Assembly (NCBI RefSeq): GCF_021184045.1
Contig: NZ_CP073710.1
Location: 1 to 64,000 of the forward strand
Reading direction: 5' to 3'
DNA from: Methanococcoides orientis
GTDB taxonomy: Archaea > Halobacteriota > Methanosarcinia > Methanosarcinales > Methanosarcinaceae
Length of the DNA: 64,000 nucleotides
The translations under genes were made by a program, and so were the position numbers. The notes under the pieces were generated by a model that did no database searches, was not told the DNA's origin, and was given only the letters and a program-made list of their open reading frames with translations. Of the stretch, positions 1 to 64,000 are shown piece after piece (position 1 is the first letter of the stretch; every line of letters starts with the position of its first letter).

Positions 1-1329
1 ATGAAAGAACTTAAGATCAGTATATCTGATGAATTGTATGAGGAACTATCTAATGTTCCTGATAAGGATTCCTTTTTGATAGAACTTCTTGAGAACAAGC
101 TGAAAGCATCCGCTAAGGGCAATGCAGGCTCTGTGGAAGGTGCTGATGAGCCTTGCTTTGAAGAACCAAAGGACATTGCTGAAATTACAGGGGATGTTCC
201 TGATGGTGACACTGAAAATGATAATCTGGCTGCAGAAGTTGCAGACTCTGGGGATATATGTGAAGAAATTCCTGATCCGGGGGATACTTCTGAATATATT
301 CCTGAGGATGCATGCTTTGAACTTGAAGATGTTCTTGAAGAGAAATACATAATCGCTGACGATACGGAAGATAAGTTCACTTTATGCTGCAATTGCAGTC
401 TTGTGGATCCGGATGATCTTGATGAGTGCAAAGAACCTATTCTCGATGTCGATTTTACTGATCCGGTTGGAGAATGCTCCAAGTCAGTTCCAGAGTTAAT
501 GGGTTCTAATGAAAAGGAAAACAGTTCGTCTACTGAAAATATGGCCTGTTTCGAGAGCATCATTGTTGATCTTACCGAGCGTATCTGTGAGCTTGAGAAA
601 CAGATTGTTGATATGAGTGCCAATGTTCAATTCCTTAAGGAGAGTTCTATCTTATCTGATAGGGGGGATGGCAAAAGTGAGCATGAGACTCCCTCTCCAT
701 CGACTCCCGGTAAAATGATGGCTGAAATACCTAGGGAATCAGTTCCTTATGCTACTCTTTCCTTCCCTGAAATGAAGATCCCTCCGGAATTGCTGCACGA
801 TGTTGCAGTTCCGGTAGCAGAGATCGAACAGGATGATGCGATGGAAAATCCAACTGAAAGCAGCTCTCTGGATATTGCGAAAGCTGCGGTTGATAATGAA
901 GGTTCTTTGCCTGATCCATTTTCAACGCCTTCTTTATTCAATGTTGATATGTCACCTCTAACTCCTGCAGAGACTCCTGAGTTGGTTACAGGAGGGCAAT
1001 TCCCCTCTTTTTTACAGGATGAAAAGATTGCTACTGGTACTATTGGAAATGATGTTCCTGAGAAACTTCCTCTGACCGCTAAACCAGATACACCTGTTCC
1101 AGATGTAAATGTTCCACCTGCGGACAAACTTGAAAGCTGTGTCTTTGCTTATCTCCCATCTGGTTCGGAAGTGAAGAAAGATGTGATCAAAAGCCTTCTT
1201 TCCAAGAGATATCTGGACGATGAAGTGGAGTCTAAGATAGATCAGCTTCTTTCTGATGGCAAGATCTCCAAAATTGTAAAGGATGACAGGGTGTACCTTA
1301 TGAAACTTCCTGAAAAGAAATCTGTCTGA
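1..1329 (+). CDS. Acidic RHH / coiled-coil / winged-helix protein, unknown role
   Basis: A 442-residue protein whose ATG is the first base of the window, so the upstream signals cannot be seen. Residues 1-35 (MKELKISISDELYEEL...) look like a ribbon-helix-helix dimerisation/DNA-binding unit. Residues 40-185 are very acidic and low in complexity. Residues about 186-215 (IIVDLTERICELEKQIVDM) form a short coiled coil. A Pro/Glu/Thr-rich linker follows, and residues about 378-440 resemble a winged helix (an SEVKKDVIKSLL helix and a DGKISKIVKDDRVYLM wing). The architecture suggests a DNA-associated or regulatory protein with two nucleic-acid-binding ends joined by a disordered acidic tether. I do not recognise a named family. 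The gene is convergent with ilvD. Confidence 0.75.
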   Translation: MKELKISISDELYEELSNVPDKDSFLIELLENKLKASAKGNAGSVEGADEPCFEEPKDIAEITGDVPDGDTENDNLAAEVADSGDICEEIPDPGDTSEYIPEDACFELEDVLEEKYIIADDTEDKFTLCCNCSLVDPDDLDECKEPILDVDFTDPVGECSKSVPELMGSNEKENSSSTENMACFESIIVDLTERICELEKQIVDMSANVQFLKESSILSDRGDGKSEHETPSPSTPGKMMAEIPRESVPYATLSFPEMKIPPELLHDVAVPVAEIEQDDAMENPTESSSLDIAKAAVDNEGSLPDPFSTPSLFNVDMSPLTPAETPELVTGGQFPSFLQDEKIATGTIGNDVPEKLPLTAKPDTPVPDVNVPPADKLESCVFAYLPSGSEVKKDVIKSLLSKRYLDDEVESKIDQLLSDGKISKIVKDDRVYLMKLPEKKSV

Positions 1330-1454
1330 TCTTGTCTTATAGATTGCATCAGGTTATAGCTCAAAGATCATAACTTATGATCGGAGCATGAGCTTGTCAT
1401 CTGGGATTAAAAAAATAAGAATTAAAAAAAGGAATAAACCGCTTAAACAGCAGC

Positions 1455-3116
1455 TTAGTCCCTGATAGCTCCCCGATTTGCGGAGCTAACTGTTTTTCGA
1501 TATCTTGAAAGGTAGCCTGTAACTTCCTTCTCTACCGGCTTGAAATCTGCTCTTCTCTTTTCCAGTTCTTCGTCTGAAACGTTGAGTTCAAGCTTCCTTG
1601 CAGGCATGTCTATCTCAATTATGTCGCCTTCCTGTATCAGACCGATAGGTCCGCCTTCATAGGCTTCCGGTGAGATGTGACCGATACATGGTCCTCTTGT
1701 ACCGCCTGAGAATCTTCCGTCGGTGATAAGTGCTACTGAATCGATAAGTCCCATTCCTGCAATAGCTGATGTTGGTGAGAGCATTTCACGCATGCCAGGA
1801 CCTCCTTTTGGTCCTTCGTACCTGATGACGACAACATCCCCTGACTTGATCCCGCCTTTCATGATCGTAGACATTGCATCTTCTTCACTATCGAATACCC
1901 TTGCAGGACCGGTGTGTCTGAGCATCTTCTCATCTACGGCTGCCTGTTTGACAACTGCTCCGTCAGGAGCAAGGTTTCCTTTCAGGACTGCAATTCCGCC
2001 CTCTTCGTGGAGTGGAGCTTCAAGTGTTGTTATGATGCGGGCGTTCAGCTTCGGGTTATAGATCATGAACTCATCTACATTTTCACCAACGGTCTTTCCG
2101 GTGATGGTCTTCTCATCAAGGTTCAGCTTTGTTTTCAGCCTCTTCATGATCGCATGAACTCCGCCTGCTCTCTCAAAGTCGAGCATGAAGTTCTCTCCGC
2201 CCGGTCTGAGTCCGATCAGGTGTGGGGTTGTCTTGCTGAGCTCATCGAACTTCTCAAGTGGGAGTTCAATTCCGAACTCGTGTGCGATTGCAGGCAGGTG
2301 AAGTGTGGTGTTCGTACTTCCTCCTACTGCAAGGTCTACCATGATTGCGTTCTCAAATGATCTCTCGGTAACGATCTGGCGGGCTGTAACTCCTTTCTTT
2401 ACAAGCTCAACGACCCTTTCACCGGTATCTTTTGCCATACGCATCTTCTTTGCATCAACTGCATGGGCGGTTGCACAACCAGGCAGGCTGAGTCCCAGTG
2501 CCTCTGTCATGCATGCCATTGTGTTGGCTGTGAACATTCCTGCACAGGAGCCTGCACCGCAGCAACACATGTCTTCAAGCTGTTTCAGTTTCTCGGATGA
2601 GACCGTTCCGCTCTGGCAGGACCCTACACCTTCGAAGACGGAAACAAGGTCGGTATATTTGTCATCAACATATCCAGGCAGCATTGGTCCGCCTGTGACG
2701 ACCATTGTCGGGATGTCAAGTCTTCCTGCAGCCATGAGGTGGCCAGGTGTGATCTTGTCACATGATGTTACCATGACCATACCATCCATCTGCTGACCCT
2801 GTATCATGATCTCAATGGTGTCTTCAATGGCTTCCCTGCTTGGAAGGGAATATTTCATTCCTTCATGTCCCATCGCGATACCATCACAGATACCTATGGT
2901 ATGGAATTCGAAAGGAACACCGCCTGCATTGCGAATGCCGGCCTTTACCGCTTCTGCAACCTTGTCAAGATGGATGTGTCCCGGAATGAACTCTGTCCAT
3001 GAATTCACAACAGCTATGAACGGCTTCTTCATTTCTGAATCGGTCACTCCTATCGCTTTCAAAAGCGAACGGTTTGGCGCACGTGCATCTCCTTTCTTTG
3101 TATTGTCACTTCTCAT
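1455..3116 (-). CDS. ilvD: Dihydroxy-acid dehydratase
   Basis: A 553-residue enzyme that dehydrates 2,3-dihydroxyisovalerate and 2,3-dihydroxy-3-methylvalerate to the 2-oxo acids in valine/isoleucine (and leucine/CoA) synthesis; cytoplasmic and Fe-S dependent. The family motifs are all present: [19 protein letters not shown] with the cluster cysteine, a Cys-rich [19 protein letters not shown] segment near residue 190, [16 protein letters not shown], and the C-terminal [18 protein letters not shown] region. Length is normal for IlvD. The ATG is preceded by a GAGGT Shine-Dalgarno sequence 5-9 bases upstream. It stands alone and reads leftwards. The intergenic DNA to its right carries the left copy of a 28-bp repeat also found at the radical SAM promoter. 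Confidence 0.97.
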
Positions 3117-3188
3117 ATGATAACCTCAGTAAAACTCCATGACGCACTATTCTACACGATTAAAGTATAAGTACACTATGTTAAAGTG

Positions 3189-3216
3189 CTTTCAAAAGGT
3201 TCATTTATAAGGTATC
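3189..3216 (+). repeat. Left copy of 28-bp perfect direct repeat
   Basis: These 28 bases are identical, in the same orientation, to 5675-5702. The core is GGTTCATTTATAAGG, which includes a TATA-like TTTATAA. The right-hand copy sits 18 bases upstream of the radical SAM start codon and looks like that gene's promoter. This left copy has no rightward gene behind it. The pair bounds a segment holding a pseudogene and a histidine kinase, as a duplicated insertion junction would. Confidence 0.85.
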
Positions 3217-3351
3217 TGCTTTGGAAGCTTTAATTTGGCTATATTTGTTGATCAGGGAGAAAAATGTAAACCAAATTGTTAATAAGTGTGTTCGATGAAC
3301 TCACAAAATGTTTACCATCGAAATATTAAAATCATTCATCTCGCTGAAAAA

Positions 3352-3581
3352 TCATTTCATGTGCCTGGACATGAATTCATCAAGTTCATCTGTATCCATT
3401 ATAGGAAAGCTGTCGATATAGCGGATATGTGTCCAAGGCGTAGTGGCAGTTGCATAAGTTTTCAGTGTTTTCTATCTCATGTGCCAAAAGGTATCTGGAG
3501 CCCGACAGGTCATGCCAGGCTCCTAATAGCTTAATACTTCTGGATATTTCCAGTTTGAAAAATAGTTTCCCACTTCTTCAT
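3352..3581 (-). pseudogene. Frameshifted remnant of a small (DUF3303-like) protein
   Basis: Read leftwards from an ATG at 3581, the three frames join into one plausible protein of about 76 residues. It starts MKKWETIF, continues after a frameshift as KLEISRSIKLLGAWHDLSG and SRYLLAHEI, then after a second shift as KTLKTYATATTPWTHIRYID and SFPIMDTDELDEFMSRHMK, ending at TGA 3352-3354. The KLLG-WHDLSG and late acidic pattern recalls small DUF3303-type proteins (tentative, from memory). With two frameshifts it cannot be translated normally, so I call it a decayed gene. Apart from this and the flanking repeat, the 3117-3647 gap holds nothing I recognise. Confidence 0.45.
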
Positions 3582-3647
3582 TGTGCTAATGCGCTTAAAA
3601 AATAAAAAAGTTGTCTACTAAAGCAGTTGCAATCGAGCTAATATTAA

Positions 3648-5498
3648 TTAATAAGATGTGCTTTCTGGATCAATTGGTATACTAAATCCGAATGTACTTC
3701 CTTTTCCAGGTTCACTTTCAACCCAAACCTCGCCGGCATGCATCTCTACAAAATATTTCACAAGGGCAAGACCAAGGCCTGTGCCAGTATATTCTCTTGA
3801 TGTTGATGAATCCACCTGACTAAAAGAATCGAAAAGTTTCTCCTGCTCATTTGGTGAGATTCCTATTCCATTGTCTTCTACAAAAACAGAGACCTGCTCA
3901 TTAGATGTGTTTACTCCTATTGTCACAGATCCTCCCTTGTCGGTAAATTTTATAGCATTGCTTAGCAGGTTATAGAGAATCTGCCTGAATTTTGCTGAGT
4001 CCGCCACGATTAGGGGATTTCCGATATTTAAATTACATTTGAGTTTGATCTCCTTCTTTGTTGCAAGAGATGTCATTGTCATTTTTATTTCATTGATTGC
4101 ATCGCGAATATCAAACTTTTCAGGGATTAGCTCCATCTTACCAGCTTCGATCTTTGAAAGATCAAGAATATCATTAATTATTCCTAAAAGATGCTTTCCA
4201 CTTGCATTAATATTAGCTAGATAAATTTTTTGTGTATCATTCAGGTTGTTAAAGTTGTCATTACTAAGTATATCCGAGAATCCGATGATCGAATTCAAAG
4301 GAGTTCTCAGTTCGTGGCTCATATTTGCGATGAATTCGGTCTTAGCCTGGTTGGTAGCTTCCGCAGCAAGTTTGGAATTGAGCATTGCTTCTTCTGCCTT
4401 CTTGCGTTCGGTGATGTCTTCAACCGTTGCCTGCCAGCATTGCTGACCTTTGATCTCTACGGGAATCAGATTTAGAAGAGTATCGTAAGGGCTCCCATCC
4501 TTACGCTTCATCTGCACTTCATGATTATGGAGGATACCTTGCTTTTGAGCAATTGCTAAGGCATTGTTGCGTTCATTGATGTCGTAGTATAGTTCCGCCA
4601 CAGACCTTATATTTTGTATATCTTTTTGAGTGTAGCCGCCTGGGCTGAGCATGGCATCGTTAAAAGCAATAATGTTTCCAGCCAAATCCGTAAGTCCAAC
4701 ACCTATCGGAATAGCCTTGAACAATGTACGGTATTGTTCCTCACTCTCTCTCAACAGTGTCTCTACTTTCTTGCTTTCGGTGATATCCTGCACTGTGCCA
4801 ACCATCCGAATAGCTTGGCCAGTTTCGTTAAAAATGACTTCACCCTGTGAATGAACGATAGTAACTGAGCCATCGGACAAAAGAATACGGTAGTCAATAC
4901 TATACGGTTTATTTTCATATATTGCCTTATTTACATTATCCTGAACAAACATTCTATCATCAGGATGGACGCAATTTAGAAGCGCATTATATGCACTTTT
5001 GGATTCCACGCGAGTCAGACCAAAAATACGATAGATTTCATCAGATGCGTAAACTTCGTTGTTGACTATATCCCAATCCCAATTGCCAATTTTGGCAATA
5101 CGCTGGGCATTGGACAAACTTGCTTCGCTCTTGCGTAAGGATTCTTCCATCTGCTTACGTTCGGTTATATTTCTGGCAACAGCCAGAATGGCAGGATTTC
5201 CTTTGTATTCGATTGGACGAATATTAAGCTCAAATGGTGCCAAAGAACCGTCTTTACGTTTGCCAATAGTTTCGACAAATCCGCCTCCCTGATTCATTTT
5301 TTCAACAATTAGTTCGCCTGCCATTTCTCTAAATTCCGGGGGCGTAATATCCATTGCCGTCATTTGTAGCAATTCATCCCTTTGATATCCCAATTCATCA
5401 CAAGTGATCTGGTTCACTTCCAAAAAATGTCCTTCAAGGCTACAGATGAGAATTCCATCGTTTACTGAATTAAATATAGTTTCAAAATGTTTTTCCAA
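3648..5498 (-). CDS. Multi-PAS sensor histidine kinase (soluble)
   Basis: A 616-residue protein with no membrane segment. Three PAS/PAC units occupy roughly residues 1-120, 125-245 and 250-370 (repeated DITERK joins). A HisKA domain follows with the phospho-acceptor box FIANMSHELRTPLNSIIGFS near residue 390-410. The HATPase domain shows N-box LYNLLSNAIKFTDKGG, G1 VEDNGIGI and G2 EYTGTGLGLALVK. It is expected to autophosphorylate on His in response to a cytoplasmic signal, perhaps redox or a ligand, and hand the phosphate to an unlinked response regulator; none is adjacent. It lies inside the segment flanked by the 28-bp repeats, so it may be a lineage-specific insertion. Confidence 0.93.
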   Translation of the reverse strand: MEKHFETIFNSVNDGILICSLEGHFLEVNQITCDELGYQRDELLQMTAMDITPPEFREMAGELIVEKMNQGGGFVETIGKRKDGSLAPFELNIRPIEYKGNPAILAVARNITERKQMEESLRKSEASLSNAQRIAKIGNWDWDIVNNEVYASDEIYRIFGLTRVESKSAYNALLNCVHPDDRMFVQDNVNKAIYENKPYSIDYRILLSDGSVTIVHSQGEVIFNETGQAIRMVGTVQDITESKKVETLLRESEEQYRTLFKAIPIGVGLTDLAGNIIAFNDAMLSPGGYTQKDIQNIRSVAELYYDINERNNALAIAQKQGILHNHEVQMKRKDGSPYDTLLNLIPVEIKGQQCWQATVEDITERKKAEEAMLNSKLAAEATNQAKTEFIANMSHELRTPLNSIIGFSDILSNDNFNNLNDTQKIYLANINASGKHLLGIINDILDLSKIEAGKMELIPEKFDIRDAINEIKMTMTSLATKKEIKLKCNLNIGNPLIVADSAKFRQILYNLLSNAIKFTDKGGSVTIGVNTSNEQVSVFVEDNGIGISPNEQEKLFDSFSQVDSSTSREYTGTGLGLALVKYFVEMHAGEVWVESEPGKGSTFGFSIPIDPESTSY

Positions 5499-5674
5499 TT
5501 CTCTCCCTCCAGCGCAGAAGACTAAAATAATCCAACGAAATATCTATTTAAACACATATATAAATTTCCAAAAATAACAATGAAACTTTTCTTCATCGCA
5601 TGATGTTAAATTTAATAATTCAATGTACTATTTTCTTCCTGTTGTATTGCTTCCAATCTTCATATAATACGATT

Positions 5675-5702
5675 CTTTCAAAAGGTTCATTTATAAGGTA
5701 TC
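5675..5702 (+). promoter_or_regulatory. Right copy of 28-bp repeat; probable promoter of the radical SAM gene
   Basis: Identical to 3189-3216. The TTTATAAGG element at 5690-5698 lies about 22-30 bases before the ATG at 5720, the right place for a TATA box with a very short or leaderless 5' end. Confidence 0.6.
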
Positions 5703-5719
5703 CTTCCATTCTAATTCTC

Positions 5720-7414
5720 ATGAGAACAGTGATCATAGACGGTTATGTTGACGAACCTGCGTGTTTCGGGGTTCCGCCATACATCTCTCCATACATACGT
5801 TACATTGCTGGTGCCCTGCGTGAAAGGGGCATAGCAGAGGATGATATCCATTATTTTACCATCGATAGCCTGAGGACAGCAACCTCGGAAGATGTACTTG
5901 CTCTTAAAAATGCTGATCTTGTGGTCATATTATCAGGCATCACGGTGCCGGGAAAATACCTCCGATCATCTCCTATCACTCCCGGTGAGATCGAGAATAT
6001 CTGCAGTCTTTCGCCAGGGCTGAAAGTTATCGGTGGTCCCATACGTCTTGGTTTCAGCAAAGAAGGTGGTACAGGTGCCAAAGAACTGGGTATCGAAGCA
6101 GAAGATGTTGTCATTGCAAAGAAGGACATCGAAGCTTTTGTTTACGATCTCTTCGAGGACGGTTCTCTGCTTGATCCTGAGGATATTGTTCACAGGCTGA
6201 GGACAGTGGGAGAGATCGGTATGTGGTCCCTTCTTGGTGCTTTTATCATCGAAAGACATCCTGATTATCCCTATGTCATGTGCGAGCTTGAGACTTATCG
6301 TGGTTGTGGTCGTAAGATCCACTGCTCTTTCTGTACTGAAAGGCTCTACGGTCCTTCGGACTACCGCCTGGTATCCGATGTGATCGATGAGGTCTCTTCC
6401 CTTTATGCGGCTGGTGCCAGGAATTTCCGTATTGGTAGGCAGCCTGACCTGTTCAGTTTCCATGCAAAGGATATCGGTGCGGACATCCTGCAACCGGATC
6501 CCTCGGTTCTGGAATCTCTTTACAGTGGCATTCGCAAAGTGGCACCTGATCTTCATGTCCTTCATATGGACAATGCAAATCCGGCAACTATCGCTGCATA
6601 CCCTGGGCAGAGCCGTGAGATACTGAAGACGATTGTCCGTCATCATACATCAGGAGATATTGCTGCTCTTGGAATGGAAAGCGCTGATCCCAATGTGGTG
6701 CGTGCAAATGACCTTAAAGCAATGCCGGAAGATGTACTGGATGTCATCAAAATGGTCAATGAAATTGGTGCTCTAAGGGGTAGCAGTGGTCTCCCGGAAC
6801 TTTTACCGGGGTTGAACTTTGTACATGGCCTTCCAGGTGAGACAAAGAAGACATTTGAGATGAACTATGATTTCCTCAAGAATGTACTGGATTCAGGTCT
6901 TCTTGTAAGGAGGATCAATATCCGTCAGGTAATGGCATTTCCCGATACCCGGGTCTATGGCAACGATGAGCTTGTGGGCAAGCACAAGAAGTTGTTCCTG
7001 AAATACAAGGAAAAGATACGAAAAGAGATAGATCTGCCAATGCTTCGGAAGGTAGTTCCTAAAGGTACTGTACTTCGGGATGTGATGTGCGAAGTGCACA
7101 ATGAGGGTTCAAAGACTGATCTTACATTTGGCAGGCAGTTCGGTTCCTATCCTTTACTTGTCGGTATGCCGCTTCCTCTTCCTCTTGGTAAATTCACTGA
7201 CGTGGTGATCGTGGGACATGGCCAGCGTTCTGTAAAAGCCATTCCTTATCCGCTTGAAATAAATTCTGCACCCTTGTCTGTTATCAGGGAAATTCCCGGT
7301 ATAAGTGATCTTGAAGCTTCGAGCATCTACCGTGGTGTGCCTTATGTAAATGAGAATGAAGTGCTGGAGAAGGTGCCGGATGTGGAGAAATTAATGAAAT
7401 ATATAGCAGTATGA
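5720..7414 (+). CDS. COG1031-type radical SAM Fe-S protein
   Basis: A 564-residue protein. The N-terminal 170 residues form a Rossmann-like domain (IIDGYVDEPACFGVPPYISP) resembling the cobalamin-binding-like domain of many radical SAM enzymes. The cluster motif near residues 195-205 is YRGCGRKIHCSFC, a C-x5-C-x2-C spacing rather than the usual C-x3-C-x2-C. A TIM-barrel half follows, and the C-terminus carries a helix-hairpin-helix (INSAPLSVIREIPGI), suggesting nucleic-acid contact. This matches the uncharacterised archaeal COG1031 group; the reaction is unknown. I chose the ATG at 5720 because MRTVIIDGYVDEP begins the conserved domain; the open frame extends upstream through AT-rich sequence with no coding character. 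Convergent with the flippase-like gene. Confidence 0.85.
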   Translation: MRTVIIDGYVDEPACFGVPPYISPYIRYIAGALRERGIAEDDIHYFTIDSLRTATSEDVLALKNADLVVILSGITVPGKYLRSSPITPGEIENICSLSPGLKVIGGPIRLGFSKEGGTGAKELGIEAEDVVIAKKDIEAFVYDLFEDGSLLDPEDIVHRLRTVGEIGMWSLLGAFIIERHPDYPYVMCELETYRGCGRKIHCSFCTERLYGPSDYRLVSDVIDEVSSLYAAGARNFRIGRQPDLFSFHAKDIGADILQPDPSVLESLYSGIRKVAPDLHVLHMDNANPATIAAYPGQSREILKTIVRHHTSGDIAALGMESADPNVVRANDLKAMPEDVLDVIKMVNEIGALRGSSGLPELLPGLNFVHGLPGETKKTFEMNYDFLKNVLDSGLLVRRINIRQVMAFPDTRVYGNDELVGKHKKLFLKYKEKIRKEIDLPMLRKVVPKGTVLRDVMCEVHNEGSKTDLTFGRQFGSYPLLVGMPLPLPLGKFTDVVIVGHGQRSVKAIPYPLEINSAPLSVIREIPGISDLEASSIYRGVPYVNENEVLEKVPDVEKLMKYIAV

Positions 7415-7443
7415 TCCTGCTATTTCTCCTGTCTTAATTTTTC

Positions 7444-8478
7444 TTATTTCTTAATTGAATTGTTCAGGAAATCTGCATCTTTGAGGACCTTCAGGCTCAC
7501 AAAGCTTCCTGCGACTATATTGGTATAATATGTGAGTGCTCTCCAGGTCAGCACGGTTATTCCTATCAAAGCAGGGGATACAAGAAGTACTGAGAACAGC
7601 GAACTTGCACCTAACTCTGCCACACCGCTTGCACCGGGAGTTGCAGGTATTATCATTATTATTGTCAGCAGGATCTGTGCCGTAAAGGCAAGTACAATGT
7701 GTGGTGGCTGGTTAAGTCCTACAAGTATGACGGGCAGGATGGAGTATAGGGCACAGCGATATATGATGGTGCACACTGTTCCATATAATAGGCCTCTTCT
7801 TCCTTTTTTCAGAAGGTATCGAAGTCCATAGTGGAAATCATCGAGTTCACGATCTACTTTCTTCAACAGGATTGTGATCGCTTCATCGGTTTTCTTTCCA
7901 TGAAAACGGGTAGTTCTGTTCACCAGAAAATGGACCATACTCTTTGTTCTGTCAGGTTTCCATATTCCATATATCAGTGTTCCCAGGGCTGAGAGCAGTA
8001 TTGCTTCTCCTGTGATGAGCAGGATGTCAAAATTCTCTCCGGCTATCATACCTCTGAAGATGTAGAGTGCAATAGGTGCTGTCAGGAGTATCAAAAAGGC
8101 ATCAGTAAGTCTCTCACCAATGACAACTGCTGTAGCCTGTCCTATGGGTATCTCGTTCTTTGAAAGAAGATGGACCCTTAGAGCCTCCCCTCCTGCAGAA
8201 GATGGTGTGACTGCAGCTACGAGGAGGCTGGATATAGCGATCTCCGTTGTCTTTAATGAGCTGATATTATGGCCCATGGATTGGCACATGAACTTTGTGC
8301 GAAGTCCCCATATAATATATGAAAACACCTGAAGTGCGATGGCAGCTAAGATCGCTTCTTTTTTAATGTTAAGGATCGAATCGATGGTGGTCGTGTCCAC
8401 TGTGAAGAACAGCAGAATTACAATTGATGTAAAGCTTAACAGCAATGAGATTACGAGCCACTTAAAGAATCGATTCAT
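7444..8478 (-). CDS. Flippase-like membrane protein (LPG synthase TM / AglD family, UPF0104)
   Basis: A 344-residue polytopic protein with about eight hydrophobic segments. The signature region has SSLLVAAVTPSSAGGEALRV, and PATPGASGVAELGASSLF lies near the C-terminus; both are typical of the lysylphosphatidylglycerol-synthase transmembrane family. Archaeal members are linked to polyprenyl-sugar or lipid handling at the membrane. It sits 19 bases downstream of a nucleotide-sugar pyrophosphorylase in the same direction, consistent with a role in surface glycan or glycolipid synthesis. The substrate cannot be told from sequence. Confidence 0.87.
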   Translation of the reverse strand: MNRFFKWLVISLLLSFTSIVILLFFTVDTTTIDSILNIKKEAILAAIALQVFSYIIWGLRTKFMCQSMGHNISSLKTTEIAISSLLVAAVTPSSAGGEALRVHLLSKNEIPIGQATAVVIGERLTDAFLILLTAPIALYIFRGMIAGENFDILLITGEAILLSALGTLIYGIWKPDRTKSMVHFLVNRTTRFHGKKTDEAITILLKKVDRELDDFHYGLRYLLKKGRRGLLYGTVCTIIYRCALYSILPVILVGLNQPPHIVLAFTAQILLTIIMIIPATPGASGVAELGASSLFSVLLVSPALIGITVLTWRALTYYTNIVAGSFVSLKVLKDADFLNNSIKK

Positions 8479-8497
8479 GTTTCAGGTGTTCTACTTT

Positions 8498-9658
8498 TCA
8501 GTCCAGGTCAGGGTTGATTATGGTCTCCTTTATCCTTGAGCCTGATTTTATCTTGATCTCCGGCCATATCTTTACATCGGAATGGATGGTTGCATCATCT
8601 TTGATGTTTACACGGGGGCCAATAACCGTTCCGTTCTCCATGCTGCAGTTCTTTCCGATTACCGTATTGTTGTCGATAATTGATCCGGATGCATTGGAGT
8701 TGTTTCCGATAGTGACATCGTTGAATATGTATGACGATAATATCCTGCAGTTATCTTTGATGACACAGTTGGAACCAATGGCTGTGTATGGTCCTATCAG
8801 GACGTTGTCTCCGATAGTTGTGTTTTCCCCGATGACAATTGGTCCTACAAGTGCGGAGTTTGAACCTACGACCACGTTGTTCCCTATCTTGAGGGGTCCG
8901 ACGATACGTGCATTCTTTGTCTTGAAGTTACCTTCGATGGAGGTTCCAGGGAGGGAGTCGAGCATCCATCTCTGTGCCTGTCTGTATGCGTTCGCACTTC
9001 CCACATCCGTCCAGTGGCCACGTACAAGCATGCCATTGATCGGCTTGTCCTTTTCCATCAATGCTGGGAAAAGATCCTTTGCAAAATCATATTGCTTTCC
9101 TTCAGGTATCCAGTCGAATATCTCTGGACTGCACATATATATGCCTGTGCTTGCGAGATTGCTGAAAATTTCTCCAGGGCCTGGCTTTTCAAAAAAGCGG
9201 TGTATCCTGTTGTTGACATCCATGTCAGCGATACCGAACTCCCTTGGATCGTCAATGGACATCAGTCCGATAGTAACTACAGCATCGTTGATCTCATGGA
9301 AACGGTACATATTGCGAAGGTTAAGGTCCATGACATGGTCTCCGCCTACAATAATGAATGGCTCGTCCTTAAGGTACTTTTCTGCGTTCTTCACACCGCC
9401 GGCAGTACCGAGTTTTTTCTCTTCATAGACGTAGTCGATATGTACTCCATACATACGTCCGTCCCCAAGGCTCTCTTCGATCTTTTCTGCCATATATCCG
9501 ATCGTAATGACGATCTCAGTGAAACCCTCTTTTGCGAGGTGCTCTATCAGATGAACAACTGATGGCTTGTTCAGGATAGGTATGCTTGGCTTTGGTCTTT
9601 CAAAAGTTAAAGGGCGAAGTCGTGTGCCTTCCCCTCCGCACATGATACACGCTTTCAT
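8498..9658 (-). CDS. NDP-sugar pyrophosphorylase with left-handed beta-helix domain
   Basis: A 386-residue enzyme predicted to make an NDP-sugar from NTP and sugar-1-phosphate. The N-terminal nucleotidyltransferase fold starts MKACIMCGGEGTRLRPLTFE with the GGxGTRL signature and KP at residues 23-24. Catalytic-site residues include the VGGDHVMDLN segment. From about residue 235 there are hexapeptide repeats (IGNNVVVGSNSALVGPIVIG), giving the C-terminal left-handed beta helix. The sugar could be mannose (GDP-mannose type), glucose or N-acetylglucosamine; the family is too broad to decide. It is the first gene of a two-gene unit with the flippase-like protein and supplies an activated sugar for surface glycosylation or lipid decoration. 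Confidence 0.9.
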   Translation of the reverse strand: MKACIMCGGEGTRLRPLTFERPKPSIPILNKPSVVHLIEHLAKEGFTEIVITIGYMAEKIEESLGDGRMYGVHIDYVYEEKKLGTAGGVKNAEKYLKDEPFIIVGGDHVMDLNLRNMYRFHEINDAVVTIGLMSIDDPREFGIADMDVNNRIHRFFEKPGPGEIFSNLASTGIYMCSPEIFDWIPEGKQYDFAKDLFPALMEKDKPINGMLVRGHWTDVGSANAYRQAQRWMLDSLPGTSIEGNFKTKNARIVGPLKIGNNVVVGSNSALVGPIVIGENTTIGDNVLIGPYTAIGSNCVIKDNCRILSSYIFNDVTIGNNSNASGSIIDNNTVIGKNCSMENGTVIGPRVNIKDDATIHSDVKIWPEIKIKSGSRIKETIINPDLD

Positions 9659-9718
9659 ACCTCAGAAGATGACCTTTTCACTTATATTGTTACCGTTATA
9701 AAATTTTCAAGATCAGTT

Positions 9719-10099
9719 TCAGAAGATTTTGACATCGTTTGCCTTCTGGACAATGATCTCAAGCTCCCCTTCATATTCATCCAGTATGCCGGTAACACGT
9801 ACCTGGTCATTGGTGGATATCTTTTCATTGATCTCTTCAGCTCCACGGTTGTTTGGTACAAAGATCGCTATGGGTTGTGTGTTGTGATCGACTTCCAGAA
9901 TAAGGTGGTCTCCGGTGTATGTGATCCGCTTGCTCAGGACCGTTCCTTCCACAAAGACCTTCTCTCCAAGTTCGGATGAATCTGTTAGTGGCTGGATGTC
10001 TCCTGTCAGCTCCCCGGGAAGGTATGTAAAATAAGCTACTGCAAGTGACAGGATGGTCATCACCAGCAGGACTACTACGATCTTTTCTTCCTTTTCCAT
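9719..10099 (-). CDS. Membrane-anchored OB-fold protein
   Basis: A 126-residue protein with one N-terminal membrane helix (IVVVLLVMTILSLAVAYFTY) and a C-terminal OB-fold-like domain (VFVEGTVLSKRITYTGDHLI, NDQVRVTGILDEYEGELEI). The outward-facing domain recalls the small nucleic-acid-binding OB-fold proteins of methanogens, but binding has not been shown and it may simply be a structural beta barrel. It follows the FKBP lipoprotein gene by 23 bases in the same direction, so the two are probably cotranscribed. Confidence 0.75.
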   Translation of the reverse strand: MEKEEKIVVVLLVMTILSLAVAYFTYLPGELTGDIQPLTDSSELGEKVFVEGTVLSKRITYTGDHLILEVDHNTQPIAIFVPNNRGAEEINEKISTNDQVRVTGILDEYEGELEIIVQKANDVKIF

Positions 10100-10122
10100 C
10101 CTTGATCAAATGTTATTTTGTT

Positions 10123-10848
10123 TTATTCTTGTCCGATAGATACCAGTGTTATCTTGAAGACAAGTGTCTTTCCTGCAAGGTGGTGATTGTAGTCAATGAA
10201 TGCATGTGTGTCGTTCATTTTAGCTACAGTTACCTGTCCGTGCTGGGTGTAAAGTGGCATTCCTACCTCAGGCTCGATCCCCATCTCTTTGAGATGATTG
10301 ATCTCTATTGGCTGGACAAGTTCCTCGTCGTACTCTCCATATGCATCTACTGCCGGCATCGTTACTGTACGTTCCTCTCCGATCTCCATTCCGATTACAC
10401 CATTGTCAAAGCCCTTGATCATCTGGCCAGCACCCACAGTGAATCCAAGCGGACTGTATTCCCTTGCAGGGTTGTATTGTCCGGCTTCCTTTGCGACCTC
10501 TTCCAGTGATGTGTCAAAAATTGTTCCATCTTCAAGCTGGCCAATATAATTGACAGTGATAGTATCTCCTTCTTTTACCATAGTATCTTCCTGATTCCCT
10601 GAATTGCTTGCATTAAAGTTGTCTTCTTCGTTTACGGTTGCATTTTCTTGCTCCATGGGATCAGTTACATTGGAGCGGCTTTCTTCCACAATTGTATCAT
10701 TTTGAACTCCGGGATTATTTGCATTAGTGTAGTCTGCTTCGTTACCTATTGTATCTTCTTTGTCCACGGAATTGCTTGTACAACCGCTAATGAGGACTAT
10801 GCCTGCAAGTATAACAAGTAATATTGCTTTTTTCATTGGAATCAACAT
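10123..10848 (-). CDS. FKBP-type peptidyl-prolyl isomerase lipoprotein (SlyD-like)
   Basis: A 241-residue exported isomerase/chaperone. The N-terminus is a lipoprotein signal ending at a lipobox (LVISGC-like; Cys about residue 23, sequence VLISGCTSNS). A Glu/Asn/Asp-rich repetitive spacer to about residue 92 follows. The FKBP domain starts at DTITVNYIGQLEDGTIFDTS and contains FTVGAGQMIKGFDNGVIGM. An inserted-in-flap segment of the archaeal long FKBP/SlyD type is visible between MPAVDAYGEYDEE and FKITLVSIG. It probably helps fold proteins outside the cytoplasmic membrane. Two starts are possible, 10848 and the ATG at 10836 (MKKAILLVIL); neither has a strong ribosome-binding site. Confidence 0.9.
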   Translation of the reverse strand: MLIPMKKAILLVILAGIVLISGCTSNSVDKEDTIGNEADYTNANNPGVQNDTIVEESRSNVTDPMEQENATVNEEDNFNASNSGNQEDTMVKEGDTITVNYIGQLEDGTIFDTSLEEVAKEAGQYNPAREYSPLGFTVGAGQMIKGFDNGVIGMEIGEERTVTMPAVDAYGEYDEELVQPIEINHLKEMGIEPEVGMPLYTQHGQVTVAKMNDTHAFIDYNHHLAGKTLVFKITLVSIGQE

Positions 10849-11404
10849 TTCTAAACATATAATATGTGATAAGCATTTTGATATTCTATATTTGAGTTTC
10901 TATATGTTTTATTCTTATTTTCTGTGATTCTACTTATAATAAACACTCAATTTGTAGCACAAAAATTCAATTAAGTATGACTTATTGGTTTTTTTGTATA
11001 TTTGCCAAATTATGTACTCTTAAGTTTTCAAATATATTATTGTACACTTAATTTATATGGTAATTGTATGTTTATTTTCTTTTTTAGGGCGTTTGTGCCT
11101 TAATTCTATGAGTTTTTAGTTTCACTTTTTCGAAATGTGATTCTCTACTTCGTTTCTAAATAAGGTTACATATATTTGTTATAAATCCTACATAACTATT
11201 GTTATGCATCATATATATAATTCAAAAACTAATCTTTATATATTATCATACTATTATTTGTGGCACTCAATTATACTTGTGTAATTTAGTATAACATCAT
11301 ATTTGACTTAGTATAGTGTAATAATTATCAATTTGGATGGTAGGCATGTTGCTATTAACATACATTTTATGCAAAAGTTTAAAATTTTCAAGAGGTGACT
11401 GTGA
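10849..11404. other. AT-rich intergenic region before the CobN-like operon
   Basis: These 556 bases separate the leftward FKBP gene from the rightward DUF2162 gene. They are very AT-rich with several TATA-like stretches (for example TATATATAA near 11210-11222) and no coding potential. A GAGGTGA ribosome-binding site at about 11393 precedes the ATG at 11405. The length suggests a regulated promoter with a long leader for the downstream operon, but I see no riboswitch I recognise. Confidence 0.5.
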
Positions 11405-12079
11405 ATGAACATGGTGCTTCTCACTGTTGTGGGAATCCTGATGGCCATTCTTCTGTTTGGTGTTAAGACCGGGATTGGCTGTGGTTTTTCCAATCGCAGC
11501 ACAAAAGAGATCCTTGCGATCGGTGGCAGCTATTTCATTTTGTCATTGATAATAGGCAGTCTTATTGGATATGTAGATCAGTCAAACCTTGACCTGATCG
11601 CAAGCATGGGAATGTCCCTTCACGTTCTGGTTGCGTTGCTCCTCATCGGGGCAGGTATCTACACCCAGAAACAGTGGAACTGTGGTTGTGATGTTTCCCA
11701 TCGCACATTCCTTGTGATTTCCCTGCCATGTCCGGTCTGCCTGACAGCGCTCTTCATCTCCTGTATGCTTCTGGCAACATCTCTTGAGATGAGTGGGCTC
11801 TGGATCGGGTTGCTTGTGGGCGTTGTTTTCTTCGTCTCTGTGGTTGCATCTTCTCTTCTTTGCAAGAAGTTGAACAAGACCCCGGAGACACTTGGTAACG
11901 TCATGATGATCCTTGGTATCTACTATCTCATGGGAGCCATCCTTGTACCTACTTACATTAAAACAAAACAGATGAACATCCCTCCGTATTCCGCACCGCC
12001 TTTGGAGATTCTTCCATTCGTGGTCTTTGCAATATTCATTGCCGGGGGATTTGTTCTTGATAAAATTAGGAGTAACTAA
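11405..12079 (+). CDS. DUF2162 putative transporter (integral membrane)
   Basis: A 224-residue protein with about seven hydrophobic helices, matching the methanogen DUF2162 'putative transporter' group. Cysteines near the membrane boundary stand out: KTGIGCGF at residues 21-28, WNCGCDVSH near 96, and LPCPVCLTALFISC around 110-125. These could bind a metal or form disulfides. It is first in an operon with ExbB-like, ExbD-like and CobN-like genes, separated by 2, -4 and about 138 bases. By context it could move a metal ion or tetrapyrrole or serve as the energised partner; this is inference. Confidence 0.82.
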   Translation: MNMVLLTVVGILMAILLFGVKTGIGCGFSNRSTKEILAIGGSYFILSLIIGSLIGYVDQSNLDLIASMGMSLHVLVALLLIGAGIYTQKQWNCGCDVSHRTFLVISLPCPVCLTALFISCMLLATSLEMSGLWIGLLVGVVFFVSVVASSLLCKKLNKTPETLGNVMMILGIYYLMGAILVPTYIKTKQMNIPPYSAPPLEILPFVVFAIFIAGGFVLDKIRSN

Positions 12080-12081
12080 AT

Positions 12082-12705
12082 ATGGCTATTGATTCTTCTT
12101 TGTTCCAGATAATGTATACTGCTTCAGCTGCCATGCTGTATCCGGTGGTCATACTTTTGATCCTGGCAGTTACGGTATCGCTTGGTCTGATCGGTGAGTT
12201 CATCTCGGAATATGCAAAACGTCATCGAAATGTCAAGCAACTTGAGCAGATAGGCAGAAACGTCAAGGAGAATGTAAACAAATCCTCCTACGATGAAGCC
12301 GCATCACATCTTCTTAAGCTTGAACAGAACCAGCTTGTCACATCGTTTGCAAACGATGCAGCAGATCATCTGAAAAAGAACACTCTTTCTTCTATAGGAT
12401 GGCTGTCCGAAGAGTATGAAGTCAGAATGACAAAACGCCTGGAGCAAACAAAGATACTGTCTACAGTAGCCCCTATGCTCGGACTGATGGGAACTTTAAT
12501 TCCACTGGGTCCCGCACTCATTGGTCTTGCACAGGGTGACATTCTCCAGCTTGCTAACAACCTGATGATCGCTTTTGCTACAACAGTGCTTGGTCTTTTT
12601 GCAGGTATCGTGGGGTACGTACTTACATTGATCAGGAAGAGGTGGTACTGGCAGGATATGGCAGACATTGATTATCTTGTTGATTCTTTGGAGACCGAAC
12701 AATGA
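12082..12705 (+). CDS. MotA/TolQ/ExbB-family proton channel subunit
   Basis: A 207-residue membrane protein with an N-terminal helix (MLYPVVILLILAVTVSLGLI), a cytoplasmic domain, and two C-terminal helices carrying the family core (LSTVAPMLGLMGTLIPLGPA, FATTVLGLFAGIVGYVL). This is the ExbB/TolQ layout, in which the complex uses the ion gradient to do work on a partner outside the membrane. The start follows AGGAGTAACTAAAT. Its stop overlaps the next start (ATGA), so it is translationally coupled to the DUF2149 protein, the likely ExbD equivalent. No TonB-like gene is visible. Confidence 0.9.
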   Translation: MAIDSSLFQIMYTASAAMLYPVVILLILAVTVSLGLIGEFISEYAKRHRNVKQLEQIGRNVKENVNKSSYDEAASHLLKLEQNQLVTSFANDAADHLKKNTLSSIGWLSEEYEVRMTKRLEQTKILSTVAPMLGLMGTLIPLGPALIGLAQGDILQLANNLMIAFATTVLGLFAGIVGYVLTLIRKRWYWQDMADIDYLVDSLETEQ

Positions 12706-13061
12706 GAAGGAAAAGGTATCATCGACCGGGCATCCTCTATGAAGAAGAAGATCAGAACCCTCTTACTGGAGTGGCTAACCTCTTCGATGTTGCCATGGTT
12801 TTCTCAGTAGCTCTATTGATAGCTCTTGTGATGTCTTTCCAGCTCCCTGAGCTTCTCAGTCCTACTGAAGATATCACTATCGTAAAGAATCCTGGTCAGG
12901 AGAATATGAAGATCATAGTCAAGGAAGGGCAGGATATAGAAGTGCTGAACATGACCGAACAGATCGGTGGAGGTACTGGTGAAGCACTGGGTACTGCTTA
13001 CAAACTGGCGGATGGTCGTGTTATCTACGTTCCTGATTCTGGGAATGAGACGAGCACCTGA
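12702..13061 (+). CDS. DUF2149 protein, ExbD-like partner
   Basis: A 119-residue protein with one transmembrane helix (FDVAMVFSVALLIALVMSF) after a 30-residue cytoplasmic N-terminus and an outside domain ending YKLADGRVIYVPDSGN. This is the topology and size of ExbD/TolR. In ExbD the helix carries a proton-accepting Asp; here the Asp in NLFDVAMVF at the start of the helix is the candidate. It overlaps the ExbB-like gene by four bases, which supports a two-part motor. What it drives is probably the CobN-like protein encoded next; this is inferred from gene order. Confidence 0.82.
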   Translation: MRRKRYHRPGILYEEEDQNPLTGVANLFDVAMVFSVALLIALVMSFQLPELLSPTEDITIVKNPGQENMKIIVKEGQDIEVLNMTEQIGGGTGEALGTAYKLADGRVIYVPDSGNETST

Positions 13062-13135
13062 TTCTTTCGAGTGTGTGGAAATTATTAGTGAAAATAGAAT
13101 GAATTTAGAATAAAGTGTGTGGATAATGAAAGTTT

Positions 13136-13177
13136 AGACATCCCGGTACAGCCTGCAAGCAAAGTGCCGGGATGTCT
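13136..13177 (+). promoter_or_regulatory. 14-bp stem hairpin in the leader of the CobN-like gene
   Basis: The arms are AGACATCCCGGTAC (13136-13149) and GTGCCGGGATGTCT (13164-13177), complementary throughout with one G-U pair and a 14-base loop. It lies 22 bases before the ATG at 13200. There is no T-run after it, so it is not a standard terminator. It may be an mRNA processing or stability element that lets the CobN-like gene be expressed differently from the three genes upstream. Confidence 0.7.
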
Positions 13178-13199
13178 TGCACATTATCGGGTGGATAAT

Positions 13200-16100
13200 A
13201 TGCGAAACATGAAACATCAGTTACTACTATTAAGTGTTTTGATTTTATTGGCGTTTTCGCCAGTGGTATCGGCAGGAGAACAGGTAAACATTACTTTGAT
13301 CACTTATAGTGATGGAGCAGTAATAGATTATGCTAAGGAAGCAACCCCTTACAATGAAAGCATAAATGTTACCTATCACTCCACGAAGTACAATCTTTCT
13401 GAGATCGACCTTAGCAATCAGGATGTCATTTTTACATATATGCTGTGGCATCCTAAGTATGACGAGTTCGCAGATGAGATGGAAAAAGCAAAGGCTAACG
13501 GAACTGTGCTCATTAATATTGCAAGTTATATCAATTCTTCAATATTGGATTCGATGTATGACTACGATTTCTCGGGTGGCCAACCATATGAGAGTTTTGA
13601 TGAACAATACTTCTTCAACATGGGTATGCAGGAAGAGTTCCTGAAAGAGAATGCTGAGAATTTCCTTGTGTATCTGGCCAAGAACTATAGCAGCAAGACA
13701 ACTTTGACAAGCAGCTGGACCTATGCTGAACCTATATTGCTTCCGCAGGGTATCTATCATCCTGACACAGATGCATATTGGTTCGATACTCCTGAAGACT
13801 ATTTCGAATGGTACCAGAACGATTCCAATGGTGAACATTTCATATATGATCCTACAAAGCCAACTGTGGGAATATGGTTCCATAAGTCCGATTACAAGGA
13901 TGGGAATACAGAGGTAGTAGATGCTCTGATACGTGATCTGGAAAGCAAGGATTGCAATGTCATTGCCGGGTTTGATACTTTCCATGATATTTCCGGTTTC
14001 TACTGTGATGGAAATGGCACACCTTTAGTCCAATGTATGATTTCTCTTAAGAGCTTCGGACTCGATGTTGGTGAAGAAGAGGGTTATGGGCATGATGAAT
14101 TGACAAACCTCAATGTTCCTGTGTTAAAAGGAATGGTGGCTGATCCTTCTTCTGGTGATCCTGCTGATGCAAACAGGGGTATTTCCAATCAGGAAGCAAC
14201 ACGTAAGACCGTTCTTCCGAACATCGACGGTATGTTCGAGTACATCGTACTTGGTCACCAGGAAAAGATCTCCTGGGGAGTATATGAATACGTACCAAAT
14301 GCTGCCCAGATCGACTGGATGGCAAACCGTTCGATCGAATGGGCTGAGCTCAAAAGGAGTGATGACGGGGACAAAAAGGTTGCTGTGATCTATTACAACT
14401 ACCCTCCTGGTAAGGACAGCATTGGAGCCAGCTATCTGGACAGCATGGCCAGTATTATGAATCTCCTTGACAAAATGAATGAAAGTGGTTACTACCTTAC
14501 CGATACTCCGGAAAACACTACTGATCTGCTTGATAAAGTTAAAAAACAAGGTATAAATGTTGGTTCCTGGGCACCGGGTGTTCTCGATGAGATGGTCGAG
14601 AACCGCACAGAATGGGGTGTTCAGCTCATTCCTGTTGAGACCTATCATCAGTGGTTCGAGCAGGAGATACCGGAAAACCTGCGTACTCAGGTAATTAATG
14701 AATGGGGGGAGCCCTGGTCCGAAGATTTCACTGAAGATAAAATGTTTATGATCTGGGAGAATGAGTCCGGCAGGTACATTGTTATTCCTACTGTACAGTG
14801 TGGTAATGTCTGGCTGATGCCTCAGCCTGCTCGTGGAATGACGCAGAATGACAATGTGCTGTATCACAGTTCATTGGTGCCTCCGCCACACCAGTACATA
14901 GCTTTCTACCTCTGGCTGAATGACGATTGGGATGCTGATGCAGTTATACATCTGGGTACCCATGGAACCCATGAATGGCTTCCTGGACTTGCTTATGGTA
15001 TGAACAGAACTGCAGATTGGGCACCTTTATTGCTTCAGGACATGCCTAACATTTACCCATATATTGTGGCAAATGTTGGTGAAGGACTGACTGCGGAATA
15101 CAGGGGAAATGCGCTGATCATCGACCACCTTACGCCAACTCTTGAGCGCGGTGGTCTGCACGCAGAGATGGCAGACCTCTCAAGCAACATACAGACATAT
15201 TACGATCCCGGAATGGCCGATGAAGTAAGGGTCGGTTACAGGCTGACCATCATTAACCAGATGGTAGATCTCAACCTGCACGAGGACCTGAATGTTGATG
15301 AGGCTACATTGGAACTGTATCGTACCAATGACACTCAGTTCCAGCTATTTTTGAAGAATGTACTCCATGAGTATCTGGAAGAGATCTCTGAGGAGAACAT
15401 ACCTTACGGATTCCATGTTCTTGGTGAAGTTCCACCTATGAACGCTTCAGGTCCGGAAGGTGACCAGATGTCAGCAATGGTGAGGGCAATGCTGGGAAGT
15501 TCATTCCAGAATAACGTTGCAGGCGCCTTCTATTACAATGAGGCAGAGTATCCGATGGGTATTCCTCTGAATGATACTAAGATCGATCTGATGGTATGGG
15601 AAGTTGTGACCAACGGCAACAGTCCTGCTAATGCTCAGGATCTTGTATATGGTCTTAATAATTCCTCGATCACATCTGATCTTGAAAGGGGAATTCTTTA
15701 CAAGGATAACCTGATCGCTTCCGCCGATGAGCTGGATCGTGTAATATCTGCACTTGACGCTGGTTTCGTTCCGGCAGGCCCGGGCAGGGACCCTATCCAG
15801 AATCCGGATTCCATCCCAACCGGACGTAATTTCTATGGTGTGGATTCCAGATTATATCCTTCGGAAGTGACCTGGGAATTGGGTTCATTGCTTGCCCAGA
15901 GCATGCTTGAGGATTACTACGAAAAACACGGTACATATCCAGAGAAAGTTTCATTTTCAAGATTTGGTGTCGAGTTCATAAGGGATCATGGTACACTTGA
16001 AGCAGAAGTTCTCTACCTGCTTGGAGTAAAACCTGTTTGGGATGAGACTTCTAAACAGGTCGTAAGTCTTGAACTTATGAATGAGTCGGAACTTTTGCCA

Positions 16101-17519
16101 AACTATGATCCATCAATGCCGGGTAGACCACGTATCGATATTGTATACACCACTGCGGGTATGCGTGATGCTTTCCCTGACAAGATCAAGATGATCGATG
16201 AGGCGGTAAGGATGGCAAATGAGGCACCTGCAGGCAACTACACAAATTACGTCAACCAGAGTACCCAGAATGTCAAACAGGCTCTGATAGATGCAGGCTA
16301 TGATGAAGAAACGGCTTCTCAGCTTTCTACCATGCGTTGTTTTGCAGTGCGTGATGGGACCTATGAGATCGGAGTTGCTAATGCAATAGGTGCAAGCGGT
16401 ACCTGGGACAATGAGGCAACGATAGCTGAACTCTACCTGAACAAAATGGGTTATGGATATGGTACTGATATCTGGGGCTATCAGAGTTCGGATCTCCTTA
16501 CTGAGAACCTGAGAAATGTGGGTGCTTCCGTACATTCAGATTCATCTAACCTGTATGATACTCTGGACAATGACGATGTTTTCCAGTATTTCGGTGGACT
16601 GAACCTTGCAACAAGGCATGTTTCCGGTGAGACTCCTGAGATGTATATCTCAGACACGAGGAATCCTGCTGAAAGTGGAATGGTCACTATGAAGGAATAT
16701 CTGGACAAGAACCTCCGTTCAAGATACTACAATCAGGAATGGATCGAAGGAATGCAGGCTTCAGGTTATGCAGGTGGTAAGATGTTCTCAGAGTTCGTGG
16801 AGAATCTCTGGGGATGGGAAGTCACAAATCCTGAACTTGTTGATGATAGTGATTGGGAAATGGTCTATGAAAAGTTCATAAATGATCCTGAAATGCAGGA
16901 GTGGTTCCAGGAGAACAATCCTGATGCTTATCAGTCAATGACTGGAAGGATGCTCGAGGTCATACGCAAGGATTATATGGATGATCCATCCGATGAGATG
17001 TTCCAGAACCTGATGAAGGAGTATGTCGAGTCGGTAGTTGAGAATGGGGTTTCCTGTTGTCATCACACCTGCGGAAATCCGATGCTTAACAGCTATGTGG
17101 TTGAAGGCCTGATGTCGGTTCCTGGTGTTGTTAGCGAAGAAACACTGGCTGAGTTCATCAAGAAGATAGAAGAGGCAAATCAGGCAAAATTGGAAATGCC
17201 GTCTGAATCTTCTCCGAAGTCTTCTTCCAGCAGCGGTGGGGTTGGCAGTGCACAGATTGTGAATTCCTCGACTACAGGTTCCGGATCAAACCAGACTGCT
17301 ATCTCCGATGGTGGTTATGGTGACTCATTGGATGATCCGTCGCTTGATTCTTCAACATCAAATGAAGGGTATGTAGAGGGCTATGAGATGACCAAGGAGA
17401 ATGTCAGGAAAGATGAATCCGGTGGTTCTTCTTTCTCAGGAAGTGACGTCTTCGGAATCGTATTTGTACTTGCTGTTGTTGGTGTGATGTACCTTGGGTT
17501 CAGGAGAAGGCGACTCTAA
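13200..17519 (+). CDS. Exported, membrane-anchored CobN-like chelatase
   Basis: A 1439-residue protein of the CobN/BchH large-subunit chelatase family. It starts with a signal peptide (MRNMKHQLLLLSVLILLAFS, cleavage near VVSAGEQ) at an ATG with a GGGTGG ribosome-binding site. The CobN core is clear: AVIHLGTHGTHEWLPGLAYG, followed by YIVANVGEGLTAEYRGNALI and the later PAGPGRDPIQNPDSIPTGRN and SRFGVEFIRDHG regions. The last 150 residues are a Ser/Gly/Asn linker, one transmembrane helix (VFGIVFVLAVVGVMYLGF) and a basic RRRRL tail. Classical CobN inserts Co into a corrin ring in the cytoplasm with CobS/CobT. This one should sit outside the cell, with an ExbB/ExbD-like pair instead of AAA partners. 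It may insert, remove or capture metal or tetrapyrrole at the surface. Confidence 0.92.
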   Translation: MRNMKHQLLLLSVLILLAFSPVVSAGEQVNITLITYSDGAVIDYAKEATPYNESINVTYHSTKYNLSEIDLSNQDVIFTYMLWHPKYDEFADEMEKAKANGTVLINIASYINSSILDSMYDYDFSGGQPYESFDEQYFFNMGMQEEFLKENAENFLVYLAKNYSSKTTLTSSWTYAEPILLPQGIYHPDTDAYWFDTPEDYFEWYQNDSNGEHFIYDPTKPTVGIWFHKSDYKDGNTEVVDALIRDLESKDCNVIAGFDTFHDISGFYCDGNGTPLVQCMISLKSFGLDVGEEEGYGHDELTNLNVPVLKGMVADPSSGDPADANRGISNQEATRKTVLPNIDGMFEYIVLGHQEKISWGVYEYVPNAAQIDWMANRSIEWAELKRSDDGDKKVAVIYYNYPPGKDSIGASYLDSMASIMNLLDKMNESGYYLTDTPENTTDLLDKVKKQGINVGSWAPGVLDEMVENRTEWGVQLIPVETYHQWFEQEIPENLRTQVINEWGEPWSEDFTEDKMFMIWENESGRYIVIPTVQCGNVWLMPQPARGMTQNDNVLYHSSLVPPPHQYIAFYLWLNDDWDADAVIHLGTHGTHEWLPGLAYGMNRTADWAPLLLQDMPNIYPYIVANVGEGLTAEYRGNALIIDHLTPTLERGGLHAEMADLSSNIQTYYDPGMADEVRVGYRLTIINQMVDLNLHEDLNVDEATLELYRTNDTQFQLFLKNVLHEYLEEISEENIPYGFHVLGEVPPMNASGPEGDQMSAMVRAMLGSSFQNNVAGAFYYNEAEYPMGIPLNDTKIDLMVWEVVTNGNSPANAQDLVYGLNNSSITSDLERGILYKDNLIASADELDRVISALDAGFVPAGPGRDPIQNPDSIPTGRNFYGVDSRLYPSEVTWELGSLLAQSMLEDYYEKHGTYPEKVSFSRFGVEFIRDHGTLEAEVLYLLGVKPVWDETSKQVVSLELMNESELLPNYDPSMPGRPRIDIVYTTAGMRDAFPDKIKMIDEAVRMANEAPAGNYTNYVNQSTQNVKQALIDAGYDEETASQLSTMRCFAVRDGTYEIGVANAIGASGTWDNEATIAELYLNKMGYGYGTDIWGYQSSDLLTENLRNVGASVHSDSSNLYDTLDNDDVFQYFGGLNLATRHVSGETPEMYISDTRNPAESGMVTMKEYLDKNLRSRYYNQEWIEGMQASGYAGGKMFSEFVENLWGWEVTNPELVDDSDWEMVYEKFINDPEMQEWFQENNPDAYQSMTGRMLEVIRKDYMDDPSDEMFQNLMKEYVESVVENGVSCCHHTCGNPMLNSYVVEGLMSVPGVVSEETLAEFIKKIEEANQAKLEMPSESSPKSSSSSGGVGSAQIVNSSTTGSGSNQTAISDGGYGDSLDDPSLDSSTSNEGYVEGYEMTKENVRKDESGGSSFSGSDVFGIVFVLAVVGVMYLGFRRRRL

Positions 17520-17524
17520 GTTAT

Positions 17525-17572
17525 GAACACCCATCTGGGTGTTCTTCTTTCTTTTTATTTTTCTGTTTTCCT
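17525..17572 (+). terminator. Hairpin terminator after the CobN-like gene
   Basis: The perfect 9-bp arms GAACACCCA and TGGGTGTTC (17525-17533 and 17536-17544) have a 2-base loop and are followed by a T-rich tract. It begins six bases after the stop codon and closes the four-gene operon. Confidence 0.8.
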
Positions 17573-17697
17573 TTTTAATCTGTTTTATTCTACATTTATT
17601 ATCATCTAAAACAATTACAATTAAAAATAATTAAAGTTTGTTTTATTACGAATGAGTTTTTACTACTTCATTACCTGATCTTCTGGTGTTGATCGAA

Positions 17698-18858
17698 ATG
17701 ATAACTGATCCAATTTGTAAAGCTCATGTAACTGAGAATAGTGCCTATGTTACGGACTATGGCGGCAAGAAGTACTACTTTTGTTCTGCGGAATGCAAGA
17801 ATAAGTTCGATCAGCTAGAAAAGAGTGTAATACGCCTGAAGCGGAATATTGGTGAGCGCGAAAGGATCTCTTTTGGTAAGCTGAAAAAAGAGATAATAAA
17901 TCTTGGGATATGCACTTTGTGCGGTGCCTGTGTCTCTTCCTGTGAGTCCATAGCATTTGTGAACAATCAGCCTAAACTGATCGATAAATGTACTGCCTGT
18001 GGTGTTTGCTATAACCAGTGTCCAAGAACGGTTACAAGGGAAGAGGACCTTGTAGGAAAGCTCCGGTTCGGATATGCAGCGAAGTCTTCAATTCCCGGTT
18101 TTAAGGGTCAGGATGGCGGTGTTGTTACCTCACTGCTTGCATACGGGCTTGAGGAAGGCCTGCTGGATTGTGCCATCGTCACAAGGAAGTCGAACGACGA
18201 ACCTTGGAAAGCTGAACCTTTTATTGCAACGACTGCAGATGAGGTCCTGGAGTCTGCAGGTAGCATCTATTCCCATAGCATGACAATGGAGCCTCTTATG
18301 AGCGCGATCAAGCAGGGTATGAGGAGCATTGCATTCGTTGGTCCTAGCTGCAATATAGATGCTGTTCACAAGATGCAGACCAGTCCCTACGGCTTTCTTC
18401 ATCTGTTCCTGAGGGCAAAGGTCCTTAAGTTCGGCCTGTTCTGCATGGACAGCTTCGAGCATGAAGGAATCAGGGAATTTGTGGAAACGCATGGAATGGA
18501 TCTCAATGACATCAATTCAATGAAGATCCGTAAAGGGGTCTTTGAGTTTGGTATGGATGATGGCATAAAGAGCTATGATCTCTCTGAACTTGATCAGTAC
18601 CGGTCTACTTCCTGCAAGTTCTGTACTGATATGGCTGCTGAGAACTCAGATATTTCCTTCGGAGGCGTGGGTACTCCGCAGGGCTGGAGCACTGTACTGG
18701 CGCGCTCATCGATAGGGTAGGAAATTCTCTGTGAGGCGATCGACAATGGGTACATTGATGCAAGGCGCCTTGAGAAGAAGGAAATGGAACGTGCCGTCAA
18801 TCTTGCGAAGATGAAGAAGGTACAGATGTATGCCCTGAACCGGAGGCAGAAGGCCTGA
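17698..18858 (+). CDS. YHS-ferredoxin-FrhB-like F420 oxidoreductase subunit with in-frame amber (Pyl) codon
   Basis: Residues 1-40 form a metal-binding YHS/TRASH-type domain (DPICKAHVTENSAYV ... YYFCSAECKNKF). Two [4Fe-4S] motifs follow (CTLCGACVSSC, CTACGVCYNQCP), then the F420-hydrogenase beta (FrhB) N- and C-domains. FrhB proteins pass electrons between F420 and Fe-S partners. The frame meets TAG at 18718-18720 (codon 341) inside the conserved FrhB C-domain, right after TVLARSSIG. It resumes with EILCEAIDNGYIDARRLEKK and ends at TGA 18856-18858, for 386 residues including the amber. Since mtbB in this window also carries TAG, I read it as pyrrolysine. Without read-through the protein lacks about 45 residues. 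A GTG at 17686 is an alternative start. The partner enzyme is unknown. Confidence 0.8.
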
Positions 18859-18930
18859 ATGTCATCATGGTTTCTAAATATCGATTGGTAATTGGTAAAA
18901 AGAGGTCAAAGTAAAAGAAAGTAATATTGG

Positions 18931-19002
18931 TGGACCGGTCGGGAATTGAACCCGAGGCCTCTACCATGCCAAGGTAGCGATCTTCCCCTGATCTACCGGC
19001 CC
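18931..19002 (-). tRNA. tRNA-Ala (GGC)
   Basis: The complement folds as a cloverleaf: acceptor GGGCCGG with CCGGTCC, anticodon arm CTACC-TTGGCAT-GGTAG giving anticodon GGC, and T-loop GGTTCAATTCC. The 3' CCA is encoded (18928-18930 on the complement). Confidence 0.95.
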
Positions 19003-19178
19003 AATATTTAGAACATACTTACCATTATCTAAAATAAAGCTATCGCTGTATAATGGGGGTGTTTCTTCTCTCAATATCACTTTTTTCATAATGACGGCAC
19101 CGATGTGCGAAACGTTAATATACTAGGATGTGTATTGTGTAGCTCGTACGATGAACAACATCGTGCAAGAGACGCATT

Positions 19179-19252
19179 GGGCCCGTAGCTTAGCTAGGTG
19201 GAGCGTTCGGCTGATAACCGAAAGGTCCTGAGTTCGAATCTCAGCGGGCCCA
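19179..19252 (+). tRNA. tRNA-Ile (GAT)
   Basis: The acceptor GGGCCCG pairs with CGGGCCC. The anticodon arm TTCGG-CTGATAA-CCGAA gives anticodon GAT, and the T-arm contains GAGTTCGAATCTC. CCA is encoded at 19253-19255. A TATA-like TTAATATACTA at about 19115-19125 is the likely promoter. Confidence 0.95.
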
Positions 19253-19490
19253 CCATTACTACTTTTCTAAAAATTTCTAGATTATTGTTCTATCTACTCT
19301 CTAATTTAGTTAATTGTTTTTCACGTTTTTTCAAACTATATTCATTCAAGTCGTTCCTTCCATTAGTCATGCTTGATTATTGTTCATTTTCCTGGTAATA
19401 TTGTTCATACTGCATTTGAAGTGATGAGCGAAGCTTAACATTTCGAATTGTGATCCCGAAGTGAGGTATGTTATGAGGGTTGGTCTGAAA

Positions 19491-19515
19491 TTTTGGTATA
19501 ATATAAAAACCAAAA
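19491..19515. promoter_or_regulatory. Palindromic operator candidate upstream of the HTH regulator
   Basis: The perfect 7-bp inverted repeat TTTTGGT ... ACCAAAA encloses an 11-base AT-rich spacer (ATAATATAAAA) that itself resembles a TATA element. It is 65 bases before the ATG of the adjacent HTH gene, which suggests autoregulation. Apart from this and TATA-like stretches, 19256-19579 contains nothing I recognise. Confidence 0.5.
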
Positions 19516-19579
19516 CATAATATTTATAAACTAATAGATAATATGCCCTTTATAAAATCTTAACTATAATGGTGGACGT

Positions 19580-19951
19580 ATGAATAACGGAGAATTTTAT
19601 ATGGATGATGAGGACAGTGAGATGGTTTTGCTCCTTCAGAAACTGAATGTTTCTAAACCTGTGGCAAAGACACTTGCTTGTTTATTAACTGCTGAAAAGA
19701 TAACTTCCCGTGAGGTCGAAATGATGTCACGTTTAAGGCAACCTGAGGTTAGTATTGCCATGACCTATCTTCAGAAGAACAACTGGGTAGAGGTTGAAGA
19801 AGTAAAGAAGAAACAGGGCAAAGGCAGGCCTATTAAAGTGTATACTCTCACTGTTCCAATGGATGAGATCATTAATACTATAGAGCAGAAGGTTATATCT
19901 GAGAATCAAATGATGCTGGAGAATATTGAAAGGCTGAAAGACCTTTCATAA
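19580..19951 (+). CDS. Small winged-helix transcriptional regulator (TrmB/ArsR-like)
   Basis: A 123-residue protein made of one winged helix-turn-helix (residues about 15-85: LNVSKPVAKTLACLLTAEKI, TSREVEMMSRLRQPEVSIAM recognition region, KKKQGKGRPIKVYTL wing) and a C-terminal helix likely to mediate dimerisation (EIINTIEQKVISENQMMLEN). Methanogens carry several such short TrmB-like regulators with unknown ligands; no effector domain is present. The GGTGG sequence before the ATG is a plausible ribosome-binding site; the ATG at 19601 is an alternative. The upstream palindrome is a likely binding site. It stands alone between tRNA-Ile and the aconitase-family gene. Confidence 0.85.
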   Translation: MNNGEFYMDDEDSEMVLLLQKLNVSKPVAKTLACLLTAEKITSREVEMMSRLRQPEVSIAMTYLQKNNWVEVEEVKKKQGKGRPIKVYTLTVPMDEIINTIEQKVISENQMMLENIERLKDLS

Positions 19952-20163
19952 TCTTCTTTTCGAATTCTAAATCTAATTCTATTCTCTATCTCTATTTATT
20001 GACCAATAATTCCATTTCTTCAAGTAATATTATTGTTAATTATTTCAGGATCCTTTTTTGATCTTTATATGTCATATTTCTCCGTTTTACATCTGTGGAC
20101 AGATACACATATTTATCTGTTTACTGTAGTATTCAGTAAGCAAGTGATACAGGAGTTAGTCTT

Positions 20164-21405
20164 TTGAGTACCATCAGCGAGAAAATATTTAGCAGGGCAA
20201 GCGGAAAAGAAGCAAAAGCAAACGAGTTTATCATGGCGAACGTGGACTATGCCATGGCTCATGACGGCACCAGTGTGCTTGCAGTAAGATCGTTCAAAAA
20301 AATGGGTCTTGAAAAGGTATGGGACCCAAAACGTATCGTAATTCCATTTGATCATCTCACTCCGGCAAACACGGAAACAACTGCTGCATTACATCACGAT
20401 ATCAGAGAGTGGATCGCAGAGCAGTGCATCCCTAATTTCTTTGATGTGGGCGAAGGTATTTGCCATCAGGTACTTCCTGAGAACGGCTTTGCAATGCCTG
20501 GTAAGCTTGTAGTTGGTGCAGATTCCCATTCATGCACTTACGGTGCTTTCGGGGCATTTGGGACTGGTGTGGGAGCTACTGACATGTCAGAGATATTTGC
20601 CGCAGGTAAACTGTGGTTCAAAGTTCCTGAAACGATCAAGGTGACTGCCCAGGGCAAATTGGGTAAGCATGTACTTGCCAAGGACGTGACTCTCAAGACC
20701 ATTGGCACAGTTGGTGCTGCCGGAGCTACGTACAAAGCTGCAGAGTTCTATGGTGACACCATCACAGATCTTTCAATAGCCGGCAGGATGACGCTTTGTA
20801 ACATGGCTATTGAAATGGGTGGTAAGGCCGGTATCGTGCCTCCTGACAAGAAGACATTTGATTTCCTTGAAGGCAGGGCTGTTGAAGAGTATGAACCTGT
20901 CTATGCAGACGAGGATGCTGAATACTGCGCTGAATATGATATTGATGGTGCAGATCTTGAGCCGCAGGTTGCCCGTCCTCATCAGGTAGACAATGTATGT
21001 GATGTCATGGAAGTTGCCGGCACAAAGGTGGACCAGGTTTTCATTGGCACCTGCACCAATGGAAGGCTTGAGGACCTTGAGGTTGCTGCTGATCTCCTTA
21101 AAGGGGAGAAAGTTGCTGTCAGGACCCTTGTTATTCCTGCTTCACGTTCCGTAATGATCGAAGCGATTCGCAATGGAACTGCTGAAATATTATTGGAGGC
21201 AGGTGCAACCCTTGGAACCCCTGGATGTGGTCCATGTCTTGGAGGTCACATGGGGGTCATCGGTGAGGGTGAAGTTTGTATCTCAACGGCAAACCGTAAT
21301 TTCAGAGGCAGGATGGGTACTGGTGGTCAGATCTATCTGGGATCTCCTGCAACAGCTGCAGCATCTGCGCTGACAGGTGAGATCACCGATCCGAGAACCG
21401 TTTGA
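20164..21405 (+). CDS. 3-isopropylmalate / homocitrate dehydratase large subunit (LeuC/HacA/AksD family)
   Basis: A 413-residue aconitase-superfamily large subunit with a TTG start after CAGGAG. The [4Fe-4S] ligands are the Cys in [13 protein letters not shown] and the Cys pair in [12 protein letters not shown]. Substrate-binding motifs [20 protein letters not shown] and [12 protein letters not shown] are intact. Methanogens have two such large subunits: one for leucine synthesis (isopropylmalate) and one for the 2-oxosuberate chain of coenzyme B (homoaconitate series). Sequence inspection cannot decide which this is. The small (swivelling) subunit is not adjacent. A 70-residue helical protein follows 25 bases later and is probably cotranscribed. 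Confidence 0.93.
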
Positions 21406-21430
21406 ACAGTACTTATGTGGAGGTAGTGAA

Positions 21431-21643
21431 ATGGTAGAAGAACTGGATGAAGGAAAACTGGAACATCTTCTGGGACACTGGATAGAGCACAATGAAAGCC
21501 ACAGCAAAAGTTTCAATGACTGGATAGTCAAGCTGGAAGCTGCCGGGTTTGAGGAAGTTGCAGGGCATATACGCACAGCTGCTACGAAGATGGATGAATG
21601 TACTGAACATTTAAAACAGGCAAAAGAGGTCGTGAGGAAGTAA
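21431..21643 (+). CDS. Small helical protein with HWIEHNESH motif
   Basis: A 70-residue, mostly helical protein: LEHLLGHWIEHNESHSKSFN, then DWIVKLEAAGFEEVAGHIRT and a C-terminal amphipathic helix. The histidines (H13, H16, H20, H24 approximately) cluster on one helix and could bind a metal. The ATG at 21431 has a strong GGAGGTAGTGAA ribosome-binding site, so I prefer it to starts upstream. I have seen this His/Glu motif in short methanogen proteins but know no function. It lies downstream of the aconitase-family gene and faces the larBC pair, so a metal (Ni or Fe) role is possible but unproven. Confidence 0.75.
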   Translation: MVEELDEGKLEHLLGHWIEHNESHSKSFNDWIVKLEAAGFEEVAGHIRTAATKMDECTEHLKQAKEVVRK

Positions 21644-21767
21644 ATTTCCTCACGGACGACATTTTTAGTTTGATTGCCGGCTTGTTGAAAAGCCAATCGT
21701 TTTTTGAAATATAATTCGAGACATGATCCACTATGGGTATCAATGTCTGAATATTAAATAACAACTA

Positions 21768-21911
21768 TCACTCAGCTACTTTCTGAGAGGAGCTTTGAAG
21801 AGCGTAGTGTGCTTTGTGTTCTTCAACTGTTCTGTCGCTTAACCTGAAGCCATGCAATGCATGTGGGAAAGGCGAAGCTGATACAACTCTTACTTCTGTC
21901 TTATTTGCCAT
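21768..21911 (-). CDS. Small conserved-looking protein, 47 residues
   Basis: Read leftwards from ATG 21911 (MANKTEVRVVSASPFPHALH, then GFRLSDRTVEEHKAHYALQS) to TGA at 21768-21770. An AAGGAG ribosome-binding site sits 8 bases before the start. The composition is normal for a soluble protein and not that of random AT-rich DNA. It has no membrane helix and I recognise no domain. It could be a small regulator or subunit. The rest of the gap to larC (21912-22707) is AT-rich with no gene that I can support. Confidence 0.5.
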   Translation of the reverse strand: MANKTEVRVVSASPFPHALHGFRLSDRTVEEHKAHYALQSSSQKVAE

Positions 21912-22707
21912 AAGTGTTTCTCCTTTTTATTTTAAAATAATATTTGACTCCTTTATTTTGCCCTTTGCTCCTGTTGCAGTAGGCAATATATCACTAATCC
22001 TCTAGTATATAAAGTTTTACATTTTACTTATATACTCGCTTATTTTTCGAGTTGGAATATAGTTTTATTTATTAATTATTTTATAAACAAAAAAACTGGA
22101 CTAAATTTACCAGAATATAAAGATTTCTACAATTAATAATTGATACTTATAAACATTGGTGTTTAAAAAAACGCCAAGTGTAGGCTTTATATTCTTCGAT
22201 TTTTTGTGACAGTGGAAAGAAATAGGCACACATTTATTTTAATTTTTAACAGATCCCTTACTAAAAAAACGCAATCAACAAAACTTATTCTAAAATATTA
22301 TTTACACTCTGTATTAATTTAATTAATTATAAACGATTTTAAGTTTATAATACTCAGTTGTAGTTATGATAAATATTCTAAATATATCTATCAATAGACC
22401 TCTTTTGTCCAACATAAGATCCACACATACTTACTATTTTTCTTGAAGATCTCTTGTCAAACGATCTCTGGATCAAAAACTGTCACAACTTCTCATTTAT
22501 TTTCTTCGAGGTGTGATCTTATGATTATGCAGTCTTTGCAATCTCTTTTTTAAATAAACAACTCGATTTGTTTTAACAAAAATCAAATCTAGATTTATTT
22601 AATATGTTAAAAAAAAGAGTCTATCGCCTTTATTTCTCTTACTTTTGGACCTGCCGCATAATTCCTCTCTCACTCGACAGAAATCTTCTTAAAATAGTTT
22701 TGTTATT
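21912..22707. other. Long AT-rich gene-free stretch
   Basis: About 800 bases with many poly-A/T runs and stop codons in all frames. Two short matching elements are visible: TTGTGACAG near 22208 and its complement CTGTCACAA near 22477, and AAAAAAACGC near 22166 and 22264. I cannot assign a promoter, RNA gene or element to it. A decayed insertion is possible but unsupported. Confidence 0.4.
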
Positions 22708-23898
22708 TCAGAGACCCGTAAATCTCTTCCACGCGGTCTCTTCTGCGCGCCGCATAACTTCTTTCAAAGGTAACCCTGTAATGTCACTTACACGTCGGCA
22801 GTCTTCATATTCCGCAGAGATGTGAAGGATCTCTCCGCTCCTGTCCTGTGCGATCTTCACGGCAACCTTGTACTCGTGATCTGCAATTGCTATGGTGACA
22901 CTGTCCATCCTGCGGTCGGCTATAAATCGGTGTTTTGTAGGAATGACGCGTACTCCCAGAGTGCCGGTCTGGCGCATAAGTTCTCCTGCAATGCGTGCAC
23001 TGTCCTCTGGCTTTGCTATCACCTGGATTATATGACCACTACGTCCCTTTTTCATGGTGGTGGGTGTGATAGCAACATCCTTTGCTCCGGCTTCCATCAG
23101 TTTTTCGAACAGGTTTCCGAGCACTTCTCCTGTCACATCGTCCACATTGGTCTCAAGAACTTCTATGGAATCTCTTGAGAGCTCTCCGGTAACATCCATC
23201 AGCATTGTGCGAAGAACATTCGGCATCTCCGTATCAGCATCTCCTGCACCGTATCCGGTCTCAAGTATCTTTCCCATAGGCAGCCGGTCCACAGGTTTTG
23301 CAAAATATGCAAGAATGGCTGCACCTGTGGGTGTGAGTAGCTCCCGCTCACCAGAGCTGTAGATTTGGAACCCGCTTTCTTTCATTATCTCTAGAGTGGC
23401 AGGTGCCGGCACCGGGAATGTGCCATGTGCAGCTTTTACGCTACCACCTCCGACGTTGACAGGAGTGCAGAAAATGTGATCAGCTTTCATTTTATGGATG
23501 GCATAACAGGAACCGATGACATCTGCAAGGGCATCATCCTGTCCTACTTCATGGAAGTGAAGCTCTTCGAGGTTTTTTCCATGGACCCTGGATTCGGCCT
23601 CTCCGATAAGTCTGAAAACGCCAAGAGCACTTTTCTCGACCTCAGCAGGTAATGCTGCAGCTATGATAGTATTAATAAGATCTTCATATCTTCTGTCGTT
23701 CTTATCATCATGTGTTCGAATATGAACGTCTGTAGCTTCAATACCGCATTTATTTGCAGTTCCCGCAGAAACAGTGACATTCACAGAAGATTCGATGATG
23801 TCGCGAAGCTCGTTTTTATCCATGCCAAGCCCTACAAGTCCCCCAAGGATCATGTCTCCGGAAGCACCTGAGAACGGCTCAAAGATAAGTGATCTCAT
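22708..23898 (-). CDS. larC: Nickel-pincer cofactor biosynthesis protein LarC
   Basis: A 396-residue protein beginning MRSLIFEPFSGASGDMILGG, the signature start of LarC, which inserts Ni into the pyridinium-3,5-bisthiocarboxylic acid mononucleotide cofactor. Other family marks are ELHFHEVGQDDALADVIGS (metal-site His/Glu/Asp), HGTFPVPAPATLEI, LTPTGAAILAYF and ETNVDDVTGEVLG. In some bacteria larC is split by a programmed frameshift; here it is one frame. An ATG 21 bases upstream (23919) is in frame and would overlap larB; I chose 23898 because it matches the family's usual start. It follows larB with no real gap. larE and larA are not in the window. Confidence 0.92.
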   Translation of the reverse strand: MRSLIFEPFSGASGDMILGGLVGLGMDKNELRDIIESSVNVTVSAGTANKCGIEATDVHIRTHDDKNDRRYEDLINTIIAAALPAEVEKSALGVFRLIGEAESRVHGKNLEELHFHEVGQDDALADVIGSCYAIHKMKADHIFCTPVNVGGGSVKAAHGTFPVPAPATLEIMKESGFQIYSSGERELLTPTGAAILAYFAKPVDRLPMGKILETGYGAGDADTEMPNVLRTMLMDVTGELSRDSIEVLETNVDDVTGEVLGNLFEKLMEAGAKDVAITPTTMKKGRSGHIIQVIAKPEDSARIAGELMRQTGTLGVRVIPTKHRFIADRRMDSVTIAIADHEYKVAVKIAQDRSGEILHISAEYEDCRRVSDITGLPLKEVMRRAEETAWKRFTGL

Positions 23899-23902
23899 TC
23901 CA

Positions 23903-24700
23903 TCAACAACCTTCTTCATTATTGGAATTACGTGCCTCAGCTACCTTGTTTGCAATTCTTGCTGCGAATGCACCGGCAACAAATCCTGCATCAATATTGA
24001 CAACTGATAGTACCGAGCAGGACTGTAGCATGGACAACAATGCAGCTTCTCCCTTTGCACCGGCACCGTATCCAATGGATACAGGTAATCCTATTACCGG
24101 AGCATCAACAAGGCTGGAGACCACGGTTGGCAATGTGCCTTCTCTTCCTGCAGCGACAACAATGGCATCTGGTCTGTATTCTTCAATATCCTGCAGCTTT
24201 GAGATAAGTCTGTGAAATCCGGCTACTCCCACATCATAAATGGGCAGGGTCTCACACCCCATCTCTGAAGCTGTCATTCTTGCTTCTTCAGCGACCGTTA
24301 TGTCTGCGGTACCTGCTGAAATTATCACAAGTCTTCCTCCTGTCTCTGGTACGGGGGTGCCATTGTGTACAACGGCTGTTCTTGAATGTTTGCTCCATTC
24401 GATATTATAATTTCCAAAAGATCTTTTTAAGGCATTGGCCTTGTTTTCGTCAAGTCGTGTAATGAGTGCTCTTCCTGTGGCATCGACCTGTGCTTTTACT
24501 ATCTCGACCATATCCTCTGCTTCCTTTCCTTCGGCGAGTATAGCTTCCAATGTGCCTGTTCGGAATTTGCGGAAAGTGTCAAGTTTGGCAATATCCGATA
24601 TTTGCACATAGCCCATTGAACGTATCTGGCTTTCTGCAACCTCAAGGTCGGTCTCGTTGTCTTTTACCTGGCGTAAGATCTTCTTTAAATCCATATTCAA
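23903..24700 (-). CDS. larB: Pyridinium-3,5-biscarboxylic acid mononucleotide synthase LarB
   Basis: A 265-residue enzyme that carboxylates and hydrolyses nicotinic acid adenine dinucleotide, the first step of nickel-pincer cofactor synthesis. The C-terminal half resembles PurE (GRLVIISAGTADITVAEEAR; VVAAGREGTLPTVVSSLVDA; VIGLPVSIGYGAGAKGEAAL). The N-terminal helical region is typical for archaeal and bacterial LarB. Start MNMDLKKILRQVKDNE. It is the first gene of a larB-larC operon, divergent from the TPR gene with about 215 bases between them. Methanogen larBC function has mostly been inferred from homology; the final Ni enzyme here is unknown. Confidence 0.93.
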   Translation of the reverse strand: MNMDLKKILRQVKDNETDLEVAESQIRSMGYVQISDIAKLDTFRKFRTGTLEAILAEGKEAEDMVEIVKAQVDATGRALITRLDENKANALKRSFGNYNIEWSKHSRTAVVHNGTPVPETGGRLVIISAGTADITVAEEARMTASEMGCETLPIYDVGVAGFHRLISKLQDIEEYRPDAIVVAAGREGTLPTVVSSLVDAPVIGLPVSIGYGAGAKGEAALLSMLQSCSVLSVVNIDAGFVAGAFAARIANKVAEARNSNNEEGC

Positions 24701-24915
24701 CCTTTCTAATAATGTATTGAACCTTATAAATAGAAGTCCCTTTCAGGCAAAGAATTATAACAATAAGAACCCTAGGATGTAGCCAGAAGAAAGCGAAAAG
24801 CTAATACTTTCTTATTGCATGAAAGTGAATATTATATCACTGTTGTTATGCCCTCTCATCGGAGTGTTGTCAGGGTATCCAGGTGGAAATCAGGTACAAA
24901 TACAGGTTTACGATA

Positions 24916-27900
24916 ATGTCCAAAAGATCAAATGATATGGCGCTTCGAAATTTCAACAAGGGAATGTCCCTCTTAAATGATGGTCAGCAGGAGGATGCCC
25001 TTGAGTGTTTGATAAAAGCAGAAACTGATGCAAGAAATTCCGGTTCTTCTGGTCTTCTCGTCAATGTGCTGCAGGCGATTGGGGGTATAATGGAGTCAGA
25101 TGGCAGGATTGGGAAGGCCATTGACATGTACTCAGAAGCATCTGGTTTGCTTGAGTATATAGTAGATCACGATCCTTCATTTGTGGAGCATAAGGCACTG
25201 GCCATGAACAAGACTGGTTCCCTTCTCACAGAGCAGGGCAATACCCTTGAAGCTATCCCTTTCTTTGAGAAAGCTGTTTCGGCTTATAATAAACTACTTG
25301 CCAAAGAACCCAAGAACGATGTTTATTGCTCAGGTGGTGCCTCTGCAATGAATGATCTTGCTACAATTCTGGCGGAAGAAGGTCAAAATGAAAAGGCAAA
25401 GGGGATGTTCGAAAAAGCGCTGAAACTTTCCGGCAAGATGGTCGTGCTTGATCCTTTGAACAGGGACAACACCATGAAGGCTCTGAAGATCCAGGCCAAT
25501 CTGGCCAATCTCCTCTATGAGATGGGGCTTATGCAGGATGCAAGAGTGAATCTGGAACGTGCATTCGATGGTTATTCGGGGATCACGGATGACGATCCTT
25601 CAAACAGCATCTTACATAAGCAGTCACTGGAACTTCTTGAGAAGCTTGTTGGTGCCCTTGTGGCAACTGGTGAATATGACTCCGCAAAAGAACGCATATA
25701 TGAGCTCGTAGAGTTGCTACCAAGAGCTACAACTAACGATCCTGACTTTTCCGGAAAGGTCTCCGATATTTTCATGAGACTGGCAAAGCTTGCATCCAGT
25801 CGTGCAGAAGAAAATATGCTCGATGACACACGTTCTATTTATGAAACTTCCATTACTGTTATCCTGAAACTATTGGGAGAAGGGCCAGATAACGGTATTT
25901 ATCTGGATATATTCAAGAACATATTACTTGATATGGAAAAGCTAGTGGCTCTGGATTCTTCTGATGCTGAGAAGGAAGCAGATTATGACCGCCTGATCTC
26001 AATGTATGAGAAACTCTGCCAGATGAACCCTGAGGAGCTTTCATATCGTACAAAGGTGGCAACACTGTATGATGAGAAGGGCAGTTTCCTCATGAATGCA
26101 GGTATGATGGAGAAAGCCATTGACATGTATTCAGAATCATCTGAAATGGTTGGGGATATGCCAGATACTGCCCCTTCATTTGCGGAGCACAAGGCACTTT
26201 CCATGAACAAGGTCGCATCGCTTCTCGCAGATCAGGGTAATCTCCTTGAAGCTATCCCTCTCTTTGAGAAAGCTGTTGCATCCTATGATAAACTCCTTGC
26301 CGAAGAACCCGGGAACGATACCTACTGTTCAGGTGCTGCATCTGCACTGAACGATCTTGCTATAATTCTGGCAGGTGAGGGTAACATTGAAAAGGCAAAA
26401 GAAATGTTCGAAAAAGCTCTGGAGCTTTCCGACAAGATGGCCACACTTGATCCTTTGAACAGTGAGAACAGCACAAAGGCTCTGACTACCCTGACGATCC
26501 AGGCCAATCTGTCCAATCTTCTCTATGATATGGGGCTTATGCAGGATGCAAGGGTGAATCTGGAACGTGCATTCGATGGGTATTCAGGGGTCATGAATGA
26601 TGATCCTTCAAACAGCATATTATATGACCAGTCACTGGAACTTCTCGAGAAGCTTGTTGATGCCCTTATGGTTACTGGTGAATATGACTCCGCAAAAGAA
26701 CGTATCTATGAGCTGGTTGAGTTGCTACCACGAGGTACAACTAACGATTCTGACTTTTCTGGAAAGGTCTCCGATATTTTCATAAAACTGACTGATCTTG
26801 CATCCAGTCGTGCAGACGAGAATATGCTTGATGACACACGTTCCATTTATGAAACGTCCATTAGTGTTATACTGAAGCTCTTGGGGGATGAACCCGAAAA
26901 CATTGTTTATCTGGAAATATTCAGGAATATATTACTTGAAATGGAACAACTGCTGATACTGGATTCTCCTAATGCTGAGAAGGAAGCGGATTATGACTCC
27001 ATTATCTCAATGTATGTCAAACTCTGCCGTATGGACCCTGGGGAGCTTTCATATCGTACAAAGGTGGCAACACTGTATGATGAGAAGGGCAGTTTCCTCA
27101 TGAATGCAGGTATGATGGAAAAAGCCATTGACATGTATTCAGAAGCATCTGAAATGGTTGGGGATATGCCAAATTCTGATCCTTCATTTGAGGAACATAA
27201 GGCAATGGCCATGAACAAGGCCGCTTCCCTTCTCTCAGAGCAGGGTAATATCCTTGAGGCGATCCCCTTCTTTGAGAAAGCTGTTGTTTCCTACGATAAA
27301 CTCCTTGGCAAAGAACCAGGGAACGATGCTTACCGTTCCGGTGCTGTCTATGCGCTGAACGATCTTGCTACCATTCTGGCAGACGAAGGTAACAATGAAA
27401 AGGCAAAAGAAATGTTCGAAAAAGCTCTGGAGCTTTCCGGCAAGATGGTCGATCTTGACCCGTTGAACAGGGATCACAGTACAAAGGCCCTGGCTGTCCT
27501 GACGATCCAGACCAATCTGGCCAATCTTCTCTATGGGATGGGGCTTATGCAGGATGCATATCCTTATCTGGAATTCGCATTCGATGGGTATTCAGTGCTT
27601 AAGAAGGACGATCCTTCGAACAGTATGTTATATGGTCAGTCACTGGAACTTCTTGAGAAGCTTGTTGATTCCCTGATGACCACTGGTGAATATGACTCGG
27701 CAAAAGAACGCATATATGAGCTGGTGGATTTACTCCCGAGAGCTACAATTGACGATCCTTCCTTTTCTAGTAAGGTCTCCGATCTTTTCATTGGTCTGGC
27801 AGAACTTGCATCCAGGCGTGCAGATGAGGGCATGCTTGATGAGACACGTTCCATTTATGAAACGTCCATTATTGTGATCCTGAAGCTGTTGGGGGAAGAG

Positions 27901-28611
27901 CCTGATAACAGAACTTATCTGGAGATCTTCAGGAACATCTTACTTGACATGGAAGGTCTGCTGACATTGGATTCTCCAGAATCGGACAAGGACGCAGACC
28001 ATAACGTCCTGATCTCGATGTATGAGAAGCTCTGCCGGATGGATCCTGCGGACCTTTCATATCGGACAAAGGTCGCAACACTTTATGATGATAAAGGCCG
28101 GTTCCTGATGAATGCAGGGAGGACGGATGAAGCCCGCCAGAGCTACAATATGTCACTGGGCATAAGGGATGAGCTGATACAGGCCGGAGAATCTCCTCTA
28201 TTGCATGAGTTCGGAATTGCTACTATAAAGAACAATCTTGGTACTCTGTTAGCACAGGACGGGCACTTTGGAGAGGCAAAGACCATGTTCGAGGAATCCC
28301 TTGGAGGCTATATGGGTCTGTTCGACCGTATTCCTGATGATCCTGCATATGAGTCTGGTGCTGCACTTGCATTGAACAACCTTGCCAAGCTGCTTGCTGA
28401 CATGGAGCGCCATGAGGATGCAAAAAGTATCTATGAATCCGCATTGGAGATATATGCAGGGCTGCTCAAGTCCGACCCCGATAAGGTAAGTTACAAGAAG
28501 AATGCATCCCGAACCCTTGACAACCTGGCTTCCCTGCTTGGAAAGATGGGTCGCGAAGAAGATTCCCTGTGTATGCATGAGAGTGCCAGGGAATTATTAG
28601 GGGACATCTGA
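24916..28611 (+). CDS. TPR-repeat protein with 336-residue internal repeats
   Basis: A protein of about 1231 residues made almost entirely of tetratricopeptide repeats (for example EAIPFFEKAVSAYNKLLAKE, NEKAKGMFEKALKLSGKM). At a larger scale it is three tandem copies of a unit of 336 residues: landmarks recur exactly 1008 bp apart (TCATATCG at 26041, 27049, 28057; the GLMQDA segment at 25523, 26531, 27539). A fourth, divergent set of TPRs ends the protein. There is no signal peptide or membrane helix, so it is likely a cytoplasmic scaffold. Methanosarcinaceae carry many large TPR proteins. The start is uncertain: ATG 24916 or GTG 24883, both with weak ribosome-binding sites. Confidence 0.88.
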   Translation: MSKRSNDMALRNFNKGMSLLNDGQQEDALECLIKAETDARNSGSSGLLVNVLQAIGGIMESDGRIGKAIDMYSEASGLLEYIVDHDPSFVEHKALAMNKTGSLLTEQGNTLEAIPFFEKAVSAYNKLLAKEPKNDVYCSGGASAMNDLATILAEEGQNEKAKGMFEKALKLSGKMVVLDPLNRDNTMKALKIQANLANLLYEMGLMQDARVNLERAFDGYSGITDDDPSNSILHKQSLELLEKLVGALVATGEYDSAKERIYELVELLPRATTNDPDFSGKVSDIFMRLAKLASSRAEENMLDDTRSIYETSITVILKLLGEGPDNGIYLDIFKNILLDMEKLVALDSSDAEKEADYDRLISMYEKLCQMNPEELSYRTKVATLYDEKGSFLMNAGMMEKAIDMYSESSEMVGDMPDTAPSFAEHKALSMNKVASLLADQGNLLEAIPLFEKAVASYDKLLAEEPGNDTYCSGAASALNDLAIILAGEGNIEKAKEMFEKALELSDKMATLDPLNSENSTKALTTLTIQANLSNLLYDMGLMQDARVNLERAFDGYSGVMNDDPSNSILYDQSLELLEKLVDALMVTGEYDSAKERIYELVELLPRGTTNDSDFSGKVSDIFIKLTDLASSRADENMLDDTRSIYETSISVILKLLGDEPENIVYLEIFRNILLEMEQLLILDSPNAEKEADYDSIISMYVKLCRMDPGELSYRTKVATLYDEKGSFLMNAGMMEKAIDMYSEASEMVGDMPNSDPSFEEHKAMAMNKAASLLSEQGNILEAIPFFEKAVVSYDKLLGKEPGNDAYRSGAVYALNDLATILADEGNNEKAKEMFEKALELSGKMVDLDPLNRDHSTKALAVLTIQTNLANLLYGMGLMQDAYPYLEFAFDGYSVLKKDDPSNSMLYGQSLELLEKLVDSLMTTGEYDSAKERIYELVDLLPRATIDDPSFSSKVSDLFIGLAELASRRADEGMLDETRSIYETSIIVILKLLGEEPDNRTYLEIFRNILLDMEGLLTLDSPESDKDADHNVLISMYEKLCRMDPADLSYRTKVATLYDDKGRFLMNAGRTDEARQSYNMSLGIRDELIQAGESPLLHEFGIATIKNNLGTLLAQDGHFGEAKTMFEESLGGYMGLFDRIPDDPAYESGAALALNNLAKLLADMERHEDAKSIYESALEIYAGLLKSDPDKVSYKKNASRTLDNLASLLGKMGREEDSLCMHESARELLGDI

Positions 28612-28684
28612 TAAGAGAGGTGTCTTAATTAGCTGAAAGGTCCATTCGATCTATGGGTGGATCCCTTCCACAAGATGTGATCTG

Positions 28685-31183
28685 ATGATATTAAAAAATG
28701 ATAAAAAGGTCTGTGATGTTCCTCCTGAGGTCCTCGCGCCGGCAGGAGATATCGACGCGCTGATCGGTGCAATTAAAGGTGGTGCAGATGCGGTATATTT
28801 CGGCGTTACAGACCTTAATGCACGAAAAGGTGCTAAGAACTTCTCCATGGAGGATCTTGAAGATACTATTGATATGCTGCATTCCCATGGTGTAAAAGCA
28901 TTTCTGGCATTGAACATACCTATCAAGCAGAAGGAGCTTCAGCATGCTCTGGATGTTGTGGACAAAGCCTATTCTTTTGGTATTGATGCTATTATCCTGC
29001 AGGACCTTGGTCTTCTCCGGATACTTCATGAGGCCTATCCTGATCTGGCACTGCACGCAAGTACGCAAATGACGGTCCACAGCATGAAGGGTGTTGACTT
29101 TATTGCAAACGAAGGAGCTGTGCGTGTCATCGTTTCAAGGGAGCTGACGGTAAAAGAGATCACTGACATTGTAGAGCATTCTGATATCGAGATCGAGATC
29201 TTCGTACATGGTGCACTTTGCTACTCTTATTCAGGTAAATGTCTTTTCAGCAGTTTCATGAGCGACAGGAGCGCTAACCGTGGAGCCTGTGCACAACCCT
29301 GCAGAAGGCCATATAACTTCGTTGTGAACGGTCGCAATGTCAAGGTTAAAGGTGTGGGCAGATTCCCTATAAGCTGTGCTGAACTGTGCACTCTTTCAGA
29401 ACTTGATGAGATCGTTGGAACTGGTCTTCGAAGCCTTAAGATCGAAGGCAGGATGAAGAAGCCGGAATATGTCACCGAAAGTGCAAGTGTGTACAAACGG
29501 GTAGTAGAAGCGATCTGCAATGGGGAAAATCCTGAAGAGTCCGAGATCGTTGCTCTCGAAAAGGATCTTGCACAACTGTTCTACCGTGGATTCACAAAGG
29601 GTTTTGTTCTTGGTGAGAGGGATGTTGTCCATTCCAAATACAGTTCAAGTTATGGTGTTTACCTTGGGAAGATCAAGGATATAGAGACTTTCAAATATAC
29701 TACCAGTTTAACTCTGACCCTGAAAGAAGATGTCCGTGTGAAGGATGGCGTGGGGATACACACAAAGTCAGGTGTGCTGGGTTCTGCGATCAACAAGCTT
29801 CTGGATGTTAACGAGAATGAGATCGAGACCGCGAAAAAAGGTGAAAAGGTCATCATTGAGATAAGTTCAAAGACCGGCAAGGCTGTTGCCAGGGGCAATG
29901 AGGTATATCTTACAACTGATCAGGTGCTTCTGGAAACCCTTCGGCGAACAAAGGCAAAGGGACTTCCTGTAAGCCTCGAAGTGACTGCTGAGGTTGGTGA
30001 AAAGCTAAAGGTCAGGATGACCTCGGGCGAAATGAGCGTTGAGATCATTGATGATTTTGAGGTTCAGGAAGCACAAAAAGCCCCGACTTCCAAAGAGCAG
30101 ATCGTTTCAGCAATGGAGAAATTAGGGGATACTTCCTTTTCGGCATCTTCGGTGGATATGGAGATCAATGGCAATATTTTCATTCCAATTGGAGTGCTCT
30201 CCGGGGCAAGGCGGGTTGCTGCGGAAAAGTTGCTTGAAAAGATCCTTGCACAATACAGGAAGGGAGAAAAACATCCGCAATTATCAGATATATCACACTT
30301 CTGCACAGAAGGTCAGTGTGGGAATACTGTTTCTAGGAAGAAAAAGCAAACTCCACTTCTGAGCGTGGAAGTGAAGAATGCAGGGACTCTTTTTGAGGCT
30401 GTGGATATGGGTGCGGATGTAGTCTACTTGCCTATCAGGAAGTTCCACGAACTGGTGTCGGAAGAGTATGCCGGGAAACTGGGTGATGCCAGAGATAAAA
30501 CCGAGATCGTTCTCATGGCACCACGTATAAGCCACGAAGCTGAGCTCACGGAGCTATTGCCTCTGATGGTAAAAGCAAAAGATGACGGTTTCCGCATTGC
30601 CTGCTACACTCTGGGTCAGGTTGAACTTGCAAAAGAGCTTGGAGTGCCTTTTGTGGTGCAAAAGGAGTTCAACACTTTTAATTCTTACACAGCAGATGAG
30701 TTCTACAGGGCCGGTGCATATCGTGTCACGCTGTCTACCGAGCTGAACCTTGATGAGATAAGTGATGCGTGCGATGATATTTCCTGCCGTGGTAAGGAAC
30801 ATCAGCTGGAAATAGTTGTGCATGGTAGGGAACTGATGCTTATCACAGAGCATGACCTCCTGAAGCCTCTGCTTGACCAGGGAAGTGCTACGGAAAGCAG
30901 TGAAGTTCTGCTGGTTGATTCAAAGAGTGTGGAATATCCGGTAAAGCGTGTGGATGAAAGGACACTGATCTATGATTGCAAGGTGCTGGACATGCTCGAT
31001 AAAATTGATGAACTGAGGACTTGTGGTGCAGATATTATGCGTCTGGACCTGTCCCTTTATGGCAAAAGGGACGTAAAGGAGATAACTTCGGCATATCGAA
31101 GAGTTCTTGACGGTAAGCCTGCAGAACTTCGACCCCGGAGAGGGGTGGAGTTTTCCACAGGTCACTATTTCAAGGGTATCTAA
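28685..31183 (+). CDS. U32-family peptidase / tRNA-rRNA hydroxylase-like protein
   Basis: An 832-residue protein. The N-terminal half is a U32 domain ([60 protein letters not shown] with conserved cysteines in [15 protein letters not shown]). A beta-rich linker similar to the DUF3656 region comes next, then a second, degenerate U32-like barrel from about residue 555. Bacterial relatives (RlhA, TrhP) hydroxylate rRNA or tRNA, and the old collagenase label (PrtC) is doubtful. The four cysteines of the first half are kept, suggesting an Fe-S or metal site. It is followed after 4 bases by maf, so the two are probably cotranscribed. Confidence 0.88.
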
Positions 31184-31187
31184 TATC

Positions 31188-31775
31188 ATGCGCAGGATCG
31201 TTCTTGCATCAGCATCTCCTCGGAGGAAGGAGTTGCTGGTTCAGATCATCGGGAATGCCTTCGAGGTTTGCGTGAGCTCATACGATGAAGCTCCACAGCC
31301 AGGTATGGATGCGACCGAACTGGTTGTCCACCATTCCCTTTCCAAGGCAAGGGATGTTGCCGTTAAGTTCGATTCAGGTATCATTATATCGGCTGATACC
31401 GTGGTACTTTGTGAAGGTAAGGTCCTTGGGAAGCCACATTCTCCTGAGGATGCAAAGGAAATGCTTTCTGCTATCAGCGGGAAGGTCGTACAGGCGATCA
31501 CAGGCATGACTGTACTGGATGTCGACTCGGGAAGTGAGGTTAGTGTATCCGAGATAACCGATGTGAAAATGAAAAAGATGTCTTCAGGTGAGATCTCATC
31601 ATATGTGAGGTCCGGTGAACCTCTCGATAAGGCCGGAGCTTTTGCGATACAGGGAAAAGGTGCCATACTTGTGGAAAGCATCAATGGTGATTTCTTCAAT
31701 GTTGTAGGTCTGCCGTTGTTCAAGTTGGCTCAGATCCTTGAGGGCATGGGTGTTCATGTCTTTGACATCGAATGA
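31188..31775 (+). CDS. maf: Maf-like nucleoside triphosphate pyrophosphatase
   Basis: A 195-residue protein that hydrolyses non-canonical or modified NTPs (dTTP/UTP or m7GTP classes). It starts [17 protein letters not shown], the exact family signature SxSPRR, and has [19 protein letters not shown] and [17 protein letters not shown]. The ATG at 31188 is the only start that places the signature at the N-terminus; upstream in-frame starts lie inside the U32 gene. It is 4 bases after the U32 stop. The third residue of the specificity motifs cannot assign the substrate class confidently. Confidence 0.94.
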
Positions 31776-31848
31776 CCTGCCTGACCAAAATCCACATAAA
31801 CAATGCTTTACAACTTCTTTTTACCAGTTATTCAGGAGTGGATATATT

Positions 31849-32133
31849 ATGGCAGTAGCAAAATGGAATGGTGTCGTACTTGCAGAAAGTGATGCGGTAA
31901 AAGAAATTGAGGGGAACCTTTACTTCCCGCCGGATTCGGTGAATATGGAATACCTGAAGGAAACAGATACTCATTCGACCTGTCCCTGGAAGGGTCTGGC
32001 AAACTATTTTGACATCGCCGTGAACGGAGAAATAAATACTGATGCAGCCTGGCATTATCCTGATCCAAAACCGGCTGCAAAAGAGATAAAGAGGTATGTT
32101 GCATTCTGGAAGGGTGTGGAGGTAACTCCTTAA
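31849..32133 (+). CDS. DUF427 family protein
   Basis: A 94-residue protein (MAVAKWNGVVLAESDAVKEI, NLYFPPDSVNMEYLKETDTH, STCPWKGLANYFDIAVNG) matching the small DUF427 family, a beta-rich fold with conserved Cys-Pro-Trp-Lys-Gly. The function is unknown. The CAGGAGTG ribosome-binding site 11 bases before the ATG fixes the start. Its TAA (32131-32133) shares the TTAA sequence with the TAA of the leftward rubredoxin-fused enzyme, so the two genes overlap tail-to-tail by four bases. Confidence 0.9.
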   Translation: MAVAKWNGVVLAESDAVKEIEGNLYFPPDSVNMEYLKETDTHSTCPWKGLANYFDIAVNGEINTDAAWHYPDPKPAAKEIKRYVAFWKGVEVTP

Positions 32134-33908
32134 TCCACTCTTTTTGTGCTTGCAGCCGTCTTGTTGGGGTCAACGATCACATCAATAAGTGCTGCTTTTT
32201 CTGATCTGAATGCTTTTTCTATTGCTTCGTCCAGTTGTGTGGGGTCTTCTATCCTGTAACCTTCTCCGCCGGCAGATCTTGCAAATCCTGCAAAGTCAGG
32301 GTTGGGGAAACTTACTCCGTATTCCGGATAGTTGTCCCTTAATTGCTCTTTTTTGATGTTCTTGAGCTTGCCATCGTTAAAGACAATGACGTTGATCCCA
32401 AGGTCTTCCCTTACGGCTGTGGTAAAATCACCCATAAGCATCCCGAAGCCACCGTCTCCTGTTACACAGATGACCTGTTTGTCAGGATAGTCAAGCTTTG
32501 CTGAAAGGGATGCAGGAAGTGCAAAACCCATGCTGGCGATGTTTGCTGACATGAATGTCCTCTGACCTTCACAGACGAACTTCTTGTAGAACCAGTATGT
32601 ATGGTCCCCTACATCGATGCATATGATCGCATCTTTGTCTGCATGGCGTTTTATGGCCTGTACAACGTAACCTGGATTTATCGGTATGGAAAGGTCATTG
32701 GCATCCTTTTCCAATTCTTCCCTGTGTGTCTTGTTCATCCGGTCGATGTTCTCGAGGAACTCTTTGTTCTCTTCCTTTTCATCAAGTAAGGGCACCAGTT
32801 CCTTAAGCACAAGGTCTGCGTCGCCGACGATGCCTGCGTCCACATCAAATGTCTTTCCTATCTTTGTAGGGTCGATATCTGTCTGGACTATCTTTACACC
32901 GGCAGGTACGAGATTGGCCTGTCTGAAACCGGAACCGATTATGACTATCAGGTCCGAGGTCTTGATCGCCTGCGCCGCATGCTTTGAACCGATGGAACCC
33001 AGAACACCTACGCTGAAGCGTTCGGTCTCATGGATAACTCCCTTGGCTCTTGATGTGGTTGCAATCGGAGCTTTGAGCTTTCGTGACATCTCCAGCAATA
33101 GTTCTCCACTGTGTCGGGACCCCCATCCTGCAAAGACGGTCACATTTTTGGAGTCATTGATAAGTTTCGCTGCTCTTTGTACATCCTCTTCTTTTGGAGA
33201 TGTTTTGTTCAGGAAAACTCTCTTATCAGGCAAATAGATCTGTCCAGCAAGTTTCTCGGCAAGAATATCTGTGGGGGTACTAAGAACTGAGACTCCTGGT
33301 TTCCGGTATGCATATTTAACTGCCATGATAAGTAGCTTTAATGCCTGATTTTCCCTGGCAATGGTCTCGGAATATTCCGTGAATGGTGTGAACAGTTCGA
33401 GCTGGTCGATCTCTTGGAATGCCTCGCTTCCAAGATATACTTCCGGTACCTGACCTGCAAAAGCAAGGACACAACTCCTGTCGGTTGCAGCATCCATAAG
33501 TCCGGTTATCAGGTTGGTACAACCGGGGCCTGCAATGGAAATGCATACGCCAAGTTCGGATGTCATCTTTCCATGTGCTGATGCCATGAATGCAGCCGTT
33601 TCCTCATGGCGTGTGAGGATGAAACGTATCTTTTCACTCCTTCGGATGGCATCGATAAGCGGAAGATTTGAATCTCCTGGTATACCGTAAACATATCTTA
33701 CACCAAAAGCTTCCAGCTGCTCGACTATCTTGTCAGCAACAGTTGTCTTTATACCTTCTGTTTCCTTTGCACCACCTTCCTGAACAAAAGCGGATTTCGG
33801 TGCTCCACAGACCGGGCAGGTGTAAGTATCGGGCAGGGAATCAAAATCCTGCCCTTCCGTCTCTTCATCATATGTCCAGTTGCAGACTGAACATCGGTAT
33901 TTAGCCAT
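32130..33908 (-). CDS. Rubredoxin-fused pyruvate-oxidase-like ThDP enzyme
   Basis: A 592-residue fusion. Residues 1-46 are a rubredoxin (YRCSVCNWTYDEE ... YTCPVCGAPKSAF, two CxxC knuckles). The rest is a thiamine-diphosphate enzyme of the pyruvate oxidase/acetolactate synthase group: PYR domain with the catalytic Glu in ILTRHEETAAFMASAHGKM, a central FAD-domain-like region (VTVFAGWGSRHSGELL), and the PP domain with VTGDGGFGML and the ThDP motif ending NVIVFND. It may oxidise or decarboxylate pyruvate to acetate or acetyl-CoA-level products with electrons passed to the fused rubredoxin. It is last in a leftward operon after the CDGSH protein (23-base gap). POX versus other decarboxylase activity cannot be settled from sequence. 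Confidence 0.9.
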   Translation of the reverse strand: MAKYRCSVCNWTYDEETEGQDFDSLPDTYTCPVCGAPKSAFVQEGGAKETEGIKTTVADKIVEQLEAFGVRYVYGIPGDSNLPLIDAIRRSEKIRFILTRHEETAAFMASAHGKMTSELGVCISIAGPGCTNLITGLMDAATDRSCVLAFAGQVPEVYLGSEAFQEIDQLELFTPFTEYSETIARENQALKLLIMAVKYAYRKPGVSVLSTPTDILAEKLAGQIYLPDKRVFLNKTSPKEEDVQRAAKLINDSKNVTVFAGWGSRHSGELLLEMSRKLKAPIATTSRAKGVIHETERFSVGVLGSIGSKHAAQAIKTSDLIVIIGSGFRQANLVPAGVKIVQTDIDPTKIGKTFDVDAGIVGDADLVLKELVPLLDEKEENKEFLENIDRMNKTHREELEKDANDLSIPINPGYVVQAIKRHADKDAIICIDVGDHTYWFYKKFVCEGQRTFMSANIASMGFALPASLSAKLDYPDKQVICVTGDGGFGMLMGDFTTAVREDLGINVIVFNDGKLKNIKKEQLRDNYPEYGVSFPNPDFAGFARSAGGEGYRIEDPTQLDEAIEKAFRSEKAALIDVIVDPNKTAASTKRVD

Positions 33909-33931
33909 ATCATTCCTCGCAGTCGTTCGGA

Positions 33932-34567
33932 TCAGTTCTTCTCATCCTTGAACTCGACATGCCAGTGTTCGCCACTACAGAATGGCTTGTTCTTTGAAGC
34001 ACCGCATCTGCAAAGTGTGTAGTGTTCCTTGGATTCGGGAGTATTTCCATCCGGATCATCAAGCTCGATCCCGCCGACTACATCATGTGGTCCGTCTTTT
34101 GTAACAGTAATGCCGGGTTCCCTGTCAAGTTCCTTGTGGAGCACATCATCTTTTGTGTAGCTCAGGGCACCTGATGGGCACATCTCGATAACCCTTATTA
34201 CGTCTTCAACGCTGGCTCCATCAGGATCTATCCATGGCTCCTGCTTCATCCTGAATACAGATGGCAGGTTGTCGGTACAATGTCCTCTGTGGGAACAGAC
34301 CCCTCTGTTGTCATGGATGGTTATGTTCTTTCCAACATAATCATCCACCCTGTCAGGTTGCCTGTCTTCGGATTTCTCGCCTGTGAAGCCCACTTTCATA
34401 TGTGTGCCGTCACAGAACGGCTTGTTTGATGACTGGCCACAGCGACAAAGTGCCATCATAGGTTGTGGGTCAAAGGTTTCTCCTTTTGAGTTCTTCAGGT
34501 TCTTGAGGTCCTTTACAAGGTATGGCCCATTCTCTGATGGCTGAATGATTGGGTTGTTGTCTGTCAT
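33932..34567 (-). CDS. Multi-cluster CDGSH iron-sulfur protein
   Basis: A 211-residue protein with three Fe-S modules. Residues about 35-60 and 180-205 are CDGSH (mitoNEET) motifs, CRCGQSSNKPFCDGTH and CRCGASKNKPFCSGEH. Between them lies a ferredoxin-like DUF1271/Fer4_19 segment, VCSHRGHCTDNLPSVF and VIEMCPSGALSYTK. CDGSH proteins hold redox-active, pH-labile [2Fe-2S] clusters with 3-Cys-1-His ligation. The second CDGSH reads CSGEH, so the usual Asp is Ser. It sits between a mechanosensitive channel and a rubredoxin-fused ThDP enzyme in one operon, so an electron-transfer or oxidative-stress role is likely (inference). Confidence 0.92.
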   Translation of the reverse strand: MTDNNPIIQPSENGPYLVKDLKNLKNSKGETFDPQPMMALCRCGQSSNKPFCDGTHMKVGFTGEKSEDRQPDRVDDYVGKNITIHDNRGVCSHRGHCTDNLPSVFRMKQEPWIDPDGASVEDVIRVIEMCPSGALSYTKDDVLHKELDREPGITVTKDGPHDVVGGIELDDPDGNTPESKEHYTLCRCGASKNKPFCSGEHWHVEFKDEKN

Positions 34568-34597
34568 TTCTTAGTTCCCCCTTCAATATCAAAAAAT

Positions 34598-35398
34598 TCA
34601 CTCTTTGTCCAGATGGACATCCATTTGTGGGAATGGGATCTCAATGTCTGCTTCCTTGTATGCGTTCAGGATGCCGTTGGTAAGGTCGCCTTTGACGCCC
34701 CAGTAATCCGATGTATTTGCCCATGCACGAAGCTGGAGATTTACGGATGAATCTGCAAGTTCAGTTGTTACAACTGCAGGTGCAGGGTCTGCAAGAACCA
34801 TGGAGTTCTCCTTCATAAGTTCCATGGCGATCTGGACTGCCTGGTCAAGTTTTGTATCGTAACTGATACCAACGTTAACATCAACTCTTCTGGTAGGCAT
34901 TCTGGTCGCATTCTCAATTGCACTTCCCCAGATGACCTTGTTAGGGATAGTGATGATCTTGTTGTCAGGTGTAAGCAGTTCTGTTGCCATGAAACCGACT
35001 GCACTGACACTTCCGGAGTAGCCAGTTACTGATACATATTCTCCTTTGTCGAATGGTCTTAGTGTGGCAAGCCATACGCCTGCTGCAATGTTTGTCAGTG
35101 TGTCCTGCAGTCCAAAACCAAGGACTAAGCCTATGACTGCTGAAAGGCCAACAACCACTGAACTGATGTCAGCACCTAGGGTTGACACAGTTGCAAGGAT
35201 AACTGCAACGTACAGTAATGCTAGGACGAACCTGGACAGGAATTCTGCTACAAGATCGGGTAGTTCTGTCTTTTTCAGTCCGTTCTTGAATATTCCTGTT
35301 AATATCTTTGCTACAACGATACCTACAACAAGTACTATCAAGGCTGCCAGTAGATCAAATAATGTCAGATCAGTATATGGTATATTTTGAGATAACAT
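34598..35398 (-). CDS. MscS-family mechanosensitive channel
   Basis: A 266-residue membrane protein with about three N-terminal helices (TLFDLLAALIVLVVGIVVAK; LYVAVILATVSTLGADISSV; VVVGLSAVIGLVLGFGLQDT) and a pore-lining helix of the MscS type (LGFGLQDTLTNIAAGVWLAT), then the cytoplasmic beta domain (VSVTGYSGSVSAVGFMATEL, TPDNKIITIPNKVIWGSAIE). Such channels release solutes on hypo-osmotic shock. It is the first gene of a leftward group with the CDGSH protein (30-base gap) and the ThDP enzyme, an unusual mix for an osmotic channel. Confidence 0.93.
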   Translation of the reverse strand: MLSQNIPYTDLTLFDLLAALIVLVVGIVVAKILTGIFKNGLKKTELPDLVAEFLSRFVLALLYVAVILATVSTLGADISSVVVGLSAVIGLVLGFGLQDTLTNIAAGVWLATLRPFDKGEYVSVTGYSGSVSAVGFMATELLTPDNKIITIPNKVIWGSAIENATRMPTRRVDVNVGISYDTKLDQAVQIAMELMKENSMVLADPAPAVVTTELADSSVNLQLRAWANTSDYWGVKGDLTNGILNAYKEADIEIPFPQMDVHLDKE

Positions 35399-36043
35399 AC
35401 GTTCAACTCCCTTAATTTTAAAACAATAGCCATTATTATTTGGTCTTAGTACGTATATAACACTATTGTAAAAATCTCAGACCGAAATAAATTAGGTGGT
35501 CTGTATCTCATTAAGGGATTGTCTGATGAGTTCAACAGCTTTGTTTATGGTTACTTTTTATGTGCATTATCATACACAAATTCGGAGTGTCCTTTCTATT
35601 TAACTTTTTATTTTTGTTTAGATTCAATGGCTAGGTTCTCTTTATTTAGTTTATATACTATGGTAAATAATCATTAACAAATACGTTTTTATATTATCAC
35701 TCCTTTTAGGGGCTGACTCCAAACGAGGGGGCGTGTCCAATGATACTCCTCCTCCAACTCTTTTATGCATGTTCTTTGTTCTTTTCTTCATTTCTAGAAC
35801 GTCTACCGTTACTCTTTTTTGGGATATATATTTCTATACTTTTTCATATATTTTTATTCATGTCGGTTTCCAACGCGCGCATTTATCGACAAACAATGGC
35901 CATTATTGGAATGCATGTCGATATGCTCAAAAGTCTTATATATTGCTTAGATTATTAGAAAATCTAACTATTAGTAAATCAAACAGTTTGGTTATCTAAT
36001 CGTTACAGTTTCAAAATTGAGTACTGGATTCAGGAGGTACAAT
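35399..36043. other. Divergent intergenic region upstream of the MarR operon
   Basis: About 645 AT-rich bases between mscS (leftward) and marR (rightward). It includes a TATA-like TTTTTATATTATC at about 35686-35698 followed by a GC-richer patch with GAGGGGG at 35725-35731 and an ATG at 35740 opening a hydrophobic 72-codon frame. That frame's end overlaps the MarR promoter palindrome, so I treat it as a weak candidate (small membrane peptide or non-coding RNA) rather than a gene. Confidence 0.4.
35936..35967. promoter_or_regulatory. TATA box and palindromic operator candidate of the MarR operon
   Basis: TTATATATT at 35936-35944 is immediately followed by the perfect 7-bp inverted repeat TTAGATT (35947-35953) and AATCTAA (35961-35967) with a 7-base spacer. 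A dimer bound here would cover the space between TATA box and start of transcription. It lies about 77 bases before the marR start codon, as expected for MarR autorepression. Confidence 0.6.
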
Positions 36044-36550
36044 TTGGACAAAATTGAGCAACTCATCAAATCACATGTGGAAATGGAGCATCTCAAAAGG
36101 AAAGTAGAGGGTAACGTGACAGAATGTTTCCTCAAAGAGGAAGGTTGCACCAGTGCACATAAAACCATGAACAAGGCCCTCCTTATTATATGGGAGGAAG
36201 GCGAGATCATGCCTTCAACACTTGCCAGGTTCCTTGACTTGAAAAAGAGCAGTGTTACAAGTCTCATCGACAGCCTTGAGAAAGAAGGTTTTGTCTATCG
36301 AAAAGATGACCCTTCCGATCGCAGGAAAGTTTTGATATCTCCTACTGAAAAAGGAGTACAACACGGTAATAAAATCTATGAAAAGATGGTCTCTGTGGCT
36401 AGGAAGTGTATGTCTGATCTGGACGATGAAACTCTTGACAGAGCCATTGAAGCACAGTTTTTCTTGATCAAAATACAACGTCAGATGTACGAAAAATCAG
36501 TCGAACTGCTCAAACAAAAATGTTCTCCTGATAGCCAAAGTAAAGAATAA
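36044..36550 (+). CDS. MarR-family transcriptional regulator
   Basis: A 168-residue winged-helix repressor. The domain spans about residues 40-140: EEGEIMPSTLARFLDLKKSS, VTSLIDSLEKEGFVYRKDDP, DRRKVLISPTEKG (the D-R-R-K wing is diagnostic). Start TTG (MDKIEQLIKSHVEM) is set by AGGAGGT 6 bases upstream. It probably controls the RND exporter directly downstream, the classical MarR arrangement, in response to a small ligand. The upstream palindrome at the TATA box is a good operator. Confidence 0.93.
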   Translation: MDKIEQLIKSHVEMEHLKRKVEGNVTECFLKEEGCTSAHKTMNKALLIIWEEGEIMPSTLARFLDLKKSSVTSLIDSLEKEGFVYRKDDPSDRRKVLISPTEKGVQHGNKIYEKMVSVARKCMSDLDDETLDRAIEAQFFLIKIQRQMYEKSVELLKQKCSPDSQSKE

Positions 36551-36567
36551 ATGATGAGGAGGCGACC

Positions 36568-38958
36568 ATCATAAAAAATGTATTTGAAAAACTGGGAATC
36601 TTTATTGAGAACAATACTATCCCTATAATATTAGTAGCCTTATTACTCGTCCTTGTATCTGTCCAGGGTGCACAAAACATCACGATGGAATCGGGTACTG
36701 AAACCTTTGTTGAGAAAACTTCTCAGCTGTATCAGGATTTTGATCATCTCTATATGAATATCTTTGGTACGGAAGCCATTGTTATAATAGTGGAGGATGG
36801 TCAGGTAAGTAATCCTGCCTTGTTGCAGGCGATGGACCGGCTTGATCATATGTCTTCGTCGCTGCCCGGCGTCGTGGATGTTCAAAGTGTCGCAACAGTT
36901 GTTAAAGATGCTAATTTCGGTCTTACTGGTGATGCATCACTGCCTGAAGACAAAGCAGAACTACAGTCTCTGATCGACGCTCATGTTCCTGAACAACTGA
37001 TGCCTGACAGTACTCACACACTTGTTTATGTCGAGATCGCAGGTTCGTTAACTGATGACCAGAAACAGGAGATTCTGAGGGAGGTCGAGACATCGGTGAG
37101 TCTGGCAGAATTCCCTCCTGACTATAATGTTGTAGTAACAGGGGAACCAGCTTTCATGGTCTCCATGAACAACGCAATGATGTCAAGTATGGGTGTACTG
37201 CTTGGGCTTTCAGTTGTCCTGATGATCGTTGTCCTGTATCTTGTGTTCGGTCATGTCAGGTGGAGGTTAATGCCTCTTGCTATTGTACTGCTGGGTATCA
37301 TATACACTTTCGGTGCCATGGGTTATCTGGGGATCCCAATGACCATGGTCTCAATGGCAGCATTCCCTGTACTGATAGGTTTGGGTATAGACTATGCCAT
37401 TCAGTTCCATAATCGTATAGAAGAGGAGCTTGAACGTGGTGAGACGCCGGCAGATGCAGTGGTAGATACTATCAAGCACACCGGCCCTGCTGTTCTTATC
37501 GCACTCATTATCACGGCACTGGGATTCTTTTCCCTTCTGACATCAAGCGTACCTATGATACAGGATTTTGCAAAGCTGCTTCTCATAGGTATTGTGATGT
37601 GCTTCCTTGCATCCCTGTTCGTCGGTGTGACTGTGATATATGGTCTTGACAACATTCAATCTATGCGCAAGGAGAAGTTCGGACACTTGTCCCTGAGCGG
37701 CAAAAACAAACCAAAGACATCATCTGCGGGTACTGGAGAACCTAAGCCGGACATTCTGGACAGGTTTTTGGGCCGAACTACTCATTTCACCATAAAACAT
37801 CCTTTCATGATCCTATCAATTGCCGTTCTGCTTTGTGTCGGTGGGCTGGTGGCTGATACTCAGGTAGGGATCCAGACAGATACGGAAACCTTTGTCCCGC
37901 AGGACCTGCCGGCATTGATCAACCTGGCCCATCTTTCGGATATTACAGGTGGTGAGGACCAGATGAACATTATCATCAAGACTGATAATGCTGCTGATCC
38001 TGAGACCCTGAAATGGATGGATGAGTTCAGCTCTCATGAAATAGATAGCCGGAACAATATCATTGGTGCGGAAAGCATGGCCAGTGTCATTAAGTCGATG
38101 AACGGTGGTGTGATCCCTGAAAGTGAGTCTGAGATCAGATCTCTGTATGAACAGATGCCTGCTCAGCAAAAAGACCGCTTCATGCACGGTGAGAATATGC
38201 TCCTGCTTAACCTGAATGTTGGTGACGTAATGGGAAGCATTGGAATGGAGGGGTTTGAAGTCCTCACGGAAATTGTGAAGGATGATATGCTGTGGATGTC
38301 CCCGCCTCCCGGAATGACAGCGACGATAACAGGAAGCAACGTTGTGTTCATTGAGGTCATCGGAGCCCTTACTTCTGGACGTATCTTTATGACATACCTG
38401 GGACTGGGAATGGTATTTGGTGGACTGTTTTTGATCTACCGTGATCTTCTCAAGGCCCTTGTACCGGTAGTGACAATGTTCATGGTCATTGGCTGGTCTG
38501 GTGGACTGATGTACCTGTTGGGTATGGACTACAACCCAATGACAGCTACACTGGGAGCACTCATTCTCGGTGTGGGTTCCGAGTATGCTGTACTTATGAT
38601 GGAGAGATATTTTGAGGAAAAGGAGAAAGGTGCCAGTCCTGAAGAAGCAATGACCGAAGCAGGGGTCAAGATCGGAAAAGCGATAGTCACTTCCGGACTT
38701 ACAACACTGTTCGGTTTCTGTGCACTGATAGCTTCCGATTTCGGTATGATCAGCGGCTTCGGTATGATCACTGTAATAGACGTAGGGCTTGCCCTGTTCG
38801 CAACATTTGTGATCTTCCCGCCTGTGATGGTCTTGTTGGACAATTTCCGTGAAAAGAGGAAAGCAAGAAAAATAATCTCTGATGTATCACTCGAAGACAA
38901 TATAGAAACGATAGAATTAGCAAAACATAGCACTGACCCGGAGGCTGATGCCTTTTGA
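36568..38958 (+). CDS. RND-superfamily (MMPL/HAE3-type) exporter; non-canonical start
   Basis: A protein of about 796 residues with two matching halves, each a membrane helix, a large outside loop and five helices (first half VLMIVVLYLVFGHVRWRLMP, FPVLIGLGIDYAIQFHNRIE; second half LGALILGVGSEYAVLMMERY, TSGLTTLFGFCALIASDFGM). This is the archaeal/bacterial RND family that exports hydrophobic molecules or lipids using the ion gradient. The first ATG (36685) would remove membrane helix 1 (IPIILVALLLVLVSV). A strong GAGGAGG at 36556-36562 points instead to ATC (36568) or ATA (36571) as start, giving (M)IKNVFEKLGIFIENN. No ATG/GTG/TTG occurs in frame upstream. It lies in a MarR-RND-COG1361-COG1361 operon. 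Confidence 0.85.
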   Translation: MIKNVFEKLGIFIENNTIPIILVALLLVLVSVQGAQNITMESGTETFVEKTSQLYQDFDHLYMNIFGTEAIVIIVEDGQVSNPALLQAMDRLDHMSSSLPGVVDVQSVATVVKDANFGLTGDASLPEDKAELQSLIDAHVPEQLMPDSTHTLVYVEIAGSLTDDQKQEILREVETSVSLAEFPPDYNVVVTGEPAFMVSMNNAMMSSMGVLLGLSVVLMIVVLYLVFGHVRWRLMPLAIVLLGIIYTFGAMGYLGIPMTMVSMAAFPVLIGLGIDYAIQFHNRIEEELERGETPADAVVDTIKHTGPAVLIALIITALGFFSLLTSSVPMIQDFAKLLLIGIVMCFLASLFVGVTVIYGLDNIQSMRKEKFGHLSLSGKNKPKTSSAGTGEPKPDILDRFLGRTTHFTIKHPFMILSIAVLLCVGGLVADTQVGIQTDTETFVPQDLPALINLAHLSDITGGEDQMNIIIKTDNAADPETLKWMDEFSSHEIDSRNNIIGAESMASVIKSMNGGVIPESESEIRSLYEQMPAQQKDRFMHGENMLLLNLNVGDVMGSIGMEGFEVLTEIVKDDMLWMSPPPGMTATITGSNVVFIEVIGALTSGRIFMTYLGLGMVFGGLFLIYRDLLKALVPVVTMFMVIGWSGGLMYLLGMDYNPMTATLGALILGVGSEYAVLMMERYFEEKEKGASPEEAMTEAGVKIGKAIVTSGLTTLFGFCALIASDFGMISGFGMITVIDVGLALFATFVIFPPVMVLLDNFREKRKARKIISDVSLEDNIETIELAKHSTDPEADAF

Positions 38959-40061
38959 TGAAATGTAAAAACACACAACAAAAAATATATGTGAATTCAG
39001 TGGTCATGGTGGCTGTCCTACTGACCGCGACGTTGTTCGTGGTCACTGCATCTCCTGCAGCAGGGGCAAAGGAGTTCGTACAGCCGACATATGAGTTCTC
39101 TACCAATTATTATGATGCCTACGGTGAACCTGATCTCTATGTTTCCGTTCTCGGTGACACTGAGTTCGAGAGGGGTGAGACCGCACAGGTCCGCGTTGTC
39201 CTCTCAAACAGAGGAGTGCTGTATGGATTCAAGTCCAAGACCAATGTGGATACGAAAAATGGAGATCATGCAAAGTCCCTGAAAGAACTTGAATATGAGT
39301 CATTGAGAACCACTGCTTTTGGTCTAAAGGCTGAGATGGTCTCAACTACAGATTATATAGAGGTCGATCCGATCACAAGTATTCAGACACTTGATAGTCT
39401 GTATCCGGGAGTATTGCCGGAGGCTCCGATGTCCTTTACCATCACCATTTCCGATAATGCTCCGGCTGGTGCTTACATGCTCTTACTGCCTGTCAGTTAT
39501 GAATTCCAGAGCCAGGTCGAGATGACCGATGGAAGTACTGTAAGGCTTGGTCTGCCTGATCTTGACCACACCACATTCTATAAGACAAGGAACACGACTC
39601 TTCAGATCCCGGTGATTGTAGAACCGGCTGCAAAGTTTGTTGTGTCTGATGTGGAGGGTGAGCTTACATCCGGTCAGTCAGGTATCATCAATGTGACCTA
39701 CACAAATGTTGGTGAGGTCGAAGCAGATGATGCTTTTGCCAGGATAGTTGTTATGAAACCGTTGAGTTCCGACAGGTCAGTTGTGAACCTGGGTACTATT
39801 GCACCGGGTGAAAGCAAGACTGCATCATTCGATCTTGCGGCAGAGATCTCTGCTGTGGAAAAGAACTACGGTATTGACAGTGAGATCAAGTATCGTGATG
39901 AGGACGGAGATCTGCAGTTTTCGGACAACATTATTGTTGAGATCCCTCTCAAGTCAAGGGATGCAGGTATAGGCATCACCACGCTGGCACTTATCGGAAT
40001 AGTTCTGGTGACAGCTTACATGGGATACAATACGATACGCAGAAAGGATGACAAAAAATAA
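38958..40061 (+). CDS. COG1361 / CARDB-like exported membrane-anchored protein
   Basis: A 367-residue protein with an N-terminal signal segment (VVMVAVLLTATLFVVTASPA), a beta-sandwich region with CARDB/NEW3-like repeats (LYVSVLGDTEFERGETAQVR; SGQSGIINVTYTNVGEVEAD), and a C-terminal helix (GITTLALIGIVLVTAYMGYN) with a basic tail. Its ATG overlaps the RND gene's TGA. Such proteins commonly accompany RND/MMPL exporters in Methanosarcinaceae, probably as extracytoplasmic partners. It is a paralogue of the next gene. Confidence 0.85.
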   Translation: MKCKNTQQKIYVNSVVMVAVLLTATLFVVTASPAAGAKEFVQPTYEFSTNYYDAYGEPDLYVSVLGDTEFERGETAQVRVVLSNRGVLYGFKSKTNVDTKNGDHAKSLKELEYESLRTTAFGLKAEMVSTTDYIEVDPITSIQTLDSLYPGVLPEAPMSFTITISDNAPAGAYMLLLPVSYEFQSQVEMTDGSTVRLGLPDLDHTTFYKTRNTTLQIPVIVEPAAKFVVSDVEGELTSGQSGIINVTYTNVGEVEADDAFARIVVMKPLSSDRSVVNLGTIAPGESKTASFDLAAEISAVEKNYGIDSEIKYRDEDGDLQFSDNIIVEIPLKSRDAGIGITTLALIGIVLVTAYMGYNTIRRKDDKK

Positions 40062-40109
40062 TACTTTAACTGAAAAATTATCAAATTAACACTATGAAGA
40101 GGACTAATT

Positions 40110-41249
40110 ATGTTTAAAATGACAGATTCCAGATACGCTTTGCCAATTATGGCCTCACTAGCTGTATTGTTGCTGTTTGTAGCACCGGTACATGCATCTT
40201 CCACACTGCCATCAAATGGTGAGTTTACGGCAGCTAATGCGGAACTACCTGAGTTCTTCAATTTTGATGAGAACTACTATACTGTATTCGGTGGTCCGGA
40301 TGTGACAGCGACTCTCCTCGGCGACAATGAGTTTGAACGCGGTGATACTGTCACACTGAACCTTGATCTTATGAACAAGGGTCTTATCACGGGTTTCAGA
40401 TCGGAGGAAGATGACTTTTACCTTACTCAGCTGGAGCAGAAGTTGCAAAGCACTGAAATGTCCTATGAATCCCAGCGAACGACAGCTATCGGTATTGTTG
40501 CTGTCCTGACTCCTCTTGATCCTGCTGTTAAAGTAAAGTCCGGTCCTCAGGAAGCAGGTACTCTTGTATCAGGACAGAAGACCGATTCTCCTGTTAGCTT
40601 TAACATCGAGATCTCAGATAATGCAGAGGCAGGCGGCTACCCCATGCGACTTGATCTCTATTATGGATACCAGAAGAATGTCCAGATAAATGGTGACAAT
40701 GAAACTGATCTTGGTATTACAAATATGGAGGTTGGACTCTGGTATGATATGGGCACACAGAACACTACCTTTGATATATATGTGAAGGATGAGGCAAGAT
40801 TTGAAGTGACCAACGTAACTGGTGAGCTGTATCCTGATTCTGAAAGTTTGGTGTATGTTACCTTTGAGAATGTGGGTGACCTTTCTGCAAAGGATGCTAC
40901 TGTAAGGATAAGTGCTGCTGATCCTTTCAGCACTACTGATGACCAGGCATTCCTTGGTACCCTCGATTCCGGTGAGAGCACTGTTGCAGTGTTCAAGCTG
41001 AAGGTAGATGACCTTGCAGTACCGAAGGCTTATGCACTGAACAGTGAGATCAAGTATGAGGATACTGACGGCCATGACCGTATATCAGATACTGTGAAGA
41101 TCAAGACGGAGGTCCTTCCGGCATCTGCAAATGAGAATGGGTCCGGCATGACCGGTATCATCGTTGGTGCAGTGGTCATTGTATTGATCGCTGGTGGCGC
41201 TTATTATGTGTACCGCAGCAGGTCTTCAAAGAACAGCAACGATGAGTGA
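40110..41249 (+). CDS. COG1361 / CARDB-like exported membrane-anchored protein, paralogue
   Basis: A 379-residue protein, clearly a paralogue of its upstream neighbour: matched VTATLLGDNEFERGDTVTLN with VSVLGDTEFERGETAQV, and the late sandwich LYPDSESLVYVTFENVGDLS with LTSGQSGIINVTYTNVGEVE. It has an N-terminal signal (MASLAVLLLFVAPVHA) and a C-terminal helix (GIIVGAVVIVLIAGGAYYVY) with RSRSSK. The duplication gives two candidate partners for the single exporter. It is the last gene of the operon, closed by a hairpin terminator overlapping the stop codon. Confidence 0.85.
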   Translation: MFKMTDSRYALPIMASLAVLLLFVAPVHASSTLPSNGEFTAANAELPEFFNFDENYYTVFGGPDVTATLLGDNEFERGDTVTLNLDLMNKGLITGFRSEEDDFYLTQLEQKLQSTEMSYESQRTTAIGIVAVLTPLDPAVKVKSGPQEAGTLVSGQKTDSPVSFNIEISDNAEAGGYPMRLDLYYGYQKNVQINGDNETDLGITNMEVGLWYDMGTQNTTFDIYVKDEARFEVTNVTGELYPDSESLVYVTFENVGDLSAKDATVRISAADPFSTTDDQAFLGTLDSGESTVAVFKLKVDDLAVPKAYALNSEIKYEDTDGHDRISDTVKIKTEVLPASANENGSGMTGIIVGAVVIVLIAGGAYYVYRSRSSKNSNDE

Positions 41250-41276
41250 TCATTCTCTCATCGTTTTCTTTTTATT
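41238..41276 (+). terminator. Hairpin terminator after the RND operon
   Basis: The arms AACGATGAG (41238-41246) and CTCATCGTT (41257-41265) have a 10-base loop and are followed by TTCTTTTTATT. The stem overlaps the TGA of the last COG1361 gene. Confidence 0.75.
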
Positions 41277-41355
41277 GATGTGATTCATATTCATTCTATG
41301 ATATCCCTGACATTTTTTGATCAGCAGTAATATAGTATGATATTATAATGGTTGA

Positions 41356-41368
41356 AATCACTTATATA
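41356..41368 (+). promoter_or_regulatory. TATA box of the aIF2-gamma operon
   Basis: The ACTTATATATTAG stretch, about 110 bases before the start codon, is the best archaeal TATA match in this gap. The leader of roughly 80 bases ends in a purine-rich GGGAGGGAAAT ribosome-binding site. Confidence 0.4.
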
Positions 41369-41473
41369 TTAGGAATGACATGGTATCACAAACTTCAGAG
41401 TAGTTACGTTGAATTCGTATAATTATATTAGATCACACTTTTATTTTAGCCCGATAGGGAGGGAAATCAAAAA

Positions 41474-42706
41474 TTGAGTCAGCCTTGTGTTAATATTGGC
41501 ATGGTAGGTCATGTCGATCATGGGAAAACGACGCTTGTAAGCGCGTTATCTGGAGTATGGACCGATACTCATAGTGAAGAGTTGAAGCGTGGTATTTCGA
41601 TCAGGTTAGGGTATGCGGATACTACCTTCAGGAAATGTCCAACTTGCCCCGAACCTCAGTGCTATACTGTAGCCAAGAAATGTGAGCACTGTGGTGGAAA
41701 GACCGAGGATATGAGGACCATATCTTTTGTTGATTCTCCTGGTCACGAGACATTGATGGCCACAATGCTTTCAGGTGCTGCTATCATGGATGGTGCTATC
41801 CTTGTGATCGCTGCGAACGAGGAATGTCCGCAGCCACAGACAAAAGAGCACCTTATGGCTTTGAATATCATCGGTATCGAGAACATCGTTATCGTCCAGA
41901 ACAAGGTCGACCTTGTTCCAAAGGAGAAGGTTATCGAGCATTATCATCAGATCAAGGAGTTCGTAAAAGGAACCGTTGCTGAGAATGCACCTGTAGTTCC
42001 TATCTCTGCACAGCAGAACATCAATATCGATGTGCTGATCGATGTGATGAACGAAGTGATTCCAACGCCTGTGCAGAAACTTGACAAGCCTGCACATATG
42101 CTTATTGCAAGATCTTTTGACATCAACAAGCCTGGATCATCTATCGATAAGATCGCAGGTGGTGTCATTGGCGGAACACTTACAGCTGGTACTTTGCATC
42201 CGGGTGATGAACTTGAGATTCGTCCTGGTCGCAAGGTGGAAAGCGAGAATGCTATCCACTGGGAACCTATATTTACTACTATCAATATGATCGCTGCAGG
42301 CAGTGACAAGGTAGAAGAGGCAACTCCGGGAGGATTGCTTGCACTGGGTACAGGACTTGACCCAAGTATAACAAAGAGTGATTCGCTCACAGGTCAGGTT
42401 GCAGGTTTGCCAGACACATTACCTCCTACCCACGATTCATTCACTCTGGACCTTAAGCTTCTTGAACGTGTAGTTGGTATTTCAGATGATGAGCCGATTG
42501 AGATCGGTAAGATCAAGACCAGTGAACCATTGATGCTCAATGTTGGAACTGCTACCACTGTTGGTATTGTAACAAGTGCCAGGGAAAATGTTGCTGAGAC
42601 CAAGCTCAAGAGGCCGGTCTGTGCTGAAGTTGGCTCTATGGTTGCTATCAGCAGGCGTGTTGGTTCCCGTTGGAGACTAATAGGCGTGGGAGTCATTAAG
42701 GCTTGA
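41474..42706 (+). CDS. Translation initiation factor aIF2 subunit gamma
   Basis: A 410-residue GTPase that, with the alpha and beta subunits, delivers initiator Met-tRNA to the small ribosomal subunit. It shows G1 [18 protein letters not shown]3 VDSPGHE, G4 NKVD, and a zinc knuckle ([22 protein letters not shown]) typical of the gamma subunit. Domains II and III follow ([40 protein letters not shown]). Start is TTG at 41474, preceded by GGGAGGG. It heads the conserved archaeal operon with the PIN protein, rpoE', spt4, dephospho-CoA kinase, S24e and S27ae. Confidence 0.97.
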
Positions 42707-43068
42707 AGGTTATAATCGATACAAACGGTTTAATGATACCAGTTCAGTTCAAGGTCGATATCTTTACAGAACTAAAACGTCTGGGCTATGATGAGCTCAT
42801 TGTTCCCCAGGCGGTCATAAATGAGATACAGATCCTGGTCAAAAGGTATAAGGGTGAGAACAGAATAGCGGCAAAGGTTGCACTTTCATTATCAGACAGA
42901 TGTACCATTGTGGAACAGACAGGAAGTGCTGATGATGTCATCCTTCAGCTGGCTCTCGATACCGGGGCAGCGGTGTTGACCAATGATGTCGGTTTGGTCA
43001 AACGTCTGAAGGAAGTGGATGTGACCGTTGTGCGTTTGCGCCAGAAGAGCCGTTTGGATATAGCATGA
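42703..43068 (+). CDS. PIN-domain protein (FCF1/Utp24-like)
   Basis: A 121-residue PIN nuclease-fold protein. Acidic residues of the active site are visible: D6 in [11 protein letters not shown]40-region in [12 protein letters not shown] in [20 protein letters not shown] (several Asp). It overlaps the aIF2-gamma stop by four bases (TTGA) and starts with TTG. The location is conserved in archaea, where it is thought to act in rRNA processing like eukaryotic Fcf1/Utp24; no antitoxin gene is nearby, so it is not a toxin-antitoxin pair. Confidence 0.9.
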
Positions 43069-43134
43069 TCATCATTTCATATTACAATTATAGTGGCAGT
43101 TTAGATTAATGCAGGGCATATTGGAGATCGAGAT

Positions 43135-43704
43135 ATGTATAAAAGGATGAAACTTTCGGACACGATCCGTGTGGCTCCCCGCCTTTTGGGTGAGGATGTC
43201 GGGGTCAGTGTGAAGGATGCACTAAAGGAGAAACTTGAGGGCAGGGTCGATAAGACGCTTGGTGCAATTGTTGCGGTCACGGATATTGAAGAAGTTGGAG
43301 AAGGTCATATCCTTGTTGGTGACGGAGCGGTCTATTACGATGTTGTTTTCGATGCTATTGTGTTCATCCCGCAGCTTCAGGAAGTCATTGAAGGACTTGT
43401 GGTCGAGACAGTTGAGTTCGGTGCTTTCGTCAGCATAGGTGCTATGGATGGTCTTTTACACGTAAGCCAGGTGACTGACGACTTCATGTCATATGACGGT
43501 AAGAACGGCAGGCTCCTTAGCAAGAACGGGGATCGTACCCTTTCAGAAGGCGACAAGGTGCGTGCCCGTATAGTTGCTGTAAGCACTAACGAAAGAGAGC
43601 CAAGGGATAGTAAGATCGGATTGACCATGCGTCAGCATGCTCTTGGAAGGCTGGAATGGCTGGAAGATGCACGCAAGCCAAAATCCGATGAATCTAATGA
43701 GTAA
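43135..43704 (+). CDS. rpoE1: DNA-directed RNA polymerase subunit Rpo7/RpoE'
   Basis: A 189-residue orthologue of eukaryotic Rpb7: N-terminal tip domain (MYKRMKLSDTIRVAPRLLGE; GHILVGDGAVYYDVVFDAIV) and S1/OB domain (IEGLVVETVEFGAFVSIGAM; GLLHVSQVTDDFM). With Rpo4 it forms the polymerase stalk that binds nascent RNA. ATG 43135 has GGAGATCGAG upstream. It is followed 17 bases later by spt4. Confidence 0.95.
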   Translation: MYKRMKLSDTIRVAPRLLGEDVGVSVKDALKEKLEGRVDKTLGAIVAVTDIEEVGEGHILVGDGAVYYDVVFDAIVFIPQLQEVIEGLVVETVEFGAFVSIGAMDGLLHVSQVTDDFMSYDGKNGRLLSKNGDRTLSEGDKVRARIVAVSTNEREPRDSKIGLTMRQHALGRLEWLEDARKPKSDESNE

Positions 43705-43721
43705 ACCGGAGTGTATCTATA

Positions 43722-43907
43722 ATGGTAGATCAGGTATGTCGTGAATGTCACAGGTTGGTAACAGGTCAGACCTGTCCTGTCTGTGGTTCAAGTAATTTGA
43801 GCGCTGACTGGAGCGGACTTGTTATTATCGTGGATCCTCAGCGATCTAAGATCGCAGAGATGATCGGAGTGACAGTTGCCGATAAGTATGCTTTGAAGGT
43901 GCGGTAA
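43722..43907 (+). CDS. spt4: Transcription elongation factor Spt4 (RpoE'')
   Basis: A 61-residue zinc-ribbon protein: CRECHRLVTGQTCPVCGSSN supplies four Cys ligands, followed by SADWSGLVIIVDPQRSKIAE. It pairs with Spt5 to raise polymerase processivity. The length is normal and the gene sits directly after rpoE'. Confidence 0.95.
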   Translation: MVDQVCRECHRLVTGQTCPVCGSSNLSADWSGLVIIVDPQRSKIAEMIGVTVADKYALKVR

Positions 43908-43909
43908 TT

Positions 43910-44491
43910 TTGGGTTTGCAGATCCTTTTACCGGAAAGTCTTCGTCACCTTTTCCGGGAACCTTTTGGTATCCTGTATGAAGGTGTGGGCGGTGATGCCG
44001 TCAGAAGTTCGGTAAAGGATCTTGGTAATCCCACAAAACTTATATCTGTGGGTGATGTTACTACTTTCCACTTGCTCGAATCAAACATCATTCCAGATGT
44101 ACTGATCGTGGACGATAGGACAAAAAGGGCACCGGCTTCCTCACAGGTTGTCGATGGTACGAAACATCAGGGATTTGCTGAAATTGCAGTTGATAATCCT
44201 GCTGGTGTTATCACCGAAGAACTGATATCTGTGATAGGCGATGCATTAGTGTCCGATCAGAATGTCCGGATATTCGTAAAAGGCGAAGAGGATCTTGCCG
44301 CTTTACCTGCGATGATGATGGCACCTGTAGGTTCGGTTATCATGTATGGGCAACCGGATAAAGGTGTAATACTTGTAAGGGTCACAGAATCCAAAAAAGC
44401 AGAAATAAAGGATCTATTTGATATTATTCTTGAAAAACAAGATCATAAAGAACAGTTCAATAATGTGCGGAGGAAATTAAATGGATATTAA
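43910..44491 (+). CDS. GTP-dependent dephospho-CoA kinase (DUF359)
   Basis: A 193-residue enzyme for the last step of archaeal coenzyme A synthesis, phosphorylating the ribose of dephospho-CoA with GTP. Family marks are VGDVTTFHL, VLIVDDRTKRAP, AEIAVDNPAGVITEELISVI and FVKGEEDLAALPAMMMAPVG. Start is TTG (43910), two bases after the spt4 stop. It overlaps rps24e by 11 bases. It sits in the information-processing operon. Confidence 0.92.
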   Translation: MGLQILLPESLRHLFREPFGILYEGVGGDAVRSSVKDLGNPTKLISVGDVTTFHLLESNIIPDVLIVDDRTKRAPASSQVVDGTKHQGFAEIAVDNPAGVITEELISVIGDALVSDQNVRIFVKGEEDLAALPAMMMAPVGSVIMYGQPDKGVILVRVTESKKAEIKDLFDIILEKQDHKEQFNNVRRKLNGY

Positions 44492-44819
44492 TATTACAGA
44501 AGATAAAAACAACGCACTTCTCAACAGAAGGGAAGTGAGGTTCGATGCTACATTCGATGGTGCAACACCTTCAAGGCTCGATGTAAAGAACAGACTGGCT
44601 GCAATGCTTAACGTGCCACTTGAGCTCGTCATTCTCCAGAAGTTCGATAACAGCTACGGTATATCTGCAGCTGAAGGATACGCAAAGATCTACGAAGATG
44701 CAGATCGCATGAAGGTTGTAGAGAAGGAATATGTCCTTAAAAGGAACGAACTTCCAGAACCTGAAGTTGTCGAAGACGAAGCATCCGAAGAACCAGCTGA
44801 AGAAGCAGACAGTGAGTGA
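44481..44819 (+). CDS. rps24e: Ribosomal protein S24e
   Basis: A 112-residue small-subunit protein ([60 protein letters not shown]). The C-terminus is an acidic tail ([18 protein letters not shown]) of the kind seen in many methanogens. A GGAGGAAATTA ribosome-binding site lies within the end of the preceding gene. Confidence 0.96.
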
Positions 44820-44824
44820 TCATA

Positions 44825-44974
44825 ATGGCAGTTAAAGACTACTACAAAGTAACCGGCGATTCCATCGAAAGACTGAGGCAGTTCTGCCCACGCTGCGGCG
44901 ATGGTGTATATCTTGCAGACCACAAGGACAGACTTACCTGTGGTAAATGCGGATACACTGAATTCAAGAAATAA
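44825..44974 (+). CDS. rps27ae: Ribosomal protein S27ae
   Basis: A 49-residue zinc-finger ribosomal protein ([32 protein letters not shown]) with the four Cys ligands. It starts with ATG five bases after the rps24e stop. In many archaea the kae1-bud32 gene follows; here a terminator does instead. Confidence 0.95.
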
Positions 44975-44986
44975 TTCCGACTTTAT

Positions 44987-45022
44987 GCATCGCAACGTGA
45001 TGTTGTGATGCTTTTCTTTTTT
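44987..45022 (+). terminator. Terminator after rps27ae
   Basis: The arms GCATCGCAAC (44987-44996) and GTTGTGATGC (45002-45011) pair with one G-U, have a 5-base loop, and are followed by TTTTCTTTTTT. It closes the aIF2-gamma to S27ae operon. Confidence 0.85.
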
Positions 45023-45190
45023 AATTTAGGTATGTGGCAAAGCACCATTTTTAATTTAGGTGTTCATAGCAAACATCAATTTTTAATTTAGATATTTATT
45101 ACCAAATTATCCATTTCTAATTTAGCTATCTATTACTAAAGCAACTATCATTTAATTTAGATGTGTGGTATCACACAGCAATTTTCAATA
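45022..45190. repeat. Five degenerate AATTTAG tandem repeats
   Basis: TAATTTAG(G/A/C)T recurs at 45022, 45052, 45084, 45118 and 45153, giving units of 30-35 bases. Each ends in an A/C-rich AGCA/CAAACATC-like stretch and T-run. They lie between the convergent rps27ae terminator and the response-regulator stop codon. The sequences between repeats diverge, so this is not a CRISPR array. It could be a decayed tandem duplication of terminator-like DNA. Confidence 0.55.
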
Positions 45191-45200
45191 TACTATCTTC

Positions 45201-45605
45201 TCATTCATCAGGTTCTTCAAGCCCTTTTTCCACTCTGTAATTATGGAGTGCAAGTTCTATGGTGCTATGAAGACTGTTTTCCTCGAAAGGTTTGGTAAGA
45301 TATCCAAAAGGTTTTGTCCTCTTGGCTCGAGCCAGTATCTTTTCATCGGAATATGCCGTGAGGTAGACTACAGGAACATCGAAAAGCTGACGTATCTGTT
45401 CAGCTGCTTCGACCCCATCCATGTCACCTTTCAACATGATGTCCATCAATACAAGATCCGGAAATGTGATCTCTGCTTTACTGATGGCTTCTTTTCCAGA
45501 AGATGCAATGCTGGGCACAAGGTATCCCATGTTCTTTAGCATCTTTTTGATACCTAAGGCAACGATCTTTTCATCTTCTACGACCAGGATCTTTGTTTGA
45601 GTCAT
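45201..45605 (-). CDS. Response regulator (receiver domain only)
   Basis: A 134-residue receiver: acidic pocket (ILVVEDEKIVALG), phospho-acceptor Asp in FPDLVLMDIMLKGDMDGVEA, Thr/Ser in VVYLTAYSDEKILARAKRTK and the Lys in FGYLTKPFEENSLHSTIELA. There is no output domain. The ATG at 45605 has GAGAGGGAATTG just upstream and gives MTQTKILVVEDE; upstream in-frame starts lie in the kinase gene. It follows the dCache kinase gene and is likely its phosphotransfer target. Confidence 0.93.
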   Translation of the reverse strand: MTQTKILVVEDEKIVALGIKKMLKNMGYLVPSIASSGKEAISKAEITFPDLVLMDIMLKGDMDGVEAAEQIRQLFDVPVVYLTAYSDEKILARAKRTKPFGYLTKPFEENSLHSTIELALHNYRVEKGLEEPDE

Positions 45606-45615
45606 CAATTCCCTC

Positions 45616-48135
45616 TCATAATTCATATTTTTCTTCTGTGAATTCTATTATGAACTTTGTTCCCTTATCCTTGTCAAGTGTGATCGTTCCATCGATCTGC
45701 TCGACTAGGTTCGTCACAAGTTGGAGTCCAAGGGATTCGGTATCTCTGAAGTCGATCTCTTCAGGTATGCCACTTCCATTATCGCAGACCGTTAGTGTGA
45801 AGTTGTCTCCAGCACGCTTTATGTCTACTGAGATGATGCCCTTTTCCTTTTTATCTTTAAATGCATACTTAAGTGAGTTCGAAACAAGTTCGTTGATAAT
45901 TATTCCAAGTGGCACCGCTGTATCCATATTCAGGAATATATCTTCCACTTTCAGGTCTATCTTTATATCACGGTTGCCAACAACGTATGACTGTGACAGG
46001 TAATTGATCAGGTTCTTAGTATAGTCCGCAAAGTCGATGCTTTCCATATCCTCGGACTGGTATAACTTCTCGTGTACAAGCGCCATTGTCCTGACCCTGT
46101 CCTGACTATCTCTGAAAGCTTCCTTTACCTTTTTATCCTTGAATTTATCAGATTCCAGGTATAGTAATGTGGATATGACCTGCAGGTTGTTCTTTATGCG
46201 GTGATGAATTTCTTTCTTGCGAATATCCTCTATCTTTATTAGAGCCTCTTCTGCACGCTTTCTTTCATCGATGTTAACAATGATACCTTGCAGGTAGTTC
46301 ACATTCCCTTTTTCATCGCGGCGTATGAATGTTCTCTCATCTGCCCAGAGAATATTGCCATATTTGGTCAGGATCCTGTATTCGATGTTGAACTTTGTAT
46401 CTCCTTCATCACATCTTCTTTGTAGTTCGGCTTCAACTCGTGGAAGGTCCTGTGGGTGGACAATATCTCCATACGTTACTTTACCGCTTTTAAAATCTTC
46501 AAGTGAGTATCCAAATTGTGATATGTTCTTGGATACGAACTCAATAGGCCATCCTTTTTCTGGTTTCCATTTGAATACGACAACAGGGCTGTTCTCGATG
46601 ACCCGTTCCATTTCCTCTTTCATCTGATTGGAGTGTTCAAGGTCTTCTGCATACTTTATTAGTTCCTGTTTGGCTTTTTTCTGTTCGCTGGTGATCTTGT
46701 ATAGGGCCTGCCTTGTTTCTTCGATACCATCTGTGAGTATTCTAAAATCACCTTCTCCTTTGATGCGTATCTTGTGTGTAAAATCCTCTTTCTGGAAAGC
46801 CATCAGCACTGAATTTGATTCATCAATAATGTTATTGATCTTTTCAGCAAACCTGTCAAGGCCATCACCAAGGTCTTTGAAATCACCTTTGAGGCCCGGG
46901 TTGACACGTGTTTCAAGTTCTCCTTTTGCGAGGCCGTTGGCTACACGCATGGTTTCAGCCATAGGTTTTGTGAAAGCATCAAGGATCTCGTTCAAACCTG
47001 ACGGTATGTCCTTGAAATCAATATCGACATCGGTATCAGCACGAGCATATATCTTCCCTCCAACCGCTGCATCGGAAACGTCCTTAAAACTGGCTACAAT
47101 CTCGTTGATAGGTCGTGTTACAAACCCGGCAATGAGGGCTGCAAGTCCTGTCATGAATATGATCGATATGGTAGATATCACAATGAGGCTGTTGCGAAGC
47201 TCAACGACACCCGCAAGCATTTCCTCTTTTGGAACTACAAGTATAAATGAAAAATTACCGGTCTTGATCGGTTCGTAGAACATTACGACCTCTTTCCCTG
47301 TTGTAGGGTCGATGGTATCTATATATCCCTCTCCACCATTTTTGATATCATCTGCCATGGCGGTAATTTCGGGGACATCGAAATCATACAGGGTTTTGTA
47401 ACCGATCCAGTCCTTCTGTTCGGGTTGTGAGATCAGGATGCCTGTATTTCCTGTCATGAATGCATATCCTGTATCGAATGCCTTCACTTCGCTTACCACT
47501 TCATCAAGGTATGTGAGGGATACATCCACACCACCTATGCCAACAAATTCCCCATCCTTTATTATGGGGGTAACGTAACTTACGATGAATACTCCTTCAT
47601 AGAAGTAAGGGTCAATGATCTGGTCTACCTTCAGTTTCTTTGGCAACTGATAATAATCGGAAGTATCATAATTTAGTAGTGGGTCAAGTTGAAGATCTCC
47701 ACTGATCCTGTTCCAGTATGGTATGAACCTTCCTGTGGAATCATGTCCCTGTGCATTTACAAAAGCCATATCCTTACCATCAAAGGCATTTGGTTCATAA
47801 CAAACATAAGTTCCAAGGAGGTCCGGGTTTTTTACCGCTATTTCTTTTAATATTTCATTGACCTCACCCCGATCAGCAGTTTCATATGCTGCCATGGAAT
47901 CTGCTATTGTCTGACCGATTGCATGATTTTTCCGCATGTCAACATCAAACTGGTTTGCATAACCTCTGGATTTTTCGATGGATTGTTCATATGCCAGATC
48001 AACTTCCTGGTTAGTAACCGTGGATATGATGACTGCAGTTGATGTGACAAGTACCAGCAGGACGCCTATTACAATAAAAAGGATCAATTTGGACCTGAGG
48101 GGTACGTTTTTCCATTCTAGTTTTCTCAAAGCCAT
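45616..48135 (-). CDS. dCache-HAMP-PAS histidine kinase (HisKA_2 type)
   Basis: An 839-residue membrane sensor. A transmembrane helix near residues 17-40 (LILFIVIGVLLVLVTSTAVI) precedes an extracellular dCache_1 domain (residues about 60-300; FEGVFIVSYVTPIIKDGEFV). The second helix near 310-335 leads to HAMP segments, a PAS domain (residues about 510-620), then HisKA_2 (HHRIKNNLQVISTLLYLESD) and HATPase_c (ELVSNSLKYAFKDKKEKGII). Double-Cache domains bind small organic acids, amino acids or amines outside the cell. Downstream of a Msr-like regulator and beside the mtbCB genes, an amine or related signal is conceivable (inference). Confidence 0.93.
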   Translation of the reverse strand: MALRKLEWKNVPLRSKLILFIVIGVLLVLVTSTAVIISTVTNQEVDLAYEQSIEKSRGYANQFDVDMRKNHAIGQTIADSMAAYETADRGEVNEILKEIAVKNPDLLGTYVCYEPNAFDGKDMAFVNAQGHDSTGRFIPYWNRISGDLQLDPLLNYDTSDYYQLPKKLKVDQIIDPYFYEGVFIVSYVTPIIKDGEFVGIGGVDVSLTYLDEVVSEVKAFDTGYAFMTGNTGILISQPEQKDWIGYKTLYDFDVPEITAMADDIKNGGEGYIDTIDPTTGKEVVMFYEPIKTGNFSFILVVPKEEMLAGVVELRNSLIVISTISIIFMTGLAALIAGFVTRPINEIVASFKDVSDAAVGGKIYARADTDVDIDFKDIPSGLNEILDAFTKPMAETMRVANGLAKGELETRVNPGLKGDFKDLGDGLDRFAEKINNIIDESNSVLMAFQKEDFTHKIRIKGEGDFRILTDGIEETRQALYKITSEQKKAKQELIKYAEDLEHSNQMKEEMERVIENSPVVVFKWKPEKGWPIEFVSKNISQFGYSLEDFKSGKVTYGDIVHPQDLPRVEAELQRRCDEGDTKFNIEYRILTKYGNILWADERTFIRRDEKGNVNYLQGIIVNIDERKRAEEALIKIEDIRKKEIHHRIKNNLQVISTLLYLESDKFKDKKVKEAFRDSQDRVRTMALVHEKLYQSEDMESIDFADYTKNLINYLSQSYVVGNRDIKIDLKVEDIFLNMDTAVPLGIIINELVSNSLKYAFKDKKEKGIISVDIKRAGDNFTLTVCDNGSGIPEEIDFRDTESLGLQLVTNLVEQIDGTITLDKDKGTKFIIEFTEEKYEL

Positions 48136-48150
48136 ATTGGATGTTCCTTG

Positions 48151-48939
48151 TTAGATGTCTTTCAATTGGCGGGATTGTTTCTGGTAGTATGAGAACAATT
48201 CATCACCCCAGAGGCGAGCACTATCATCAAAACTCATGAGCTTAGTGTGGTCGTACCTGCCATCCTTGTTGAAGAGGCATATGTAAGTAAAACGTTCGGT
48301 GACCGATATGGTCGTCAGTTTGATACTATCATCACAGATATGAAGTTCCGTGTTCTTGGATGATGCAAGTGACTTTAGCTGTTCAAGGCAATCGTTCTTC
48401 ATTCTTTCGAGGACAGAGTCAGTAAGAATAAGCTCGAACTTGATTCCTTTTTCAATGATCTCTGAAAAAAGTTCCGGGTATAGGGGATGGAAATATGATG
48501 CAAACATCTTCACATCTTTTGATCTTGTCAGGTTCTCTGTAAATTCAACAGGAAGGTCGAACATGTGGTTCAGGTCAGGTTCTATCAGCATGCATTGTCC
48601 TAACTCGCCCAGCCTGTATGCAAGAGGTTCCGGTATTGCTGTAAGGTCGCGGGTAGCCCAGTACTCTCTGTTCTCCTCTATTACTTCGAGAGTCTTTAAT
48701 AAGGGGCTCATGTTCTTGACAATTATCCTTCCAACATCCGAAAGTTCGTACTCATCACTTTCATTCTGGATGATCATATCCTGCTCTTTGAGTATCTTTA
48801 TCTGTGGCATCATTGCCTTTGACGTGACATTCAGGGACGCTTTTATCTGATCGATATTCCTTGGTCCCTCAACGAGCAGTAAAAGAAGGTTTTTCCTTTT
48901 TTCAGAAAGCCATATTGTATCACTTAATGAGGATTTCAT
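48151..48939 (-). CDS. Msr-type (DUF1724) winged-helix regulator
   Basis: A 262-residue regulator: an N-terminal ArsR-like wHTH (KRKNLLLLLVEGPRNIDQIK, ASLNVTSKAMMPQIKILKEQ) and a C-terminal DUF1724 sensor domain (LAYRLGELGQCMLIEPDLNH in part; CDDSIKLTTISVTERFTYIC). Methanosarcina Msr proteins of this build control methanol and methylamine-type methyltransferase genes. It is divergent from mtbC with about 357 bases between start codons, and two palindromes lie in that gap. It is therefore the prime candidate regulator of the dimethylamine operon. It is followed after 15 bases by the dCache kinase. Confidence 0.92.
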   Translation of the reverse strand: MKSSLSDTIWLSEKRKNLLLLLVEGPRNIDQIKASLNVTSKAMMPQIKILKEQDMIIQNESDEYELSDVGRIIVKNMSPLLKTLEVIEENREYWATRDLTAIPEPLAYRLGELGQCMLIEPDLNHMFDLPVEFTENLTRSKDVKMFASYFHPLYPELFSEIIEKGIKFELILTDSVLERMKNDCLEQLKSLASSKNTELHICDDSIKLTTISVTERFTYICLFNKDGRYDHTKLMSFDDSARLWGDELFSYYQKQSRQLKDI

Positions 48940-49090
48940 CGAGACTCCTCTATAAAATTCAGTATTAACATTAATGACCCTTTCGGTTGTTCCTCGGGAT
49001 TAACTTCTTTTATGGATCGAATAGTCATATTTTCAAAAAAAATGCCTTTTGATATTGATTACTTAATTGGTCCTTCAATTTACATATATA

Positions 49091-49132
49091 CCAAAGCCTT
49101 TGGATTTTCTCATGCCTTTGGAATATCCAAAG
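49091..49132. promoter_or_regulatory. Palindromic CCAAAG/CTTTGG boxes upstream of mtbC
   Basis: CCAAAGCCTTTGG (49091-49103) is a palindrome of 6-bp arms. CTTTGGA ... TCCAAAG (49116-49132) is a second with 7-bp arms. They follow a TATA-like TTTACATATATAC at 49078-49090, and another TATA-like CTATATATG lies at 49198-49206. They are the best operator candidates for the adjacent Msr-type regulator. Otherwise the 48940-49296 gap contains only AT-rich leader sequence. Confidence 0.55.
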
Positions 49133-49296
49133 CCAATAGTCATTTCTCATGGGCTTTTCCATTTCCAACATCAGTCGAACTTTCAACGTAAATTATGCTA
49201 TATATGATTCTGGTTTTTCAATATATGGTGGTGAGGAGTAATCCTGCTACCATAATTATGTGGTAATTATTCCACAACTTTAATGGAGGTTGTAAC

Positions 49297-49941
49297 ACGA
49301 CAAACGAGGAATTATTCAAAGCACTATCCGATGCGGTAGTAAGTTGCAAGAAAGATGATGTAATCGCTGCAGTAGGCAAGGCAAAGGGCCAGGCTCCCGC
49401 AGTAGAACTTATTGACAACGGTCTTGCAGCAGGTATGAACGAAGTTGGTGTACTCTTCGAGAGAGGAAAACTCTTCCTTCCACACGTTATGATGGCAGCA
49501 GATGCAATGTCTGCTGGTGTAGAGTTACTTCAGGACGAACTTGCATCCGGTGAAGGCGCAAGCAGCAAGCTAGGTGTAATCGTCAACGGTACTGTTGAGG
49601 GCGACGTTCACGACATCGGAAAGGCAATCGTATCAACCATGCTCCAGGCAGCAGGTTTTGAAGTCCACGATATTGGTAGGGATGTTCCACTCCAGAACTT
49701 CATCGACAAGTGCAAGGAAGTAAATGCTGACATGGTCGGTCTTTCCGCACTTATGACAACCACACTCCAGGGCCAGAAAGAAGTTATTGAACTTCTCAAG
49801 GAGAACGGCATGAGAGATGGTATCAAGGTAATGGTCGGCGGCGCTCCAGCAACAGATGCATGGGCAAAGAAGATCGGTGCAGACTGCTATGCAGAAAATG
49901 CAAGTGAAGCTGTAGTAAAAGCAAAGGAATTACTTCTTTAA
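49297..49941 (+). CDS. mtbC: Dimethylamine corrinoid protein MtbC; ACG at the start position
   Basis: A 214-residue cobalamin protein that accepts the methyl group from MtbB and passes it to a coenzyme M methyltransferase. The B12 motif EGDVHDIGKAIVSTMLQAAG contains DxHxxG; GLSALMTTTLQG and VMVGGAPATDAWAKKIGAD complete it. The four-helix cap begins TNEELFKALSDAVVSCKKDD. The frame has no ATG, GTG or TTG before an internal ATG at 49435 (codon 47), which would delete the cap. A GGAGGT ribosome-binding site at 49285-49290 lies six bases before ACG 49297, where ATG is expected. Start codon therefore either non-canonical ACG or a sequence error. The TAA is followed 18 bases later by mtbB. Confidence 0.88.
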   Translation, partial: TTNEELFKALSDAVVSCKKDDVIAAVGKAKGQAPAVELIDNGLAAGMNEVGVLFERGKLFLPHVMMAADAMSAGVELLQDELASGEGASSKLGVIVNGTVEGDVHDIGKAIVSTMLQAAGFEVHDIGRDVPLQNFIDKCKEVNADMVGLSALMTTTLQGQKEVIELLKENGMRDGIKVMVGGAPATDAWAKKIGADCYAENASEAVVKAKELLL

Positions 49942-49959
49942 TTTTATGGGGTTATTAAA

Positions 49960-51363
49960 ATGGCAACAGAATATTTCTTAAGAATGGGTGACGGTGCAAA
50001 GATCTTCCTGACTAAGGAAGATATCATGGCTGACATCGAGGCAGGTTGTGCTGATGCAGCAGACCTTGGTGACATTCCATCCCTTTCAGAAGATGAAATG
50101 GAGAAGATGCTTGACATTATCACATCTCCTGGCAGGATCGTCGGTGTCGAACCAGGTATGGAAGTTCCTGTAACTCACGATATCGGTTCCATCCGTATTG
50201 ATGGTGACCAGGGTAACAGTGGTGTAGGTATTCCTTCCAGCAGACTGGTAGGTTCAATGATCCACGAGCGTGCTTTTGGTGCAGACACAATGGAACTCGG
50301 TCATATCGACTACAGTTTCAAGCCTGTCAAGCCAGTCATCTCTCAGGAATGTCAGACAATGGAAGTTTGCCAGGAGAATATGATAATTCCTATGCTCTAC
50401 GGTGCAATGCCAAACATGGGTCTGTACTACACTCCTGATGGTCCATTCGAGAACCCAGGCGACCTCATGAAAGCATTCAAGATATCTGAAGCTCAGGAAT
50501 CTATACAGAAAGCTGGTGACCACGGTATTCGTGACATGGTCTGGATCATGCAGAGACTCCAGCATGTTGGTGGCGACGGTGTAAACTTCGATACCATCGG
50601 TGCAGCCGGTGACGGTGACATGTATGCATCCCTTAATGCTATCGAAGCACTGAGGAAAGAATTCCCAGGAATCTACATTGAAGCAGGTATGGCAGGAGAA
50701 CTCGTTCTCGGTATGCACGGAGAGCTTGAGTATGATGGCACAACACTTGCAGGTCTGTGGCCACACCAGCAGGCACCACTCGTATCAAAGGCAGGAGCAA
50801 ACGTATTCGGTCCTGTGGTTAACACTAACACAAGCAAGAGTGCCGCATGGAACCTTGGTCGTGCAGTTACATTCATAAAGTCAGCTGTTGAGGCAGCCAC
50901 AATTCCATGTCATGTTGATATGGGTATGGGTGTCGGTGGTATCCCAATGCTTGAGACTCCTCCAATCGATGCAGTAACAAGGGCAAGCAAGGCAATGGTC
51001 GAGATTGCCGGTGTTGACGGAATATAGATCGGTGTTGGCGACCCACTCGGTATGCCAATCGCACACATCATGGCCTCTGGTATGACTGGAATGAGAGCAG
51101 CTGGTGACCTTGTTGCAAGGATGGAATTCTCCAAGAACATGAGAATCGGTGAAGCAAAGGACTTCGTTGCAAAGAAACTTGGTGTTTCAAACGCAGACCT
51201 CTCCGACGAGTACGTCATGAGGGAAGTCAGAGAAGAGCTCGACATTGGTGTAATCACATCAGTTCCTGGCTGTGCAAAGGGTATTGCAGCTAAAATGAAC
51301 ATCGAGAAGCTTCTCGGAATCGACATCAACTGCTGTGACAAGTTCAGGGAAACTACAGCTTAA
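49960..51363 (+). CDS. mtbB: Dimethylamine:corrinoid methyltransferase MtbB (pyrrolysine-containing)
   Basis: A 467-residue enzyme that demethylates dimethylamine onto MtbC. The frame contains TAG at 51025-51027, codon 356, directly after EIAGVDGI and before [20 protein letters not shown], exactly the pyrrolysine position known for MtbB. It ends at TAA 51361-51363. Pyrrolysine is needed in the active site to activate the amine. Start ATG follows GGGGTTATTAAA. It is cotranscribed with mtbC upstream and the permease downstream. pylTSBCD are outside this window. Confidence 0.97.
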
Positions 51364-51469
51364 GCTGTAATAAACCGTATATTGTGCCGATATTGGCCTG
51401 CCAGATATCAGGTCAATATCGATTTTATCTTTATTATGTGAATCGTTATAAAAAGGAGTGTGATGGAAT

Positions 51470-52972
51470 ATGTCTGAAGAAAAACCATCCGGTGTAGACT
51501 GGGCACACGCAGAGCAGTGTGCTAAAGTCGTCTGTGAAACCGGTGAGCTTGAACGATCGATCGATTGGAAACAGGGACTGGCTATTGCTATTGGTGTACC
51601 TTTATTGATCTTGCCATCTATTGGTTATTTTGCTAGTTATCTATGGTCATTTGCTATTATTGTGTGGGGTCTCTCTGTTTTCCAGGGATTTATGCAGAAC
51701 CTCGCTTATGGTGAACTTGCAACAACTTTCCCTAACGCATCCGGTCTGCCTGGATTTGCGCAGAACGTTTTCAAGTCACCTAATCATGAAGGAAAGTATG
51801 ACAAGGGTAAATTGATCGGTGGATTCAGTGCATGGAGTTACTGGTTCGCATGGAATCCTGTACTTGCTATCTTCGCAATCCTTGTAGGTTTCTATCTTCA
51901 CAGTCTGTTCCCTTCACTGGCAGCAACTTTCAGTGAGTACCAGCTTGCAATGATCGCAGGTGTTGTGATCTTCGGTGGACTTATACTTGTTAACTACCGT
52001 GGACTTTCAAGTGGTGCGCTTGTAGGTTATATTCTTGCAGCTTTCTCACTTATTCCAATGGCAATTATTACACTGGCACCTTATGCAACCGGTGACTTCG
52101 CAATGGCTAATATCACCAGCACATGGTTGCCAACTGACTGGGCATGGGATTTCCATCATATCCTGATCTTGCTTGGTATCTTTGCAATGGCTCAGTGGAG
52201 TGCTTGTGCATGGGAAACTGCAGCTATCTATGGTCCTGAATATAAGAAGCCAGGTTCTGATGTACCAAAGGCATTGTTCTCCTGTGGTGCTATCTGTCTG
52301 GTAGCTTACGTCCTTGTGCAGATGACCATTACCGGTGTACTCGGTATCGATGGTATTGCAGCTGCACCAATTGATCCAATGCTTCCACTTGCACAGGCAG
52401 CACTCGGTGATGTCGGTTCAACAGTAGCTATTGTCATGCTCATTGCAGCAATGGTATTGATCATCCAGACTGCATATCTTGGTTCCTCAAGGGCAATGCA
52501 CTCAATGGCAACTGAAGGAAACCTTCCTAAAGTATTCGCAAAGACAAATGCACACGGTACTCCAATCCTTGCAATGGTCGTTATCGGTATCTTCAACCTG
52601 ATCCTGATCTCAATGGGTACTCCATCAGCTATCCTTGCTGCATCAGCAATCGGATATGTTTGTGCTAACGGTATCAGTCTTTTCGCATACGTAAAGGCAA
52701 AATCAAGGCCTGACCTTGCTGGACTCGAAAGGCCATTCAAGGCACCAGCCGGATGGAAGAACGTTGCACTGTTGTTCGGTCTCTTCAACCTTCCACTCTG
52801 TCTGGTCGGTGTGATCTACCTTAACAGTGTTGAAGGCAGCTGGTTCTCAACCATTGTCGGAATATGTGTGCTTGGTCTCTATGTTCCAATGTGGTTCTAC
52901 TCACAGCACGAGGCTCATGTCGATAAGATCGCTGCTGTAAGTATGGTATCAGCAATTTCAAAGGAGAAATGA
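51470..52972 (+). CDS. APC-superfamily methylamine permease
   Basis: A 500-residue transporter with about 12 membrane helices (LYSYFASYLWSFAIIVWG-like first helices; AMITLAPY; VLIIQTAYLGSSRAMHSMAT). It belongs to the amino-acid/polyamine permease superfamily. Position right after mtbB, with a 106-base gap and a strong GGAGTG ribosome-binding site, argues that it imports dimethylamine, as the named permeases of methylamine operons do in Methanosarcina. The substrate is inferred from context. The operon ends at the hairpin after its stop codon. Confidence 0.92.
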   Translation: MSEEKPSGVDWAHAEQCAKVVCETGELERSIDWKQGLAIAIGVPLLILPSIGYFASYLWSFAIIVWGLSVFQGFMQNLAYGELATTFPNASGLPGFAQNVFKSPNHEGKYDKGKLIGGFSAWSYWFAWNPVLAIFAILVGFYLHSLFPSLAATFSEYQLAMIAGVVIFGGLILVNYRGLSSGALVGYILAAFSLIPMAIITLAPYATGDFAMANITSTWLPTDWAWDFHHILILLGIFAMAQWSACAWETAAIYGPEYKKPGSDVPKALFSCGAICLVAYVLVQMTITGVLGIDGIAAAPIDPMLPLAQAALGDVGSTVAIVMLIAAMVLIIQTAYLGSSRAMHSMATEGNLPKVFAKTNAHGTPILAMVVIGIFNLILISMGTPSAILAASAIGYVCANGISLFAYVKAKSRPDLAGLERPFKAPAGWKNVALLFGLFNLPLCLVGVIYLNSVEGSWFSTIVGICVLGLYVPMWFYSQHEAHVDKIAAVSMVSAISKEK

Positions 52973-52994
52973 TAAACAACTCCTTTATTTGTCA

Positions 52995-53035
52995 AGCGGT
53001 TCCCGGATATTTCCGGGGACTGCTGTCTTTTTAGT
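52995..53035 (+). terminator. Terminator of the dimethylamine operon
   Basis: The 13-bp arms AGCGGTTCCCGGA (52995-53007) and TCCGGGGACTGCT (53012-53024), with two G-U pairs, have a 4-base loop and are followed by GTCTTTTTAG. It closes mtbC-mtbB-permease. Confidence 0.85.
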
Positions 53036-53093
53036 ATATTAATTAAAAATCGTATTTATTCAATTTATCTTTTGGAGTGGAGTGGGTGCTATA

Positions 53094-53990
53094 ATGAAAG
53101 GAATCGTAAATTTACCGGATATTCAAGATGAGATGCCTGAGGTAGCATTCGTGTGGAGGTCTGAATATGGCTGGCCACTGGAATCCGTTTCAGATAATGT
53201 ATCTTTTTTCGGTTATGAACCCGATGATTTTCTAATTGGCGGCCTTTCTTATGAGGATATTATTCATCCTACTGACCTTGAAATGGTTAGAAAAGCCCTG
53301 GAGAATTACTCTGATAGTTCCGTAGGGGATCTGGTGCAGGAATACAGGATATTGAAAGCAGATGGTGATATCAGGTGGGTTCGTGAGAAGACACAGATCA
53401 TCTATGATATGGATGGCCAAATGCAATACTTGACTGCGAAGATCGTTGATATCAATGATGAAAAACAACATGATGATTTTATGTTCATTCAGGACGAGCT
53501 GGGCAGTGATCTTAGCTGGCCTGTTAATCTGGAGGACTCAATGGATGTCCTTCTTGAGCTGACCACTCAGCTCGATGCTATCGATATTTGTGCTTTGTAT
53601 GTGGTTGATGAGGTTACCGGGGGGTTGGTACTTGTTAATCATAAGGGACTTTCAAATGACTTTGTGAACAGTGTCTCTTATTTTGGTGCTGATTCCGGTC
53701 AGGTGAACTTTGCACAGAAAGGCTTCCCTATTTACAAGCATTATTCTGAGGTCTATCCTTTCATTACGGGTCCGCGGATGCAGGATGAGGGTTTGCAGGG
53801 TACTGCTATTATTCCTATTCATCATGAACACCGCTTTGTGGGATTATTGATCGCTTCATCTTCTTCTGAATTCATTATTCCTGAAGGTGATCGTGATAGT
53901 CTTGATGTGATCAAGTCTTTGGCCGGTCTTATGATCAGTAATATGACGATGTCCGTAATGAGTGATGGTATGCATTACAGTACGGCATGA
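53094..53990 (+). CDS. PAS-GAF protein without output domain
   Basis: A 298-residue soluble protein. A PAS fold covers residues about 15-130 (FVWRSEYGWPLESVSDNVSF; PTDLEMVRKALENY; IRWVREKTQIIYDMDGQM) and a GAF-like domain follows (SMDVLLELTTQLDAIDICAL to SLDVIKSLAGLMISNMTM). There is no kinase, HTH or cyclase module, so it must act through partners. The PAS opening FVWRSEYGWPLE-S matches the PAS of the dCache kinase here, VFKWKPEKGWPIEFVSKNIS. The ATG at 53094 has GGAGTGGAGTGGG upstream. It overlaps the response regulator gene or lies just before it. Confidence 0.85.
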   Translation: MKGIVNLPDIQDEMPEVAFVWRSEYGWPLESVSDNVSFFGYEPDDFLIGGLSYEDIIHPTDLEMVRKALENYSDSSVGDLVQEYRILKADGDIRWVREKTQIIYDMDGQMQYLTAKIVDINDEKQHDDFMFIQDELGSDLSWPVNLEDSMDVLLELTTQLDAIDICALYVVDEVTGGLVLVNHKGLSNDFVNSVSYFGADSGQVNFAQKGFPIYKHYSEVYPFITGPRMQDEGLQGTAIIPIHHEHRFVGLLIASSSSEFIIPEGDRDSLDVIKSLAGLMISNMTMSVMSDGMHYSTA

Positions 53991-54052
53991 ATGGGTATAT
54001 GTTGGGGTATGGGTACGGGAACACTCTTTTTGAGATGATCTGGATAGTTAAT

Positions 54053-54457
54053 ATGAAAAGTAAAAAAATAGTTGTTGTTGAAGATGAATTGATCGTCGGA
54101 ATGATGATCAAGTTGAAACTTGAGAAGATGGGTTACTCTGTAGCTGGCTTTGCTTCAAAAGGCAAAGATGCCATTTCCATGGTGGGTGCGATACATCCTG
54201 ATCTGATACTTATGGATATAAGGTTAAAGGGTGGTATGGATGGCATTGAAACAGCGATGAGGATACGCGATTCATATAATGTCCCGATAGTGTTCATTAC
54301 AGCAGATTCTTCTAAGGCTACTCGTGAACGGGCAAATCTGGCAGGTCCCCAGGGTTACCTCACGAAGCCCTTTATGGATGAAGATCTGGGAAATATCGTT
54401 CATTCTGTGTTTTACAACTCCGTGGATGGGGTGGGAGAAGTTAACGTTTCGGCCTGA
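54053..54457 (+). CDS. Response regulator (receiver domain only)
   Basis: A 134-residue receiver with acidic pair VVVEDELIVG, phospho-acceptor Asp in HPDLILMDIRLKGGMDGIET, Thr in IVFITADSSKATRERA and Lys in GYLTKPFMDEDLGN. The best start is ATG 54053 (MKSKKIVVVEDE); an ATG at 53987 overlapping the PAS-GAF stop (ATGA) gives a 22-residue extension unlike the family. It is closely related to the receiver at 45.2 kb (LMDIMLKGDMDGVEA). Gene order suggests it works with the PAS-GAF protein. Confidence 0.9.
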   Translation: MKSKKIVVVEDELIVGMMIKLKLEKMGYSVAGFASKGKDAISMVGAIHPDLILMDIRLKGGMDGIETAMRIRDSYNVPIVFITADSSKATRERANLAGPQGYLTKPFMDEDLGNIVHSVFYNSVDGVGEVNVSA

Positions 54458-54648
54458 TTTGCGTTCAGGTTTAATCGTGGCTTCTCTTTCCTTTTCCAAT
54501 CTTTTTTTATTTTTTTATTTCTAAAATCATTTTTTGGATACATCTGGAGTGCAACTCGGTTTTATTGTATTTTTCCACAAAGGCAATTTGCCGATATCGT
54601 CTACTTTTTTTTAGTCTTTAAAGGTATTGTCCTATCAAAAAATCGAAA

Positions 54649-54660
54649 CCTATATATATA
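54649..54660 (+). promoter_or_regulatory. Strong TATA box upstream of a small membrane protein
   Basis: CCTATATATATA is a near-ideal archaeal TATA with a preceding purine-rich GAAA. The predicted leader of about 95-100 bases before ATG 54784 is GC-richer than its surroundings. No other feature was seen in 54458-54783. Confidence 0.55.
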
Positions 54661-54783
54661 ACATCATCTTTTAGGAAAAAACACTTCTAAATAACAAAAC
54701 GAGTCGCGGTTTGTGTATATACGATACCGGTTAACTTTCAGCCTCTATCGCATGCTTAGCCCCCTCATTGAGCGTGATAAAAA

Positions 54784-54960
54784 ATGGTAGAAATAGAAGA
54801 TGTTATTATTGGAGCTTTTGCATTTGCAGGAATAGCAACATTGATCATTTATGTACTTACAAATCCTGGTGGAATAATCCCTCTAAACCTTCAGGATGTT
54901 GCAGTTGGTTCCTTTGTCGTTTTTGCACTTAGCAAAGTGTCCTTCCTGTCAAGTCTTTGA
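54784..54960 (+). CDS. Small membrane protein, 58 residues
   Basis: MVEIEDVIIGAFAFAGIATL, a helix IIYVLTNPGGIIPLNLQDVA, and a second hydrophobic segment VGSFVVFALSKVSFLSSL. Two membrane helices with a short polar loop are likely. It has its own strong promoter. I do not recognise the family. It lies between signalling genes and an integral membrane protein gene. Confidence 0.7.
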   Translation: MVEIEDVIIGAFAFAGIATLIIYVLTNPGGIIPLNLQDVAVGSFVVFALSKVSFLSSL

Positions 54961-55172
54961 TGGTGAGGCATTTCCTCCATATGTTGGCGTATGGAGGTGT
55001 AGGCCTACACCATCGTATCTTTCTGCTTTTAATGATCATATGCCTGTATTTATTTCCTGTTCGATTTGATCTGTTATTTCGTTATAGCAATCTGGTTTTT
55101 TTAGGACGAACGGAAAATTTAAGTTCTATCCTTCATTGATATGTTCGAATATCTGTTTCGGGAGACTGTCCT

Positions 55173-55325
55173 ATGAGTGCTAATTGTTGTGATGTTTGTA
55201 AGGTCTATGAAGAATGTTCAAAGCTTGGGCTAAAAGGGACTGTGGACGACCTGAAGGACAAGAGGCTGGCAGCTTGTTTGTATGCATGTGAGTTGCAGTA
55301 TCGGAAAGTAATTGATGGCAAATAA
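55173..55325 (+). CDS. Cys-rich small protein, 50 residues
   Basis: MSANCCDVCKVYEECSKLGL, then KGTVDDLKDKRLAACLYACE and a short tail. Six to seven cysteines, including CCDVC and the pair CLYAC, suggest a metal or Fe-S site. GGAGACTGTCCT upstream of the ATG is a good ribosome-binding site. Family unknown; similar short Cys-rich proteins are frequent in methanogens. Confidence 0.7.
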   Translation: MSANCCDVCKVYEECSKLGLKGTVDDLKDKRLAACLYACELQYRKVIDGK

Positions 55326-55449
55326 TTTTTCTCATTATCAAAATTCAGGTTATTGCAATATGCAGTAATATGTGCATTGCTCTTTAGTTAAGATGCTTTA
55401 AAAAGATTCAAGTGGTATCCCGGCGAGGTTATGATCCGACATATGTGTC

Positions 55450-56034
55450 TTATTTCCAGTAGTTTTCCACATATGACTCTGTTTGCTGGATGTATGGGGT
55501 GATGTATCTTAGTAAAAATGGAACTATCAGGATCGTGGCTATCACGTTTCCTGTAAACCATCTTTCAAAGGTCAGAAAGAGTTCTTCATAAGTGATAATT
55601 CCATTGATGGCCAGCATGTATGTGCCCCATGAAGCACCTATGATGTTGTTTAGGAAGACTGCAAAAACAAGGAAGTATACAACATCCCTTCTTGTTCTTA
55701 ATCTTAAGTTTACTTTAAAATAGCTGAATGCAATAAGTGGTATAAGGACCTGCCATAGGTCTGCAAGGGACCATATGATGTTCAATGAGGTTGGCATATC
55801 GGCAAGGATGCCTGCTCCTACAATACAGCCAAGATATGCTGCCAGTGCACCTCCTATGCCATACCACAAGGCAAAAACGATCATAAAAGCAACTGCAACA
55901 TACATGTTTGATACTCCTGTTGCAGGCGAGGATGTGAAATTTATAACTGCGAATCTTGAGAGGAGTGAATTTGCCAATATCAGAAATAGGAAGATGTTCA
56001 AGTACATTGAAACAGATTCTATATTTCGTTTCAT
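55450..56034 (-). CDS. Integral membrane protein (ECF-S / MASE1-like)
   Basis: A 194-residue membrane protein with about five helices (IFLFLILANSLLSRFAVINF, YVAVAFMIVFALWYGIGGAL, AAYLGCIVGAGILADMPT, YFLVFAVFLNNIIGASWGTY, VIATILIVPFLLRYITPYIQ). The AxWYGIGGALAAYLG core recalls ECF transporter S-components and MASE1-type sensor domains; here it stands alone. Start ATG 56034 is preceded by AGAAAGAGAAG; an ATG at 56073 has no such signal. It is divergent from the following kinase. Confidence 0.8.
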   Translation of the reverse strand: MKRNIESVSMYLNIFLFLILANSLLSRFAVINFTSSPATGVSNMYVAVAFMIVFALWYGIGGALAAYLGCIVGAGILADMPTSLNIIWSLADLWQVLIPLIAFSYFKVNLRLRTRRDVVYFLVFAVFLNNIIGASWGTYMLAINGIITYEELFLTFERWFTGNVIATILIVPFLLRYITPYIQQTESYVENYWK

Positions 56035-56176
56035 GTTTTTCTTCTCTTTCTGAATTTGTATTGTTTTATACATGCGGAAAATGTATGCTGCGTTAACAAT
56101 GTAATGTTTATTTATAACATGTGTCTGATCTAATTCTTTATATAAAATCTTATCATTAATTTAGTTGGGTGGCAGG

Positions 56177-57580
56177 ATGAAAATTGAGTCAGGGGATATG
56201 GATCCACTTCGTATAAAAGAGTGGTTCAAACGATCATATTCTATTCCTGTTACAATTGTCCTGTTTTTTGTATTGGTTCTTTATCCCTCATGGCTTTATG
56301 TCATTGATTGGTTCCAGTATATAATGGTAAATGGTCTGTCTTCAACAGATCTCTCCTTTATCAAAGCTCTTTCTTTTATACTACTCCTTATGTCTGCCAA
56401 TATCTCCTATATGGTATTGAGTAAGAATGTAAGTCTTTCAAGGACTGTTGAAAAGCAGGAATCTGAGCTTCATTTGCTTGATGAGAACTTCCGTAAGTTC
56501 ATGGATGATGTTCCCAATGTTGCAATTCAGGGATTCGATAAGCATCTCTTTGTTCAGTATTGGAACAGTGCCAGCGAAACAATGTATGGTTATTCTAAGG
56601 AAGAAGCGATCGGTCAAAAAATGACCGACCTTATAGTTCCTATTGCCGATGCTAGTGGTCTGTTTGAAATCATTAACTCGGGCAGAACCGATCAAAAAAT
56701 GGAACGATTTTGTGAAACTACTTTTCTAACAAAGAGTAAAATGAGTCTCCCTGTATTTTCCAGTTACTCGACTGTTCTGTTGCCAGGGGATCAACTGGGT
56801 ATATTTTCTATGGAGATCGATCTGACTGAAAGGAAATTGATGGAAACTGAGCTTATGGTTTCAAAGGACCTGGCTGAAGCTTCGAACAATGCTAAAAGTG
56901 AATTTATATCTAATGTAAGTCATGAGCTCAGGACACCACTGAATTCGATTATTGGTTTCTCTGATCTTCTTGTCGAGGGAGGTGTTGGCCCACTTAACGA
57001 AAAACAGGTAAAATATGCAAAGAATATCTCTTCCAGTGGTACTCATCTGCTGGGTCTTATTAATAACATACTTGATCTTTCAAAAGCTGAAGCCGGTAAA
57101 ATGGAACTGTCGTATGAAAAAGTAATTCTCCCTCAATTTCTCTTAGAAATGTCTGAGTTCATGGGTACGTCGGCCAGTAAAAGGGGGATAAAGATCAGTA
57201 CTTTGATATCACCTGATGTTTATGTTCTTGAAGTTGATTCCGGTAAACTCAAGCAGATTCTCTATAATCTGATCGGTAATGCCATCAAATTCTCCAATGA
57301 TGGTGGGGATATATCTGTAGAGTGCCGGATGGTGCAGGATTATGTGGAGTTTGAAGTCCGTGATGGTGGTATTGGGATCAAGGAAGATGATCTTGACAAG
57401 TTGTTCAAGCCATTTAGCCAGATTAATTCTTCTTCTCAAAAGAAATATAATGGGACCGGTTTAGGTCTTTCTCTGGTCAAAAAGTTTGTTGAGCTTCATG
57501 GTGGGCATGTATGGGTCAAGAGTGAATATGGTATGTTCAGCATCTTCGGTTTTGCCATTCCGCTTGAAAATTTCGAATAA
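56177..57580 (+). CDS. Membrane PAS histidine kinase
   Basis: A 467-residue sensor. Two membrane helices (TIVLFFVLVLYPSWLYVI; IKALSFILLLMSANISYMVL) bracket a short outside loop. A PAS domain covers residues about 105-225 (AIQGFDKHLFVQYWNSASET; EEAIGQKMTDLIVPIADASG). HisKA has FISNVSHELRTPLNSIIGFS, and HATPase shows LYNLIGNAIKFSNDGG, VRDGGIGIKEDDLDKLFKPF and YNGTGLGLSLVKKFVELHGG. ATG 56177 has GGGTGGCAGG just before it; TTG 56165 is possible. No response regulator is adjacent, and the divergent ECF-like protein may be its sensing partner (inference). Confidence 0.93.
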   Translation: MKIESGDMDPLRIKEWFKRSYSIPVTIVLFFVLVLYPSWLYVIDWFQYIMVNGLSSTDLSFIKALSFILLLMSANISYMVLSKNVSLSRTVEKQESELHLLDENFRKFMDDVPNVAIQGFDKHLFVQYWNSASETMYGYSKEEAIGQKMTDLIVPIADASGLFEIINSGRTDQKMERFCETTFLTKSKMSLPVFSSYSTVLLPGDQLGIFSMEIDLTERKLMETELMVSKDLAEASNNAKSEFISNVSHELRTPLNSIIGFSDLLVEGGVGPLNEKQVKYAKNISSSGTHLLGLINNILDLSKAEAGKMELSYEKVILPQFLLEMSEFMGTSASKRGIKISTLISPDVYVLEVDSGKLKQILYNLIGNAIKFSNDGGDISVECRMVQDYVEFEVRDGGIGIKEDDLDKLFKPFSQINSSSQKKYNGTGLGLSLVKKFVELHGGHVWVKSEYGMFSIFGFAIPLENFE

Positions 57581-57812
57581 AGTACACTACTTTTTGACTT
57601 GTTAATGTTGATCAATTGATATTTTTCTAAAAATCAAAATAAATATAATAATAAATTTAGTGTTGCTCAGATGGGTATATTGATCATGTTGATGTCTGGA
57701 CTTTTCGGAAACTCTGCCAACGATAATTTAAAAAAACGGTAAGTTGAAAACGTGTTTCCAACAAGTCAATATGTTCGATGTATGTTAATTATTATTTTGT
57801 TGAATATGTGCA

Positions 57813-58079
57813 TTAATTGTTCATTTTATTGAACATGATCCAGAATACTATTGCACCAATTATCGCACCTATTATTGCACCTGTGATCGTATAGTTAAAT
57901 GATGCTTCTGCGATTGGTATCAATATCTCCTCTGTGCCGGTTAGGTCTGCTCCCCTTGTCATGACCACTCCTAATGGTAGTTTGCCTACTTGTGGAGCTT
58001 CCGGTCTTAGAAAATATGCGATTAATGCGCCGATCAGCGTTCCTACTAAGGGCAATTGTGCTAATTTTCTCTGATCCAT
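57813..58079 (-). CDS. Small membrane protein, 88 residues
   Basis: Two membrane helices: residues about 9-25 (LPLVGTLIGALIAYFL) and 62-84 (YTITGAIIGAIIGAIVFWIM), with a polar loop between. I do not recognise the family; glycine-rich helices suggest packing with itself or a partner. Transcribed leftwards, away from tRNA-Glu and PAN. Confidence 0.65.
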   Translation of the reverse strand: MDQRKLAQLPLVGTLIGALIAYFLRPEAPQVGKLPLGVVMTRGADLTGTEEILIPIAEASFNYTITGAIIGAIIGAIVFWIMFNKMNN

Positions 58080-58280
58080 TATATCTCTCTCTGGCCATGT
58101 TGTCTTAATACGTATTTTAATAAATGTATGGTTCTGTGCTTAATATATTTTTGCTGCTCGAACTGTCTGGATCTGACTAATGGGCCAACTGATCCCATGA
58201 AGCAATATCTAGTATCAAACACAAATTATATTTCTTCGAAGTTGAGTTCAAAAAGAGTATAATCATAAAAAAGTTAGTGG

Positions 58281-58355
58281 TGCTCCGATGGGGATTCGAA
58301 CCCCAGTCGCAGGAGTGAGAGTCCTGCATGATTGGCCGTGCTACACTATCGGAGC
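58281..58355 (-). tRNA. tRNA-Glu (CTC)
   Basis: On the complement: acceptor GCTCCGA with TCGGAGC, D-arm with AGTGTAGCACGGCCAATCAT (archaeal Glu type), anticodon arm CAGGA-CTCTCAC-TCCTG giving CTC, and T-loop GGGTTCGAATCCC. The 3' CCA is encoded at 58278-58280. Confidence 0.95.
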
Positions 58356-58440
58356 ACACGGTTTCGCGCCTTTCAGCACCCCCTAAAAGCAACCAATTAT
58401 ATTTATACTTATCGTCTAAAAAAGTAGTTGGAAGTTCGTT

Positions 58441-59688
58441 TTAAACGAACATTCCGAATGGTGCATTCACTTCTTCTTCCGATACGACCTTTTCGAATGC
58501 ATCCATGAGGTCTTTCATGGTTATCATGTCTCCTCTCCTTCTCAGGACGAACATGCCTGCTTCTTTGACTATTACATTCAGGTCAGCACCACTAAGGCCG
58601 TCTGTCATGTTTGCGATCTTGGCGAGATCGAGGTCTTTTTCGAGGGTCATTTTCCTTGTGTGGATCTTCAGGATCTCTTCCCTTGCTTTCTCGTCCGGTA
58701 GCGGTACTTCGATTATACGATCGAATCTGCCAGGACGCAGAAGTGCCGGGTCAAGCAGGTCGATCCTGTTGGTTGCTGCAATTATCTTTACATTACCACT
58801 GGGGTCGAATCCGTCCATCTCTGCAAGAAGTTGCAACATTGTTCGGTTCACTTCTGCAGATCCGGTTGTGCCGTCGTGGGTACGCATACCTCCGACTGCA
58901 TCGATCTCATCGATGAACAGTATTGACGGTGACTTCTCCCTTGCCAGCTGGAACACGTCCTTGACAAGTCTTGCGCCCTCTCCGATGAACTTCTGAACAA
59001 GGTCTGAACCTGACATGCGTATGAATGTGGCATTTGCTCTTGATGCAACTGCCTTTGCTATCAGTGTCTTACCTGTTCCCGGGTTTCCGTACATGAGAAC
59101 TCCGCTTGGTGGTTCTATTCCTATGTTCTCGAAAAGTTCCGGTTCGGTCAGTGGAAGTTCAACTGATTCGATTACTTCCTTGAGAACATCGTCAAGGCCG
59201 CCGATCATATCGTAGTCGATGCCTGGTGAATTGATAAGTTCCATGACCTGGGCACGTACGTCTGCTGCCTTACTGATCGTGGATATGATGGAAAATGCTG
59301 CATTAATGCTCACGCGCATGCCTGGCTCAATAATGCCTTCCATTCCAGGTGGCACTCTTGTCATAACCTCCTGGTTGTTGCCATGCTGCCTCAGAAGCAC
59401 CATGTCGTCATCTACTTCCATGACACTGGCAATGAACAGTGGTGGTGTGGTGAGGTGGTCCAATTGCTCCTTCAGTTTCTCTATTTCTGAAAGATACTTG
59501 TTAGCCATCATGTTGGCTTCAAGGAGCTTTGCTTTCATAGTTTCGTTCTGGACCTTCAGGACCTCATTCTCGTTGAGTATCGACTGGACGTCCATGTCTT
59601 CAACTTCTTCTGCTTCGCGGGTTACTTTGTCGGAATTCATGTCCGGTACATCATTTCCCGTTGATGATCCTGCACTTACGTCGGTCAT
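58441..59688 (-). CDS. pan: Proteasome-activating nucleotidase (PAN)
   Basis: A 415-residue AAA+ ATPase that unfolds substrates for the archaeal 20S proteasome. An acidic N-terminal tail, a coiled coil (residues about 35-75; MAKLLEANMMANKYLSEIEK-like) and an OB domain precede the AAA module with Walker A MYGNPGTGKTLIAKAVASRA and Walker B SPSILFIDEIDAVGGMR. The C-terminus GMFV fits a hydrophobic-aromatic-X motif with Phe in place of the usual Tyr of HbYX. It stands alone with a 600-base upstream gap. Confidence 0.95.
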   Translation of the reverse strand: MTDVSAGSSTGNDVPDMNSDKVTREAEEVEDMDVQSILNENEVLKVQNETMKAKLLEANMMANKYLSEIEKLKEQLDHLTTPPLFIASVMEVDDDMVLLRQHGNNQEVMTRVPPGMEGIIEPGMRVSINAAFSIISTISKAADVRAQVMELINSPGIDYDMIGGLDDVLKEVIESVELPLTEPELFENIGIEPPSGVLMYGNPGTGKTLIAKAVASRANATFIRMSGSDLVQKFIGEGARLVKDVFQLAREKSPSILFIDEIDAVGGMRTHDGTTGSAEVNRTMLQLLAEMDGFDPSGNVKIIAATNRIDLLDPALLRPGRFDRIIEVPLPDEKAREEILKIHTRKMTLEKDLDLAKIANMTDGLSGADLNVIVKEAGMFVLRRRGDMITMKDLMDAFEKVVSEEEVNAPFGMFV

Positions 59689-60310
59689 GTTTCGTTCTTA
59701 TAAACATCATGTAATATAAAAGCAACTGACTGGGGCAATAATGGTTTGTGCGGCAGGTGTTTGGATCGTTTCTGGATTACGTCTGGATCAATTTTCCTTT
59801 TCTTTTAAGACCTTATTTTTAATTTAAGAATATTCTATACATTTTATGCAGTTAAATATGAGTAATTATCTTTATTTTATATTATGATGGCTTTATAACT
59901 TTTCATTTTGTTTTTAGTTAGATAATCACAGTAAAAAGTATATGAAAACAAACCCCCTTACTTCCACTGGAGTATTAACTATAATACGTTGTGATTTCGG
60001 ATTTTCTTGTTTTTAGACAAGTAATTTCGGTATTTTTTAAAGCGTTTTTATGTACTTTTTATTAAAAATAAGTGTTTTAAAAGCTTTAATCTGGTATAAT
60101 ACAGATAATGACTTATATTTTAATGCTAACTTTTATATATCATTAAGTATAATGGATGTATTGCAGTTCAAATCAATTGTACTATCACGGTACAAATCGA
60201 TTTCATGAAACTGTATTCACATAAAAGCTGAGCCATTATCTGAGGGGATGAATGGTTTGTGAATCCACCGATCTGAGGGGATGGATGGATCCGCTGCAGA
60301 GGCGTAGAAG
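59689..60310. other. Divergent promoter region between PAN and a Gln/Pro-rich protein
   Basis: About 620 AT-rich bases. TTTTATATATCATT near 60128-60143 is a TATA for the rightward gene. Near the end, the 18-base direct repeat ATCTGAGGGGATG-ATGG occurs twice (60238-60255, 60271-60288). Each copy places GAGGGG directly before an ATG: one opens MNGL-stop (60248), the other opens MDGSAAEA-TAG (60281) in frame with the main gene. No other gene is visible. Confidence 0.55.
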
Positions 60311-61165
60311 ATGAAGATTCGGATCGAAATAATCGATGACGAAGGAAAAGAGAACACCAGTATTGAATTTGCTGGTGAGAATGTGAAAGAACGGGTTATC
60401 AAGTTTATTGATACTTTAGATGAGGTGCGACCTCGTTCGACCGGCTCTTCATCCTCCAATCTGCAATCTGAACAGAACGTTCAACAACTTTTTTCACAAC
60501 AAACTTCCGCGACAACTCCGGAAACTGTTGTTTTACAACCTCCACAGGTTGTGCCACCACAATACTATCCTGTATCTGTGATGCCTGTTCCACAACAAGC
60601 ACAGCCTTATTATCAGCCTGTGCAGATGCCGGTACAACAAGCTCAACAGTATCCACAGTACTATGTGCCTGTGAATCAGCAAACAGTTAATCCTACTGTA
60701 AATCCTGTGGTGAACCAGCCGGTTTGCTATCAACAACCTGTACAACCACAGCAAGCGAATGTATCTTCTGGTAACATCGCTCCCGTTCGTCCGGTTCAGG
60801 CTGCTATGACAGAACAACAGGTTCCACAGGTTAACAACAATGCTGTTCCTAACGTACCACTTCGCGACAAGGTCAGTAATTCAAAGCTTACGATCAACGA
60901 AAGGCTTGAGCTTTTCCTGAAGTACGAGCATCCTCGTGATTGGTCAACTTCACAACAGATCCAGGTGAACTATGAGCGTGTTTATGGTGAGATCAAGTTA
61001 AGCACAGTTTCTACCTACCTCTCCCGTATGTATCGCAAGAACCTTCTGGAACGTCGTGGTAACCGCACACAGCGTGAATATCTCTATATCGGTGACCGGG
61101 AAGAGGTTGCTGCCCAGGCAACACAACAAGGGTATGCTCCTGTCTGGCAGATGCAGAGGATATGA
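60311..61165 (+). CDS. Gln/Pro-rich winged-helix protein
   Basis: A 284-residue protein. Residues 1-45 are an alpha/beta unit (MKIRIEIIDDEGKENTSIEF). Residues about 55-170 are low-complexity and very rich in Gln, Pro, Tyr, Val and Asn (QPYYQPVQMPVQQAQQYPQY), prion-like in composition. Residues about 190-265 form a winged helix (NSKLTINERLELFLKYEHPR; GEIKLSTVSTYLSRMYRKNL; RRGNRTQREYLYIGDREE). This suggests a DNA-binding protein with a disordered assembly region. ATG 60311 follows AGAGG by 8 bases. I know no function; it resembles regulators seen only in Methanosarcinales. Confidence 0.82.
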   Translation: MKIRIEIIDDEGKENTSIEFAGENVKERVIKFIDTLDEVRPRSTGSSSSNLQSEQNVQQLFSQQTSATTPETVVLQPPQVVPPQYYPVSVMPVPQQAQPYYQPVQMPVQQAQQYPQYYVPVNQQTVNPTVNPVVNQPVCYQQPVQPQQANVSSGNIAPVRPVQAAMTEQQVPQVNNNAVPNVPLRDKVSNSKLTINERLELFLKYEHPRDWSTSQQIQVNYERVYGEIKLSTVSTYLSRMYRKNLLERRGNRTQREYLYIGDREEVAAQATQQGYAPVWQMQRI

Positions 61166-61401
61166 ATTTAATTGACCTGCACTAATTGTTTTCTATGAGG
61201 TCAGAAAATGATGATCATCCATTTGTTTTTATGCTAATTATCATTGGGATTTTCTTTGTTTTTGCAGATTGGTGCTGTGGCTAAATGTTGTATCCATGTT
61301 GTAGGCATGTAATTGCGTGTTCACATTCTGTTGTATTGTGAATAGGTTCAAAGTGTCGCATACATACGTTTATAGATATTCACATACATATTCACAGAGT
61401 G

Positions 61402-63384
61402 ATGAGCAGTTTTAAGCTTGTATCTGAATATGATCCAAAAGGCGACCAGCCAGAAGCTATCAGGAAGTTGGTGGAAGGTTTGGACAAGGGGCTAAAACAT
61501 CAGGTATTGTTGGGTGTGACCGGGTCCGGTAAGACATTCACAGTTGCAAATGTAATTCAGAAAGTGCAGAAGCCTACGCTTGTAATTGCTCATAACAAGA
61601 CCCTTGCAGCTCAGTTGTTCTCGGAGTTCAGGGAGTTCTTTCCTGACAATGCTGTGGAATACTTTGTCAGCTATTATGATTACTATCAACCTGAGGCTTA
61701 TCTCCCGACCACCGATACTTACATCGAAAAGGATTCCTCTGTGAATGAAGAGATTGACAGGTTGAGACTTTCAGCCACAAAGTCCCTGATAGAACGCAGG
61801 GATGTTATTGTTATTTCCAGTGTTTCCAGCATTTACAACATAGGTTCTCCGGAAGAATGGAGGTCGATGTCTGTTATTTTGAGGCCTGGTGAGCAGATCG
61901 AAAGGAGTGACCTTTTTGCACGTCTTATCAATATCCAGTATGAGCGCAACGAAATGGACTATGCCAAAGGTACGTTCCGTTCTAAAGGGGATACTGTGGA
62001 AGTGTTCCCGGCACAGGAGACGCATGGAATCCGTATAGAGCTGTTTGGTGATGAGATCGACAGGATCTCTTCTTTTGATCCTCTAACCGGTAAGACGCTC
62101 GGGGTTGTGAAAGAAGATAACAGCATTGTGATATATCCTGCAAAGCATTTTGTAATGCCTCAGGAAGAGATGGTGCATGCGCTGGACTCTATTGAGGAGG
62201 AGCTTGAGGACCAGGTCGCAAAGCTTGAGTCTGAGGACCGGATACTTGAAGCCCAGAGGCTGTTGCAGCGTACGAAATTCGATATGGAGATGATCCGTGA
62301 ACTGGGATACTGCAGTGGTATCGAGAACTATTCCCGTCATTTCGACGGTAGGAGCCCGGGCGACCCTCCGTCCTCTCTGCTTGAGTTCTTCCCTGACGAT
62401 TTTCTTCTGGTGATCGATGAATCCCATGTGACCATCCCGCAGATAAGGGGGATGCATAATGGGGACCGGGCCAGGAAGGAATCCCTGGTCAACTATGGTT
62501 TCCGTTTACCTTCTGCTTTTGATAATAGACCTTTGAGGTACAATGAGTTCCACCAGAAGATAAACCAGGCGATATATGTGTCAGCCACTCCTGCAGACTA
62601 TGAGCTGGAGATAAGCAGTGCAGTCGTGGAGCAGATCATCAGGCCGACCGGTCTTGTGGACCCTGAAGTATTCGTGCGCCCTGTGGAGAATCAGATCGAT
62701 GATCTTATCGGTGAGGTCAACAAGGTCACAGAACGCGGCTGGCGCACTCTTGTGACAACCCTTACCAAACGAATGGCTGAAGACCTGACCGACTACTTGC
62801 TGGAAATGGGGATACGGGTGCGGTACATGCATTCGGACATTGACACTCTGATGCGGGCGGAGATCATCCGGGACTTAAGGAAAGGCGAGTTCGATGTTCT
62901 TGTCGGCATCAACCTTTTGAGGGAAGGTCTTGACATTCCTGAGGTTGCGTTTGTTGCGATCCTCGATGCGGACAAGGAAGGATTCCTGCGTTCGGAGAGG
63001 TCACTCATACAGACGATCGGTAGGGCATCCAGGAATGCGGAAGGTTATGTAATACTGTATGCTGACAATATGACTGGCTCAATGGCAGGTGCACTAAAGG
63101 AATCCGCCCGTAGGCGTGAGATGCAACTTGCGTATAACAAGGAGCATAACATAATCCCGCAGACCATCAGGAAGGCTTTGCAGAAAGAGCTTGTAGAAGC
63201 AGAATACGAGGAAGTGAAGTCCGAGGTGCTGGAGGTTGCAGAGGATCTTTCCGACATGGAACTTGCTGATATGATCATTGACCTTGAGGCAGAGATGCAC
63301 TCCGCGGCTGCAAATCTGGAATTTGAGAGGGCAGCGGCGCTAAGGGACCAGATCAAAGAACTTCGCAGTACATATATTTTATAA
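61402..63384 (+). CDS. uvrB: Excinuclease ABC subunit B
   Basis: A 660-residue DNA repair helicase-like protein that verifies damage with UvrA and loads UvrC. Walker [21 protein letters not shown], the beta-hairpin region [20 protein letters not shown], motif [20 protein letters not shown], and motif [12 protein letters not shown] are all intact. A C-terminal UVR domain is present ([20 protein letters not shown]). ATG 61402 ([10 protein letters not shown]) follows a GTG in frame; I chose the ATG. uvrA and uvrC are not adjacent. Nucleotide-excision UvrABC in archaea is thought to be acquired from bacteria. Confidence 0.97.
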
Positions 63385-63486
63385 CCGACTAATCTCTGTA
63401 TTGTATCTGACGCAATACTTTTTCACATGTCCGTTAATTTAGGCGAAAAGGTTATATTCTAAAAATGCAAGTTAGGGGATGCAAGT

Positions 63487-63558
63487 GCGCTGATGGTCTA
63501 GCGGCTATGACTGTGGCCTTCCAAGCCATAAACCCGGGTTCAAATCCCGGTCGGCGCA
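63487..63558 (+). tRNA. tRNA-Gly (TCC)
   Basis: The acceptor GCGCTGA pairs with TCGGCGC. The anticodon arm GTGGC-CTTCCAA-GCCAT gives TCC, and the T-loop is GGGTTCAAATCCC. CCA is not encoded. Confidence 0.94.
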
Positions 63559-63637
63559 TCTCTCTTTTATTATTCTTCTTGTTTTATGTTTTAAGATTCC
63601 AATAGAATTTTTTATACTTGTTTACGGTCTGGAAATA

Positions 63638-63847
63638 TTAGCACTGCGTCTCATAAATCTTATACGTGTCCATGTGTGGTATAAATGCTACTTCTAATAA
63701 AACGGGGCTGTGAGTGGAATTAATCAGCAGCTTTGACGCGATCTGCCTATTCGCAAGCTGTGTATGATGGGACATGGTATCCACTAGCACACCATCCATA
63801 TCGAAAATAACTGCCTTTAACAGATCACCATCGTTTTGGGGGAGCAT
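63638..63847 (-). pseudogene. Truncated HAD-superfamily phosphatase
   Basis: Read leftwards, [20 protein letters not shown] and LVDTMSHHTQLANRQIA begin a HAD hydrolase with motif I DMDGVLVD, but the frame stops after 69 codons with no cap or later motifs (normal length is about 200). From about residue 25 the sequence no longer resembles the family. It starts in the overlap with the last codons of the leftward transporter-like gene and ends 80 bases from tRNA-Gly, so an integration or deletion next to the tRNA may have removed the rest. Confidence 0.65.
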
Positions 63848-64000
63848 CAGTTAGCATCTCTATGTCATTTTTGTCTTTACCAGATGACCAGTATGCAGCC
63901 AGCGCAGAGCCCATTATATTGTGCCAGATGCTGAATAAAGCGCCAGGCAGGGCAGCCAGGGGTGAGAAATACTTTACAGCAAGTGCGACACTTAATCCTG
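63825..64000 (-). CDS. C-terminal end of a transporter (sodium/bile-acid symporter-like), cut by window edge
   Basis: The leftward frame entering from the right edge reads [38 protein letters not shown], a hydrophilic tail and TGA at 63825-63827. The [20 protein letters not shown] pattern with a hydrophobic lead is typical of the last helices of bile-acid:sodium symporter family proteins. Only about 58 residues are visible, so the identification is tentative. The stop overlaps the start of the HAD remnant. Confidence 0.6.

Follow-up and report, generated by a model that had tools for sequence, protein, structure and literature searches.

A putative surface chelatase of the CobN family and an ExbB/DUF2149 pair share a conserved gene cassette in archaea

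The closest described relative of the locus analysed here is the hmuYRSTUV operon of Bacteroidota. Its HmuS protein is an NADH-dependent, ATP-independent heme de-chelatase, the activity of which is abolished by the H538A substitution and which, once purified, is active in vitro without HmuU or HmuV (PMC12583661). The same study assigns HmuU and HmuV to TonB and calls the use of their homologues by archaea unclear (PMC12583661), and a study of Porphyromonas gingivalis HmuS found no family for HmuV (PMC13227078). A third type of CobN, the 'BtuS' class, was proposed in 2003, as cited in PMC6460266; two BtuS proteins of M. barkeri change in abundance with the source of iron or sulfur (PMC10846266). 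The 2012 genome paper on Trichlorobacter lovleyi described a cobN without CobS and CobT and left its role open (PMC3403914).

At positions 11405-17519 of the window (the whole stretch of DNA analysed, 64,000 nucleotides of Methanococcoides orientis), four genes lie contiguously, all on the + strand. Pfam matches agree with the positions and identities that a preliminary description of this DNA had given them. The features of the locus are:

11405..12079, + strand: DUF2162 protein with seven TM helices (PF09930, 226 bits)
12082..12705, + strand: MotA/TolQ/ExbB-family proton-channel subunit, HmuU-type (PF01618, 39 bits; GLMGTLIPxGPAL, TT167-168)
12702..13061, + strand: DUF2149 protein, ExbD-like partner, HmuV-type (PF09919, 124 bits; invariant NLFD29 and KNPG)
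13136..13202, + strand: structured leader RNA (strong covariation; ends on the cobN ATG; no Rfam match)
13200..17519, + strand: putative surface CobN-like chelatase of the HmuS/BtuS class, 1439 aa (PF02514, 994 bits)
13200..13274, + strand: signal peptide of the CobN-like protein, from its sequence
14961..14963, + strand: codon of the catalytic His, equivalent to HmuS His-538 in the superfamily motif H-x-G-x-H-G (alignment to HmuS)
16575..16586, + strand: Asp and Gln that replace His-1209 and Glu-1212 of HmuS (DNDDVFQYFGG instead of LSLDHVYEFMGG)
17445..17516, + strand: C-terminal TM anchor with the end GF-RRRRL (a GF/GY-basic end common to other motor partners)

The four-gene cassette described earlier is borne out by 148 genomes of the phylum. 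DUF2149 gave 68 listed matches in 51 genomes, DUF2162 was found in 45 (43 above the cut-off) and CobN in 95, and every genome with DUF2162 above the cut-off also has DUF2149. Both DUF2162 and CobN adjoin 35 of the 68 listed DUF2149 matches, with a constant gap of ~700 bases that corresponds to ExbB, and CobN lies on the same strand at 32 of those 35 loci. Across 42 compared neighbourhoods, the only widely recurrent families are the four of the cassette. Given the co-occurrence of DUF2162 with DUF2149 and these 35 joint neighbourhoods, the grouping is not due to chance. The cassette is kept in many archaea, and a plasmid of T. lovleyi carries the same gene order within a cluster of corrinoid genes. 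Methanosarcina acetivorans has family matches to CobN, DUF2149 and DUF2162. The viral contigs searched contained no relative of either DUF2162 or DUF2149.

Translation of the CobN-like protein most likely starts at ATG 13200 rather than at GTG 13119, since that ATG is the first codon of the signal peptide MRNMKHQLLLLSVLILLAFSPVVSA, and the leader RNA fills 13136-13202. The protein ends in a TM helix followed by RRRRL. The complete sequences of 101 archaeal CobN proteins divide into 67 soluble ones and 34 with such a C-terminal anchor in the membrane, 33 of the latter with an N-terminal hydrophobic stretch as well. All 34 anchored proteins come from genomes with DUF2149, compared with 27 of the 67 soluble ones (Fisher p=2e-10), the other 40 being in genomes without it. 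The preliminary description had held that CobN homologues without ExbB/DUF2149 would speak against a joint machine; such homologues do exist, but they are of the soluble, cytoplasmic type, and the association stands for the anchored archaeal type. N-glycosylation sequons are ten times denser in anchored than in soluble CobN (19.3 against 1.8 per 1000 aa, p=3e-16), which supports an extracytoplasmic location; together with the signal peptide and the C-terminal helix, this upholds the earlier suggestion of surface anchoring. In the phylogenetic tree all archaeal anchored CobN group with Bacteroidota HmuS and motor-linked bacterial forms, on the opposite side from soluble archaeal CobN and most soluble bacterial CobN (SH-aLRT 84-89, moderate support); one BchH and one soluble Marinobacter CobN form long branches near the anchored side. 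An anchored Cupriavidus CobN (L163) has no motor gene within its 13-kb locus. The M. orientis genome gave no match to a soluble CobN, and it encodes the biosynthetic chelatase CbiX. Of four weak Mg-chelatase-ATPase matches in this genome, the best, which was the one inspected as a possible ChlI/ChlD partner, is the archaeal LonB protease.

The ExbB-family and DUF2149 proteins are candidates for a proton-driven motor. The ExbB signature GLMGTLIPxGPAL is kept across domains of life and its conserved pore residues are present. DUF2149 has one TM helix, bearing the invariant NLFD29, and a short exterior domain with an invariant KNPG; its membrane aspartate D29 is kept in 44 of 44 sequences and across domains of life. 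A PDB profile search matched DUF2149 to no ExbD or TolR chain, and its AlphaFold model (pLDDT 54) was too poor to be used. DUF2162 has invariant K21, G25-C26 and P108-C109-P110-x-C112. Pfam and PDB profile searches against known transporter folds gave chance matches only, and a single-sequence AlphaFold model (pLDDT 48) was likewise set aside as too poor. The cysteine C26 and the PCPxC motif are compatible with a part in metal or thiol-electron transfer. The preliminary description is supported in assigning an ExbB/ExbD-like pair to an archaeon with a single membrane, which is judged from lineage; a mode of action through TonB and an outer-membrane receptor does not fit such a host. ExbB/DUF2149 probably powers the chelatase complex and not TonB.

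Between the DUF2149 and CobN genes lies a covarying hairpin with the loop GCC[TG][GC]CAAGCAA. A second, small hairpin (TTATC/GATAA) encloses a Shine-Dalgarno-like GGGTG, and the start codon forms the end of the element. With the stem arms aligned by hand, 94% of the cells of the main stem are paired, and 9 of the 11 pairs show double-sided changes, 29 in all; shuffled alignments gave about 9 such changes, and none of 2000 reached 29. A machine alignment, some rows of which are off register, is still above its own shuffles on the main measures. An initial RNA model (R1), which came from a mis-registered MAFFT alignment, was discarded for one built with a named structure (R2). The covariance model matches 23 of 41 Methanosarcinaceae genomes, and 16 of the 148 genomes of the phylum, all Methanosarcinaceae; the sister lineages g6 and g7 largely lack the element. 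There are up to four copies per genome, with one for each tandem cobN in one genome (G012). In 24 of 30 collected matches the ATG is the start of a frame for a secreted CobN-like protein (BLAST), and three more precede CobN by their coordinates, the rest being degraded genes or weak matches. No Rfam family matched over the element at E<=1, and no known riboswitch, the cobalamin riboswitch included, was found upstream. The element is a new structured RNA absent from Rfam, and it looks like a device for translational control, exerted by a riboswitch or by a protein.

What metal might such a machine handle? The T. lovleyi plasmid pGLOV01 has the genes in the order TonB receptor - DUF2162 - ExbB - DUF2149 - CobN - exbB - exbD - tonB - TonB receptor, with cobT and BzaF adjoining. 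The presence of a dedicated ExbB-ExbD-TonB set beside the cassette makes ExbB/DUF2149 an unlikely energiser of TonB. In Runella the order is HypABF - TonB receptor - NicO-like - ExbB - DUF2149 - CobN - HypCDE, within a hydrogenase-maturation cluster, the gene before ExbB resembling NicO/HoxN-type permeases by weak matches below cut-offs. The neighbours of CobN-ExbB-DUF2149 in Azospirillum include NikR, a TonB receptor and an ABC importer. Archaeal cassettes adjoin CbiMNQO and FecCD/ABC genes, with CbiT/CbiF-like genes nearby (as read from N-terminal sequences only). Nickel and corrinoid contexts thus both occur, and the CbiMNQO, Hyp, NikR and corrinoid neighbours speak for cobalt and nickel more than for heme, in support of the cobalt, nickel or tetrapyrrole context suggested at the outset.

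We propose, with a probability of roughly 45%, that the cassette encodes a PMF-coupled extracytoplasmic metal de-chelatase acting on a corrinoid or another cobalt or nickel tetrapyrrole; the catalysis, the substrate, the coupling of force and the role of DUF2162 are inferred. With its C-terminal helix tethering it to the outside of the membrane, the CobN-like enzyme would bind a metallated tetrapyrrole of exogenous origin (most likely a corrinoid or another compound of cobalt or nickel), and the metal would be removed, or possibly exchanged, in the CobN-like central cleft. ExbB/DUF2149, as a PMF motor of the ExbBD/TolQR kind, would power conformational changes of the anchored chelatase and stand in for the AAA+ ATPases that serve CobN and ChlH in the cytoplasm. 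DUF2162 would be the probable conduit through the membrane by which freed metal (or electrons) pass inward, and expression of the enzyme would be set at translation by the leader RNA. Because purified HmuS works without HmuU and HmuV (PMC12583661), the motor should not be needed for the chemistry itself; by analogy, it may instead drive loading, release or transfer. Homology of ExbB, DUF2149 and CobN to HmuU, HmuV and HmuS, the retained catalytic His and Glu, the tree, the tie of anchored CobN to DUF2149, the invariant D29 and the neighbouring genes favour this reading. The missing second axial ligand (His-1209) and head/neck heme site count against a de-chelatase.

These residues bear directly on whether the cassette is instead an archaeal HmuS system, with heme as the substrate and iron as the gain. 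Homology of the S, U and V components favours this: archaeal profiles match those of hmu with E ~1e-57 for ExbB-HmuU, ~1e-41 for DUF2149-HmuV and 1e-243 or better for CobN-HmuS, and the response of M. barkeri BtuS to the iron or sulfur source (PMC10846266) points the same way. The window protein keeps the equivalents of HmuS H534, H538 and E577, as HLGTHG (H611, H615) and E655; HmuS numbering was checked on one HmuS sequence (L110), and the window residues H611, H615, E655, D1153 and Q1156 are counted from GTG 13119. The residues aligned with HmuS His-1209 and Glu-1212 (LSLDHxxEFMGG), however, are D1153 and Q1156. Asp occupies the first place in 28 of 34 archaeal anchored CobN and Gln the second in 25 of 34, whereas all 14 HmuS proteins have His and Glu. 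At the head and neck heme ligands Met-79 and His-254 the window protein has a gap and a Ser, in a loose alignment of the head. The DNDDVFQYFGG pattern (DD, usually Q) is common to the motor-linked CobN of T. lovleyi, Pseudoalteromonas, Diaphorobacter and Comamonadaceae, and the nikR-linked Azospirillum CobN has an HmuS-like DH..E. On its sequence, then, the window protein belongs to the HmuS superfamily and shares its architecture, yet it is not an HmuS by the defining residues, since Met-79, His-254, His-1209 and Glu-1212 are absent despite the retention of H534, H538 and E577. The cobalt and nickel neighbours, and the presence of DUF2162 in place of HmuT with no detectable homology between them, also count against heme, and we consider an archaeal HmuS unlikely. 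HmuT is equal in size to DUF2162 and directly precedes HmuU, so that DUF2162 fills the HmuT slot; their identity was ruled out by an hhalign probability of 4.8%. No HmuY or HmuR is found among the annotated neighbours of the window cassette.

Nor does it seem probable that the CobN-like protein is a receptor and not an enzyme, capturing whole corrinoids that the motor would release to a BtuCD-type importer. FecCD/BtuD-type ABC genes do adjoin some cassettes, the catalytic His is missing from 2 of the 34 archaeal anchored copies, and tandem paralogues on one motor recall many receptors served by one TonB. Against this, H-x-G-x-H-G and the equivalent of E577 are kept in most copies, that of the window included, HmuS is an enzyme, and uptake of corrinoids would leave the nickel-gene contexts unexplained.

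The motor is not confined to chelatases. ExbB-DUF2149 pairs without DUF2162 or CobN directly adjoin an S-layer protein (L098, L099), and others adjoin giant CARDB/PQQ proteins (L101, L105, L106 and L109, that of L105 assigned through clustering with L101), a CARDB/NosD-type protein (L107) and a Peripla_BP_2 protein (L083). Thirteen further DUF2149 loci have DUF2162 with no CobN match within 12 kb, some of them at contig ends. Neither these surface giants nor the leader RNA figured in the preliminary description. Such loci would suit a general archaeal envelope motor that acts on DUF2162 or the cell wall, with CobN merely co-regulated, and as ExbB-DUF2149 also occurs without CobN, the evidence that couples motor to CobN is synteny and co-occurrence. 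No archaeal genome of the set has an anchored CobN but lacks DUF2149, however, and the gene order is conserved from archaea to a plasmid of Thermodesulfobacteriota. A C-terminal helix followed by GF/GY and basic residues is moreover common to 31 of 34 archaeal anchored CobN and 6 of 8 giant-type partners, compared with 1 of 16 other anchored neighbours and 0 of 14 HmuS; this pattern was chosen post hoc, after the sequences had been seen, and is therefore a lead. A motor to which CobN is incidental is on this evidence distinctly improbable.

Removal of metal by a motor-driven chelatase thus remains our preferred reading. Insertion of metal outside the cell, for re-metallation or synthesis, is known from the CobN/ChlH families but is very improbable here, with neither ATP nor an AAA+ partner outside and the biosynthetic chelatase CbiX already in the genome. 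The ExbB proteins of the window and of another genome (G030) are 99% identical, yet different CobN paralogue types fill the same slot, suggesting one motor with exchangeable clients. More tentatively, then, the cassette might represent a modular proton-driven machine of the archaeal surface, in which one ExbB/DUF2149 motor serves interchangeable anchored clients (chelatases that strip Co, Ni or Fe and, elsewhere, S-layer or CARDB giants), ATP-driven chelatase partners are replaced, control is by a novel riboswitch-like leader, and HmuU/HmuV would be the motor of HmuS or HmuT, not of TonB.

The leader RNA before cobN is found here for the first time, and ExbB, DUF2149 and CobN are homologous to the known HmuU, HmuV and HmuS. 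To call the system undescribed, as was done at first, is thus too strong without qualification, HmuS being a proven heme de-chelatase (PMC12583661). To the question that the HmuS authors raised about archaeal homologues, the cassette supplies partners, a cobalt and nickel context and testable residues. That archaea lacking an outer membrane keep HmuU and HmuV beside a chelatase, and that one plasmid combines this pair with a complete ExbB-ExbD-TonB set, argues that HmuU and HmuV do not serve TonB; if so, the model for how Bacteroidota acquire heme iron would change. A structured RNA before a surface chelatase gene would offer a direct handle on the ligand, and salvage of metal from tetrapyrroles would matter to methanogens, given their dependence on Co, Ni and Fe.

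Compared with known systems, the ExbB/DUF2149 pair is like ExbBD, TolQR and MotAB in joining an ExbB-family subunit to a partner that crosses the membrane once and has an invariant Asp there. It differs in that DUF2149 has no sequence match to ExbD or TolR in the PDB, no TonB or TolA is present, and the archaeal host lacks an outer membrane and peptidoglycan. The chelatase shares with CobN of CobNST the fold, the superfamily motif and the D/Q that replace H1209/E1212 of HmuS; that CobN is cytoplasmic, driven by ATP through CobS/CobT, and inserts cobalt, whereas the window protein is predicted to be secreted and anchored. With hmuYRSTUV the locus shares an anchored extracytoplasmic CobN-family protein with the catalytic His and Glu, the same ExbB subfamily and DUF2149. 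In contrast, it lacks HmuY, HmuR and the HmuS-specific heme ligands, belongs to a single-membrane host, has DUF2162 for HmuT, places the motor before the chelatase and carries the leader RNA. The T. lovleyi plasmid (pSZ77/pGLOV01; PMC3403914) differs in its diderm host, its TonB receptors, its separate ExbB-ExbD-TonB and its adjoining corrinoid biosynthesis genes, and shares with the archaeal cassette the order DUF2162-ExbB-DUF2149-CobN, the motif (there DNDDFFQYLGG) and the GF-basic C-terminal anchor.

The surface cobN gene is preceded by an undescribed element, a structured leader RNA, and is followed by a fused gene, two tRNA genes and a regulator gene:

Window 13136-13202, + strand: structured leader RNA, immediately 5' of the surface cobN start codon
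Window 17686-18720, + strand: YHS domain, ferredoxin and FrhB/FpoF-like F420-oxidoreductase parts in one fused gene, 3' of cobN
Window 18931-19002, - strand: tRNA gene, 3' of the operon
Window 19179-19252, + strand: tRNA gene, 3' of the operon
Window 19580-19951, + strand: MreA-family transcriptional regulator gene, 3' of the operon

The stem of the leader RNA covaries, its loop retains the sequence GCC[TG][GC]CAAGCAA, and a second hairpin encloses its Shine-Dalgarno-like sequence. The element has no match in Rfam and is carried by 23 of 41 Methanosarcinaceae genomes. Another copy is located in the neighbourhood L077 (12616-12678), 5' of the gene for a secreted, anchored 119-residue protein that looks like the remnant of a CobN gene from which the bulk of the middle has been deleted.

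A second anchored CobN of 1748 residues, with CarboxypepD_reg-like domains at its N-terminus, is encoded elsewhere in the M. orientis genome (L068 9222-14465; contig position 654690-658001 region), distant from the motor genes and lacking the leader RNA. Some anchored archaeal paralogues may be binding-only, since the catalytic residue His-538 (HmuS numbering) is replaced by Phe in 2 of the 34 sequences.

In L083, L098, L099, L101, L105, L106, L107 and L109, ExbB-DUF2149 pairs occur without CobN and adjoin genes for surface proteins of S-layer, CARDB-repeat, NosD/beta-helix or Peripla_BP type, many of which carry a GF/GY-basic C-terminal anchor.

The fusion protein, whose gene has an equivalent position in L087, is a speculative candidate for an electron donor. 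In L094, a cassette adjoining CbiMNQO, a gene for a DsbD_2/MntP-like membrane protein (10626-11363) immediately precedes DUF2162. The Runella locus L170 has, at 7659-8285, a gene with weak matches to DsbD_2 and NicO; it occupies the place filled by HmuT in the Bacteroidota hmu operon and by DUF2162 in the archaeal cassette.
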